Of a stretch of DNA of 40,263 bases, positions 1 through 40,263 are shown in pieces (within the stretch, counting starts at the first letter, position 1; each line of letters opens with the position of its first letter). The translations under genes were made by a program, and so were the position numbers. Origin of the DNA: a virus; the IMG/VR virus record IMGVR_UViG_3300005663_000109, positions 1 through 40,263 of that record; one strand, 5' to 3'. The notes under the pieces are model-generated. The model made no database searches. It was not told the DNA's origin and saw only the letters and a list, made by a program, of their open reading frames with translations.

Positions 1-2
1 AC

Positions 3-476
3 CTGCGGCTGGTGCGGGCCACGCCGGTGATCTTCAACGAGGGCGGCAAGCCGAACCGGGCCTGGGATTACTACGAGCACAGAAGCAGCCACTCGCAGCT
101 CGAGGATCCGTACAACCTGGGCGGCGGGCAGACGACGATCACCGTGACCCGCAAGGTGCCGGTGTTCGCCCCGGACGACGACTCGGAGGCGGGGTACTGG
201 ACGGTGGAGAGCGCCCTGCGCTACCTGTGCCACTTCCACGTGCCCGGCCCGATCGACACGATGGACTTGGGTATCGAGGACATGACCCACGAAGAAGCAC
301 TAGAGGAGCTGGAGGGACTGTCTAAGACCCTCGCTCGCGCTAGACAGCAGGAGATCGTAGTCGACGATGTTCCTGTCGACTATCCCGAGGACGACGAGCC
401 CCCGGAAGAGACTGAAGATACTGAGCTTTCAACCGAAGAGCTGGACAACTTGATCGATAGAGAACTGGAGGAGTGA
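3..476 (+). CDS. Hypothetical protein, C-terminal part (cut by window edge)
   Basis: The reading frame is already open at the first base, so this is the 3' part of a longer gene; the GTG at 12 is probably internal. The visible 157 or so residues begin hydrophilic and aromatic-rich and end in a strongly acidic tail with many Glu and Asp, including a DDEPPEE stretch. I do not recognise the family. The stop is one base before the next ATG, and a GGAGGAG sequence inside its last codons is the ribosome binding site of that next gene, so the two are in one operon. No catalytic motif is visible. Confidence 0.7.
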   Translation: MRLVRATPVIFNEGGKPNRAWDYYEHRSSHSQLEDPYNLGGGQTTITVTRKVPVFAPDDDSEAGYWTVESALRYLCHFHVPGPIDTMDLGIEDMTHEEALEELEGLSKTLARARQQEIVVDDVPVDYPEDDEPPEETEDTELSTEELDNLIDRELEE

Positions 477-477
477 G

Positions 478-783
478 ATGAGTGAAGAGTTCAAGGTAGG
501 TACGACGGTGCGAAGCAAGGCCGGAGGACCACTGATGACCGTGCGTGCTGTGAGTAACACGATGAGCACATGGATCGAATGCCAGTACTGGAGCGAGGTG
601 AACGGACAGTTTGTCAGCACGTCCTTCCGCCTTGAGGAGCTGGTTGATGTTGATCAGAAAGAGCAGACCGTTCGGGAGTTGGTGGAGAAGCTGGAGAACT
701 TGAAGGCCAAGAACGCCACGAGTGCTCAAGTTGACCTCGCCGGGATGCTCAAGAAGTACTTCGCCTCGAAAGAAGTAGAGTGA
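478..783 (+). CDS. DUF2158 (YodC-like) small protein
   Basis: The 101-residue protein starts with a pattern typical of the DUF2158/YodC family: a hydrophobic FKVGTTVRSKAGGPLMTV strand region followed by a Cys-Gln-Tyr-Trp element and a Phe-rich segment ending in EEL. That family is a small beta-barrel of unknown function found in many bacteria and phages. A C-terminal helical extension (about residues 58-101) rich in Lys and Glu lies beyond the domain. ATG 478 has a good GGAGGAG site 5-10 bases upstream. The stop overlaps the GTG of a tiny downstream gene as GTGA. Confidence 0.75.
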   Translation: MSEEFKVGTTVRSKAGGPLMTVRAVSNTMSTWIECQYWSEVNGQFVSTSFRLEELVDVDQKEQTVRELVEKLENLKAKNATSAQVDLAGMLKKYFASKEVE

Positions 784-878
784 GAGACTTCTTCATCGGG
801 CTGGCAGGAGCATTCACAGGGATTGCGATCATGATGTTTCTCGCCTCTATAGCTCTACTCGCACGGGTGTTCTGGTGA
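780..878 (+). CDS. Tiny predicted membrane protein (32 aa)
   Basis: A 32-residue frame starts at GTG 780, whose last two bases begin the TGA of the DUF2158 gene (GTGA overlap, the standard arrangement in this region). The product is almost entirely one hydrophobic helix (from FFIGLAGAF to ALLARVFW) with an Arg at each end, so a single membrane-spanning segment is likely. Its function is unknown. The coupling geometry and the strong hydrophobic bias support a real gene, but a frame this short could arise by chance. Confidence 0.5.
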   Translation: MRDFFIGLAGAFTGIAIMMFLASIALLARVFW

Positions 879-1000
879 TAGTTCTCTAGATCGTCTGGCA
901 CGGTGACGGCTTCGGTCACAACTGGATCGTGAAGATAACCGGGGACAAAGAGCACGCGGACCATCTAGCTGAGGCCCCAGGTAAGCGTGGAAGAGGTTGA
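875..1000 (+). pseudogene. Small gene interrupted by an in-frame amber codon
   Basis: GTG 875 overlaps the TGA of the preceding micro-gene (GTGA). The frame reads four codons (MIVL), then TAG at 887-889, then continues as a plausible protein containing WHGDGFGHNWIVKI to TGA at 998-1000, about 40 codons in all. The post-stop part has no upstream ATG, GTG or TTG except GTG 929. Amber is used as a normal terminator by many other genes here, so general recoding is unlikely. It is either a nonsense mutation, a sequencing error, or a site of occasional readthrough. The product is unrecognised. Confidence 0.4.
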
Positions 1001-1055
1001 GGTAGAAGACATCGGGAAGGCTATAGAAGCGGCTCTGACGAAGGGGTGCTGGTGA
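987..1055 (+). CDS. Possible 22-aa micro-gene
   Basis: A 22-codon frame runs from GTG 987 to TGA 1053-1055. It encodes an acidic amphipathic peptide beginning MEEVEVEDIGKAI. Its stop shares a base with the next ATG (TGATG), and its start overlaps the end of the interrupted gene upstream, so it bridges an otherwise unexplained gap in a chain of coupled genes. There is no family resemblance, and the length makes it only a candidate. Confidence 0.3.
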   Translation: MEEVEVEDIGKAIEAALTKGCW

Positions 1056-1285
1056 TGCAGGTAGATATGACCCCGAGAGGGTGGAGTGGCTATGACAGAG
1101 GGCAGATCGCTGCGGTCATAGCCTATCTGCTTGAGAAGTGGCCGATAGCAGAGATACGTACGTCTCGGCAGAAGTTGATCGTAGACGTGGATCGCCAGCC
1201 TTTCGTATCATCAGAAGAGGTGGAGGAGGCTCGTCGAACGATCGCTGAGCTAGGACCATGGGAGAAGACAGGTTCTCAAACTTGA
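1055..1285 (+). CDS. Hypothetical protein, 76 aa
   Basis: ATG 1055 is preferred over the in-frame GTGs at 1046 and 1052 because it forms a TGATG junction with the upstream micro-gene. The product looks like a compact alpha/beta domain: an N-terminal segment with GYDRGQIAAVIAYLLEKWP, a central strand containing KLIVDVD, and a C-terminal helix rich in Glu and Arg. I do not recognise a family. It lies in the early-type small-gene train and is likely cotranscribed with its neighbours. Confidence 0.6.
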   Translation: MQVDMTPRGWSGYDRGQIAAVIAYLLEKWPIAEIRTSRQKLIVDVDRQPFVSSEEVEEARRTIAELGPWEKTGSQT

Positions 1286-1303
1286 TACGGATATGGAGGG
1301 GCG

Positions 1304-1402
1304 ATGATAAAGCTGATGATCCGCGTGCTGGGAAAATCCACGATCGGGTGTCTCAATCACAGAGGACTGATTCCGAATAACGCGATGAGTCAGATCCGAT
1401 GA
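1304..1402 (+). CDS. Tiny hypothetical protein, 32 aa
   Basis: ATG 1304 follows a GGAGGGG ribosome binding site (1295-1301 region), and the TGA overlaps the next start as ATGA at 1399-1402. Both ends therefore have the signals expected of a translated gene. The 32-residue product begins MIKLMIRVLGKSTIGC and is basic. There is no recognisable domain. Confidence 0.55.
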   Translation: MIKLMIRVLGKSTIGCLNHRGLIPNNAMSQIR

Positions 1403-1617
1403 GAGTACGAGTCATAGATAAGCCTCCGATCGAAAAGAAGCACGGAGTCAAGCTGGGGAACGAGTACGAGGTTCTTGGCGAGACTGAGAGGCATACTTAC
1501 TCGGACGGGTCACCGAAGAGGCACTCGCACAATAGATCTGTCTGGATCATGGGTGCGGCAGGAGAGAAGGTGAAGCTCTTGCGCCACGAGTGGGAAGACG
1601 CCGATGACTCAGCGTGA
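1399..1617 (+). CDS. Hypothetical protein, 72 aa
   Basis: A 72-residue product starts at ATG 1399, coupled to the tiny upstream gene. The sequence looks beta-rich, with MRVRVIDKPP, then a segment containing GVKLGNEYEVLGE, then RSVWIMGAAGEKVKLL. This resembles small SH3-like barrels found in phages, but that is inference from pattern only. The last 14 bases overlap the next gene. No catalytic or metal-binding residues stand out. Confidence 0.6.
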   Translation: MRVRVIDKPPIEKKHGVKLGNEYEVLGETERHTYSDGSPKRHSHNRSVWIMGAAGEKVKLLRHEWEDADDSA

Positions 1618-1786
1618 GGCAAAGAGACGAGTACTTCGGTACTGGGGAGCTGCTATGCAGATCGAAATAGCGTCGTTCCTCTTGGAGGAAGAGGATGTTG
1701 AGGATGATGACTGGGCACGTCTTTGGGACGCACAGGTCGAGTTGGGTGACGAGCTGATACGACGGGGTGAGAGTTCGCCTAAGTAA
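1604..1786 (+). CDS. Hypothetical helical protein, 60 aa
   Basis: A 60-residue acidic helical protein begins MTQREAKRRVLRYWGAAMQ and contains a run of Glu and Asp near residues 28-36. The start overlaps the previous gene by 14 bases. No family is recognised. It is followed by a 36-base gap carrying the repeat found again before the gene at 6705, so it may end a transcription or translation unit. Confidence 0.55.
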   Translation: MTQREAKRRVLRYWGAAMQIEIASFLLEEEDVEDDDWARLWDAQVELGDELIRRGESSPK

Positions 1787-1794
1787 CGTCTGAT

Positions 1795-1809
1795 CGCACA
1801 AGGCATAGG
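1795..1809 (+). repeat. 15-base repeat, copy 1
   Basis: The sequence CGCACAAGGCATAGG occurs here and again at 6688-6702. Each copy lies in a rare intergenic gap of the small-gene region, just before a gene start. This copy continues into TAGGCT, a plausible -10 hexamer, but no convincing -35 lies 17 bases upstream. Function is unknown; an operator, RNA element or phage-specific promoter are options. Confidence 0.6.
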
Positions 1810-1822
1810 CTGGAGGTGCTTG

Positions 1823-2029
1823 ATGATTACGGTTGTAAAGAACGGTGCGGATCAGATTATGATTGGGCTGGCGGAAGTGAGCTTGGATGCAGTGCTAACC
1901 ATCGATTCAGGGGGCATGCGAATCGTGATCGGGAGAGAAGGTCAGCTCGGGAAAGATGAGACTCCCGACCGATACAAGACGTGGATCGACGGCTACATCG
2001 CAGGTAGGTTGTCAGCGAGAGAGAAATGA
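1823..2029 (+). CDS. Hypothetical protein, 68 aa
   Basis: ATG 1823 is preferred over the overlapping TTG at 1820 because a GGAGG site lies 6-11 bases upstream. The product begins MITVVKNGADQIMIGLAEV and has alternating hydrophobic strands followed by a short helix (YKTWIDGYIAGRLS). I do not recognise the family. Its TGA overlaps the ThyX-like gene start as ATGA, implying translational coupling with that enzyme. Confidence 0.6.
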   Translation: MITVVKNGADQIMIGLAEVSLDAVLTIDSGGMRIVIGREGQLGKDETPDRYKTWIDGYIAGRLSAREK

Positions 2030-2928
2030 CTGAACAGACCACGAAGACACCTGGACCTTACGAGGCTGTCGTCCTCGCTGACTCTATCGCGTCGGGTGTT
2101 CGCCTGACTACGCTCTGCTGCACGTTCCCTCGGATCGTGCTTGCTGAGTTCAATACGCATCGGGTATTCAGTCGTAACTCTGCCAGCTCGCGCGCGATCC
2201 CGGTGAAGAGGCGCATCGCGCAGATCCAGGCGAACCCTTATGTTCCTCTCTCGTTCGGCAAGAACAAGCGTGGGATGCAGGCAAAGGCCGAGGAGGTCGC
2301 CGACGCCGAAAAGGCGCGTCTCTCGTGGGCGTTGGCCCAGGACTACGCGTGTCTGCAAGCTGCAAGCCTCGCGTCGATCGGTCTCCACAAGCAGTGGGCG
2401 AACCGGCTCCTTGAGCCTTTCGCCTGGCACACGGTGATCGTGTCGGCGACAGAGTGGGACAACTACTTCGCGCTTCGCGATTCGGAGCACGCGCAGCCAG
2501 AGATCGCGAAGGTCACGCGGGCGATGAAGATCGCGAGGATTGAGAGCACGCCGATCGAGATGGATCCGGGTGACTGGCATCTACCGCTCTGCGGCATCGC
2601 AACTGCACGTCGCGCGGAGGACATCGACACACTCGTCAAGCTCTGCGTCGCGCGCTGTGCCGCCATCTCCTACGAGCGGCACATGGAGCAGAATGTCGAG
2701 AAAGCACTCGACCGCTACGATAAGCTCCTGTCAGCGGGGCACATGAGTCCCTTCGAGCACGCTGCCGTCGTCGGCACACCACATCCGGCCTACGGCGGAG
2801 AGGTGTACGTGAGCGGTGACAGCTTCACCGCTCAAGGTCCGTTCATCGGCAACTTCCGTGCGCCTTGGATCCAACATCGTAAGATGCTTCCTGGTGAGGC
2901 AGTCTTCGGGAGCATGATTGATGAGTGA
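2026..2928 (+). CDS. thyX: ThyX-like flavin-dependent thymidylate synthase
   Basis: The 300-residue protein has the ThyX layout. An N-terminal region leads to a motif THRVFSRNSASSR at about residues 44-56, the counterpart of the canonical RHRxxSxNExSxRY signature. Near the C-terminus lies an LSAGHMSPFEHAA element characteristic of the family. ThyX makes dTMP from dUMP using methylene-tetrahydrofolate, FAD and NADPH, and phages use it to supply thymidylate for replication. The first Arg of RHR is Thr here and the Glu and final Tyr are replaced, as in divergent phage homologues, so catalysis is likely but not certain. Start ATG 2026 is coupled to the gene before it. Its end overlaps the zinc-finger/DUF3310 gene by 8 bases. 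Confidence 0.85.
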   Translation: MTEQTTKTPGPYEAVVLADSIASGVRLTTLCCTFPRIVLAEFNTHRVFSRNSASSRAIPVKRRIAQIQANPYVPLSFGKNKRGMQAKAEEVADAEKARLSWALAQDYACLQAASLASIGLHKQWANRLLEPFAWHTVIVSATEWDNYFALRDSEHAQPEIAKVTRAMKIARIESTPIEMDPGDWHLPLCGIATARRAEDIDTLVKLCVARCAAISYERHMEQNVEKALDRYDKLLSAGHMSPFEHAAVVGTPHPAYGGEVYVSGDSFTAQGPFIGNFRAPWIQHRKMLPGEAVFGSMIDE

Positions 2929-3529
2929 GTGTATTACTGAAGACTGTCACGCCTTCAGTACCGCGGGATCAATCTACTGTAACAAGCACTACCACTCTCT
3001 CGGTGACAACGAGGATAACCAGATGTCTGTGTGTAACGTCGGAGGATGTGAGAAACCTACGACAGAAAAGTCGATCTACTGTTTAGATCACAAGTACCCT
3101 CAAGGTCATCCGTTCGTTGCTAATGAGCAAGCTGTTCGAGAAGGGCTCAAAGGAGTTATGACGGTGGAGTTCGCTGGTAAGCATTTCGAACCGCATGAGC
3201 TTGTTATGCTTTTTGAGGACGGGCCTACGTGTTCGCTCCGAGACTGTACTGATCTTGTTTTCGCCGACAGTCTGTGTCGTGGACATTGGGGTCCACCAGA
3301 CGAGCCAGTGGCTGTAAATCACCCAGCGCATTACGGAGGCAAGGACAATCCGTACGAGGTGATCAAGGTCACTGATGTGTGGCTGACCCTCGAAGAGAAC
3401 ATCGGAGCAATGAAGTTCAACGCGATCAAGTACATCGCACGAGCAGGGAAGAAGGAAGATCTTCTCAAGGATCTGAAGAAGGCTAAGTGGTACCTGAATC
3501 ATCTGATCGAGAAGCTGGAGGAACAATGA
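2921..3529 (+). CDS. Triple zinc-finger-like protein fused to DUF3310
   Basis: ATG 2921 (rather than TTG 2918) gives 202 residues. Three similar motifs of the form C-x4-C-x(9-10)-C-x2-H lie at residues 4-23, 38-57 and 104-122, which should each bind a metal ion. Residues 132-200 match DUF3310, the phage domain found in T7 gp1.7-type proteins linked to nucleotide metabolism: a VNHPAHYGG start, then KFNAIKYIARAGKKED and a C-terminal helix. Coupling to the thymidylate synthase upstream fits a role in nucleotide metabolism. The fused fingers are an unusual addition; they could bind nucleic acid or partners. Confidence 0.75.
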   Translation: MSECITEDCHAFSTAGSIYCNKHYHSLGDNEDNQMSVCNVGGCEKPTTEKSIYCLDHKYPQGHPFVANEQAVREGLKGVMTVEFAGKHFEPHELVMLFEDGPTCSLRDCTDLVFADSLCRGHWGPPDEPVAVNHPAHYGGKDNPYEVIKVTDVWLTLEENIGAMKFNAIKYIARAGKKEDLLKDLKKAKWYLNHLIEKLEEQ

Positions 3530-3801
3530 GTAGGAAGTCATCGTGTGAGGTCACGTGCGACGGTTGCTCTAAGACCAGTCAGGAGAAGGACGAGCATGAC
3601 ATCCCTGAAGGTTGGACACATATCGCGATCCAGCAACCTAAGCTCACTACGGGTCTGGGTCGCCGGCCTAGTGACTACAAGACAAAAGAGATCGATCTCT
3701 GTAAGCAGTGTGCTACACAGGAGCATCTCAAGCTTGTGATCGAAGTTATCACCAAAGCAAAGGGATGGCTGCGATCGAAGCCCATCGCGGAGCTGGCATG
3801 A
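3526..3801 (+). CDS. Small zinc-ribbon-like protein, 91 aa
   Basis: ATG 3526 overlaps the upstream stop as ATGA and has a GGAGGAAC site just before it; an upstream in-frame start at 3487 lies inside the preceding gene and is not needed. Two CxxC pairs (C11/C14 and C59/C62) frame a segment containing an EGWTHI element, the pattern of a small phage zinc ribbon. The function is unknown. The next gene overlaps its stop. Confidence 0.65.
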   Translation: MSRKSSCEVTCDGCSKTSQEKDEHDIPEGWTHIAIQQPKLTTGLGRRPSDYKTKEIDLCKQCATQEHLKLVIEVITKAKGWLRSKPIAELA

Positions 3802-4091
3802 CTGACGACAACAAGATCGACAAGGGGACACTGATCCCGATCACCACCGACGAGGTGGAGCAGGACGAGGCGATCAGGTTGTCGACGAAGGCTGCGCTGA
3901 AGATTCTGCGAACCGACAAGATCGCAGCACTCGTACTCGGTGTGATCATAGACAACGAAGACGGAACCATGAAGTTCATCCAGGGTAAGATGAGCGGTGT
4001 CCACGAGTGCATGGTCGTTGGTATGATCGAGGAGTTGAAGTTCGGCTACATGCACCAAGAACCTGGTGTGATCAATATCGAGGACGACTGA
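3798..4091 (+). CDS. Hypothetical protein, 97 aa
   Basis: ATG 3798 is chosen because it overlaps the preceding TGA (ATGA) and has GGAG about 7 bases upstream. The protein begins MTDDNKIDKGTLIPITTDE, contains an amphipathic helix with LSTKAALKILR and then alternating hydrophobic strands (IAALVLGVIID, CMVVGMIEELKFGYM). No known family is evident. It ends in a TGATG junction with the next gene. Confidence 0.6.
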   Translation: MTDDNKIDKGTLIPITTDEVEQDEAIRLSTKAALKILRTDKIAALVLGVIIDNEDGTMKFIQGKMSGVHECMVVGMIEELKFGYMHQEPGVINIEDD

Positions 4092-4723
4092 TGAAGATCG
4101 TACTGAAGAGAGACTCTGCTAGAGTACCAGACGAGGAGATCGACACTTCGGGGATGCCTGAAACTCTAGTCGAGATCCACGAGGCGTACGCTGGTCCGAT
4201 CTTCGTAACAGACCAAGGCGAGTTCCTCGTAGTCATGCGCGACAATGGGATCGAAGTCTGGTGGAACAATCGGTGTGTCTGGTCTTCCACACGGCTGATC
4301 CCCATTATTCCGGACGAGATCACCGTGCGTGGGCTGAAGGGGCCGCAGGCGAAGGTTCCTACTATCGACGAGATGTACGAGATACTCGCTCGGTTCTGTG
4401 CATCTCACTTTGGGAAACGGGGGGAGAAGGCCCGGATCTCGATACCTGCGAATCCCAAGTATGACGACGATCTGATGCTGATGGCGTTCATCGAGTCGTA
4501 CACTTGTCTGCTATCGGAACATCGCCGGATCGAACGTGCATGTGACCAGCTTGAGGTCCAGCTCGCCGGATGTGGTGTGATCGCTCAGGGCTACGGCAAG
4601 AGCGACGAGGTGAAGAGTGGTGATTACGGATGGAGTGGATCGTACGAAGATGTGAAAAAGCTGCGAGTGAAGATGGAGAAGCTGGAGGAACTTTTGCGTC
4701 CTCTACGACCGGGAGAAGATTGA
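4091..4723 (+). CDS. Hypothetical protein, 210 aa
   Basis: ATG 4091 forms TGATG with the previous gene. The N-terminal half (residues 1-90) looks like a beta-rich domain with a WW pair (GIEVWWNNRCVW). The C-terminal half is helical and ends in a Lys/Glu-rich coiled-coil-like segment with MEKLEELLRPLRP. A Gly-rich connector around residues 160-185 (CGVIAQGYGKSDEV) separates the two. No catalytic signature is seen and no function is proposed. Confidence 0.6.
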   Translation: MKIVLKRDSARVPDEEIDTSGMPETLVEIHEAYAGPIFVTDQGEFLVVMRDNGIEVWWNNRCVWSSTRLIPIIPDEITVRGLKGPQAKVPTIDEMYEILARFCASHFGKRGEKARISIPANPKYDDDLMLMAFIESYTCLLSEHRRIERACDQLEVQLAGCGVIAQGYGKSDEVKSGDYGWSGSYEDVKKLRVKMEKLEELLRPLRPGED

Positions 4724-4908
4724 TGCCGAAGAAGATCGAGCTCTCTCCATACCAGCGGATCATGCGTAATGCTTATCTCGGGAAGGGAGTACGGTTGAAT
4801 GCTCGGGAAGTGATGGAGTTGTCGTTCGATGAAGCGATCAAGACTGCTGCTGCCGGTGATGATGAACAGGACGAAGAGGATGTAGAGATCTGGCTTCCTG
4901 ATGACTGA
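4723..4908 (+). CDS. Hypothetical protein, 61 aa
   Basis: ATG 4723 couples to the upstream stop (TGATG). The product begins MPKKIELSPYQRIMRNAYLG, with a basic N-terminal half resembling a helical module and an acidic tail (EQDEEDVEIWLPDD). No family was recognised. It overlaps the next gene by 8 bases. Confidence 0.6.
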   Translation: MPKKIELSPYQRIMRNAYLGKGVRLNAREVMELSFDEAIKTAAAGDDEQDEEDVEIWLPDD

Positions 4909-5188
4909 CAAGTGCAGACATTGTAGGCTGCCGAATCGAGACGACGGTTACGACGCGTGTCTTGGAATGATCGTAGGCGCGATGAATGCGTGTTGCGGTC
5001 ATGGTGACGTCAAGTGTGCCTACATCCAGTACCGAGCCGAAGATGCACCTGACGCGATAGGTACGTGGAACTGCTGGTGCGTCATCGGCGATGCCACTGA
5101 ACGTGGGAAGTGTTCGCAGTGCGGGGACGAGCGGACGTTCCGCATCTCCGGTGAAGAGGTGGTCTTGTTTCTCAAGGTGGTGGATTGA
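4901..5188 (+). CDS. Cys-rich small phage protein, 95 aa
   Basis: The protein has ten cysteines. They include an N-terminal CRHC pair (C5/C8), a DACLG element followed by an ACCGHG motif at residues 30-35, and a C-terminal CSQCGD pair (C71/C74). The CLG...ACCGHG arrangement recurs in many phage hypothetical proteins; its role is unknown, but metal binding is likely. It is the last gene before the terminase. The 20-base gap that follows contains TACGCT, a weak -10 candidate. Confidence 0.65.
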   Translation: MTDKCRHCRLPNRDDGYDACLGMIVGAMNACCGHGDVKCAYIQYRAEDAPDAIGTWNCWCVIGDATERGKCSQCGDERTFRISGEEVVLFLKVVD

Positions 5189-5208
5189 TCTCGTGCTACG
5201 CTGTCTAG

Positions 5209-6675
5209 ATGCTCCTCACCGACCAGACAGAAGTTCGTATGGCTCTCGACCGCTATCGGCGAGTCAGGGCCAAAGTCGCACGGCGCAATCCCAACGAGTG
5301 CGTAGAGTTTGTACTCAAGGACGAGACAACGCAGAAGCCTGTGAAGCAGGCGATGCATCACGAGAGGATCCAGCGCTCGTTCACCGAGGAAGATCGAGTC
5401 ATTGTCTGGTCGCATGTCGGCGCCGGCAAGACTCAGCAGGCGATTGGCAGACTCCTCTACGAGATCGGGAACGACCCACTTCAGCGTTGGATTGTCGCGT
5501 CACGAGGCATGACGCAGTCCACGAAGATTGTTCGGCAGGTCAGGCAATACATCGAACAGTCGATCGAGCTGCGCGAGGTGTTCCCTCACTTGAGGCCGAG
5601 CAGAGGCGACCCCTGGACCGACACGCAGATCACAGTAGACCGACCGGGGCGACCAAAAGACCCGACGCTTCGTGCGATTGGCACCGACACAGCGACTACG
5701 TTGGGGACGCGAGCCAATGGAGCACTGCTGGATGACGTGCTGAGCTGGGACAACACGGCCACACCGCGACAGCGAGAGAAGCTGTGGGAGTGGTACAACG
5801 CGAACATCGTGTCGAGGTTGGAGCCCGGAGCGAAGGTTTGGTGCATTGGCACCGCGTTCCATCCAGAAGATCTGATGCACCGGATGGCGAAGCTGAAGTC
5901 GTTCAGCTACTACAAGTTCCCCGTCATCGATCCCGCGACGGGCAATCCCATGTGGCCGGAGAAGTGGGGGCACGCTAGGATCGAGGAGCGACGTAACGAG
6001 ACTACTCCGCACGAGTTCGCTCGCACGATGCTGTGCACTCCGCTCGATGACGCGCGAGCCAGATTCAAGCGGGCGTGGATCGATCAGTGCATGGCGAGGG
6101 GTGACGGGAAGAAGAGCGCCTTCGCACTCAAGTCGGTTCCGCTAGGCTACAGAGTCTACACTGGAGTGGATCTGGGGCACCGTCAGAAGAAGAACAGCGA
6201 CGAGACTGTGTTGTTCACGATCATCGTGCACCCGAATGAGGACCGCGAGATTCTCTGCATTGAGTCCGGCCGATGGACTGGCGGTGACATCGTCGACAAG
6301 ATCATCGATACTTACAATCGGTTCCTCGGGATCATGGTCGTGGAGAACAACGCGGCTCAGCAGTTCATACTGGATTTCACCAAGAAGAAGAGTGCTGTAC
6401 CCGTGGTCCCGTTCACCACGGGTCGGAACAAGCTGCACCCTGAGTTCGGTATTGAGGGACTCGCAGCTGAGATGGCGAACAGCAAGTGGATCATCCCGTC
6501 AACAGGGGGTATCCCTGCGAACCATCAGATCGCGTCTTTCATTGAAGAGATGATGTACTACGACCCGAGGTCGCATACAGGGGATCGACTGATGGCTGCC
6601 TGGTTCGCTAAGGAAGCGTCACGTAAGAAGCCGAAGCGATCCGGTCGCGGACGGATTGATCTGCTGTCACGCTAA
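5209..6675 (+). CDS. terL: Terminase large subunit
   Basis: This is the DNA-packaging motor, which pumps DNA through the portal and cuts it. The 488-residue protein has a Walker A motif SHVGAGKT at 68-75, a Walker B GALLDD at 171-176 and a coupling motif GTAFHPED at 214-221. A C-terminal RNase H-like nuclease domain follows, with candidate metal ligands D321 in TGVDLG, E379 in VVEN and D459. All parts are present and in order, at the usual length. ATG 5209 lacks a strong ribosome binding site; ATG 5239, preceded by AGAAG, is an alternative. No recognisable small terminase subunit is adjacent. Confidence 0.92.
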   Translation: MLLTDQTEVRMALDRYRRVRAKVARRNPNECVEFVLKDETTQKPVKQAMHHERIQRSFTEEDRVIVWSHVGAGKTQQAIGRLLYEIGNDPLQRWIVASRGMTQSTKIVRQVRQYIEQSIELREVFPHLRPSRGDPWTDTQITVDRPGRPKDPTLRAIGTDTATTLGTRANGALLDDVLSWDNTATPRQREKLWEWYNANIVSRLEPGAKVWCIGTAFHPEDLMHRMAKLKSFSYYKFPVIDPATGNPMWPEKWGHARIEERRNETTPHEFARTMLCTPLDDARARFKRAWIDQCMARGDGKKSAFALKSVPLGYRVYTGVDLGHRQKKNSDETVLFTIIVHPNEDREILCIESGRWTGGDIVDKIIDTYNRFLGIMVVENNAAQQFILDFTKKKSAVPVVPFTTGRNKLHPEFGIEGLAAEMANSKWIIPSTGGIPANHQIASFIEEMMYYDPRSHTGDRLMAAWFAKEASRKKPKRSGRGRIDLLSR

Positions 6676-6687
6676 CTCGTGAGCATC

Positions 6688-6702
6688 CGCACAAGGCATA
6701 GG
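6688..6702 (+). repeat. 15-base repeat, copy 2
   Basis: This is an exact second copy of CGCACAAGGCATAGG, also at 1795-1809. It fills the short gap between the terminase and the GTG start at 6705, so its AAGG may act as the ribosome binding region for that gene. It continues as TAGGTT, weakly like a -10 box, but a promoter there would initiate downstream of the start codon. Confidence 0.55.
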
Positions 6703-6704
6703 TT

Positions 6705-6911
6705 GTGGCTAGCTACAACGAGTTGCAGTGTGCTCTCGAACATGAGCACGTCTACACGCGTCTTGAGATGGGACTATTCCATTTTGAGGCTACTGAGGAA
6801 GAGCGAGATGCTCTTGTCGTAGCAACGTGTCTACTTGCGTGGGAAGATCGAAATAACATTTTGTTCTTTGTAGTAGATCGAGCGAAAACTAGACTAGGTA
6901 TCGAAGTATGA
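6705..6911 (+). CDS. Paralog cluster member 1 (68 aa)
   Basis: GTG 6705 starts a 68-residue acidic helical protein. Residues 33-40 (ERDALVVA) carry the motif that recurs in the next six genes: charged residue, Asp-Ala, hydrophobic trio, Ala. A hydrophobic C-terminal helix follows (NNILFFVVDRAK). The family is unknown to me. The gene is first in a tightly coupled seven-gene set between the terminase and a terminator hairpin, and its TGA overlaps the next ATG. Confidence 0.6.
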   Translation: MASYNELQCALEHEHVYTRLEMGLFHFEATEEERDALVVATCLLAWEDRNNILFFVVDRAKTRLGIEV

Positions 6912-7116
6912 GCAACTGGATGGAGAGGGCTCAGTTCAACTTCGTGGTTGACGATGCCGGCGTCAAGGGATCTTCTGGACTGAAGAAGAGAAGTTGCTCT
7001 ATGTGGAAAACGCCGATCAAGAGAACAAAGACGCTCTGGTGGTTGCGACTGGACTTGAAGACTGGAGTGCTGCTGATGCTGTTATATCCGTAGTGATCGA
7101 TCGGGTGTTGGAATGA
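6908..7116 (+). CDS. Paralog cluster member 2, frameshifted (about 69 aa if repaired)
   Basis: ATG 6908 overlaps the preceding stop (ATGA). Read straight through, the frame ends at 7093 in an unrelated basic tail. Adding one G to the GGG at 6967-6969 moves the reading to a frame that contains NKDALVVATGLEDW at residues 40-53, a close match to member 1, and ends at TGA 7114-7116. That repaired stop overlaps the next ATG (7113) as ATGA, exactly like its neighbours. The repaired length also matches member 1. So the C-terminal coding frame is the second one, and the gene is either mutated, mis-sequenced or recoded. Confidence 0.6.
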
Positions 7117-7427
7117 GTGAACTCTCAAACAAGCTTACTGCTCGTGCCAGGATCTTGCATCGCACTCGTTTCGCACTAAAGGCGTTCGGGTACAACAAGA
7201 TGATCACGTGGATCGAACAGAACGTGGATCGCGAGAACCAAGATGCTATTCTGGTTTTGTACCAGATGGCTATAGATCGATCTGACTACGCAGGTCCGTA
7301 CTACGAGTTCGATCGCGCGGGACCAGAAGCTCGTGTTCTACAGGAACTCATGACACCGATCCTCAAGCGTGCAACTGAGCAAAGCTTCAAGACTCAAAGA
7401 GAACGCTACATCGAGTCTAAGAAATGA
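7113..7427 (+). CDS. Paralog cluster member 3 (104 aa)
   Basis: The 104-residue protein is the closest relative of the following gene: both have an RT-x-x-A-L-x-x-F-G-Y segment (residues 18-27 here) followed by a Trp-Ile element and a motif NQDAILVL (42-49) corresponding to the cluster motif. The C-terminus is a basic helix. Function unknown. ATG 7113 couples to the repaired stop of member 2, and its own TGA overlaps ATG 7424. Confidence 0.6.
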   Translation: MSELSNKLTARARILHRTRFALKAFGYNKMITWIEQNVDRENQDAILVLYQMAIDRSDYAGPYYEFDRAGPEARVLQELMTPILKRATEQSFKTQRERYIESKK

Positions 7428-7714
7428 CTCCTGAAGAACAGAAACAGACGATCATAAATCGCACGACCGTTGCTCTTGTGACCTTCGGGTACCACTACAC
7501 AGCTAGTTGGATCAAGGAGTACCTGACGATAGAGGAGTGTGAAGCGGCGATCTCACTTTACCAGATAACCCACCTTGCTGAGCTTGCACGTTTCGGTACG
7601 TCGAGCGAGCAACTTGCAGTCGACGACATCATGGGTGGTGTCTACGAGCGCAATCCCGAGTTTAGAACACAGTATTGGGCGGGTCTTGCGAATGGGCGAG
7701 GCCAGCACCGGTGA
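7424..7714 (+). CDS. Paralog cluster member 4 (96 aa)
   Basis: This tandem paralog of the preceding gene shares RTTVALVTFGYHYTASWI at residues 13-30, aligned with the same region of member 3, and a degenerate form of the cluster motif (CEAAISLY, 39-46) followed by Gln-Ile. It diverges in its last third, ending in a Gly-Arg-Gly-Gln tail. No function can be assigned. Its TGA overlaps the next start as GTGA. Confidence 0.6.
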   Translation: MTPEEQKQTIINRTTVALVTFGYHYTASWIKEYLTIEECEAAISLYQITHLAELARFGTSSEQLAVDDIMGGVYERNPEFRTQYWAGLANGRGQHR

Positions 7715-7998
7715 CTCAGAGGATCAAAGACGCGTTCGCTGGTGCGATCAAGACCGGATACGCGCCCGACATGACCTCGAAATCACGGAGAGCTGCGCGA
7801 GCGATGCTTTGGAGTTGGTTCGAGAATAGTTGGAATCGTCGCGATCTGGACGTGAGCCTTACGCATTGTCTGGAGTACATTGAGTATGCCTCTGAAGAGG
7901 AGAAGGATGCGTTGATCGTTGCTCGTGCTCTAAAAGACAACAAGGCTGCGGCAGACATCAGCGACAGGATCTTGGAGCGTTACCGTGATGAGTCTTGA
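7711..7998 (+). CDS. Paralog cluster member 5 (95 aa)
   Basis: GTG 7711 is preferred over an in-frame start at 7675 because it forms the GTGA junction typical of this cluster. The 95-residue product has a basic helical N-terminal part (MTQRIKDAFAGAIK) and, at residues 64-71, a strong copy of the shared motif (EKDALIVA) followed by an Ala/Asp-rich helix similar to member 2. Function unknown. The next gene overlaps it by 11 bases. Confidence 0.6.
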   Translation: MTQRIKDAFAGAIKTGYAPDMTSKSRRAARAMLWSWFENSWNRRDLDVSLTHCLEYIEYASEEEKDALIVARALKDNKAAADISDRILERYRDES

Positions 7999-8218
7999 AG
8001 CCATCCGCGATAACCTAGACGAGATCATTGGTGCGACGGTCGCGATAAGGTGGCTGGTGTTTGTTTCGGAAAAAAACTATGTCAGAGCGAACAGAATCGC
8101 ATCGCAAGCTTCTTCAAGAGAACGGCAAGCTATTGTCGCAGCGCATAAGCTCGGAGACGCTTTGGCAGTGATCGACATTGTGAGTGTTATTCAGGCTAGA
8201 TTGAATAGCCATGGGTGA
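7988..8218 (+). CDS. Paralog cluster member 6 (76 aa)
   Basis: ATG 7988 is chosen over GTG 7985. The 76-residue protein starts MSLEAIRDNLDEIIGATVA and carries a variant of the cluster motif at residues 45-52 (ERQAIVAA), followed by a Leu/Val/Ile-rich helix (LGDALAVIDIVSVIQ) like the last segment of members 1 and 2. No catalytic residues are evident. It overlaps the next gene by 8 bases. Confidence 0.6.
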   Translation: MSLEAIRDNLDEIIGATVAIRWLVFVSEKNYVRANRIASQASSRERQAIVAAHKLGDALAVIDIVSVIQARLNSHG

Positions 8219-8813
8219 CCTTGACCGACCGAATCGCGTGATCCGTAATGCAGAGCACGGGTACTACAAGCGGAACTGGAAGGTGTCGCCCTCGGCCGGT
8301 ACGCATCGACATCCGCTCTATGGCACGATCCAGAAGATTCAGAGTCTGAACGTGAATGGACGGTGGGAGTACCGAGCGATCAGCAAGTCGCTGCGGGATG
8401 TGGGGATCCGCGAGGGTTGGCTGTTGAAGAAGTGGAGTAAGCTCGAAACAGCGAAGTACGGTCTGTGGTGTATCTGGAAGCAGGCGAGCAAGCTGACCGA
8501 TCGGTACGTGTTGATTACTGGTGGTCGAGTAACCACTCTTGAGACGATGGGGCCGGACGTGGTGGTCAGGATCCCTGTTATCGATAAGTACTACGCCGAC
8601 GAGATCTGGGACTATTTACTCGACGCGATCAGTAGCATCGCTCATGTCAAGATGGTGGGACAACGTGTGTTGGAAGACCCCGAGTTGCAAGAGGCTGTGA
8701 TCGTCGCAGGGCGACTTAGGATGCGTGAGGAGATCGAGGCTTTGGCCGGATCGGTTCTCAGCGAGCTAGAGGTGCGCGACGCGTTTGTTGCATCCGGCTC
8801 TTGGTTAGGATAG
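8211..8813 (+). CDS. Paralog cluster member 7, long form (200 aa)
   Basis: The 200-residue protein has a unique Trp- and Lys-rich N-terminal region (residues 1-120), including GWLLKKWSKLETAKYGLW, and a C-terminal part (about 125-195) that resembles the small members: an acidic helix, the motif variant LQEAVIVA at 159-166, and a closing helix. It may be a fusion of an extra domain to the cluster module. ATG 8211 overlaps the previous stop by 8 bases. It ends with TAG 8811-8813, followed by the terminator hairpin. Confidence 0.6.
   Translation: MGDLDRPNRVIRNAEHGYYKRNWKVSPSAGTHRHPLYGTIQKIQSLNVNGRWEYRAISKSLRDVGIREGWLLKKWSKLETAKYGLWCIWKQASKLTDRYVLITGGRVTTLETMGPDVVVRIPVIDKYYADEIWDYLLDAISSIAHVKMVGQRVLEDPELQEAVIVAGRLRMREEIEALAGSVLSELEVRDAFVASGSWLG
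8784..8811 (+). promoter_or_regulatory. Possible sigma70-like promoter
   Basis: TAGGAT at 8806-8811 is a fair -10 hexamer, with TTTGTT (8784-8789) 16 bases upstream as a weak -35. It overlaps the end of the preceding gene. A terminator-like hairpin lies between it and the next gene, so it could be chance. Confidence 0.3.
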
Positions 8814-8864
8814 AGTTCACAATGCGCTAGATTCCTCTACCACCCTCAATCTTCGTCATGCTCT

Positions 8865-8901
8865 GGACAGGCGGGTTGCTTCGGCGACTCGCCTGTTCTC
8901 T
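8865..8901 (+). terminator. Hairpin with UUCG tetraloop, likely terminator
   Basis: A long stem (about 15 pairs, a few of them G-U) runs from 8865 to 8898, closed by a C(TTCG)G tetraloop at 8879-8884, one of the most stable RNA loops. It is followed by TCTCTATT, a modest T-rich tract. It lies between the end of the paralog cluster and the gene at 8939, the right place to end that operon. Confidence 0.7.
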
Positions 8902-8938
8902 ATTGGTGGTGTACCCTTCGCGAGGATAGGAGAAGTCT

Positions 8939-9211
8939 ATGAGCATTCACCAAGCGGAAGTCGATATCTTTGGCGTTGCGAGCTATCCAGCTACGGCTCA
9001 GGTCATTGTCCCCTTCCAACCAAGAGAGATCTTGATCGTCAACATGGACACGTCTGATGACGTATTTGTTAGTCTCGATGGGACGACCGATCACGCGCAT
9101 CTTCTCGGAGGCGATTCCGTGAAGTTTACCCAAACGGTGAAAAAGATCTTTTTGAAGCGAGGTGCTGTTGGTACAACTCCGACAAACGTCCAAGTAATCT
9201 CGGAGGGTTGA
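8939..9211 (+). CDS. Small virion-like protein, 90 aa
   Basis: The 90-residue, beta-rich protein begins MSIHQAEVDIFGVASYPAT and contains a PREILIVNMDTSDDVFVSL segment. This pattern of alternating strands with a VFVSLDG turn resembles the small head-decoration or fibre-associated proteins of phages, and a protein of similar style is encoded at 18672. It directly precedes the tail-collar gene, so a tail or fibre role is also possible. ATG 8939 has an AGGAGAAG site upstream. Function is inferred only. Confidence 0.5.
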   Translation: MSIHQAEVDIFGVASYPATAQVIVPFQPREILIVNMDTSDDVFVSLDGTTDHAHLLGGDSVKFTQTVKKIFLKRGAVGTTPTNVQVISEG

Positions 9212-9214
9212 TCG

Positions 9215-9739
9215 ATGGTTGACTTCAACAGAGACGCTTCTGTAGGTGCAGATGATCGCATCGACATAGTGACACCGATCGGTGTCATGTTGATGTGGAT
9301 GACAGACGTAGCTCCAGTAGGTTGGAAGATCTGTGATGGCACAGCCATCTCTAGGACTACCTTCGCAGATCTTTTTACTCTTCTAGACACGACGTACGGG
9401 ATCGGCGATGGGTCTACCACGTTCAACTTGCCTGATCTACGTGGTCGGTTTGCTCGTGGTCGAGATGCAGGAGCGGCTGTAGATCCCGATGCAGGTGCTC
9501 GCACAGACAGAGGTGACGGCACAACTGGGGATGTAGTTGGCACGAAGCAGGCAGAAGACTTCAAGGCTCATACGCATGTGATCCAACAAGACCTGAATGG
9601 ATCGCCAGGGGTTCTCCCTGACAGCATCGCGGCCAATCAGGGCACTTCAGCTTTTGTCGCCAACAAGGCACTCGCAACAGGTGGAAACGAAACACGTCCA
9701 ACCAACATCAACGTCAATTATATCATCCGCGCTAGCTGA
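9215..9739 (+). CDS. Phage tail-collar domain protein
   Basis: Residues about 20-80 form a clear Phage Tail Collar domain (PF07484): PIGVMLMWMTDVAPVGW, then CDGTAISR, the TTYGIGDG turn, and FNLPDLRGRFARG. After a Gly- and Asp-rich stretch, a segment with AHTHVIQQ leads to the typical C-terminal end with ETRPTNINVNYIIR. Such proteins are short tail fibres or fibre tips that contact the receptor. ATG 9215 has a GGAGGG site and follows the small virion-like gene by 3 bases. It is far from the baseplate and fibre genes at 33-40 kb. Confidence 0.85.
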   Translation: MVDFNRDASVGADDRIDIVTPIGVMLMWMTDVAPVGWKICDGTAISRTTFADLFTLLDTTYGIGDGSTTFNLPDLRGRFARGRDAGAAVDPDAGARTDRGDGTTGDVVGTKQAEDFKAHTHVIQQDLNGSPGVLPDSIAANQGTSAFVANKALATGGNETRPTNINVNYIIRAS

Positions 9740-10383
9740 TGATCACAGACGAACAGGTCGGTAAGCTGGTCGTCGACCAAGCTCGATGTAAGCAGCGTAG
9801 TGAACAGATCGAGCAAGACCTGACGGTACTAGGTACCGAGGTGAAGCGGATGTCGTTGTCTTACCAGAGCTTGGAAAAGTCGATCCTAGAGATTGCCAAC
9901 GACGACAAGGAAGTGTTGGCAGCTCTTGGCGTGGATATAGGTGATCTGCTAGAGAGTGTCGATGGTAAGGAGAACGATGACGACAAGCCGGGATTGAAGA
10001 AGCGCACAAAGAGCTTGGAAACGCAGCAAGGCGAAGACAACAAGACGCGGTCGTTGGTGAAGATTCTAGCAGTGATCGCCACTGTACTACTTCTTCCTGC
10101 TGGTGGTTGGTTGGGAAACAATCTGTGGGATCACTACAAGGATCAAGGAGTACGTCTTGATGAGATCGGAGGTAAGGCGACTGCGACCGATGCTGCGCTC
10201 GAACGACATGAAGAACAGGTGGGGCATGAGGGATTGCGTGTGCAAGTAGGAGCTACCGAGCGGAGTATCTCTTCTATCGACACGACCCTTGAAGCGATTC
10301 AGACTGCGCAGAAGCAGGCTCGAAGAGAGAACCATACAGCGCATGAGCGCTTGGAATATCAGATCAGGAGAAGCAACAGATGA
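9739..10383 (+). CDS. Coiled-coil protein with one membrane segment
   Basis: The 214-residue protein begins with a helical domain (1-100) containing heptad-like Leu/Ile/Val spacing, has one hydrophobic span at residues 106-126 (LVKILAVIATVLLLPAGGWL), and ends in a second helical region with many Gln and Arg. Topology and context, with a two-span protein next and a lipoprotein soon after, make an inner-membrane lysis or spanin-like role possible, but no family was recognised. ATG 9739 couples to the tail-collar gene (TGATG). Confidence 0.55.
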   Translation: MITDEQVGKLVVDQARCKQRSEQIEQDLTVLGTEVKRMSLSYQSLEKSILEIANDDKEVLAALGVDIGDLLESVDGKENDDDKPGLKKRTKSLETQQGEDNKTRSLVKILAVIATVLLLPAGGWLGNNLWDHYKDQGVRLDEIGGKATATDAALERHEEQVGHEGLRVQVGATERSISSIDTTLEAIQTAQKQARRENHTAHERLEYQIRRSNR

Positions 10384-10601
10384 CCAAGAAGCAGGCTAAG
10401 AAGAAGCTCGATCTACCGCAGGCAATCGTATTCGCTGCGGTTGTGCTCTCTATCGCTGTGGTCCTCGGCCTCGTGTTGACCTGGGGGCCGGAAGATTCGC
10501 GCACAGAAGTGACACGGTGGGTCGCGCTTGCGATCACCTCCGGTGGTGCTCTCATCGCACTCGCGCGCGGGAAGATGTTCGGCGATGGAGAAGCAAAGTG
10601 A
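10380..10601 (+). CDS. Holin-like small membrane protein
   Basis: The 73-residue protein has a Lys-rich N-terminus followed by two hydrophobic spans (about 15-35 and 47-63) and a charged C-terminus. This is the size and layout of a class II-type holin, which permeabilises the inner membrane at the end of infection. The assignment rests on topology and on neighbouring membrane and lipoprotein genes. There is no endolysin next to it. ATG 10380 overlaps the previous stop. Confidence 0.5.
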   Translation: MTKKQAKKKLDLPQAIVFAAVVLSIAVVLGLVLTWGPEDSRTEVTRWVALAITSGGALIALARGKMFGDGEAK

Positions 10602-10903
10602 ACATTGAGTGGACCATGAAGATTCGGCCTGTCACCGAAGAGGAGAAGGCTGAGAATATGCCTGAGACCGGTAGGTTGACTATCGACTCTACGGGCAAAG
10701 AGGTCGAGACATTCCACCCGGAAGACGAGCCAGCCTACCGGATCGATTGGAGGCATCAGATTCTTTCTGGCACTGATGAGGGGAAAGAACTCGGTGGAGC
10801 AGTTATCTGTACTTCTGCCGAAGGTGATCTGTTCTCTTCGATCGGGCAAGCTGCAAATCACGCTCACATGTCGATCGAAGAGTACGGAAAGAAGAACCTA
10901 TGA
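10598..10903 (+). CDS. Hypothetical protein, 101 aa
   Basis: GTG 10598 gives a GTGA overlap with the upstream stop and has GGAGAAG upstream; ATG 10616 is an alternative. The acidic, soluble-looking product contains a RIDWRHQILSGTDEGKELGG element and ends with MSIEEYGKKNL. It is not a recognised family. Its stop overlaps the lipoprotein gene as ATGA. Confidence 0.55.
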   Translation: MNIEWTMKIRPVTEEEKAENMPETGRLTIDSTGKEVETFHPEDEPAYRIDWRHQILSGTDEGKELGGAVICTSAEGDLFSSIGQAANHAHMSIEEYGKKNL

Positions 10904-11382
10904 CTGACACGATCTACTATCCTCTACTCATGCTCGCTCTTCTTGCTGTCTACCTGGCGCTTCCAGGCTGTGGAGGAGCAGTCCAAACACACTCCACTGC
11001 GATCCGTGTGAGTGCCGGTACCATCGCTGTCGGTGGCGCTATGATCAGCGAAGCTCGATCACAAGCGCTCGATCGCATTACCGAAGAGACCGAAGGTCAG
11101 CCACGTGAAGAGCGTGCAGAAGCTCTACGCGAAGAGTCTGCTCGATGGGATCCGATCGGGGCCACTATCAACACTGGTAAGGAAATCCTTCAGGCGTGGC
11201 ATGACACTGTGGAAGCAATCGAGGCTGGAGCTGAGAACCTCTGGGTACGTGTTCCGTTGCTAGTCGGGCGGCTCGTTCGATTATGGAACCGCACGGTAGA
11301 GCTGGCACGAACGTTGGGGGTGGATCTTCCAGTGATTCCATCTCAGGTCACGGCGATCGTAGGATCGTTCGGAGGTGGGTGA
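10900..11382 (+). CDS. Predicted lipoprotein (possible outer-membrane spanin)
   Basis: The 160-residue protein starts with a hydrophobic signal (MLALLAVYLALPGC) ending in a lipobox-like L21-P22-G23-C24. Signal peptidase II would cut before Cys24 and lipidate it. The rest has a Glu/Arg-rich helix (residues 55-90) and a second helical region. Phage lipoproteins near holins are often o-spanins, which would imply a Gram-negative host, but it is long for one. ATG 10900 couples to the gene before it. Confidence 0.5.
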   Translation: MTDTIYYPLLMLALLAVYLALPGCGGAVQTHSTAIRVSAGTIAVGGAMISEARSQALDRITEETEGQPREERAEALREESARWDPIGATINTGKEILQAWHDTVEAIEAGAENLWVRVPLLVGRLVRLWNRTVELARTLGVDLPVIPSQVTAIVGSFGGG

Positions 11383-11597
11383 TGGAACAGGCGATTCTCA
11401 GTATCATCGGGGCTGGGCTAAAAGCTCTTGCGCCGAGTGTAGCGAAGGCGATTACGGGAGGGCAGACTCCAGAGGACGCTCTCAAGTCGGCACAAGATAC
11501 GATCGATGCCATCAAGGAGCCGGGTGGCAAGGATGGTGATTGGGCGAAAGATCTAGACGGTAGGATCGAGAACCTGCCTGAAGACACAAAGGGATGA
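11382..11597 (+). CDS. Hypothetical protein, 71 aa
   Basis: ATG 11382 forms TGATG with the preceding gene and has GGAGGTGGG upstream. The N-terminal 30 residues (MEQAILSIIGAGLKALAP and on) form an amphipathic to hydrophobic helix, and the rest is acidic with a GGKDGDW turn. It could be membrane-associated. It ends the operon: the 16-base inverted repeat begins a few bases after its stop. Confidence 0.55.
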   Translation: MEQAILSIIGAGLKALAPSVAKAITGGQTPEDALKSAQDTIDAIKEPGGKDGDWAKDLDGRIENLPEDTKG

Positions 11598-11602
11598 GGT
11601 CT

Positions 11603-11669
11603 TTCGAGTAGAGGTCCAGTCGGCTGCACGGATGGCTTCTCTCGTGCTATGGTTGGACCTCTACTCGAA
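11603..11669 (+). promoter_or_regulatory. Perfect 16-base inverted repeat around a promoter-like sequence
   Basis: TTCGAGTAGAGGTCCA (11603-11618) is repeated exactly in reverse complement at 11654-11669, with a 35-base loop. In the loop, TGCACG (11625-11630) and TATGGT (11648-11653) form a promoter-like pair with a 17-base spacer. The right arm ends against the AGGAG ribosome binding site of the gene at 11679. Read-through RNA would fold the hairpin, while RNA started in the loop would not. Without a T tract it is not a standard terminator. Confidence 0.65.
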
Positions 11670-11678
11670 GGAGAAGCC

Positions 11679-12071
11679 ATGGATGAGAAGAAGGAAGACG
11701 CTACGGGCCCCCGGAAGGATCGCGATGCGACCCGTGTGCTACCGGAAGACAAGCCACCTGGAGTGAGTCTTGTAGATCCCACTGTGGGTCGCATGGTGCA
11801 CTACTACCCGACCAACGCTGATCTGCTTCAGTTCACAAATGACGCACAGCGTGCAGGAAGAATGATCTACGGTATCGTGCTTGGAGTGACTCCTCTCGCT
11901 GCGATCATCGTTGCTACCTTTCCTGGCGATCGAGTCAGCCTTCGGGTGATGCTCGATGCACCCACGGTCCCTGCTCACATCCTTCGGGTGATGCATTCCG
12001 AGAAGCCGTGTATCGGGCGTTGGTCGTGGCCTCCGCAGGTACAGCTGCGTAAGTCGACCGTAGCAGCCTAG
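11679..12071 (+). CDS. VHYY-type phage protein of unknown function, 130 aa
   Basis: ATG 11679 follows an AGGAG site; the upstream in-frame ATG 11649 lies in the promoter and hairpin region and is unlikely. Residues 34-43 read PTVGRMVHYY, a signature of a widespread phage hypothetical family, followed by a hydrophobic segment with IYGIVLGVTPLAAIIVATF and a C-terminal SWPPQ element. The hydrophobic segment may be a core strand rather than a membrane helix. It directly precedes the portal promoter. Confidence 0.6.
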   Translation: MDEKKEDATGPRKDRDATRVLPEDKPPGVSLVDPTVGRMVHYYPTNADLLQFTNDAQRAGRMIYGIVLGVTPLAAIIVATFPGDRVSLRVMLDAPTVPAHILRVMHSEKPCIGRWSWPPQVQLRKSTVAA

Positions 12072-12082
12072 TCGGCTATCCT
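12054..12082 (+). promoter_or_regulatory. Sigma70-like promoter before portal operon
   Basis: TCGACC (12054-12059) and TATCCT (12077-12082) are separated by exactly 17 bases, just at the end of the VHYY gene and 42 bases before the portal start. A short hairpin (CGCTTC...GAAGCG-like) follows in the leader. Confidence 0.55.
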
Positions 12083-12123
12083 CGCTTCATGGGTGAAGAA
12101 GCGACGCAAGAAGAGGTAGATCG

Positions 12124-13800
12124 ATGAGCAGCGGAACTCCAGTAAATCCCGCAGCGGGATCGAACTTTGTCTACAGCAACATGTCCTCGCAGGGCATCGA
12201 GCAAGGGACAGTACCTGCTCATGGACCAGCCTTTGCGCTCAGTCCACGTCAGATGGATCTGGGAGCGTACTGGAGCTACTACCGATGTCGGAACTACGAC
12301 ACGCGGACTGTGGATTGGAACGGTCAGCCTGTCACCTCCGGACTAGACCACGAAGTGATCGTCTCGCAGGCGTACACTCCTCCCGGTTTCTACGACGCAG
12401 GAGCCAACTATCCGATCAAGTTCCGTCGTCCGTACGCACCCTACTACCTCGCCAAGATCATCGTTGATCGTTTTAGCGGACTACTCTTCTCGACTTCACG
12501 CCAGCCTTCGCTGACCTACGCTGGCGACGAGCAGACCGAAGACTACATGCGCACGGTGGCTAAGGTAGGTCGGCTCTGGCCTGCGATGGCTCAGGCGCGT
12601 CGGTTCGGTGGTGCCATGGGATCGGCAGCGATCGGGTTCTCCATCGTGGCAGGTAAGCCTCGGTTTGAAACTCACGATCCTCGTTGGACACAGCCTACCT
12701 TCAAAGATCGACACGAGCTGATTCTACGGCAGATCGAGAAGCGATACGTCTATCCACACTACGTTCGCGATCCGAATGAAGGCGAGTGGATTGAAGTCTG
12801 GTTCTGGTACCGTCGTGTGATCAACGAACATATCGACGAGGTCTGGGAGCGGGTGCCTGTAGAGGACGGTGAAGAGCCTATTTGGGAGCACCACGAGTCC
12901 AGTAAGGTCGAACACGGGCTAGGAATCTGCCCTGTCGTGTGGATTCAGAACACACCAGAAGAGGACGACATCGACGGTGACCCTGACTGCTGGGGGATCT
13001 TCGACATTATCGAGGAGCACGATGCGCTCATATCGCAGGCTAGCCGTGGTGTGAAGGCGAACTGCGATCCAACTCTGTGGATCTCGTCTGATGAAGAAGT
13101 CGACGGTCCAATCCAAAAGGGTAGCGACAACGCACTGAAGTACGAGAAGGGATCGAACGCACGGTATCTTGAGATCACTGGAGCAGGACCAAGGGCTGCG
13201 ACTGAGATGGCTGGCGAGCTACGAGAACGTGCGTACGAGATTGCCGCTGTGGTACCAGACGATATTTCGGCTATCGAGAAGACGGCTACAGAGATCAGAG
13301 CGAGGATGGCTCGGATGACTGAGAAGGCCGACTCGCTACGTGAGCAGTACGGTGAGATGGGGATCAAGAAGCTGCTGGAGATTGCAGAGTTCGTGATCCG
13401 TCAAACTGTAGGCACGAGAAACGTAGAGCGGGAGTTTTCTGATGGGGACAACGTAGAGTCGATCCGCAAGACAATGCGTGTAACATCAACGCTGGAACTT
13501 CCTCCTCGATACGAAGAGTCTGACGAGGGCACCAAAATTCCGATCCCACGTGTGCTCGGACCCGGATCGTACTTGGAGTTGAAGTGGCCTCGGTACTTCG
13601 AGCCTACTCTCGAAGAGATCAGCAAGGCAGTCCTAGCCGCTGTCGCTGGGATCTCGGGTGGCGTGATGGACATGAAGATGGCGATCGCCTTCCTGAAACA
13701 GTACCTTCCGATCGAAGACGAAGAGGCTATCGTCAAGCGGCTAGAAAAAAAGATGGAAGAGACTGAACAAGACATGACGCAGTTCCAGATGTTCACGTAA
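12124..13800 (+). CDS. Portal protein
   Basis: This 558-residue protein forms the dodecameric ring at the capsid vertex through which DNA enters and leaves. It resembles SPP1 gp6-type portals: an N-terminal wing, a region with AKIIVDRFSGLLF, a central beta-rich clip with many Trp residues, then ISQASRGVKANCDPTLWIS and a long helical stem (residues about 360-450) rich in Ala, Arg and Glu, and an acidic C-terminal tail. Length is normal for the family. ATG 12124 has an AGAAGAGG site. It is followed with a one-base overlap (TAATG) by the HTH gene. Confidence 0.88.
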   Translation: MSSGTPVNPAAGSNFVYSNMSSQGIEQGTVPAHGPAFALSPRQMDLGAYWSYYRCRNYDTRTVDWNGQPVTSGLDHEVIVSQAYTPPGFYDAGANYPIKFRRPYAPYYLAKIIVDRFSGLLFSTSRQPSLTYAGDEQTEDYMRTVAKVGRLWPAMAQARRFGGAMGSAAIGFSIVAGKPRFETHDPRWTQPTFKDRHELILRQIEKRYVYPHYVRDPNEGEWIEVWFWYRRVINEHIDEVWERVPVEDGEEPIWEHHESSKVEHGLGICPVVWIQNTPEEDDIDGDPDCWGIFDIIEEHDALISQASRGVKANCDPTLWISSDEEVDGPIQKGSDNALKYEKGSNARYLEITGAGPRAATEMAGELRERAYEIAAVVPDDISAIEKTATEIRARMARMTEKADSLREQYGEMGIKKLLEIAEFVIRQTVGTRNVEREFSDGDNVESIRKTMRVTSTLELPPRYEESDEGTKIPIPRVLGPGSYLELKWPRYFEPTLEEISKAVLAAVAGISGGVMDMKMAIAFLKQYLPIEDEEAIVKRLEKKMEETEQDMTQFQMFT

Positions 13801-14258
13801 TGTCTACCTCGATCATCCACAGAGGGCGGGTTCTCTGGACAAACGAGCCGTGGCGAAGGCGGAAGCCTCTGTCGCCTGTCGTCGATGACAAGTACATACT
13901 CCCTGTGACGTACGACCCGCCGAAGCCACCTGCGATCGGAGGGACTTACTACGACGAGAATGAAGACTTGCGTTACCGGATTACAGGTCCGCTCGATCCG
14001 CTCCAAGGCTGGTGCATCATCGACACACTGGTGAAGCACTACAAGCTTCCCGCGAAGGTGATCCACAAGTGGGCTCGCATGGGTCTGATTGATCCTGCTA
14101 TCGAGCACGGGTCAGCTGTTCGTCGCTACTACGTGCGGAATCCACGTGAGGTGGAGAAGCGAGCCCGTGTGCTACGAGCAAAGATCCGCGTCAAGAGTAA
14201 AGACACACTGAACCTCCGCCGGCTGATGCGGAGCACTGGGATGCTGAGGTCGCTGTGA
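13800..14258 (+). CDS. Winged-helix/HTH candidate DNA-binding protein
   Basis: The 152-residue protein has a Pro-rich N-terminal region and, at residues about 74-122, a MerR- or excisionase-like pattern: DTLVKHYKLPAKVIHKWARM, then GLIDP, then a wing with RRYYVRNPREVEK. The C-terminus is very basic. Role unknown; it could be a regulator, or a small terminase-like DNA-binding subunit, since none was recognised near terL. The portal stop overlaps its ATG, and its own stop overlaps the HAD gene as GTGA. Confidence 0.6.
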   Translation: MSTSIIHRGRVLWTNEPWRRRKPLSPVVDDKYILPVTYDPPKPPAIGGTYYDENEDLRYRITGPLDPLQGWCIIDTLVKHYKLPAKVIHKWARMGLIDPAIEHGSAVRRYYVRNPREVEKRARVLRAKIRVKSKDTLNLRRLMRSTGMLRSL

Positions 14259-14692
14259 TCATTTGCGTTGACTTCGATGGAACGATCGTGTCCTCCGATC
14301 GAGAGTACACGGACGTCGAGACCCCTTTGGAGTTCCTTCATGGAGCAAAGGAGGGACTTCAGTCGTTGAAGGCTGCCGATCACGTGATCGTTATCTACTC
14401 AGCGAGAGCGAACAGAGCCCTGCGGATAGACCCGAATTTAGATCCACTCGTGCGTGCCGGACTACGTCGACTTGACCACGAGTGGTGGGAGAGTAACAAG
14501 GATCTGAACGAGGCTCGGTACCAACAGATGGTGGAGTTTTGCAAGACAGCGTTGGACGGGATCGTTGACGTGGTGGATGACGGACAGCAAGGGAAGCCTT
14601 GTGCGGGACTCTTCATCGATGACCGGGCAATGCGTTTCCGATTCGGTGACTGGTTGAGGATCTCACGGATGTACGGGGAAAAGCATGGGTGA
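14255..14692 (+). CDS. HAD-superfamily phosphatase
   Basis: GTG 14255 starts directly on the HAD motif I: CVDFDGTIV with the nucleophile D6 and acid D8. Motif II is a VIVIYSAR element (44-51), and motif IV is FIDDRA (120-125). The cap is small or absent at 145 residues, as in phage-encoded HAD proteins that may act on nucleotides or polynucleotide ends. Substrate cannot be told from the sequence. It lies in the interlude between portal and head morphogenesis genes and is coupled on both sides. Confidence 0.8.
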   Translation: MIICVDFDGTIVSSDREYTDVETPLEFLHGAKEGLQSLKAADHVIVIYSARANRALRIDPNLDPLVRAGLRRLDHEWWESNKDLNEARYQQMVEFCKTALDGIVDVVDDGQQGKPCAGLFIDDRAMRFRFGDWLRISRMYGEKHG

Positions 14693-15074
14693 AAATCTAC
14701 ATAGGAAGAAGCTCTTCGGTGGGTTGCAGACCGCTGAGGAGTACCACTCCGAGCATGCGTTCCCTCCGAACGCGAGATGTCAGGGCTGCAAGACACGTGG
14801 AGTGACCACACGGATCATCGTGTACTATCCTGTCGATGAAGTGAAGAAGCGCGATCCTGCGTTCGCTGCAATCTCCGAGGTATCGCCACAAAAGTTCCTC
14901 GCGTTGCTGATGCAGACCAAGAGCGGCCCCATGGTACGGATCTCTACGGTCTACGCGTGCAAGCAGTGCACACCTACGATCGAGAAGGCAGCCGCAAAGG
15001 GACCGAGCTGGGCTCTTGTCGACATCAATCGTGGACCTGGTCCGGATAAGGCAGTCGCTGGTCCAGGAAGCTGA
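14685..15074 (+). CDS. CxxC...CxxC zinc-binding candidate, 129 aa
   Basis: Two CxxC pairs (C32/C35 in RCQGCKTRG and C92/C95 in ACKQC) enclose a segment with IIVYYPVDE and suggest one zinc ribbon with a long insertion. The C-terminus is Gly- and Pro-rich. No family is recognised. ATG 14685 overlaps the HAD gene by 8 bases, and its stop joins the HNH gene as TGATG, so the three form one translational unit. Confidence 0.6.
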   Translation: MGENLHRKKLFGGLQTAEEYHSEHAFPPNARCQGCKTRGVTTRIIVYYPVDEVKKRDPAFAAISEVSPQKFLALLMQTKSGPMVRISTVYACKQCTPTIEKAAAKGPSWALVDINRGPGPDKAVAGPGS

Positions 15075-15460
15075 TGTCCGATCCGTTTGCAGACTGGGTT
15101 CGTGGGCAACCGAAAAAGCCAAAGAAGCTCTCACCCGATGAGCGCAAGGCTCTAGCTCGTCTGCGTCGTGAAGCTAAGAAGGCCGGAGCGACTTTACGTA
15201 ACTACGGTCGCGGAGGACTGCCGCCCTCTCTCGCGCTCGGTGTCATGCGACGCGACGGGTTCACGTGCAAGGTCCATGGTGATCATGGTGAAGGTGAGAA
15301 CGGCGGGCTCACCCTTCACCACAAAGGTGGCACTGGTCTAAGCGCGTGGCTTCGATCGAAGGGGACCAGTAACGACGTGAACAACTTGGTCACGATCTGC
15401 CATCGCGCACACGGGAACATCCACGAGCACACGGATAAGATCGAAGAGGTAGAAGCGTGA
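15074..15460 (+). CDS. HNH endonuclease
   Basis: The 128-residue protein has a basic helical N-terminus and an HNH core: RRDGFTC (59-65), LTLHHKGG (79-86) with the catalytic-type His pair, then NDVNNLVTICHRAHGNIHEH (100-119). This motif set is that of small phage HNH nucleases, some of which assist packaging with the large terminase while others are mobile. Position among head genes fits a packaging accessory role, but a homing role is possible. It is coupled on both sides. Confidence 0.82.
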   Translation: MSDPFADWVRGQPKKPKKLSPDERKALARLRREAKKAGATLRNYGRGGLPPSLALGVMRRDGFTCKVHGDHGEGENGGLTLHHKGGTGLSAWLRSKGTSNDVNNLVTICHRAHGNIHEHTDKIEEVEA

Positions 15461-15840
15461 AGACAAAGAGTGACGAAGATTTGCGGAAGATCATCGACGA
15501 AGGACAAGAAGCGTCGATCGAACTGAACAAGCGTTTGCTGAAGGTGGCTGATAGCGTCATTAGCAAGATCAATGAAATCCACACAGGATCCGGTGAATCG
15601 TTCAACAGTGAAGGACTGATTTACGCTGCCAAGGTTCGCTGTGCTTGTGGGTCTGGGATGGCCTATCCGGATGGGATTGGGCCTGCCGGATTTTGGGACT
15701 GCTCATCGATCTTGTTGGGGAACCCTGAGGCTCTTTCTGCGACACACGATTCTATGAAGTCGTTCGCAATGTACTCGATCAAGTCTGAGAAACAGCCAAG
15801 TGCTAATGGAGCAACAACGCGGCCGGCTAAGACAGGATGA
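15457..15840 (+). CDS. Hypothetical protein with a Cys cluster, 127 aa
   Basis: GTG 15457 overlaps the HNH stop (GTGA). The N-terminal half is helical (KSDEDLRKIIDEGQEASIE and on). The C-terminal half has C62, C64 and C82 around a Gly-rich CACGSGMAYPDG segment, which may be a small metal site. The family is not recognised. Its stop overlaps the next ATG. Confidence 0.55.
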   Translation: MKTKSDEDLRKIIDEGQEASIELNKRLLKVADSVISKINEIHTGSGESFNSEGLIYAAKVRCACGSGMAYPDGIGPAGFWDCSSILLGNPEALSATHDSMKSFAMYSIKSEKQPSANGATTRPAKTG

Positions 15841-16202
15841 ACTGGAAGAACCGCATAGCTGACTGGACTGCGCGCCGTATGATCGAGGAGCGCGAAGGGT
15901 ACCAAGCCGCGCCGGGAGGTACTCAGGTCTTTCGCTGGACCGTGCCTGGTCCTGTCCGTCGCGAGTTCACTGTGATCGCTCGGTCTGACGCATTCGACTT
16001 CTATCACTCGGACCCTGAGGGCCACTACATCTCGGTATACGCAGTGCGAGCCGACGTTGTTCTCAAGTTGACCTGGTTCCTCTTGTGGGATTGGTGGATA
16101 CTCGCTACATGGTGCGGGTGGAAGCTGAGACTATGGCGATGGTGCCTGCGGGCAAGATCGGAGAAATCTGATGCAGAAGAGGCATCTACAGATCTGGGTT
16201 GA
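15837..16202 (+). CDS. Predicted single-span membrane protein, 121 aa
   Basis: The 121-residue protein has a soluble, basic N-terminal domain with beta-like segments (VFRWTVPGPVRREFTVIA, HYISVYAV) and one Trp-rich hydrophobic span at about residues 75-97 (LKLTWFLLWDWWILATW), followed by an Arg-rich stretch. It is probably membrane-anchored by its C-terminus. The function is unknown. It overlaps the next gene by 32 bases, the longest overlap between confident genes here. Confidence 0.55.
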   Translation: MNWKNRIADWTARRMIEEREGYQAAPGGTQVFRWTVPGPVRREFTVIARSDAFDFYHSDPEGHYISVYAVRADVVLKLTWFLLWDWWILATWCGWKLRLWRWCLRARSEKSDAEEASTDLG

Positions 16203-16638
16203 CGAGGAAGAGGGACCACCGCAAGTAGATCCCGCTGATCTTCCTACGCCTGACGAAGTTCTCTACCAGGCTCCGAACAGCGACACGACACGCAAGGCGT
16301 GCGGGAACTGCATTATGTTCGGGACAAAGGATCGAAGCTGTACGATTCACGCTTCTGAGGTGGACATCGATCCATTGCAGATCTGTGGGTACTATGTGTT
16401 CGGGCCGCCGATGGAGACACGTATAGACCACCCGGGAATGGACTCGGTGACACCAGACCTGAGCGGGCTGATGGAGACGTCTATCGGATCGAGCTGTGAC
16501 ATTTGTGTTCACTACAGCTTTGATGAGACCTGCCACGCCGTGCAGCAAGATGGACGTTACGCCAAGGTCGATCCATTAGGATGTTGTACTCGATGGTACC
16601 CTCACCTAGATGACGACAATCCTGGGAATCCTTACTAG
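16171..16638 (+). CDS. Protein with duplicated Cys4 motif, 155 aa
   Basis: Two similar units, C44-x2-C47-x9-C57-x14-C72 with CGYYVFG, and C109-x2-C112-x8-C121-x16-C138 followed by CTRWYPH, each offer four cysteines for a zinc ion or an iron-sulfur cluster. Single-unit proteins with a CxNC...CGYYV pattern occur in other phages near portal genes. The acidic N-terminus begins MQKRHLQIWVDEEEG. Function is unknown. It overlaps the preceding gene by 32 bases and abuts the head morphogenesis gene. Confidence 0.6.
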   Translation: MQKRHLQIWVDEEEGPPQVDPADLPTPDEVLYQAPNSDTTRKACGNCIMFGTKDRSCTIHASEVDIDPLQICGYYVFGPPMETRIDHPGMDSVTPDLSGLMETSIGSSCDICVHYSFDETCHAVQQDGRYAKVDPLGCCTRWYPHLDDDNPGNPY

Positions 16639-16639
16639 G

Positions 16640-17487
16640 ATGGCTCATGACGAAGAGATCGAACGTCTTCGCAGAAGGTTTGACCGTCTTACTGAGCGTC
16701 GTTCTGTTAGTTCAATCCGTCGCTCTTTCGGTGCTGCTCAATCGGATGCCGCACGAGAGATCCGACGTCGTACCCGCAAGCTCCCACGTGGTAAGCTCGG
16801 TGCGCGTCAGATGCGATCACTCGGTTCTGTTGCTCGTCGAGAACAGGCACGTGCGATTAGCAGTCTCCTCGGAGAGATGCTGGACATCGAGGAAGAAGCG
16901 CATCGCGATTCTCTCCGAGGACTAGATCGGTTTGTTGCACGGATGGAGGGCCGGAGCGACGCACTGGCTGACCGTGTTCAGATGGAACAGCGTCGTGGCA
17001 GGCTGCGGGAGTTGCGCTCTTCGGCGAGGGATGCGTTGAAGGAACAGGTAGTCCAGATCAATACGTCGCTCCAGGTGAACCTTCAGCGAGCTACCGTTGA
17101 AGGCATGACACGGACCGAGACGGTAGGTTTGCTTGAAGACGTTGCAGATCAGCAGTCTTGGCGAGTTGAGAGACTCATGCGAACGCGTGCGGCGACGGCT
17201 TACAACGCTGCACAGCTGGATGGGATCGATGCTCTTGCTGAAGAGTTCCCTGACGTGTATGGGCGTTGGGTAGAACACGTTGACGACAGCACGTGGCAGC
17301 CTACGGACGATCGTGTCGCCCCTGATTCTATTGCTCTACACGGTCAGGTGCAGCTGGCGAGGGGAGTTGGGTGCATCCACCGAACCGTCCTAACGATCGT
17401 GCGATTGTCATGCCGTGGCGAAAAGAGTGGAAGATTCCGGCCTATACGATACGAAGTGGAAGAAAGCTCTGGCTCGTGCGAAGATGA
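16640..17487 (+). CDS. Head morphogenesis protein (Mu gpF/SPP1 gp7-like), frameshifted
   Basis: This minor head protein helps assemble the portal vertex and may enter the cell with DNA. The Arg-rich helical N-terminal region leads to a typical RMRTRAATAYNAAQLDG-like segment and DDRVAPDSIALHGQV. The uninterrupted frame then goes off into an unlikely tail ending at 17506. Adding one G to GGGG at 17361-17364 instead yields GSWVHPPNRPNDRAIVMPW, the kind of C-terminal motif expected for the family, and a stop at 17485-17487 (about 282 residues). Start ATG 16640 follows the previous stop by one base. So either the gene is mutated or one G is missing from the sequence. Confidence 0.7.
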
Positions 17488-17494
17488 CTTCGGC

Positions 17495-17522
17495 TTGCCG
17501 ACCTGAGAATAGGGCGTAACAT
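17495..17522 (+). promoter_or_regulatory. Sigma70-like promoter with palindrome around -10
   Basis: TTGCCG (17495-17500), a 16-base spacer and TAACAT (17517-17522) precede the acidic protein gene. The -10 hexamer is exactly bracketed by GGGCG (17512-17516) and its inverse complement CGCCC (17523-17527), an arrangement that suits a repressor site. Confidence 0.55.
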
Positions 17523-17547
17523 CGCCCCACTGACTGGAGAGACGATC

Positions 17548-18045
17548 ATGGCTAATGTCGACGCAAAGAACATGGAAGCCTGGCTGGACAACAAGCCAGA
17601 TCAGGGGCGCGACGACGAGGACACCTCTGAAGAGGAGAAGGAAGAGAACGGTGACGAGGAGGTGTCTCTCGAAGAGGAGTTCGCCAAGTTGCTGCCGCTT
17701 CTGATGGAGCACGGGGAAATGGTCGAGGAGATGACCGATGTCCTTGATCCGGATCTGTTGGAAGACGAGGAAGCTGAGTACCCCGAGGAAGAGCTAGCTC
17801 TACTCGAAGACGCGGTGATGACTCTTCCCGAAGATCTTCAGGCTGCGATGGTTGAAGAAGCGATGGACATCCCGTATGAGGCGGCGATGATGATCGCCAG
17901 TCATCTTCTCGAAGAGGAAGCCATTACCAGCCCGGAGCGTGTGGCTGGATTCCTCTTCCATGCCTCCAAGGTTCTGGAGATGGTTGGCGGAGAAGAAGGC
18001 TCGGAAGAAGAAGAAGAGCTTGAAGAGGAGCTGGAAGAGGTCTAG
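17548..18045 (+). CDS. Very acidic hypothetical protein, 165 aa
   Basis: Over a third of the residues are Glu or Asp, with acidic clusters at both ends and a helical centre containing LEDAVMTLPEDLQAAMVEEA and IPYEAAMMIASHLLEEE. The composition recalls capsid-associated or DNA-mimicking acidic proteins, and the position in the head module suggests an assembly role, but no family is recognised. ATG 17548 has a GGAGAG site, and a promoter lies 26 bases upstream. A short hairpin overlaps its stop. Confidence 0.6.
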   Translation: MANVDAKNMEAWLDNKPDQGRDDEDTSEEEKEENGDEEVSLEEEFAKLLPLLMEHGEMVEEMTDVLDPDLLEDEEAEYPEEELALLEDAVMTLPEDLQAAMVEEAMDIPYEAAMMIASHLLEEEAITSPERVAGFLFHASKVLEMVGGEEGSEEEEELEEELEEV

Positions 18046-18053
18046 TGGACCTC
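18037..18053 (+). terminator. Small hairpin at operon junction
   Basis: GAGGTC (18037-18042), a 5-base loop and GACCTC (18048-18053) form a perfect six-pair stem across the stop of the acidic protein gene. There is no T tract. It overlaps the -35 of the following promoter, so a regulatory site is as likely as a weak terminator. Confidence 0.35.
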
Positions 18054-18074
18054 GCGCGAATCGTAGGTTAGGCT
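18046..18074 (+). promoter_or_regulatory. Sigma70-like promoter before tag-protein genes
   Basis: TGGACC (18046-18051) and TAGGCT (18069-18074) are separated by 17 bases, directly after the acidic protein gene and 6 bases before ATG 18081. Nearly the same pair (TGGAGC, 17 bases, TAGGCT) lies before the tail sheath gene. The short distance would give an almost leaderless mRNA for the first gene. Confidence 0.5.
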
Positions 18075-18080
18075 TCCGGC

Positions 18081-18269
18081 ATGGCAGACGACAGCGCAGC
18101 GGCGACTCCGCTCGATACCAGTGTACTTCCTGATCGGCGTCAGAACGCACAGCCTTCGGCACCGTCGTCTCCGTTCAGTCCTGAAAAGGGCGACATTCTC
18201 GGGATCCCGGAAGCTCCTCCGACTTTCTCTCAGAAGAGCCCCTTCAAGAATCTTCGCGACGAAAAGTAG
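18081..18269 (+). CDS. Tiny protein with C-terminal SPFxNxR tag, 1 of 3
   Basis: The 62-residue, Pro/Ser-rich, probably disordered protein ends in QKSPFKNLRDEK. The last ten or so residues match the ends of the next two proteins, while the rest differs. Such a shared short tail on otherwise unrelated small proteins suggests a docking or targeting signal, possibly for the capsid or scaffold because the genes sit in the head module. ATG 18081 has no strong ribosome binding site and is only 6 bases from the predicted -10. Confidence 0.6.
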   Translation: MADDSAAATPLDTSVLPDRRQNAQPSAPSSPFSPEKGDILGIPEAPPTFSQKSPFKNLRDEK

Positions 18270-18272
18270 ATC

Positions 18273-18464
18273 ATGGCGCACAAGTCTCCCACGAGTCTCA
18301 ACACTCCCCGCAACATCGCTCTCAAGAAGGGTGTTGCTCCCGGCAAGCTTGCTGAGCCTGACACGACCTACGTGCAGCCTGTCATCCATCCGGACGATAC
18401 CGTGCCTCGTGGAACGAGCACGATCGCCAAGAAGTCTCCCTTCGGTAACATGCGGAAGGGCTGA
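18273..18464 (+). CDS. Tiny protein with C-terminal SPFxNxR tag, 2 of 3
   Basis: The 63-residue basic protein begins MAHKSPTSLNTPRNIALKKG and ends in AKKSPFGNMRKG, sharing its final motif with the genes on either side. The middle is Pro- and Thr-rich with no clear secondary structure. Three bases separate it from the preceding stop. No domain is recognised. Confidence 0.6.
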   Translation: MAHKSPTSLNTPRNIALKKGVAPGKLAEPDTTYVQPVIHPDDTVPRGTSTIAKKSPFGNMRKG

Positions 18465-18478
18465 TCAAGGAGGTACCT

Positions 18479-18661
18479 ATGTCGAATCCGAAGGAGATGG
18501 CTGCGTCGATTGGCGCGCAGAAGGGGATCCAGAACCCGAACGACCCACGCGTCGTTGGCACCTACAAGGATGCCGTCGACACCATGAGTCCTGCTCAGAA
18601 GAGCGTTCTCAGCGTGATGCCCGAGGGTGAAAAGAAGAACCCTTTCGGTAGCATGAAGTAG
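18479..18661 (+). CDS. Tiny protein with C-terminal SPFxNxR tag, 3 of 3
   Basis: The 60-residue protein begins MSNPKEMAASIGAQKG and ends in KKNPFGSMK, the third version of the tag. It has a nearly perfect ribosome binding site, AAGGAGGT, 6-13 bases before ATG 18479, so it is probably made in quantity. The centre carries a helical DAVDTMSPAQKSVLSVMP segment. No domain is recognised. Confidence 0.65.
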   Translation: MSNPKEMAASIGAQKGIQNPNDPRVVGTYKDAVDTMSPAQKSVLSVMPEGEKKNPFGSMK

Positions 18662-18671
18662 ATCGAGAACG

Positions 18672-19052
18672 ATGGCTGATACATTTCGCATTACGGGGCA
18701 ATGGGGCACGAGCCCGATCCTTGGTGTGGCGTCAGCCATCCCCTCGTTCGACGCACCTATCGATGAAACTCTCCAGATCATCAGGAAGAATACTGACGAT
18801 CTAACTCTTACAGTCGATACCCCGGTTGTGGTCAGTCTTGGGGGTCTGACTAACGTTCATGTTCTGGTGATCAAGACCATTGGAGGGAAGATCCAAGTGC
18901 GTGTGACCAGCGCAGATGGATCTCTCCAAGCTTTCCCGGTCGATACCTTCCTGATGCTCATCACCCAATCTGTGCCATTCACTGCGATCGATGTTACGCG
19001 CGTTGCTAACACAGAGACGCAGGTCCATGTCTTCATGGGCGAGAAAACCTAG
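18672..19052 (+). CDS. Candidate capsid-decoration or virion protein, 126 aa
   Basis: The 126-residue protein is strand-rich (VVVSLGGLTNVHVLVIKTIG, GKIQVRVTSADGS, TETQVHVFMGEK) with small turns, as in small virion proteins that coat capsids or fibres. It resembles in style the protein at 8939 but is not clearly homologous by eye. Position between the tagged proteins and the scaffold suggests a head role. This is inference; no family was identified. Confidence 0.5.
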   Translation: MADTFRITGQWGTSPILGVASAIPSFDAPIDETLQIIRKNTDDLTLTVDTPVVVSLGGLTNVHVLVIKTIGGKIQVRVTSADGSLQAFPVDTFLMLITQSVPFTAIDVTRVANTETQVHVFMGEKT

Positions 19053-19063
19053 GAGAGATCATT

Positions 19064-19534
19064 GTGACGACCCTTACGAAAGAGAACACCCTCCAGGAAG
19101 AGCTGGAGCGATCTAGTCCGAATACTATCGCGGATGCACTCCGTTTGACCGATCTCGGTAAGATGCTGGCAACCGTCAAGGTTGTCGTTGTTGGACTGAC
19201 TGACGTCGCTGCTCAGGACATCACGACCGCAGCGTTCAAGGCACTGGCGACGATCACAGGTACCTTGCTCGAAACTGGGGAGAATCTCCCTGCGATCGGT
19301 AACGTCGTGTCCTTGCGATCCACCGCCGGTACTCTGGCTGTTCAGGGTACACACGTCGTTTCTGACACTGGTGGAACCCCACTGGTACCGTCTGCAACCT
19401 TCCCTGGTGTTGCTACGCTCAGCGACGACGGCAAGACGATCACCTTCCAGGCCGGTGTCACAGCCTTCGTGCTGGTGTACAACCCTGTCTCCAAGACCGC
19501 ACTTTCCACCTCGTTCAAGCAGACGGGGATCTAG
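19064..19534 (+). CDS. Candidate capsid-decoration protein, 156 aa
   Basis: GTG 19064 follows an AGGAGAG site. After a short helix (residues 1-30), the protein is rich in Val, Thr, Gly and Ala with a repeated strand-turn pattern (VKVVVVGLTDVAAQDI, VVSLRSTAGTLAVQGTHVVS, TLSDDGKTITFQAGVTAFVL). This composition is typical of capsid cement or decoration proteins encoded just before the major capsid gene. The assignment is by composition and position only. Confidence 0.5.
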   Translation: MTTLTKENTLQEELERSSPNTIADALRLTDLGKMLATVKVVVVGLTDVAAQDITTAAFKALATITGTLLETGENLPAIGNVVSLRSTAGTLAVQGTHVVSDTGGTPLVPSATFPGVATLSDDGKTITFQAGVTAFVLVYNPVSKTALSTSFKQTGI

Positions 19535-19540
19535 TTCACC

Positions 19541-19568
19541 AGGGGCAGAACTTCTGTCCTTGCCTTTT
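19541..19568 (+). terminator. Possible rho-independent terminator
   Basis: An eight-pair stem with two G-U pairs (19541-19548 with 19554-19561, five-base loop) is followed by GCCTTTTC. It lies 7 bases after the decoration-candidate gene. The T run is short, so strength is uncertain. Confidence 0.4.
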
Positions 19569-19628
19569 CAACCCCTAACCCACATCGGAGTTTTTGATCG
19601 GTTAGACACTCTGTCGTTACGCGCCCGG

Positions 19629-19676
19629 CGGCGAAACAGCCGGACACGCATCGACGGCGAAATAGTCGGCTAGACC
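19629..19676 (+). promoter_or_regulatory. Direct repeat and weak promoter before scaffold gene
   Basis: CGGCGAAACAGCCGG (19629-19643) recurs 26 bases later as CGGCGAAATAGTCGG (19655-19669), 13 of 15 identical. The second copy runs into TAGACC (19671-19676), a weak -10. The even spacing could place two protein sites on neighbouring faces of the helix. The rest of the 170-base gap holds the terminator-like hairpin and nothing else recognised. Confidence 0.4.
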
Positions 19677-19704
19677 GGACAGAGATCTCAGAAAGAAGAC
19701 AACG

Positions 19705-20559
19705 ATGACAGATCCGATTATACAGCCTATTCCCAGTGCGCCTCCCATGGGTGCACCCATCCCCAATCCAGCACCTCCGGATCCTCCGGCGGCTGCACCC
19801 CCCTCTCCTCCAGTCCCTCCCGCAGCGGCACATCCTTCTGCTCAGCCGTCTCAGCAACCCAAGAAGAAGGTCTCTACGCGTGATCTCACAGGGATTCGGA
19901 AGTCGTCCGAGTCCAAGGGCTTCAAGCGAGCCCAGCGTGAACACGCCCAAAAGGCGAAGGCACTTGGGTACTCTTCCGTGGAAGAGATGTTCACAGCGAT
20001 CGAAGAAGGCCGCAAAGGTAACCCGACTCCTCAAGATCAGGCACCTCCGAAGTCGCAACCGGACGCTAGGAAGATGTCTCGACTCGAAAAGAAGAACGGG
20101 GAGCTGGTGGCATCGAACGCTCGTCTACGGAAGCGAGTTGCGATCGCTGAAAAGAAGACTCGGATCTTTAAGAGAGAATCGAGTCAACTTAGGACTGAGT
20201 CAGATCTCAGCGTGGCAGCAGTCCGCGCTGGAGTTGTAGACGTGGACTACTCGCTACAGCTTCTGCGTCGAGAAATGCGTGGAAAGAAGGGAAAAGATCT
20301 GGAGGGGTTTGAGCCTGCGAAGTGGTTCGGGGATCTCAAGGACAAGCACCCGATCCTCTTCACGCCTCAGGAAGAGCCCGCCAACACCGGTGTTGGATCG
20401 CCCAACGCGGCGCCTCCCGCACCGCCTAAGGCAGGTGGACCGCCACCTGCGCCTGCTTCTAATGATTCTGAAGACGCACCGAAGGACGCGCGACAGATGA
20501 CAAAGCAGCAGTTCGATAAGAAGCTTGCTGACATGGGGATTCGTAACCCCGTTCGGTAG
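19705..20559 (+). CDS. Candidate scaffolding protein
   Basis: The 284-residue protein stands directly before the major capsid gene, the usual scaffold position. The first 55 residues are a Pro/Ala-rich linker. The middle (about 65-190) is Lys/Glu-rich and helical with coiled-coil character (LEKKNGELVASNARLRKRVA). Near the end is a second Pro-rich stretch, then a short helical tail (MTKQQFDKKLADMGIRN). Helical core plus flexible ends is typical of scaffolds, which guide capsid assembly and then leave. No protease motif was seen. Confidence 0.65.
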   Translation: MTDPIIQPIPSAPPMGAPIPNPAPPDPPAAAPPSPPVPPAAAHPSAQPSQQPKKKVSTRDLTGIRKSSESKGFKRAQREHAQKAKALGYSSVEEMFTAIEEGRKGNPTPQDQAPPKSQPDARKMSRLEKKNGELVASNARLRKRVAIAEKKTRIFKRESSQLRTESDLSVAAVRAGVVDVDYSLQLLRREMRGKKGKDLEGFEPAKWFGDLKDKHPILFTPQEEPANTGVGSPNAAPPAPPKAGGPPPAPASNDSEDAPKDARQMTKQQFDKKLADMGIRNPVR

Positions 20560-20576
20560 CTTCTAGTCCCTGGTCC

Positions 20577-20604
20577 TTGCGCTCTTCCGGTTGGGCAATA
20601 GGAC
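20577..20604 (+). promoter_or_regulatory. Sigma70-like promoter before major capsid gene
   Basis: TTGCGC (20577-20582), a 16-base spacer and TAGGAC (20599-20604) lie 49 bases before the capsid ATG. The -10 is inside the loop of a nine-base inverted repeat (20582-20590 with 20628-20636). Confidence 0.5.
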
Positions 20605-20636
20605 GCTAGATCAACACGGCCTAATCGCCGGAAGAG
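20582..20636 (+). repeat. Nine-base inverted repeat flanking the capsid promoter
   Basis: CTCTTCCGG (20582-20590) and CCGGAAGAG (20628-20636) are perfect inverse complements separated by 37 bases that hold the -10 box. The right arm ends shortly before the GGAACAGGAACC ribosome binding region. The layout repeats that of the 16-base repeat at 11603-11669. Confidence 0.6.
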
Positions 20637-20652
20637 AAACGGAACAGGAACC

Positions 20653-22050
20653 ATGGACTTTTCGATCATTCTCCAGTCTCCCGAAGTTCGGCAGATCGTG
20701 CAGGAGAACCTTCTGGAGCGTGCGTTTCACGATGCACTGTTCCCCAACTTGATGTTCCGCGCAGAAGCGGTGCCTGAGGGTTGGCCGACGCACAGCGGTG
20801 ACACGCAGATCTTCTCGGCTCCGGGACTCATCACCCCAAAGCAGCGCCCTCTGACTCCTGGCGTTGATCCCGCAGTCTCGTCGTACAACGTCGAGCAGTG
20901 GGAAGCACAGCTTCAACAGTACGGTGATACGATCGATACGCACATGCCTACCAGCATGCAGGCGATCATCGATCTGTTCTTCCGTAACGCACATCAGCTT
21001 GGTCTCTCCGGAGGTCAAGCGCTGAACCGTATCGTCCGAAACCGGATGTACAACGCAGCGCTGAGTGGCTGGACTGTCGCAGACGGCGCACAGAGCGGTA
21101 CGTCACTCCGTGTCAAGCGGCTCAACGGTTTCACCAGGGCTCGTCGGCCTACTGTCTCGGGAGCAGCGACTGTTCGCTTCGAAACAGTCAGCGCTGCCAA
21201 CCCTCTCCCGATCACTGTGTTCGATGACGGTGCCGCCGCTGGCTTCAATGTGATCGGTTTCTTGGCCGATACTCCTGGAGATCAGGTTGGGCCGGGTGTG
21301 CTCACGCTCGACGCTGGTACGACCAGCGTGCTCGACCGCGCGTACGTCTTCTCCTTCGATCGTTCCAACATCGTACGTATCGGTGGAGGGAACAAGGTCG
21401 ACGACGTTGGCGCGTCTGACACTCTCACTCTCGCCGGTCTCCGCGCTGCTGTTACGCCGTTCTGGCAGAACAACGTTCCTGCACACGCTGATGGCCGCTT
21501 CCACGCACACGCTGATCCGGTCTCGATCTCGCAGGTGTACGACGACCCGGAGTTCCAGCGGCTCAACACGTCGCTGCCGGACTACGTCATGTACCGCGAG
21601 TTCGCACTCGGAGAAATCCTCGGCTCGATCATCTTCCGCAACACGGAAGCTCCTATCGTGGAGACGGTCGATCCGAAGGACGGCGTCACGTTCAGCCTCG
21701 ACGATCCGTTCGCCGGTGAGCTGTTCAACGACGGCACTACGTCTGGTGTGCGTATCCACCGTGTACTCGTGACCGCGCAGGGTGGTGTCTATGAGTACTT
21801 CTCGGATCTCAACCAGCTCATCACCGAGGCAGGACTCACCGGCAAGGTGGCTGATCCTCGAATCGTGAACAACGGTATCGAGATCGACTCGGAGCGAATC
21901 CAGCTCGTTATCCGTGCACCTCTCAACCGCTTGCTCGATACGGTCGCCACGAGCTGGAAGTTCATCGGTGACTGGCCGGTTCGAACTGACGCTGCGACGG
22001 GTGACAACGCGCGCTTCAAGCGTTTCATCACGATCGAACATGGCGAGTAG
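20653..22050 (+). CDS. Major capsid protein (N4 gp56-like)
   Basis: The 465-residue protein begins MDFSIILQSPEVRQIVQENL and contains EAQLQQYGDTIDTHMP (about residues 82-97), a hallmark of the N4 gp56-type major capsid family with the HK97 fold, together with GRFHAHADPVSISQVYDDPEFQ in the middle. It forms the icosahedral shell. Codon use is the most regular and GC-rich of the window, as expected for a highly expressed gene. It has its own promoter and a strong terminator, and follows the scaffold candidate. Confidence 0.85.
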   Translation: MDFSIILQSPEVRQIVQENLLERAFHDALFPNLMFRAEAVPEGWPTHSGDTQIFSAPGLITPKQRPLTPGVDPAVSSYNVEQWEAQLQQYGDTIDTHMPTSMQAIIDLFFRNAHQLGLSGGQALNRIVRNRMYNAALSGWTVADGAQSGTSLRVKRLNGFTRARRPTVSGAATVRFETVSAANPLPITVFDDGAAAGFNVIGFLADTPGDQVGPGVLTLDAGTTSVLDRAYVFSFDRSNIVRIGGGNKVDDVGASDTLTLAGLRAAVTPFWQNNVPAHADGRFHAHADPVSISQVYDDPEFQRLNTSLPDYVMYREFALGEILGSIIFRNTEAPIVETVDPKDGVTFSLDDPFAGELFNDGTTSGVRIHRVLVTAQGGVYEYFSDLNQLITEAGLTGKVADPRIVNNGIEIDSERIQLVIRAPLNRLLDTVATSWKFIGDWPVRTDAATGDNARFKRFITIEHGE

Positions 22051-22059
22051 CCCCTTCCC

Positions 22060-22117
22060 ATGCACCCTTTCTGCTGTGTGATCCGCATCCTACGCAGAAA
22101 GGGTGTATTCTTTTTTG
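22060..22117 (+). terminator. Strong rho-independent terminator after capsid gene
   Basis: CACCCTTTCTGC (22063-22074) pairs perfectly with GCAGAAAGGGTG (22094-22105), extended by further pairs on both sides, and is followed directly by TATTCTTTTTTG. Stem length and T tract make this the clearest terminator of the window. It closes the head operon. Confidence 0.9.
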
Positions 22118-22373
22118 ACCTCTGCTTCGCCCTGGAGGCAAGCCTTGTCGCTTCATCGCGTAGAGGTCGCCGGATCTTTGCTCATGTAGACCATGGGATT
22201 ACAGCGATCCGGTTATTGCGTTCGGTTGCCATCCACCTCGGTCGGTGCTCTGGCGCTGTTCGCACCAAAGTGATGCAACTCTCGGGTCGCGCACTCGTTG
22301 CTCGGCATCGTAGATCGCATCACACCCTGCGACATCAGCGGTATATCCGTGGTGCGTGGGGCGACAATATCGC
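22117..22373 (+). ncRNA. Candidate structured noncoding region
   Basis: About 350 bases between the capsid terminator and the gene at 22467 carry no convincing gene but a series of inverted repeats: GACCTCT (22117-22123) with AGAGGTC (22162-22168); CCGGATC (22170-22176) with GATCCGG (22206-22212); GGTGC (22244-22248) with GCACC (22262-22266); GCAAC (22275-22279) with GTTGC (22297-22301); CGCATCAC (22316-22323) with GTGGTGCG (22349-22356, one G-U). They lie one after another without crossing, as in a multi-stem RNA. Any function is unknown. Confidence 0.4.
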
Positions 22374-22387
22374 ACCCGTGCTAACGT
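22358..22387 (+). promoter_or_regulatory. Palindrome and possible promoter before neck genes
   Basis: GGGGCGA (22358-22364) and TCGC-A-CCC (22370-22377) bracket CAATA, similar to the palindrome at 17512-17527. TAACGT (22382-22387) is a -10 candidate, with GCGACA (22361-22366) 15 bases upstream as a poor -35. Confidence 0.35.
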
Positions 22388-22466
22388 CGAGCATGTAACA
22401 ACAACAGACGAAACGCGATCAACATGTCGTCCCGCGCACCGTCGCTCTAATAGAAAGATCAGGCTA

Positions 22467-22862
22467 ATGGCTAAGAAGACTACTGTGAAGAAGCCAAGCG
22501 CTCGTGCTGCCGCAAGGCACGACCCTGTTGAAGACGCCAAGATGGAGGTCGACAACGAGGAGCTTCCAGAACAGCCTGAGAGCCCCGCTGAGGCCGAAGC
22601 AACGCCTGTGGAGCCTGAGCCCACACCGGAAGCAGAGACGCCCCCTGAAGAGGCGCCTGAGCCGGGAGAGCCACCCCCGAAGAACATCGAACCCGCGGTA
22701 CGTCTCCCACTCTACGAGGTGGTGGAGACGGGCTACGCGCAGTTCGGTGGGATGCGTCACCGCCTGAAGGCTGGCAAGCGTCTCGATTCCGAAAGCTACG
22801 GCGAGAAGCAGATCCAATCTATCCGCGAACAAGGCGTCAAGCTGCGGGAGATTGATCGGTAA
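22467..22862 (+). CDS. Hypothetical head-tail region protein, Pro/Glu-rich N-terminus
   Basis: ATG 22467 gives 131 residues; an in-frame start at 22356 would extend through the palindrome and promoter region and is rejected. After a basic start (MAKKTTVKKPSARAAARH) come about 60 residues of Pro/Glu-rich, disordered sequence, then a compact C-terminal domain with LYEVVETGYAQFGGMRHRL. It is the first gene of the neck operon, so it may be a minor head protein. No family was identified. Confidence 0.55.
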   Translation: MAKKTTVKKPSARAAARHDPVEDAKMEVDNEELPEQPESPAEAEATPVEPEPTPEAETPPEEAPEPGEPPPKNIEPAVRLPLYEVVETGYAQFGGMRHRLKAGKRLDSESYGEKQIQSIREQGVKLREIDR

Positions 22863-22865
22863 GTC

Positions 22866-23285
22866 ATGTCTGTTCTCACGCAAGAGGAGAAGGCGCGTGT
22901 GCGTCACCACACTGGCTATCCGGAAGTGCAGCCGGCTGCATCTATCCAGTTTGGTATCCCCAAGCCGATCCCTCTTGCGTTCTTGATCGAGCAGGCCATG
23001 GAGAACCTTCTCGACACGGCGATCCCTCGTGTGCGAGACATTCTCAATATTCTGGACAACCTCGAACAGCAGCTTGTTGACGCGCAGTGTCAACTCGTCG
23101 CTGACAAGGTGGGGGAGATCACGCTTGCAGGTGCGCTGGATAAGAAGTCGCGTCTAGTGACTGAGCGTCTTGAGACTGAGTACGTTCGATGGGCTAAGCG
23201 TCTCGTCGACATTTTTGGCGTTCCCCTCTACCCCTTCAGTTCTCGCTTCATGAGTAAGCGCTACGGATCGATTCCTGTCACATGA
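22866..23285 (+). CDS. Candidate head-tail connector protein, 139 aa
   Basis: The mostly helical 139-residue protein begins MSVLTQEEKARVRHHTGYP, with helices around LAFLIEQAMENLLDTAIPRV and a Lys/Glu-rich helix containing LDKKSRLVTERLETE. Helical proteins in this slot, right after the capsid, are often head-completion adaptors that sit below the portal. This is position-based inference. Its stop overlaps the next ATG. Confidence 0.5.
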   Translation: MSVLTQEEKARVRHHTGYPEVQPAASIQFGIPKPIPLAFLIEQAMENLLDTAIPRVRDILNILDNLEQQLVDAQCQLVADKVGEITLAGALDKKSRLVTERLETEYVRWAKRLVDIFGVPLYPFSSRFMSKRYGSIPVT

Positions 23286-23830
23286 GCAGGCTCAAGACAC
23301 CGAAGGGTCGTGGGTTTACTGAGATCGGGCCGGGAGACTTCCAGCGTCGCGTTATCGGTAAGCTGGGTCCGTGTGTTGACGTCATACGCGACATCTACAC
23401 TAAGATCGGTGCTCGTACGTACGCTACCAAGATGGTGAAGACACGTTGGAGCGAGGGCGCACGTGGTGACGGTGTTGAAGAAGTGATCGAGGAAAAGGTG
23501 ATTCTCCCTACACCTAAGATCACGTCACTTGTAAACCTCGATGCTCTTGTCACAGGAGTTGGGGTAAACGAGATGGGTGGGGTCAAGCTTTCTCAGATCT
23601 CCATGTGCTTTACTGAAGACGAGCTTGCTGGGCGCCAGTCTGACGGATCTGCGTTGCCTACAGATCAAAACTTCTTCTACGAAATCGAGTTCTTTTCGAA
23701 CGGTGCTCGCATCTTGCGTCGTTTTACGGTGGACGGTGTTCCGTCATTGGAGCCGTTGAAGTTCCAATGGACAGTGAACCTAAAGAGAGCCGACGAAGAT
23801 CGCACACGTCGCGGCGTACCGAGGGGGTGA
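23282..23830 (+). CDS. Candidate neck protein, 182 aa
   Basis: The 182-residue protein begins MSRLKTPKGRGFTEIGPGDF and is strand-rich in its second half (VILPTPKITSLVNLDALVTG, EIEFFSNGARILRRFTVDG). It sits between the connector candidate and the HK97 gp10-like gene, the place of head-tail joining proteins. I do not recognise a conserved motif, so only a structural role is suggested. Confidence 0.5.
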   Translation: MSRLKTPKGRGFTEIGPGDFQRRVIGKLGPCVDVIRDIYTKIGARTYATKMVKTRWSEGARGDGVEEVIEEKVILPTPKITSLVNLDALVTGVGVNEMGGVKLSQISMCFTEDELAGRQSDGSALPTDQNFFYEIEFFSNGARILRRFTVDGVPSLEPLKFQWTVNLKRADEDRTRRGVPRG

Positions 23831-23833
23831 CAG

Positions 23834-24325
23834 ATGGCTCGTATGGCCCGCATCCTCGCAAAGGATCTTGGTAAGTTTGAGCGGAAGCTGAAGAGAAAGC
23901 TTCCGCATGTGATTCGTCAACTGCACGAAAAGACCGCACGAGAAGCAGTCTCTATCCTCAAAGCACAAACACGTAAGATCCGACCGCACCCGCCAATCAC
24001 TTCTCGCCGTATGATCAACGGCTGGTACTCTCGAAGGCTGCCTAATTTAGGCGTTATAATCGGCAATCGTGAAGACTACGCAAGATACGTCGAGAGTGGT
24101 CGCCGCAAGGGAGCAAAAATGCCTCCCGTCAATGTGATCCGTAAGTGGGTCAAACTCAAGTTCGGCTACTCAGGTGCACAAGCTCGATCTGTTGCATTCG
24201 TTATCGCCCGTTCGATCTCTGAGAAAGGGATCAAGCCTAAGCCTATCGTCAAGCGTTCCTTTCCTCAGATCGTCCGCCGCTACCGAAAGAATCTGCGCGA
24301 CGCAAATAAGAAGTGGTTCTCATGA
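23834..24325 (+). CDS. HK97 gp10-like / tail-completion protein
   Basis: The 163-residue basic protein has a helical N-terminal part with many Lys and Arg, then a signature resembling HK97 gp10 and related virion morphogenesis proteins: GNREDYARYVESGRRKGAK, a Pro-Pro-Val segment leading to WVKLKFG, and ARSVAFVIARSISEKGIK. These proteins act in head-tail joining or tail completion. ATG 23834 lies 3 bases after the previous stop. Its own stop overlaps the next gene. Confidence 0.7.
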   Translation: MARMARILAKDLGKFERKLKRKLPHVIRQLHEKTAREAVSILKAQTRKIRPHPPITSRRMINGWYSRRLPNLGVIIGNREDYARYVESGRRKGAKMPPVNVIRKWVKLKFGYSGAQARSVAFVIARSISEKGIKPKPIVKRSFPQIVRRYRKNLRDANKKWFS

Positions 24326-25002
24326 CAACGTACAAAGAAGGCGATCCTCTAGGAACCACGAAACTCATTATCGCAGTAGACGACGAGCAGACACTTACGA
24401 TCGATCGTGAGGCTGACGCTGCGGATGCGATCACTCGTGGTCTTGCGGAATACTTCCATTCTCTTGAGTCTACGATCGATGGTACGGCCGTTCGATTCAA
24501 GCAGGTGTTCTCTGTCTGGGCCACCCCGGAAGACATCGCAGTATACCCTAGTGCAGTCGTTCTGAAGGAGGGTGAGGTCACATACGGTGATTCTTCTTTC
24601 ACTCCGCAGATCTCTCAAACTGAAGTAAAAGGCGTTGCGAGGTCTTATCTGGTGTCTCCTTGCGAGATCGAGATGGTTGTCGGTGTTGAGATCTGGACTA
24701 CAGATGAACGAGAACGCGCGCGGATCATGGCAATGATAGAAGACGCGATCTTCCCTGTTGAGTTCATGTACGGATTTCGACTGGAGTTTCCGTTCTATTT
24801 CAACGCGCGCGCTTCGTTTGAACCGATTGGAGCAACGTTCGAGGACAACCCCGAAAATGCGAAGACGCGCCAACGTAAGGTCACGCAGCGGTTCAATGTA
24901 ACGATGCCCGTCTACCGATTGATCACGGACATCCCGAAGGCGAAAGGCCGAGTTCGCCTATCACTCACGACTACTACCGGAGCACTGGAGCAATCGTCGT
25001 AG
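24322..25002 (+). CDS. Candidate tail terminator protein, 226 aa
   Basis: ATG 24322 overlaps the preceding stop (ATGA); GTG 24313 is less likely. The 226-residue alpha/beta protein contains a helix with READAADAITRGLAEYFHSL, strands such as EIEMVVGVEIWTTD, and MAMIEDAIFPVEFMYGF. Immediately preceding the sheath gene, this is the usual location of the tail terminator or tail completion protein, which stops tube growth. No sequence signature confirms it. Confidence 0.55.
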   Translation: MTTYKEGDPLGTTKLIIAVDDEQTLTIDREADAADAITRGLAEYFHSLESTIDGTAVRFKQVFSVWATPEDIAVYPSAVVLKEGEVTYGDSSFTPQISQTEVKGVARSYLVSPCEIEMVVGVEIWTTDERERARIMAMIEDAIFPVEFMYGFRLEFPFYFNARASFEPIGATFEDNPENAKTRQRKVTQRFNVTMPVYRLITDIPKAKGRVRLSLTTTTGALEQSS

Positions 25003-25014
25003 ATGGCGTAGGCT
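24986..25014 (+). promoter_or_regulatory. Sigma70-like promoter before tail sheath
   Basis: TGGAGC (24986-24991) and TAGGCT (25009-25014) are 17 bases apart, ending 28 bases before the sheath ATG. The pair is nearly identical to the one at 18046-18074. Confidence 0.5.
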
Positions 25015-25041
25015 ACAGCGCAGAAGGACACGAGGACTCTC

Positions 25042-27027
25042 ATGGCAGGTTTCATCCGTCGGTTCCCATTCTTCCCTGGCACGGAAGTCATTACCGCGAT
25101 CGAAGGCGTTATCATTGTCGATCAAGCTCCTCCGGGGCAAGTCGAAGGTGGTGACACTGGTGTCGTTGCGGTTCTGGGCGAGTACGCCGATATGACCTTC
25201 GCGGTCAAGATCTCAGCTTCGGGTGTTGCAACGACAGATCCTCGTGCAGCTGAAATCATCGGTGCGCAGGATCTACAGGACAAGGCTGGTGGTTTCGACG
25301 AGTTCCTCGGTGAGTTTGGCGGATCCATGGGTAACGGTTTCGTCGAAGTGCGTAACAAGCGCTTCCAGCGACTGATGATCGTACCTGTTGATATCCTCAC
25401 TCCAGCCGCTGGATCTCAAGGTACTCTTCGTGTTTGGCGTGAGCTACCCACGAATCAGACTGTGCTTATCTCCATCGGCATCGTGCCTACGTCAGCTGCT
25501 CTCGTCCAAGCAAGTCGTCAGTTCGCTAGTGGCGCCAACCGAGCACGACTGGCAGCACGTGTAGGTTTTACAGATCTCATCGATCGAGTCAACGCGACCG
25601 ATGGATCGGCTACCACTGCTGCTTCTGCTGTAGTGCAGGTCTTTACCTCGGCAACAGGCAACTTCATCGTCAACGGAGTTCTGGAAGGCGACGCTGTTGT
25701 TCTTGGTGTGATCGGAACATCAATCAACTCAGGTACTTTCCGAGTCGTTTCGGTCGATAGCGCTACAGCGCTCACTGTTGAACAGCAAGACGGCGCTGCT
25801 TTTGTTCTCACAACTGAGTCGGCGATCCCGTACCGTGTCGAACCTGGATCGAACGCTGACAGTGGGCCGGGGGCAAATCAACTCAGCGAGGCCGCAGGGT
25901 ATGACGCGCTTGCTCGTCCGCTCGATGCCACGCTCGCGACCGGGACAGAGCTGACGCCCGCGGTGGTACCTCCTGTTGGTACCGCAGGAAGCTGGGATTC
26001 TCTCAGCGGTCTCACGGCCAAAGTTCACCCCTCTACCCCGCTAACGTTCGAGGCAGCTCTACATGCTGTGAATGCCGCAGCGAGTGCGACGATCGATGCT
26101 CGTTATCAAGCGGCATTTGACGCGCTCTTGTCCGACGATTTCCCCGAGCGAGACATCAACATCGTCGTAGCTGCGCGCAAGAGCGACACGATCCGTACGA
26201 AGATGGAGAGTCACGTACTTGTGGCTAGCGAGCGTGGCTTGACTCGCCGAGGAATCAGTTCTCCTCCGATCAATCAGCTCACGCTCGCAACTGTTCTCGG
26301 TGACACTGGTAACGGTGTAGGTTCGACACGAGACGAGCGACTCGATTACGCATGGCCCGGATGCGTCACTTCAGTTCCTGAAGCTGTGGGGTTCTCGATC
26401 GCCACGAGCGATGGAAAGACCACGAGTGACGGTTTGCTTGATGTGACGGATGACACGTGGCTTGCGTCGGTTGAGTCTGTCCTGCCTCCGGAGCGCAACC
26501 CTGCGCAGAGCGCGCCTCCGGTTCCTACGGTGCTCTCTCCTGTGGTGGGCTTCGCTCGTGGTACTCCCAAGCTCGATATCAGCGGCTACACACAGCTTCG
26601 TGCGCGTGGGATCGTAGGTCTTCGTTTCGACAAGACCATTGGTCCACACTTCCAGTCGGGGATCACTACCTCTCTGATCAGCGGAGAGAAGAACATCTTC
26701 CGCCGGCGGATGGCTGACTTCCTTCAGGATGCGATAGCCGCGCGTCTAGTTCAGCTATCTAAGCTTCCGCTTACGCAGCAGAACAAGGACGACATGATTA
26801 CGGAACTGGATGCGTTCCTTGTCGATCTACAGAGTCCGGATAACCCGAGTGCTCAGCGGATCGGCAGTTTCAGCAACAACGACGTGAGCGGGAACACCGC
26901 AGCGACTCGGGCGAACAACATCCACGTCATCATCACGAAAGTGCAGTTGGTCCCGACAGGGGACTTCATCGTTCTCCAGACCGACATCGGCACTGGGGTC
27001 GTTATCACACAGGCTCTGGCGGCCTAA
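25042..27027 (+). CDS. Tail sheath protein
   Basis: This 661-residue protein forms the contractile outer cylinder of the tail, which drives the tube into the cell. Evidence: the N-terminal FFPGTEVITAIEGVIIVD with an early GDTGVVAVLGE segment, a variable middle domain (about 170-330) with an inserted Ig-like strand-rich region, and the conserved C-terminal part (about 500-660) with GLRFDKTIGPHFQSGIT and RRRMADFLQDAIAARL and a final strand that would add to neighbouring subunits. The length is within the normal range. It defines the phage as a myovirus. Confidence 0.9.
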   Translation: MAGFIRRFPFFPGTEVITAIEGVIIVDQAPPGQVEGGDTGVVAVLGEYADMTFAVKISASGVATTDPRAAEIIGAQDLQDKAGGFDEFLGEFGGSMGNGFVEVRNKRFQRLMIVPVDILTPAAGSQGTLRVWRELPTNQTVLISIGIVPTSAALVQASRQFASGANRARLAARVGFTDLIDRVNATDGSATTAASAVVQVFTSATGNFIVNGVLEGDAVVLGVIGTSINSGTFRVVSVDSATALTVEQQDGAAFVLTTESAIPYRVEPGSNADSGPGANQLSEAAGYDALARPLDATLATGTELTPAVVPPVGTAGSWDSLSGLTAKVHPSTPLTFEAALHAVNAAASATIDARYQAAFDALLSDDFPERDINIVVAARKSDTIRTKMESHVLVASERGLTRRGISSPPINQLTLATVLGDTGNGVGSTRDERLDYAWPGCVTSVPEAVGFSIATSDGKTTSDGLLDVTDDTWLASVESVLPPERNPAQSAPPVPTVLSPVVGFARGTPKLDISGYTQLRARGIVGLRFDKTIGPHFQSGITTSLISGEKNIFRRRMADFLQDAIAARLVQLSKLPLTQQNKDDMITELDAFLVDLQSPDNPSAQRIGSFSNNDVSGNTAATRANNIHVIITKVQLVPTGDFIVLQTDIGTGVVITQALAA

Positions 27028-27099
27028 CCCCAAACTGGGGGAAGCAGCCCCCACACATCACCACGCTAGGCCCCCTAGCAGCCCGTGTATGGGCTTTTG
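27028..27099 (+). terminator. Hairpin series after tail sheath, likely terminator
   Basis: Directly after the sheath stop, CCCC (27028-27031) can pair with GGGG (27037-27040), or GGGGG (27037-27041) with CCCCC (27048-27052), two mutually exclusive hairpins. They are followed by GCTAGG-CCC-CCTAGC (27065-27079) and AGCCC-gtgtat-GGGCT (27080-27095) with TTT after it. The last is a small terminator; the overlapping choice upstream looks like a switch or simply redundancy. Confidence 0.55.
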
Positions 27100-27169
27100 G
27101 GGGGTGCGAGGCCACCCTACCCCGCCCTCAAGCCGCTGGGACGCCCTACAACGGCTACTAGGCCCCCTA
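27066..27169 (+). repeat. Direct repeat CTAGGCCCCCTA in intergenic gap
   Basis: The 12-base sequence occurs at 27066-27077 and 27158-27169 in the 277-base gap between sheath and tube genes. The first copy is most of a perfect hairpin. No gene is seen in the gap. Confidence 0.5.
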
Positions 27170-27173
27170 CCGC

Positions 27174-27202
27174 TTGCGTCTTGTTCTGCTCTCAGCTAGA
27201 TT
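27174..27202 (+). promoter_or_regulatory. Sigma70-like promoter before tail tube operon
   Basis: TTGCGT (27174-27179), a 17-base spacer and TAGATT (27197-27202) form the best-looking promoter of the window. Transcripts would have a leader of about 95 bases that contains a terminator-like hairpin. Confidence 0.6.
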
Positions 27203-27206
27203 CCGT

Positions 27207-27285
27207 GTGCGTCGCCGCACCTCCATCGTTCTCGGAGGGATAGGGCTCGTGGTCTACTTCTTGGATCGCGAGCCCTTTTCTTTTT
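27207..27285 (+). terminator. Terminator-like hairpin inside the tube-operon leader
   Basis: GTGCG-tcgc-CGCAC (27207-27220) is followed by CTCC/GGAG (27221-27237) and by GGGCTCG (27243-27249) paired with CGAGCCC (27269-27275), then TTTTCTTTTT. The last element looks like a complete intrinsic terminator. It lies downstream of the predicted promoter and only 20 bases before the tube start, so it may act as an attenuator, or it may end transcription from the sheath operon. Confidence 0.65.
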
Positions 27286-27304
27286 GGCGAGCGAAAGGAA
27301 AATC

Positions 27305-27739
27305 GTGGCACGGCAACGGATCAAAGGTCAGGAAGTTGAAGTTATCGCCATCATCAATGGTGTGCCGCAAGCGTCGCTATCGGCGATTCGCTCGTTCAGC
27401 ATGACCTACCAAATGGAGATCAAGTCTGAGGGATACCTTGGTGAGAAGACAAACAGACGCGATTCTGTTTTCAACGGTATCGCTGCTCGCATGGAACTTC
27501 ACACCAACGACCCTGGGATTCTCACGACGATCAACTCTATCGTCGACAAAGCGCGTCGGCGTGTTCCTGGAGTCGTCATCAACGTGAAGGTGACTCTCAA
27601 CTTCCCAAGCGGGCGTCGTGCTCGTGTTGTCATTCCGAACGTCGAGTTCGGTGATATCGAGGTGGCTACCAGTAGTCGGACTGACTACACGACTGTGACG
27701 ATGCCCTTTGAGGCAGAGTTGGCGAGCACCATCGGGTGA
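27305..27739 (+). CDS. Tail tube protein
   Basis: GTG 27305 with AAGGA five bases upstream gives 144 residues; an earlier in-frame TTG at 27284 lies in the terminator T tract. The protein is strand-rich (VEVIAIINGVPQ, MTYQMEIKSEGYLGEKTNRR, VNVKVTLNFPSGRRARVVIP) in the style of myovirus tube proteins, where rings of this subunit stack inside the sheath. Gene order sheath then tube is the rule in this group. Its small size is normal. Confidence 0.75.
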   Translation: MARQRIKGQEVEVIAIINGVPQASLSAIRSFSMTYQMEIKSEGYLGEKTNRRDSVFNGIAARMELHTNDPGILTTINSIVDKARRRVPGVVINVKVTLNFPSGRRARVVIPNVEFGDIEVATSSRTDYTTVTMPFEAELASTIG

Positions 27740-27766
27740 TCGCCTAAACGTACCTAAGGAGAAGCC

Positions 27767-28177
27767 ATGAGCGATATGATCGATATGACCCCAAACGAGG
27801 CTGACGTTGCTCGCCGAGAAGCGAACCGTGCGGTTTACACCTTCAAGATCCCGAAACATCTTCAAGGCGAAACCGACAACCCTCCCGGTCGCATCAGGAT
27901 CGAAACGGTAGGTTTGGTTGAGTTGACAGGCGGTGAAGAGATGGCTGCCACGAAGCGTGCACAGAACGATCTTATCGCAGGTCAGTTCGAGCTGGCAAAG
28001 GAAGCTCTACGCCAAGTCAACAACAAGCCTGTTCACTCTTGGGATGGATCCGTAGATCAGGCGTTCAACGGAGCAGATCCCCGTGTGCGCACGCTGATCA
28101 TGAACGCCTACCGAAGGATCCATGAACCTGAGAAGAAAGACATGGATGCTTTTCTCGGGAGCGTCTCTGTAAGCTAG
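27767..28177 (+). CDS. Candidate tail assembly chaperone, 136 aa
   Basis: The 136-residue protein begins MSDMIDMTPNEADVARREAN, has a strand segment (RIRIETVGLVELTGGEE) and a helical C-terminal half (AGQFELAKEALRQVN, then RVRTLIMNAYRRIHEP). A protein between tube and tape measure, followed by a small protein in the -1 frame, is the normal place for the two tail assembly chaperones that escort the tape measure. AAGGAG lies upstream of ATG 27767. No slippery heptamer was found in the overlap. Confidence 0.65.
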   Translation: MSDMIDMTPNEADVARREANRAVYTFKIPKHLQGETDNPPGRIRIETVGLVELTGGEEMAATKRAQNDLIAGQFELAKEALRQVNNKPVHSWDGSVDQAFNGADPRVRTLIMNAYRRIHEPEKKDMDAFLGSVSVS

Positions 28178-28395
28178 TGGTAGAGACGCTCCTTACGATC
28201 ACGATTGGGTTATCGAGGAGCGAGCCGAGACGCTATCAGATCTACAAACTCTACGCTTTCGTTTGTCGTTACGCACATCAGTCTTGGGTTGAAGTAGAAA
28301 AGAGGACGATCAACGAACTAGCAGAGTTTGCTGAAGCTGTAGGAGACATCATGGAGGAAGAGTCAGAACAGGCTCGAATAGAAACCGATGGGTGA
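28177..28395 (+). CDS. Second chaperone-like small protein, 72 aa
   Basis: GTG 28177 shares a base with the previous TAG. The 72-residue product begins MVETLLTITIGLSRSEPRRY, has a CRYAHQSW segment and a long acidic helix at the end (NELAEFAEAVGDIMEEE). Its frame is -1 relative to the gene before it and is open back to 28132, so a frameshifted fusion is geometrically possible, as in lambda gpG/gpGT. Simple reinitiation at GTG is the plainer reading. It overlaps the tape measure start by 8 bases. Confidence 0.6.
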   Translation: MVETLLTITIGLSRSEPRRYQIYKLYAFVCRYAHQSWVEVEKRTINELAEFAEAVGDIMEEESEQARIETDG

Positions 28396-30373
28396 GAGAC
28401 AAGAAAACGTTGTCGACACGAAGTTTACTTCCAACTGGGAGGGAGCTTCGCGTGGTCTGGGGATGATGGGCCGAGCGGCTCAGAGTCTTGGCGGTAGTCT
28501 CATGGGTCTCACTCGCATGTTTGGTCCACTCACTGCCGCAATGAGTGCGATCACATCCGGCGCTCTTGTTCGCCAGATCACGATGATCAACTCTCGGTTT
28601 GAGCAGACGTCTCAGGTTATCGGTGGAACGCTGGCTGCTCTTGGCTTCGCTGGGGGGGAAGATCCGACAGAGCGGTTTCGTAACGGACTTGGTCTTGCAG
28701 AACAGACCATGCGCCAGATTCAGATCTCTGCGGCGGCGCTTCCTGGCGAAGCCGAGGACTACATCACTGTCTTCCGCGCAGCGCTGCCGAACGTGTCGCA
28801 GTCGATGGAAGGTAATCTGGCTGACATGACCAGCTTTACCAACCGGATCACTGCGATTGGTCGGTCGTTCGGCATCGATGCACAGCAGATCGGAAGAGAC
28901 ACGATGCAGATGCTTCGTACGGGTCGTGGTGGTGCCGGCATGGACGTACGTACATGGATGCAGCTTCTTCCGTTTATCAATGCTGTAGCAGGACAAGCTG
29001 ACGTCACTGCCGACTCGTTCAACCGCATGACACAGCCTGAGCGACTTCAAGTGCTCACTAATACGTTCGAAAGTCTCGATCCGATGCTTGCGGATGCTAG
29101 CAACACGTTCGATTCAATGTTCGGTGCTATTCAGTCCACCGGAGAAGAGTTGATGCGGATCGCAGGACGCCCGATCTTCGAGGGAGTCAAGGAAGGTCTG
29201 GGAGAGGTCAACGCACTGTTGATGGACGAGAACGGAGAGTGGACTGAACTAGGTCAGCGAGTTGTTACGGTCGGGACGAACATTTCCGCATTTGTCGTGG
29301 ACGCTATTCGTAACGCTGTATCATGGATGCAGGATCTATCAGATCTGTTCGGCGATCTTGCGGATAGTCCTCTTTTTCAACAGCTAGATCGAATGGTTAC
29401 TTCTCTGTTGGGAGCAGGAAGGGCTATGAGTTCCGCAGTGATGGAAGGTGGCCCTGGAGGAGCTGCTGGGATTGCGGGAGGTGCTGCGGCCGTGGCTGCG
29501 GGAAGTGCTGCCGGGTTGGGAGGTCCAGCAGGCGTAGCTCTTGTCGCGTTGGGCTTGGGTGTAGGTAACTTCCTTACGCGGATCGATGATGTAGCGCATG
29601 TTATGGATCTCTTCGGTAACATTATCGATACTGTATCTACGGTCTCACGCCCTCTAGTGAACTTCCTTACTGTGTTTTCCGATCTTATGGGAGACATGAT
29701 CGCCGGGATTCTTCCTGGATTACTATCTGGTCTCGACGGAATGCTGACACCTGTGATCGTTTTTGCAGGATGGCTTCTTGAGATCGGTACTGAGCTGATG
29801 GAGTTTGTACAACCGGCGCTGCATGAGTTGTGGGAGCAGATCGGTGTTCTGCTTGAACCTCTCGGGTGGCTTGCAGGGTTTGCCTTGGTAGGTTTCGGTC
29901 TTGCGATCTTGGCTATTCTCGTAGTGATGTCGCCGTTTATTGTCGGTATGCTTGCTCTAGGAGCGATTGTCATTGGTCTAGGTCGCGCATTCACTGCGAT
30001 GTCTAACTTCATCGCCCGGAACTTTGGAGGTGATCCAGCTAAGGCTCCAGGAATGCGGGCCGAAGCTGCACAAGAACAGGGATTCCTCGCGGGATTGTTG
30101 GAGCGTATTCAACAGTCGACTGATAGTGCAAATGATCAAACCGCAGCGGTAGAACAAGCCACTGGGGGCGCTGGTCGGGCAGGCCGAGCACCAGGAGCAC
30201 GGGGAGGCGCGAACACACAACAAGACTTCCGTTACAGCCGTTTTACGATCGAGCAGAGTTTTGCTGAAGGCTTTGATCCTGATCGGATCGCAGTCGCCTT
30301 TGCTGACGACGTTGGGCGTCTTGGTGAACAGCGTCTTGAATCCGGCTTCGCACCTCTCTTCGGGATCCGCTGA
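28388..30373 (+). CDS. Tape measure protein
   Basis: The 661-residue protein fixes tail length and lies inside the tube. It has helical, Gly/Ala-rich sequence with an early LMGLTRMFGPLTAAMSAITSG region, a hydrophobic middle (about residues 345-400) rich in Gly and Ala, and several hydrophobic segments (about 440-540, such as GFGLAILAILVVMSPFIVG) typical of tape measures that insert in the membrane. It is shorter than many, implying a short tail. It follows the chaperone pair and precedes the baseplate hub genes. Confidence 0.85.
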   Translation: MGERQENVVDTKFTSNWEGASRGLGMMGRAAQSLGGSLMGLTRMFGPLTAAMSAITSGALVRQITMINSRFEQTSQVIGGTLAALGFAGGEDPTERFRNGLGLAEQTMRQIQISAAALPGEAEDYITVFRAALPNVSQSMEGNLADMTSFTNRITAIGRSFGIDAQQIGRDTMQMLRTGRGGAGMDVRTWMQLLPFINAVAGQADVTADSFNRMTQPERLQVLTNTFESLDPMLADASNTFDSMFGAIQSTGEELMRIAGRPIFEGVKEGLGEVNALLMDENGEWTELGQRVVTVGTNISAFVVDAIRNAVSWMQDLSDLFGDLADSPLFQQLDRMVTSLLGAGRAMSSAVMEGGPGGAAGIAGGAAAVAAGSAAGLGGPAGVALVALGLGVGNFLTRIDDVAHVMDLFGNIIDTVSTVSRPLVNFLTVFSDLMGDMIAGILPGLLSGLDGMLTPVIVFAGWLLEIGTELMEFVQPALHELWEQIGVLLEPLGWLAGFALVGFGLAILAILVVMSPFIVGMLALGAIVIGLGRAFTAMSNFIARNFGGDPAKAPGMRAEAAQEQGFLAGLLERIQQSTDSANDQTAAVEQATGGAGRAGRAPGARGGANTQQDFRYSRFTIEQSFAEGFDPDRIAVAFADDVGRLGEQRLESGFAPLFGIR

Positions 30374-31479
30374 TGCCTGTTGAGTCCGCAGGTGACGTCA
30401 GTACGTTCAACATCAACGAGTTGACGGGTGAAGAGCGTACTGTTCGGCTGACTGGGCGTGGCTTGCCGTATCGGCCGTATGAGCTGAGTGCGGCGCAGCG
30501 GGTGAAGACTAAGTTTTACCCCGGTAATCCAGTGGGGATCGCAACCGTACTCGGAGCCGAGGAGCAATCGACCACTCTTCGAGGAGCATGGAAGGACAAG
30601 TTCATCGGAGTAGGGGCAGGAGACAGCACGCCGATCACTATCAGCGGTGAAGCCATCCGAAACACTCGTACGGCCGTGGCTGCTATGGAATCGATCGTAC
30701 GTGAAGGGCAAGAGGTAGAAGTCACCTGGGATGAACAGGTTCGTCGTGGCTATTTTGTTGAGTTCCGGCACATGTGGGACACCGTAAACGACGTCGCTTG
30801 GGAGATGTCGTTTACATGGATCTCCCGTGGCGAAGCAGTCGGTGCTGCTGTGTTCACGCAGGAAGGTAATCTCACTGACACATCATCGATCGTTCAGCGT
30901 CAAACTAACGCACTTCTACGACGCGTTGATCCACCATTTCAAATAGCTGCTGTGTTCCAGGAGAAGCTCGCTGCACTTGTCAATCCGATCGTAGAGTCCG
31001 CTAGCGTCTTCGTTCGAACGGTGACCAACCTTGCGTCTCAGTCGATTGCACCGCAGGAAGCTATTCGATCTGGTGTTTCGATCTGCAATGGGCTTTTGGA
31101 GCAGACCAACGCCCTACGAGCAGAACTAGAAAGTGAGATCCCTGCAAACCGAAACCTGCTAACTCCGATCGTAAACCAGACCTTTGGTGATCGTCTTTCT
31201 GCTACTGTTTGGTCGCGTAGACTCATCGGCGCGTCAGTCGATCTGCGTCGGACCGCAGCTATTCGACGAGTAACTCTAGCAAAGTCGATCCAAGCATTGC
31301 TGTTGGGCACCTACGTTGTTCGTGAGGGTGACGATCTTCGCAACATCAGTCGGATCTTTTACGGCACTCCGCACGAGTGGCGGCGTTTACTACGGTTCAA
31401 TCAAACATCTAGTTCTCTCGTCACGCCCGGCACTCTTATCCTTGTTCCTCGCACAGATATTGGTGATCGAAGAGCGTAA
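30373..31479 (+). CDS. LysM-containing baseplate/tail protein
   Basis: The 368-residue protein has an N-terminal strand-rich domain with VTWDEQVRRGYFVEFRHMWD (about 117-136), a helical middle, and a LysM domain at about residues 313-362 (VVREGDDLRNISRIFYGTP, then WRRLLRFNQ and PGTLILVP). In myoviruses such proteins link the tube to the baseplate hub, and the LysM part may bind peptidoglycan or act as an adaptor. Coupled to the tape measure (TGATG) and to the hub. Confidence 0.78.
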   Translation: MPVESAGDVSTFNINELTGEERTVRLTGRGLPYRPYELSAAQRVKTKFYPGNPVGIATVLGAEEQSTTLRGAWKDKFIGVGAGDSTPITISGEAIRNTRTAVAAMESIVREGQEVEVTWDEQVRRGYFVEFRHMWDTVNDVAWEMSFTWISRGEAVGAAVFTQEGNLTDTSSIVQRQTNALLRRVDPPFQIAAVFQEKLAALVNPIVESASVFVRTVTNLASQSIAPQEAIRSGVSICNGLLEQTNALRAELESEIPANRNLLTPIVNQTFGDRLSATVWSRRLIGASVDLRRTAAIRRVTLAKSIQALLLGTYVVREGDDLRNISRIFYGTPHEWRRLLRFNQTSSSLVTPGTLILVPRTDIGDRRA

Positions 31480-33386
31480 TGCCTACGTACCGACCCAGCT
31501 GTGTCGTCAACCTGAAACTCACGTTTGATGAGGCTCTACACATCCAAACGTTGGAAGATCCGAGATCTGTTGAGGAAGCTGTTGCGGAAAACAACACTGT
31601 GCCGACAGTACCTCGTGTTGAACCGCTGGTGACCCGCCGCGGGGATGAGAACGTTTCGTTCGTCATGGGGCGAATCCCCGAGTCTGCGTCTGTAGAGCTT
31701 CCTGGCTACCGACAGGCGGGTCAGTTTTCACTAGACTTTGACTTCGCTGAGCTACCTATCGATCCGCGCACAGTACGTTCCTGTGCTGCTGAGATCTATC
31801 TCGGTGCAATCTCTAACGACGATTTTGCTGCGGGAATGCGAGGCCGTGAACAGGATGGTTCACGTAGATCAGTTCTACGAACACGTGACGCTGACGGATT
31901 ACCTAACACAGCGGATCAGCTGATTGTAGGGATTGTAGACGAGTGGGAGATGGAGCACTCGTCTGATGGGAGCACGGTGCATCTTCGTGGTCGTGACCTT
32001 CGAGGAATGCTCATCGACACACCGATCAACGTAGTGCCGAACGCTATAAACCAACTGATCGACTCACTCGATCTTTCTCGACCGATTGATGAGGTCGTCG
32101 CTCAGATCCTAGACTTCAATCCAGCCTTTTCCAATATCGACATACGTACTAACCCGGACGAATGGACTGGTGGGATAATCCCGGCTCCCGCGGCAGACGA
32201 TCTCGTTCCTCGACACCGTCAAGGTGCTCGTGGGAATAGAGGTAGTGGGAGAGGCACACCGAATGCGGGATCAGGAAATGTCAACTTCTGGGATCTCATC
32301 GTTCGTTTTTCTTACTTGGTCGGAGCGATCCCATTCTTCATGGGAACAGATCTATGGATTCGACCCTCTCGGTCACTCTTCGACCAGCAACGACAGGGCT
32401 TTACAGAAGCGCCAGCACCATTCAGGGCGGACTTCTTGGGCCAAGCCAGTGGAGGGGCGCCACGTTTTCGCGACGCCGAAACAGGACAGGCGATCAACCC
32501 GCCACTTACGTTCCGCCGCATCGTATACGGACGCGACACGGATTCGATCAGCTTCAACCGAAAGTACGGAGGCTTTCAACGCCCGCGTGTGGTCCGTGCG
32601 ATCTCGGTCGATACGGGAGCAGGTGCACGCGGTGCGGGGAGACTGATCGTAGGAGTGTGGCCTCCGGAAGAAGAGCTTAGTGCACGACGAACTAGGACAA
32701 ATCCTGGCGGACAAGGATCGCAAGAAGAAGTCATCAATGTTCCTGTGATGCACACTACAGATCCTGCGCGTCTTCAGGAGATTGCTCGTGCCACCTTCGA
32801 AGAGATTGGGCGCGGGGAGATGGGCGGAACTTGTCAGACGCACAATCTTGCTAGCTTCGGAGGAAGTAACGCAGATCCGGATCTTATACGTCTTCGCCCT
32901 GGTGATGCTATCGAGCTTCTTGTCGATGCGCGTGTTCGTACATCTGGTGCTCCACTAGTGTCTACCTTCACAGATCACTCACGAGCTAGCTTCGAAGAAC
33001 GAGTAGCTGAGATCCGTGCTCGCTTGGGCGGGAATGAGAATCTTGCACGTGTGATCGTAGCGACATCCCGTGGGCAGGTCGCAGAACTTCAGCGATTCTT
33101 CCGTGTTGCCAACGTAAAGTTCAGTTGGGGCTTGGAAGGAGTAGAGATCACTTTCGACTTCCAGAACTACGTGGTTATCCGCAATCAGGTGGGTGATCAG
33201 CTAGTGGACGAGGGGGAGACAAGAACTAGGACTACAGGTCGCCGTCGTCGTCGAGAGCCTTCCGAAGGAGAAGCAGCTTTCCTTGCGGCGCAAGGTGTTG
33301 TGTTGCCTTCTGAAGGAGAGGAAGCTTTTCTTGAATCACAAAGTGTTGTCCTAGGCCGTAACGTGGGGGGATCTGGAGATGGGTAG
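31479..33386 (+). CDS. Baseplate hub protein (gp27/gpD-like candidate)
   Basis: The 635-residue protein lies between the LysM protein and the spike, where the trimeric baseplate hub is expected. It shows strand-rich domains with VELPGYRQAGQFSLDFDFAE and VDEWEMEHSSDGSTVHLRGR, the latter reminiscent of hub proteins that bind the tube end. A flexible Gly-rich stretch is at about residues 245-268. The C-terminus carries two tandem 16-residue units beginning PSEGE. Its end overlaps the spike gene by 8 bases. The functional call is from position and general pattern. Confidence 0.65.
   Translation: MPTYRPSCVVNLKLTFDEALHIQTLEDPRSVEEAVAENNTVPTVPRVEPLVTRRGDENVSFVMGRIPESASVELPGYRQAGQFSLDFDFAELPIDPRTVRSCAAEIYLGAISNDDFAAGMRGREQDGSRRSVLRTRDADGLPNTADQLIVGIVDEWEMEHSSDGSTVHLRGRDLRGMLIDTPINVVPNAINQLIDSLDLSRPIDEVVAQILDFNPAFSNIDIRTNPDEWTGGIIPAPAADDLVPRHRQGARGNRGSGRGTPNAGSGNVNFWDLIVRFSYLVGAIPFFMGTDLWIRPSRSLFDQQRQGFTEAPAPFRADFLGQASGGAPRFRDAETGQAINPPLTFRRIVYGRDTDSISFNRKYGGFQRPRVVRAISVDTGAGARGAGRLIVGVWPPEEELSARRTRTNPGGQGSQEEVINVPVMHTTDPARLQEIARATFEEIGRGEMGGTCQTHNLASFGGSNADPDLIRLRPGDAIELLVDARVRTSGAPLVSTFTDHSRASFEERVAEIRARLGGNENLARVIVATSRGQVAELQRFFRVANVKFSWGLEGVEITFDFQNYVVIRNQVGDQLVDEGETRTRTTGRRRRREPSEGEAAFLAAQGVVLPSEGEEAFLESQSVVLGRNVGGSGDG
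33258..33353 (+). repeat. Tandem 48-base duplication at hub C-terminus
   Basis: Bases 33258-33305 and 33306-33353 encode two versions of the same 16-residue unit: PSEGEAAFLAAQGVVL and PSEGEEAFLESQSVVL. Many third codon positions differ, so the duplication is not recent. Confidence 0.8.
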
Positions 33387-34116
33387 ACGCAAACGATTGA
33401 CGCGTGCCCGTACGAGTCCCGACATGGGGCGACTGGCGAACGCTGTTAGCCGACCTGGGATTGATCCTCGTGTCTGGCTCACACTCGCTGTGGTGCTAGA
33501 TGTCGGATACGACGCAAACGAAGGTATCTTCGCTGATGTGCAGTTTCAACCGGACGGTACGGTCGAGACATGCTTGCTCGGAGCACCTTACGCAGGTGCG
33601 GAGTTTGGAGCGTACTTCCCTGTCAATGTCGACGATACTGTTCTCGTAGCAGTTCCTAGCGGAGATCCCAGCACTGGTCCTACATTGATCGCCCGTATGT
33701 GGAACTCGGGGGACAAGCCACACGCTGACTTCCAAAGCGAAGATGAAGAAGAAGAGCCCACGAAAGATGTGGTACTTAGGATCCAGCCGGGACGTAAACT
33801 CAAGATCCGAACGTCAGACGATGGGGACGGCGTAGACATTACCGTCGAAGGGAACGGTGACGTTGTGATCCAGGCAACTGGAGACGGTAAGGTGTTCATC
33901 GGTGGGACTGATGGAACACAACCTTCTACGCTAGCGGACACGTTGACAGACTTTCTCAACAGTCAGAAGACTAAACTCGACACCGCTATCAACTTCTTGA
34001 AGACCCACGTACACATTGAAACGGGAGCTACTACTGATCCTCCAACAGGAGCTTCATTGATCGAAACGACGCCTAATGTTCCTGACGTGAAAGCTAATGA
34101 AGTGGAGATCAAGTGA
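33379..34116 (+). CDS. Baseplate spike protein (gpV/gp45-like)
   Basis: The 245-residue protein has an N-terminal OB-fold-like domain typical of phage baseplate V proteins: VDVGYDANEGIFADVQF-like strands, FPVNVDDTVLVAVPSGD and GPTLIARMWNSGD (about residues 75-115). Then comes a region with regular short strands (VDITVEGNGDVVIQATGDGK) suited to a beta-helix needle, and a THVHIETGATTD segment near the end. It punctures the outer membrane or wall on contraction. The domain order is complete. Confidence 0.8.
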   Translation: MGRRKRLTRARTSPDMGRLANAVSRPGIDPRVWLTLAVVLDVGYDANEGIFADVQFQPDGTVETCLLGAPYAGAEFGAYFPVNVDDTVLVAVPSGDPSTGPTLIARMWNSGDKPHADFQSEDEEEEPTKDVVLRIQPGRKLKIRTSDDGDGVDITVEGNGDVVIQATGDGKVFIGGTDGTQPSTLADTLTDFLNSQKTKLDTAINFLKTHVHIETGATTDPPTGASLIETTPNVPDVKANEVEIK

Positions 34117-34922
34117 CTGGTTGGGGAACAGAGCCGTGGGGAACAGGACCGTGGGGAACAGGTGGAGCATCTGATCTTTTCCTTGTGAGTGCATTCCCTA
34201 CGAGTGAGCGCACTGTCGTTGTAGAGCTGTCAAAAACACCTCGTCAGGTGTCTGTGATCGGCGACGGAGACGCGCTCAATCCTGCGTCGTGGACAGTAAC
34301 CAATCAAGCAACAGACGAAGATCTAGTTGTTCTTGCATCAAAGATGTTCAACAGCACGTTTATCTTCGAGCTATATACGCTGAAGAAGTTTGGTGATCAC
34401 TTTGCAACGCATAGAGTACAGTCGCTCACTCTCCGGGATCAGAACGACATATTACTGATCGCACCAACGTTTGTAGACTTTCTCGGATGTAAACGCGTTC
34501 AGGTCGCTGCTACGGACGACAGTCTTGTAGATCTTCGAAGCAACACGGTTGAAGGTGATATCGCTGCGGCGACTCTTGTAACCACTTCTGGAGGTGACTA
34601 TGACACTCATAGTGGTGTAGATCTGCTCCGGAAGCTGGTAATCCGTAGGATAACAACAGACCCCGGAGCATTCTTTCACTACGACGAGACTTACGGGTTA
34701 GGGATCGCAGTGAAGGAGCCACTACGGATTACAGATCTTCCCACGCTGAAGAAGGCGGTGGAGCGGCAGGTGAGTAACGAACCAGAGTTCGACCGCGTCA
34801 AAGCACAAGTTGGGATCAACTCCAACGGAACAATCTCTCTCGTTGTTCGTGCACGTCTGCGGGCATCAGGCAAAGAGGTTATCCTACCCTTCCGACCCCA
34901 GATTCGATCTGTTCAGTTCTGA
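34113..34922 (+). CDS. Baseplate protein with gp25-like C-terminal domain
   Basis: GTG 34113 overlaps the spike stop (GTGA). The first 18 residues are a Trp-Gly-Thr repeat (GWGTEPWGTGPWGTGG). The C-terminal part (about 165-269) has LLRKLVIRRITTDPGAFFHY, GLGIAVKEPL and a VKAQVGINSNGTISLVVRA strand pair, similar to the gp25/GpW wedge family that joins sheath to baseplate. The middle is strand-rich and unrecognised. It may combine an attachment domain and a wedge domain. Confidence 0.65.
   Translation: MTGWGTEPWGTGPWGTGGASDLFLVSAFPTSERTVVVELSKTPRQVSVIGDGDALNPASWTVTNQATDEDLVVLASKMFNSTFIFELYTLKKFGDHFATHRVQSLTLRDQNDILLIAPTFVDFLGCKRVQVAATDDSLVDLRSNTVEGDIAAATLVTTSGGDYDTHSGVDLLRKLVIRRITTDPGAFFHYDETYGLGIAVKEPLRITDLPTLKKAVERQVSNEPEFDRVKAQVGINSNGTISLVVRARLRASGKEVILPFRPQIRSVQF
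34120..34164 (+). repeat. Three tandem 15-base repeats (Trp-Gly-Thr)
   Basis: The units gttggggaacagagc, cgtggggaacaggac and cgtggggaacaggtg lie end to end at the start of the gene and encode the WGT repeats. Their near identity suggests slippage or recent duplication. Confidence 0.8.
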
Positions 34923-34933
34923 GGAGCGATCTA

Positions 34934-36130
34934 ATGGATTTCCCTACATTCGATGAGATCTTTCGTGTGAGTCGAGATGAGATTCTCACGAAGAACAGCA
35001 ACCTCTCGCTCGATGCGGTCGAACGAGAAGGCACGGACGTAAACGCTTTGGTTGCAGGACAAGCTGCGATCGGTGACGAAGTGATTGGGCAGCTTGTTGA
35101 AACCGAAGCAAGCCTCTTTCTAGACTCTGCCGAAGGTGAGAAGCTTGATCGTCTAGTTTTCGATCGCTACCAGCTCCTTCGTAAACCAGCTTCTTCTGCG
35201 CTGGCTACGGTCGAGTTCACCACGGTCACTCCGGTTCCCTCGTCGTTCTCGATCCCAATCGGTACCAGGCTCTCCACGTCCGATGGCCGTCAGTTTCTCA
35301 CACTGGTAGCTAGTACCTTCCTGATCGGAACGACAGGGCCTGTTTCGGTTGCTGTGCGATCTGCGCTTGCTGGTCTCAATCAAACTGTAAAGAAAGATCA
35401 GATTACGAGCGTCGTAAGTTCGATTACAGGATCGCCTTCCGATCTAGCAGTAAACAATCCACTCGCGTCATCCGGTGCAGACAACGCCGAACAAGACGAA
35501 GCATTGCGAGATCGCGCCCGTCGGTTCTTCGTCACTGCTCGCCGTGGAACGATCTTTGCGATCGAAACACTGGCTCTGGCTGTTCCTGGTGTTCGTACTG
35601 CATTCGCATTCGAGGCGCTATCTCCCGATGGACGTCAAGCGATCTCAAATCAACTCCTCATCACTGACGCGTTTACTGAGACACTGATCGACGTGTCGCC
35701 TACGCCGGTAAGCTATCAGTTGCAAACTCAGCTTCTTGCACAGATAGTGTTCAACTCGCTTGTTGATACACGTGCGATGGGGATCTTCATTTCAGTAACG
35801 CTCGCTTCGGTAATCCTTCAAGGAGTCACGCTTGGTTTGCGTTTCCAAGCTGGAGTCAATGTAGATCTTGTGGCTTTCCGTGCACGTGTGGCGATCGTCA
35901 ACTATACGAACGCGTTGGCGAGTGGAGAGACATGGGAAGTCTCCAAAGCGCTCGACGCGTTGAGAATCGTTCCTGGTCTGGTTGTTACCGGTGGCGAGAT
36001 TCTCAGTCCAGCAGGCGATGTCGTACCACAAGCCTTAGAAGTGATCCGCACAACGACTGGACTTGTGGTCGCATCAACGATCCAACCTGACACCGCGCTT
36101 CAGGGCAACACAAACCCGGACGGTGTGTGA
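34934..36130 (+). CDS. Baseplate J-like protein 1
   Basis: The 398-residue protein matches the baseplate J family (PF04865): N-terminal helical part with DEILTKNSNLSLDAVEREG, LDRLVFDRYQLLRKPAS, then the characteristic strand region with PIGTRLSTSDGRQFLTLV, and ARRFFVTARRGTIFAIETLA and PGVRTAFAFEA further on. These proteins form the wedges around the hub. It is directly followed by a second, diverged copy. GAGGAG precedes ATG 34934, which follows a short non-overlapping gap. Confidence 0.85.
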   Translation: MDFPTFDEIFRVSRDEILTKNSNLSLDAVEREGTDVNALVAGQAAIGDEVIGQLVETEASLFLDSAEGEKLDRLVFDRYQLLRKPASSALATVEFTTVTPVPSSFSIPIGTRLSTSDGRQFLTLVASTFLIGTTGPVSVAVRSALAGLNQTVKKDQITSVVSSITGSPSDLAVNNPLASSGADNAEQDEALRDRARRFFVTARRGTIFAIETLALAVPGVRTAFAFEALSPDGRQAISNQLLITDAFTETLIDVSPTPVSYQLQTQLLAQIVFNSLVDTRAMGIFISVTLASVILQGVTLGLRFQAGVNVDLVAFRARVAIVNYTNALASGETWEVSKALDALRIVPGLVVTGGEILSPAGDVVPQALEVIRTTTGLVVASTIQPDTALQGNTNPDGV

Positions 36131-37344
36131 TGGCGATTCCTGTATTTCCCGGTGGTGGAAGTCCTGATACTTGTGACGCTACGCCAAACGATCAAGATCA
36201 TTTCCTGGACGTGATCGATAAGGTGTTCCCTCCCGAGTACGTCGAGCCGATGAAGGTTCGCACGAACGCGGGGTACGAGAACTTTCAGTCGGCAGCGAAG
36301 GTGGGTGAGCGCCTGTCTCTCGCAGTCAATCGTACGGAATGCGGCGCCCTAGCGATCTATGCGCCTGTTGGAGTACGAGCTTCGGGGCTTGTAGAGTTTT
36401 CGCGACCGACATTTGGTGCTGGAGCGGTCACAGTCAAGGCCGGCACGATCGTGACTACGTCGAGCGGAGGACGTGACTTCATCACACAGCAAGATGTTGT
36501 TTTTGGAGGGGCGGCTCTCGGACCACTGAGTGTTGCAATCGAAGCGATCGCTGAAGGTTACGAGTGGAACGTACCTGGTGAGATAACGACACCGGCCGGC
36601 GAGGTACTAGAAGGAAGTATCGACACCACGAAGAGTTTGATCATGGATCCACCGTTTGGTGATCCGACCATCATTGTCAAGCAGAAGGTAGACACCACAG
36701 GCGGTGTCTCTCCGATGTTGGAAGGACTTGGAAAAGATCGAGGGGTTACCCGAAAGCCTAACGAGGCAGTCGAAGCGTTTCGATTTCGTGTGCGTACTCT
36801 GCCTGACACAGTCAGTCCTGGAGCGATCTTGCGTGCTGTGAGCGCCATCCTTGACGACTATGGTTTGACATTCAAGGCGATCGAAACATTCGAACTGTCT
36901 CTTCAAACAGTCTACGACGGGCCGAGTCCAAACGCAGGTACTCCCACGTTCACACCTACTCTTCCTCCGGCGCCCTACGATTCCAACTTGTTCGCGTACG
37001 ACGATCCACGCCCAGAAGACCCGCTGACCAACATCTACTTCGATCTGTCTGAAGTTCGTGGTGCGTTCTACATAGTCATTCAGCGACTTACGTTGTTCGA
37101 CGTTGGGATGGCCTATGACGATCCCGGAATCACGCCAGCAGACTTCAAAGACCCTACGACAGGTCGACAGCGCGGAACATCAGCGTACGATATCCCCATC
37201 ACAGCGGACCCCGCTCTCGTGTATCCTGCGGCGTACGATGGATTCGATGTGAGAACCGCAACCGCAGCGACAAGTATTCAAGAGACTCTAGACGAGATCA
37301 AAGCCATGGGCGTGAAAGCCGTGGTACTACTCCAACGACTTTAG
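36130..37344 (+). CDS. Baseplate J-like protein 2
   Basis: ATG 36130 forms TGATG with the previous gene (GTG 36127 is less likely). The 404-residue protein also has the J-type core: VTVKAGTIVTTSSGGRDFIT, then GPLSVAIEAIAEGYEWNVPG, then a helical AVEAFRFRVRTLPDTVSPG region. It diverges after residue 260, where a Pro-rich segment and strands replace the usual end. With the first copy it probably forms a heterodimeric wedge, as seen with T4 gp6/gp53-type assemblies, but that is inference. Confidence 0.8.
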   Translation: MAIPVFPGGGSPDTCDATPNDQDHFLDVIDKVFPPEYVEPMKVRTNAGYENFQSAAKVGERLSLAVNRTECGALAIYAPVGVRASGLVEFSRPTFGAGAVTVKAGTIVTTSSGGRDFITQQDVVFGGAALGPLSVAIEAIAEGYEWNVPGEITTPAGEVLEGSIDTTKSLIMDPPFGDPTIIVKQKVDTTGGVSPMLEGLGKDRGVTRKPNEAVEAFRFRVRTLPDTVSPGAILRAVSAILDDYGLTFKAIETFELSLQTVYDGPSPNAGTPTFTPTLPPAPYDSNLFAYDDPRPEDPLTNIYFDLSEVRGAFYIVIQRLTLFDVGMAYDDPGITPADFKDPTTGRQRGTSAYDIPITADPALVYPAAYDGFDVRTATAATSIQETLDEIKAMGVKAVVLLQRL

Positions 37345-37353
37345 GAGAGCGAC

Positions 37354-38835
37354 ATGGCAGGAGCTGATAACGAAGTTTTCAATACGCGTGAGCGTCCCGT
37401 ATCGAACGATCACAACGATCTTCAGTCGATGGCAGCGCGCACGCTTGCAGACATGCTACGCGAGATGTTTGTCAAGCGATCGTTTTCGTTGGGTCTCGCT
37501 GCGACCGAAGCCCCACGTAACGTCATCCTCGGAGGTCTGGAAGTAACTCCTTCCGGATCAGACCTCCTCGTAGCTCCAGGTGCGCTCATGCAAGAGTCGG
37601 CCACGCTGACTCCAGCTCCGGGTGCTCTTGATTCCAACTACCGTATAGCGATCCTTCGCTCTGCTGCCACGGTGATTCCACCGTCTCCAGCCGGGGACAC
37701 GTGGTTCCTTCTCGAAGCGCAGATGACAGAAGTCACCACTGTCAGCGAGAGCCGCGATATCCTCGACGTTCCTACAGCTACCTTCTTGCCTGCTTCCGTC
37801 CCGAAGCAACGAGAGCGGAGACTTCTGTTCTCGTTTGTCACGGGGACAGCGACTGAAGCTCCTGTACCTACTGGAGGAAACTTCGTTCCGATCGCAATGG
37901 TGTTCCGGCCGGCCGGAGGCGGTGCTGTTCTCGCAACTCATCTGATCGACACGCGTACGATGTGGGATGCCGAGGCGCCATTGCGCGATACGCTTGCACT
38001 CGGGTCACTTCTCCAGCGGGATCGCGGTCAACGTTTTCTTCTCACGTCAAGTGTTCCTGGAACACCTTCCAATAGCATGCTTATCGATGCCGAAGCGTTC
38101 GTCGCTCCAACGCGTCTTTGGTACACTCGTAGTGGATCTCTCAATGTCACCGCAGCGTTTACACTCAGCCCTGGAACTGTTCTCAGTGCCGACACGTGGT
38201 ACTACCTTTATCTTGCTTCGTGGCAAGGAATCCCAATCGTCAGTGTTCTTGATCCCTTCTCCACTGGTCGAGGTATTCTTGTTCTCAGCGCAGTTGTTCC
38301 TATCACGTCGCTGCTAAAGAACAGTTTGGCCGTTCCTCTTCCTGCACCGTTCGGAATCACGGATCTTCCTGGTGGGGTGGGTGTTTGTGTTGCTGCTCTC
38401 AGGCGTAACGCGGCAAACACAGGATGGTTGACAGCGTGGTCTGTTGGAAACAACGAGATGAGGATCGTTCCTGTCCAAGTCACCACAGCCACTCCAGCAA
38501 CGGCAGCAAGAACGACTGTCGCCTTAGGTGCGTTTATTCCTAAGACGGCCAAGACTGTGCGAGTGAGAGTCTCAGATCCCGGAGGATTTTCTGTTACAGC
38601 CCCGAATACTACCCCGGCTCCTGTGCTACTTAGTTGGCTTCCTGTAGCGGGAGGAACCACCTTTACCGATGACTATGCTCACACCGAGTTGGACCGCAAA
38701 GGCGGTATCCAGTGGGTTGTGGATCTTCCGGTTGTAGCTGCGCAATCGTTTGATTTTATATGGAGCTGGAGTGTGCCTCCACTCACCAACCCAGACCCCT
38801 TACTTCGCTTTGAGATCATCGGCTGGTCGGAGTAA
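37354..38835 (+). CDS. Large baseplate or fibre-attachment protein, 493 aa
   Basis: The 493-residue protein begins MAGADNEVFNTRERPVSNDH and continues with a helix (LADMLREMFVKRSFS), then becomes strand-rich throughout (GLEVTPSGSDLLVAPGALMQ; RIAILRSAATVIPPSP; VRVRVSDPGGFSVTAP). The N-terminal GLEVTPS...VAPGAL pattern is common in proteins that link fibres to the baseplate. It lies between the J-like genes and the fibre gene. AGGAGAG precedes ATG 37354. There is no receptor-binding motif that I can name. Confidence 0.6.
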   Translation: MAGADNEVFNTRERPVSNDHNDLQSMAARTLADMLREMFVKRSFSLGLAATEAPRNVILGGLEVTPSGSDLLVAPGALMQESATLTPAPGALDSNYRIAILRSAATVIPPSPAGDTWFLLEAQMTEVTTVSESRDILDVPTATFLPASVPKQRERRLLFSFVTGTATEAPVPTGGNFVPIAMVFRPAGGGAVLATHLIDTRTMWDAEAPLRDTLALGSLLQRDRGQRFLLTSSVPGTPSNSMLIDAEAFVAPTRLWYTRSGSLNVTAAFTLSPGTVLSADTWYYLYLASWQGIPIVSVLDPFSTGRGILVLSAVVPITSLLKNSLAVPLPAPFGITDLPGGVGVCVAALRRNAANTGWLTAWSVGNNEMRIVPVQVTTATPATAARTTVALGAFIPKTAKTVRVRVSDPGGFSVTAPNTTPAPVLLSWLPVAGGTTFTDDYAHTELDRKGGIQWVVDLPVVAAQSFDFIWSWSVPPLTNPDPLLRFEIIGWSE

Positions 38836-38838
38836 ACA

Positions 38839-40263
38839 ATGCCCCAAGCTCTTATCACGATCGGCGGTGTTCCGGGGTCCAACGAGGATCTGCCGATCGA
38901 CATCCTCGTCCAGCTCGACAATGTCAATATCGGCGGGGAGACTACGTTTCTTTGGACGATCACAGATCAACCGGAAGGTCCTACGGACGCTCTTAGTTCT
39001 ACGACGATCCAGAACCCTACTTTCAAGCCCAAGAAGGAGGGAACCTACCGGATCCGTCTGGAGGTAAACAAAGGTCTTGGTGACGAGAAGATCAACACGG
39101 TTGTCGCTAGGATTCTTCAGCTCAAGACTCGTGAAGGAATCCCTGCGGCTGATGAGACAACTGAGACAGGATCGAAGGGCTGGAAGATCCGGGTCAATGC
39201 ATGGCTTCAGCGTTTAGATACCCAGCTTTCTGACGCTGGTTTTTTTGTTGCTCAGGCAGCATCAGCTCTTGCTGTGCATCGTGTTGTCACAGGCGCTGGA
39301 GCGGTTGTGATCAAGAGCGGGTTACCAGGCGAAGAAACGATTCCTAGTGCTCTTGGAACAGACGCGACAACGGTAGACATTGAGTCTGTTCTTATTGGGG
39401 TCGCGATTGACGAAGTTGGTGGAACCACGCCAATAGGTAACGGTAAGCTTGCAAATATCCGTGTGTTCGGCCTAGTCCTAGGCGTTTCGATCCCTGGTGC
39501 CGTTTTTGACGACCCTGTCTTTGTTAGCGACACAGGTACTCTTGATCGTGTTGTGGGTACGTTCCGTCGTCGTTGTGGCAAGATTATCGGAGTACCCTCA
39601 GCAGGCGTAGCTGACGTCTTCTTTAGTGGGCTTGGCTCTGATGTAACTAGCGTGAGTCTACAAAGTTCATATGACGCGGGTCAGACGATCGCTCAGTCGA
39701 ATGCCGTCGGCGTTCTCTTGATCGAGAATACGACCGATAACCTTGACGCGATGGTGCGCATGACGCGCACGTTTGCTGGATCGCAGCCGGCACTCGACAT
39801 TATCATGGATCCGGCGACCATCGGTAACGCGATTGACATCAATGAAAATGCTGCCGCATTCGGCGTGAGCATGAAAGCGGCAGCACTCAACAATCAGCAC
39901 AACATCAGCAGTTTTGGGATCCAGTTCACAGGGTCAGACAACGATTTTGACTTCGGTGGTATCGCGAACGCTGGTGTTGGTATCGCGGGACGGAATCTGA
40001 AGATCGTTGGGGCGCCTGGCAGTCCTGGAGACGTTGGAACTCTCGGAGGAAAGGGCGGTACATCAGCACTTCGAGGAGGTGCTGGAGGTTCAGACGGTGG
40101 ATTTGGGGGCGGTGCAGGTGGATCTCTAAATCTTCGTGGTGGTCCTGGCGTTTCTCCAGGTGCAGACGGTACTGTCGACATCGCTGACTCGAACACGTCA
40201 GCGATCTTCATCGGGAACGGTGCCGACAACCCGCCGACGACCTTCGTTGGAACGGGGTTAGTT
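38839..40263 (+). CDS. Tail fibre protein, N-terminal part (cut by window end)
   Basis: ATG 38839 lies one base after the previous TAA, and the frame stays open for 475 codons to the last base, so the gene is incomplete. The N-terminal 100 residues resemble an Ig/PKD-like domain (TFLWTITDQPEGPTD, TFKPKKEGTYRIRLEVN). A middle part has a motif like VFGLVLGVSIPGAVFDD followed by PVFVSDTG and RRRCGKIIGVPSAG, common in phage fibres. Near the end, Gly-rich collagen-like sequence (GGKGGTSALRGGAGG) appears. It should form a trimeric fibre that recognises the host. Confidence 0.75.
   Translation, partial: MPQALITIGGVPGSNEDLPIDILVQLDNVNIGGETTFLWTITDQPEGPTDALSSTTIQNPTFKPKKEGTYRIRLEVNKGLGDEKINTVVARILQLKTREGIPAADETTETGSKGWKIRVNAWLQRLDTQLSDAGFFVAQAASALAVHRVVTGAGAVVIKSGLPGEETIPSALGTDATTVDIESVLIGVAIDEVGGTTPIGNGKLANIRVFGLVLGVSIPGAVFDDPVFVSDTGTLDRVVGTFRRRCGKIIGVPSAGVADVFFSGLGSDVTSVSLQSSYDAGQTIAQSNAVGVLLIENTTDNLDAMVRMTRTFAGSQPALDIIMDPATIGNAIDINENAAAFGVSMKAAALNNQHNISSFGIQFTGSDNDFDFGGIANAGVGIAGRNLKIVGAPGSPGDVGTLGGKGGTSALRGGAGGSDGGFGGGAGGSLNLRGGPGVSPGADGTVDIADSNTSAIFIGNGADNPPTTFVGTGLV

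Follow-up and report, generated by a model that had tools for sequence, protein, structure and literature searches.

An uncultured, contractile-tailed phage carries a translationally coupled set of seven small genes in the interval between its terminase and portal genes, and diverged paralogs make up much of this set. Four of the products share a C-terminal module that is predicted to fold as a compact bundle of three helices. The interval is a cargo slot in related phages, and the cassette is probably dispensable and may serve host takeover or counter-defense.

Seven overlapping genes lie between the terminase gene and a stable hairpin

The window analyzed here is the entire IMG/VR virus record IMGVR_UViG_3300005663_000109 (40,263 bases). 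Seven same-strand open reading frames (ORFs), which we refer to as g1 to g7, fill positions 6705-8813 between the terminase gene and a hairpin. The features are as follows.

5209..6675, + strand: terminase large subunit (phrog_38, E 6.7e-56), left border of the variable interval
6705..6911, + strand: g1, 68 aa, GTG start, assigned to family A; module HVYTRLEMGLFHFEATEEERDALVVA...
6908..7116, + strand: g2, 69 aa if joined over one -1 change, assigned to family A; module 6970-7113
7113..7427, + strand: g3, 104 aa, assigned to family B
7424..7714, + strand: g4, 96 aa, assigned to family B; g3 paralog
7711..7998, + strand: g5, 95 aa from GTG 7711, assigned to family A; predicted five-helix protein
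7988..8218, + strand: g6, 76 aa from ATG 7988 (GTG 7985 possible), divergent, assigned to family A
8211..8813, + strand: g7, 200 aa, co-operonic; family A membership unsupported
8865..8898, + strand: UUCG-loop hairpin with a 15-bp stem, closing the cassette (region z -3.1)
12124..13800, + strand: portal protein (phrog_145, E 4.9e-12), right border of the variable interval
34934-36130: baseplate wedge, found together with the portal

All seven genes proposed in the initial annotation are present, and all six junctions have a stop/start overlap: ATGA at 6908, 7113, and 7424, GTGA at 7711, 11 bp between g5 and g6, and 8 bp between g6 and g7. The set therefore looks translationally coupled, an arrangement that is common in phage operons. 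For g5, we took the start at GTG 7711, which forms the GTGA overlap; the ORF list begins at TTG 7675.

The cluster had also been described as ending in a UUCG terminator. A very stable hairpin with the loop cUUCGg is indeed present 3' of the cluster, but it lacks a good T run and is absent from the output of the terminator scan. It could still act as an intrinsic terminator despite the poor T run, or else as an mRNA stabilizer or processing signal.

A sibling contig, IMGVR_UViG_3300005253_000114 (46,375 bp), carries a cluster identical to that of the window, and over the 16.5 kb compared the sole differences are seven mismatches at 15315-15355. These mismatches fall within 41 bases inside the ORF at 15074-15460, and the patch is a local hypervariable spot, a recombination patch, or an assembly chimera. 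Elsewhere in the window, an ORF at 2026-2928 resembles the flavin-dependent thymidylate synthase ThyX by eye. Shortly after the portal gene, positions 14255-14692 hold a HAD-like phosphatase/nucleotidase ORF (MIICVDFDGTIV...), and a similar ORF was seen by eye shortly downstream of the portal in two relatives (L008 and L010). Host lookup via the terminase returned two metagenome-assembled genome (MAG) contigs only (Armatimonadetes and Gammaproteobacteria), and no reliable host was obtained from these terminase matches.

Four of the genes share a C-terminal module and two form a second pair

The initial annotation had treated the seven genes as one family sharing a short motif. Smith-Waterman comparison against shuffled sequences gave p values of 5e-7 for g1-g2, 2e-7 for g2-g5, 1e-4 for g1-g5, and 3e-7 for g3-g4 (31% identity). 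Among 56 control pairs with other proteins of the window, the best p value was 5e-4, which therefore served as the practical noise floor. In a phmmer search of 14,328 ORFs, drawn from both the window and ~80 relatives, g1, g2, g3, g4, and g5 matched only themselves and one another, with E values among g1, g2, and g5 of 1.7e-4 to 1e-3. A profile of g1, g2, and g5 recovered the more divergent g6 with an HMM p value of 6e-5, a score reached by 1 of 1,000 shuffles. On this sequence evidence, we assign g1, g2, g5, and g6 to a family A with a common C-terminal module of ~45 residues, and g3 and g4 to a family B, a second duplicate pair. The closeness proposed for members 1, 2, and 5, the paralogy of 3 and 4, and the weaker kinship of 6 thus all hold, and the small helical module has, as proposed, expanded locally, with four secure members.

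The two families are possibly linked. The best pair between them, g2-g3, had a p value of 5e-4, equaled by one unrelated control pair. Against the g1/g2/g5 profile, g3 scored p 0.003 (18 of 1,000 shuffles as good) and g4 p 0.12; over all HMM tests against family A, the ranges were 0.0015-0.003 for g3 and 0.03-0.12 for g4. Profile-profile alignment (hhalign) of g3/g4 with family A yielded E 0.067, and the g4 segment read as a copy of the motif, CEAAISLY, does not match it when taken alone.

The largest gene, g7, had been viewed as a fusion of the module with an extra N-terminal domain, a view that our comparisons did not uphold. Its p value against the g1/g2/g5 profile was 0.035 (96 of 1,000 shuffles as good), and HMM tests against family A overall gave p 0.019-0.045, with 57-140 of 1,000 shuffles as good. 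Against all six other proteins, the p value was 0.013; together with the family A tests, 33-140 of 1,000 shuffles did as well. The hhalign E value was 0.061, and 16-44 of 1,162 unrelated ORFs scored as well as g7 on the 13-residue motif, placing its match at chance level. Profile similarity is therefore present for members 1, 2, 5, and 6 and lacking for member 7, which is probably an unrelated operon partner.

The family A copies are old, and gene 2 carries a frame break

Within the 45-codon module, the same codon is used at 4 of 17 identical residues in g1-g2, 5 of 16 in g2-g5, and 3 of 12 in g1-g5. Across g1, g2, g5, and g6, codons agree at only 3-5 per 9-17 identical residues, and synonymous change is near-saturated. 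Differences at the first, second, and third codon positions number 22, 18, and 32 for g1-g2 and 24, 17, and 31 for g2-g5, a third-position excess. Codon disagreement and this excess together indicate that the family A copies are old and have been kept under purifying selection, and such selection on the protein in turn indicates that these frames are coding. The g3-g4 pair uses the same codon at 10 of 15 identical residues, suggesting a younger duplication.

g2 is not one open frame. Its ATG at 6908 is in frame 2 and its stop at 7114-7116 is in frame 1; the ORF listed mechanically, from TTG 6994, encodes just 40 aa. A stop codon at 6949-6951 lies before the conserved module and, like it, is in frame 1, and one -1 change is therefore needed between 6952 and ~6970, where the sequence reads CAAGGGATC. 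Despite the break, the module is intact and matches g1 and g5, and g2 overlaps each of its neighbors by 4 bp, the two overlaps being in different frames. Programmed -1 frameshifting was considered and rejected: the site CAAGGGA is not a canonical heptamer, and RNA structure downstream is no greater than in shuffles (z -0.12). We therefore prefer a one-base deletion, real or introduced by sequencing. The break is present in both the window and the sibling contig; it may come from sequencing error, as both contigs are perhaps from the same sampling. g2 is either broken or FRAMESHIFTED.

The shared module is predicted to be a three-helix bundle

We modeled g5 with AlphaFold2, using the other family A members as the alignment. 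The model has helices at residues 3-14, 23-41, 48-59, 62-73, and 77-94 and a mean pLDDT of 68. The C-terminal blocks, which form the three helices of the common module, reach a pLDDT of about 72-85, and the motif EEEKDALIVARAL forms the middle helix of this arrangement. The family A module is thus predicted to be a compact three-helix bundle attached to divergent N-terminal parts. A single-sequence model of g7 was unusable (pLDDT 37).

A Foldseek search of the g5 model against PDB and BFVD returned no match at E <= 0.001 (best E 1.9), and VIA-align produced a weak list that included bundles of the protein A B domain type, with Z 3.3 over 53 residues. Protein A B-domain and affibody bundles have the same general layout, three short helices that span about 53 residues, but this Z score is within the chance range for helical bundles and there is no sequence relation; the resemblance appears generic and is too low to be evidence of kinship. 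The negative fold searches do not establish a new fold. Three-helix bundles of the protein A/affibody type serve as binding scaffolds.

Database searches recover only a sibling contig

None of the curated profiles (Pfam, PHROGs, NCBIfam, and PADLOC) matched a protein of the cluster. Sub-threshold matches were taken as chance, namely Argonaute Mid (E 0.019) and phrog_4625 (E 0.007, to g1), together with Cas8a (E 0.013) and HamA (E 0.048). In 2.9 million viral contigs, the queries g7, g3, A1, A2, and A6 found the sibling contig only, and A1 found nothing in GTDB contigs from 84,980 species genomes. No significant match to g2, g3, g5, or g7 emerged from tblastn searches of 50,697 phage records, a PDB sequence search gave no useful match, and profiles of families A and B found no member among the terminase relatives examined. 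No homolog of known function was found for any cluster member in the databases searched. At the sensitivity of these tools, the sequences appear to have no relative beyond the near-identical sibling contig. The earlier statement that no described family fits agrees with the lack of matches in curated profiles, PDB, and BFVD.

The cassette occupies a variable cargo slot

A terminase profile brought in 80 relatives with terminases 42-57% identical. The portal homolog was located in 66 records, where its distance from the terminase ranges between about 0 and 5.5 kb; the interval (6676-12123 in the window) is therefore a variable slot. One relative (L004) has the terminase gene, ~40 nt, and then a homolog of the gene at 8939-9211, which in the window follows the cassette. 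This relative therefore displays a cassette-free site.

We matched 75 proteins from the intervals of relatives to profiles. They include Dam and N6_N4 DNA methylases, MqsA-antitoxin family proteins, HTH regulators, peptide deformylase, HU-like DNA-binding proteins, ADP-ribosylglycohydrolase, ThyX, and HNH endonucleases. Cell-wall hydrolases (amidase, GH25, M23, and SLT matches) and tail genes likewise occur there, and the slot is therefore not specific to counter-defense. It is a general cargo site, used in part plausibly for counter-defense and host manipulation and in part for lysis. Paralogy within the slot was limited to one pair (L029) among the intervals of about 40 relatives, so tandem expansion is no general habit of the slot.

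Possible roles of the cassette

Our tentative reading, which we hold with less than even confidence, is that this accessory ORFan cargo cassette encodes small helical binding proteins that interfere with the host. A polycistronic, coupled message would make the set together, and the conserved bundle would act as a protein-binding scaffold in each protein. Duplication followed by surface divergence could then have yielded several partners, with surfaces and N-termini giving specificity, and each protein would block or redirect a host protein, leading to defense evasion or host takeover. The coupling, the divergence of the paralogs, and the cargo slot are shown; the bundle is predicted; the partners and the benefit are inferred, at this same tentative level. 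The methyltransferases, MqsA-like proteins, ADP-ribosylglycohydrolase, regulators, and deformylases in the slot of relatives lend indirect support to an arms-race role. The purifying selection and old divergence of the paralogs argue against it. Because structural genes surround the cassette, it is likely to be expressed late, a timing that would fit early takeover no better than a part in the virion, in lysis, or in exclusion. A stricter form, in which an undescribed three-helix-bundle family of coupled, diverged paralogs neutralizes a different host target with each member, and g3/g4 and possibly g7 are remote members, seems unlikely.

It is similarly unlikely that the paralogs are subunits of one hetero-oligomer, for example an assembly accessory, with coupling fixing the stoichiometry. 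The overlaps that couple all seven genes, the common C-terminal module with differing N-termini, and the location among late structural genes would fit such a complex. However, the cluster is absent from every terminase relative examined and is not needed for this virion type; coupling is widespread among phage operons, and the charges of the proteins differ widely (pI 4.1 to 9.5).

That the genes are decaying or weakly selected ORFans, duplication debris with no present role, is distinctly improbable. The g2 break shared by both contigs, the GC content of the cluster (0.505, below the 0.54-0.58 of most flanks), and the lack of homologs fit decay, but six of the seven frames are intact with tight overlaps, the module part of g2 still is as well, and synonymous divergence with retained protein similarity points to past purifying selection.

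Internal head proteins ejected with the DNA offer a further comparison. In T4, a contractile-tailed phage, these proteins are small, non-essential, and poorly conserved, occur in variable sets, and include IPI, which blocks a type IV restriction enzyme (PMC9026906). Proteins like IPI, IPII, and IPIII, packaged and injected to protect incoming DNA, would be small, lineage-specific, and encoded next to packaging and portal genes, as the cassette proteins are. The T4 proteins, however, have a common N-terminal capsid-targeting sequence and are otherwise divergent, whereas the N-termini of the cassette proteins do not align and the common part is C-terminal. For the most part, g1-g6 are acidic or nearly neutral, not basic, and no similarity to the T4 proteins was seen; we consider this explanation very doubtful. 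Equally doubtful is a late role in exclusion or in the timing of lysis, through binding to proteins of the phage or the cell envelope. Lysis-type genes occur in the slot of relatives, and a lipoprotein-like and a transmembrane-like ORF were noted by eye downstream in this phage, but g1-g6 have no obvious membrane segment (maximum 19-residue hydropathy 1.57).

The reading as host-interfering cargo has two parallels. As the published account of T4 tifA outlines, a small phage gene can be driven by a host defense system to expand in copy number; the tifA copies are described there as recent, laboratory-selected segmental amplifications, whereas the cassette copies are old and highly diverged (PMC9391042). 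Phage and satellite hotspots in P2-like and P4-like elements are outlined as holding variable antiviral cargo at fixed genome places; here, the slot is the terminase-portal interval, and the cassette has no known defense gene (PMC9122126).

The ORFan family found here is new, yet it belongs to a familiar class, the small accessory genes that phages keep in variable slots; what is unusual is its expansion to four or more coupled copies. For now, the cluster is one case of lineage-specific small-gene expansion, which is common in phage accessory DNA. If the products bind host factors, they would form a compact group of small inhibitors or adaptors, so far undescribed and all based on a single fold, and further examples could be sought in the terminase-portal slot of this phage group.
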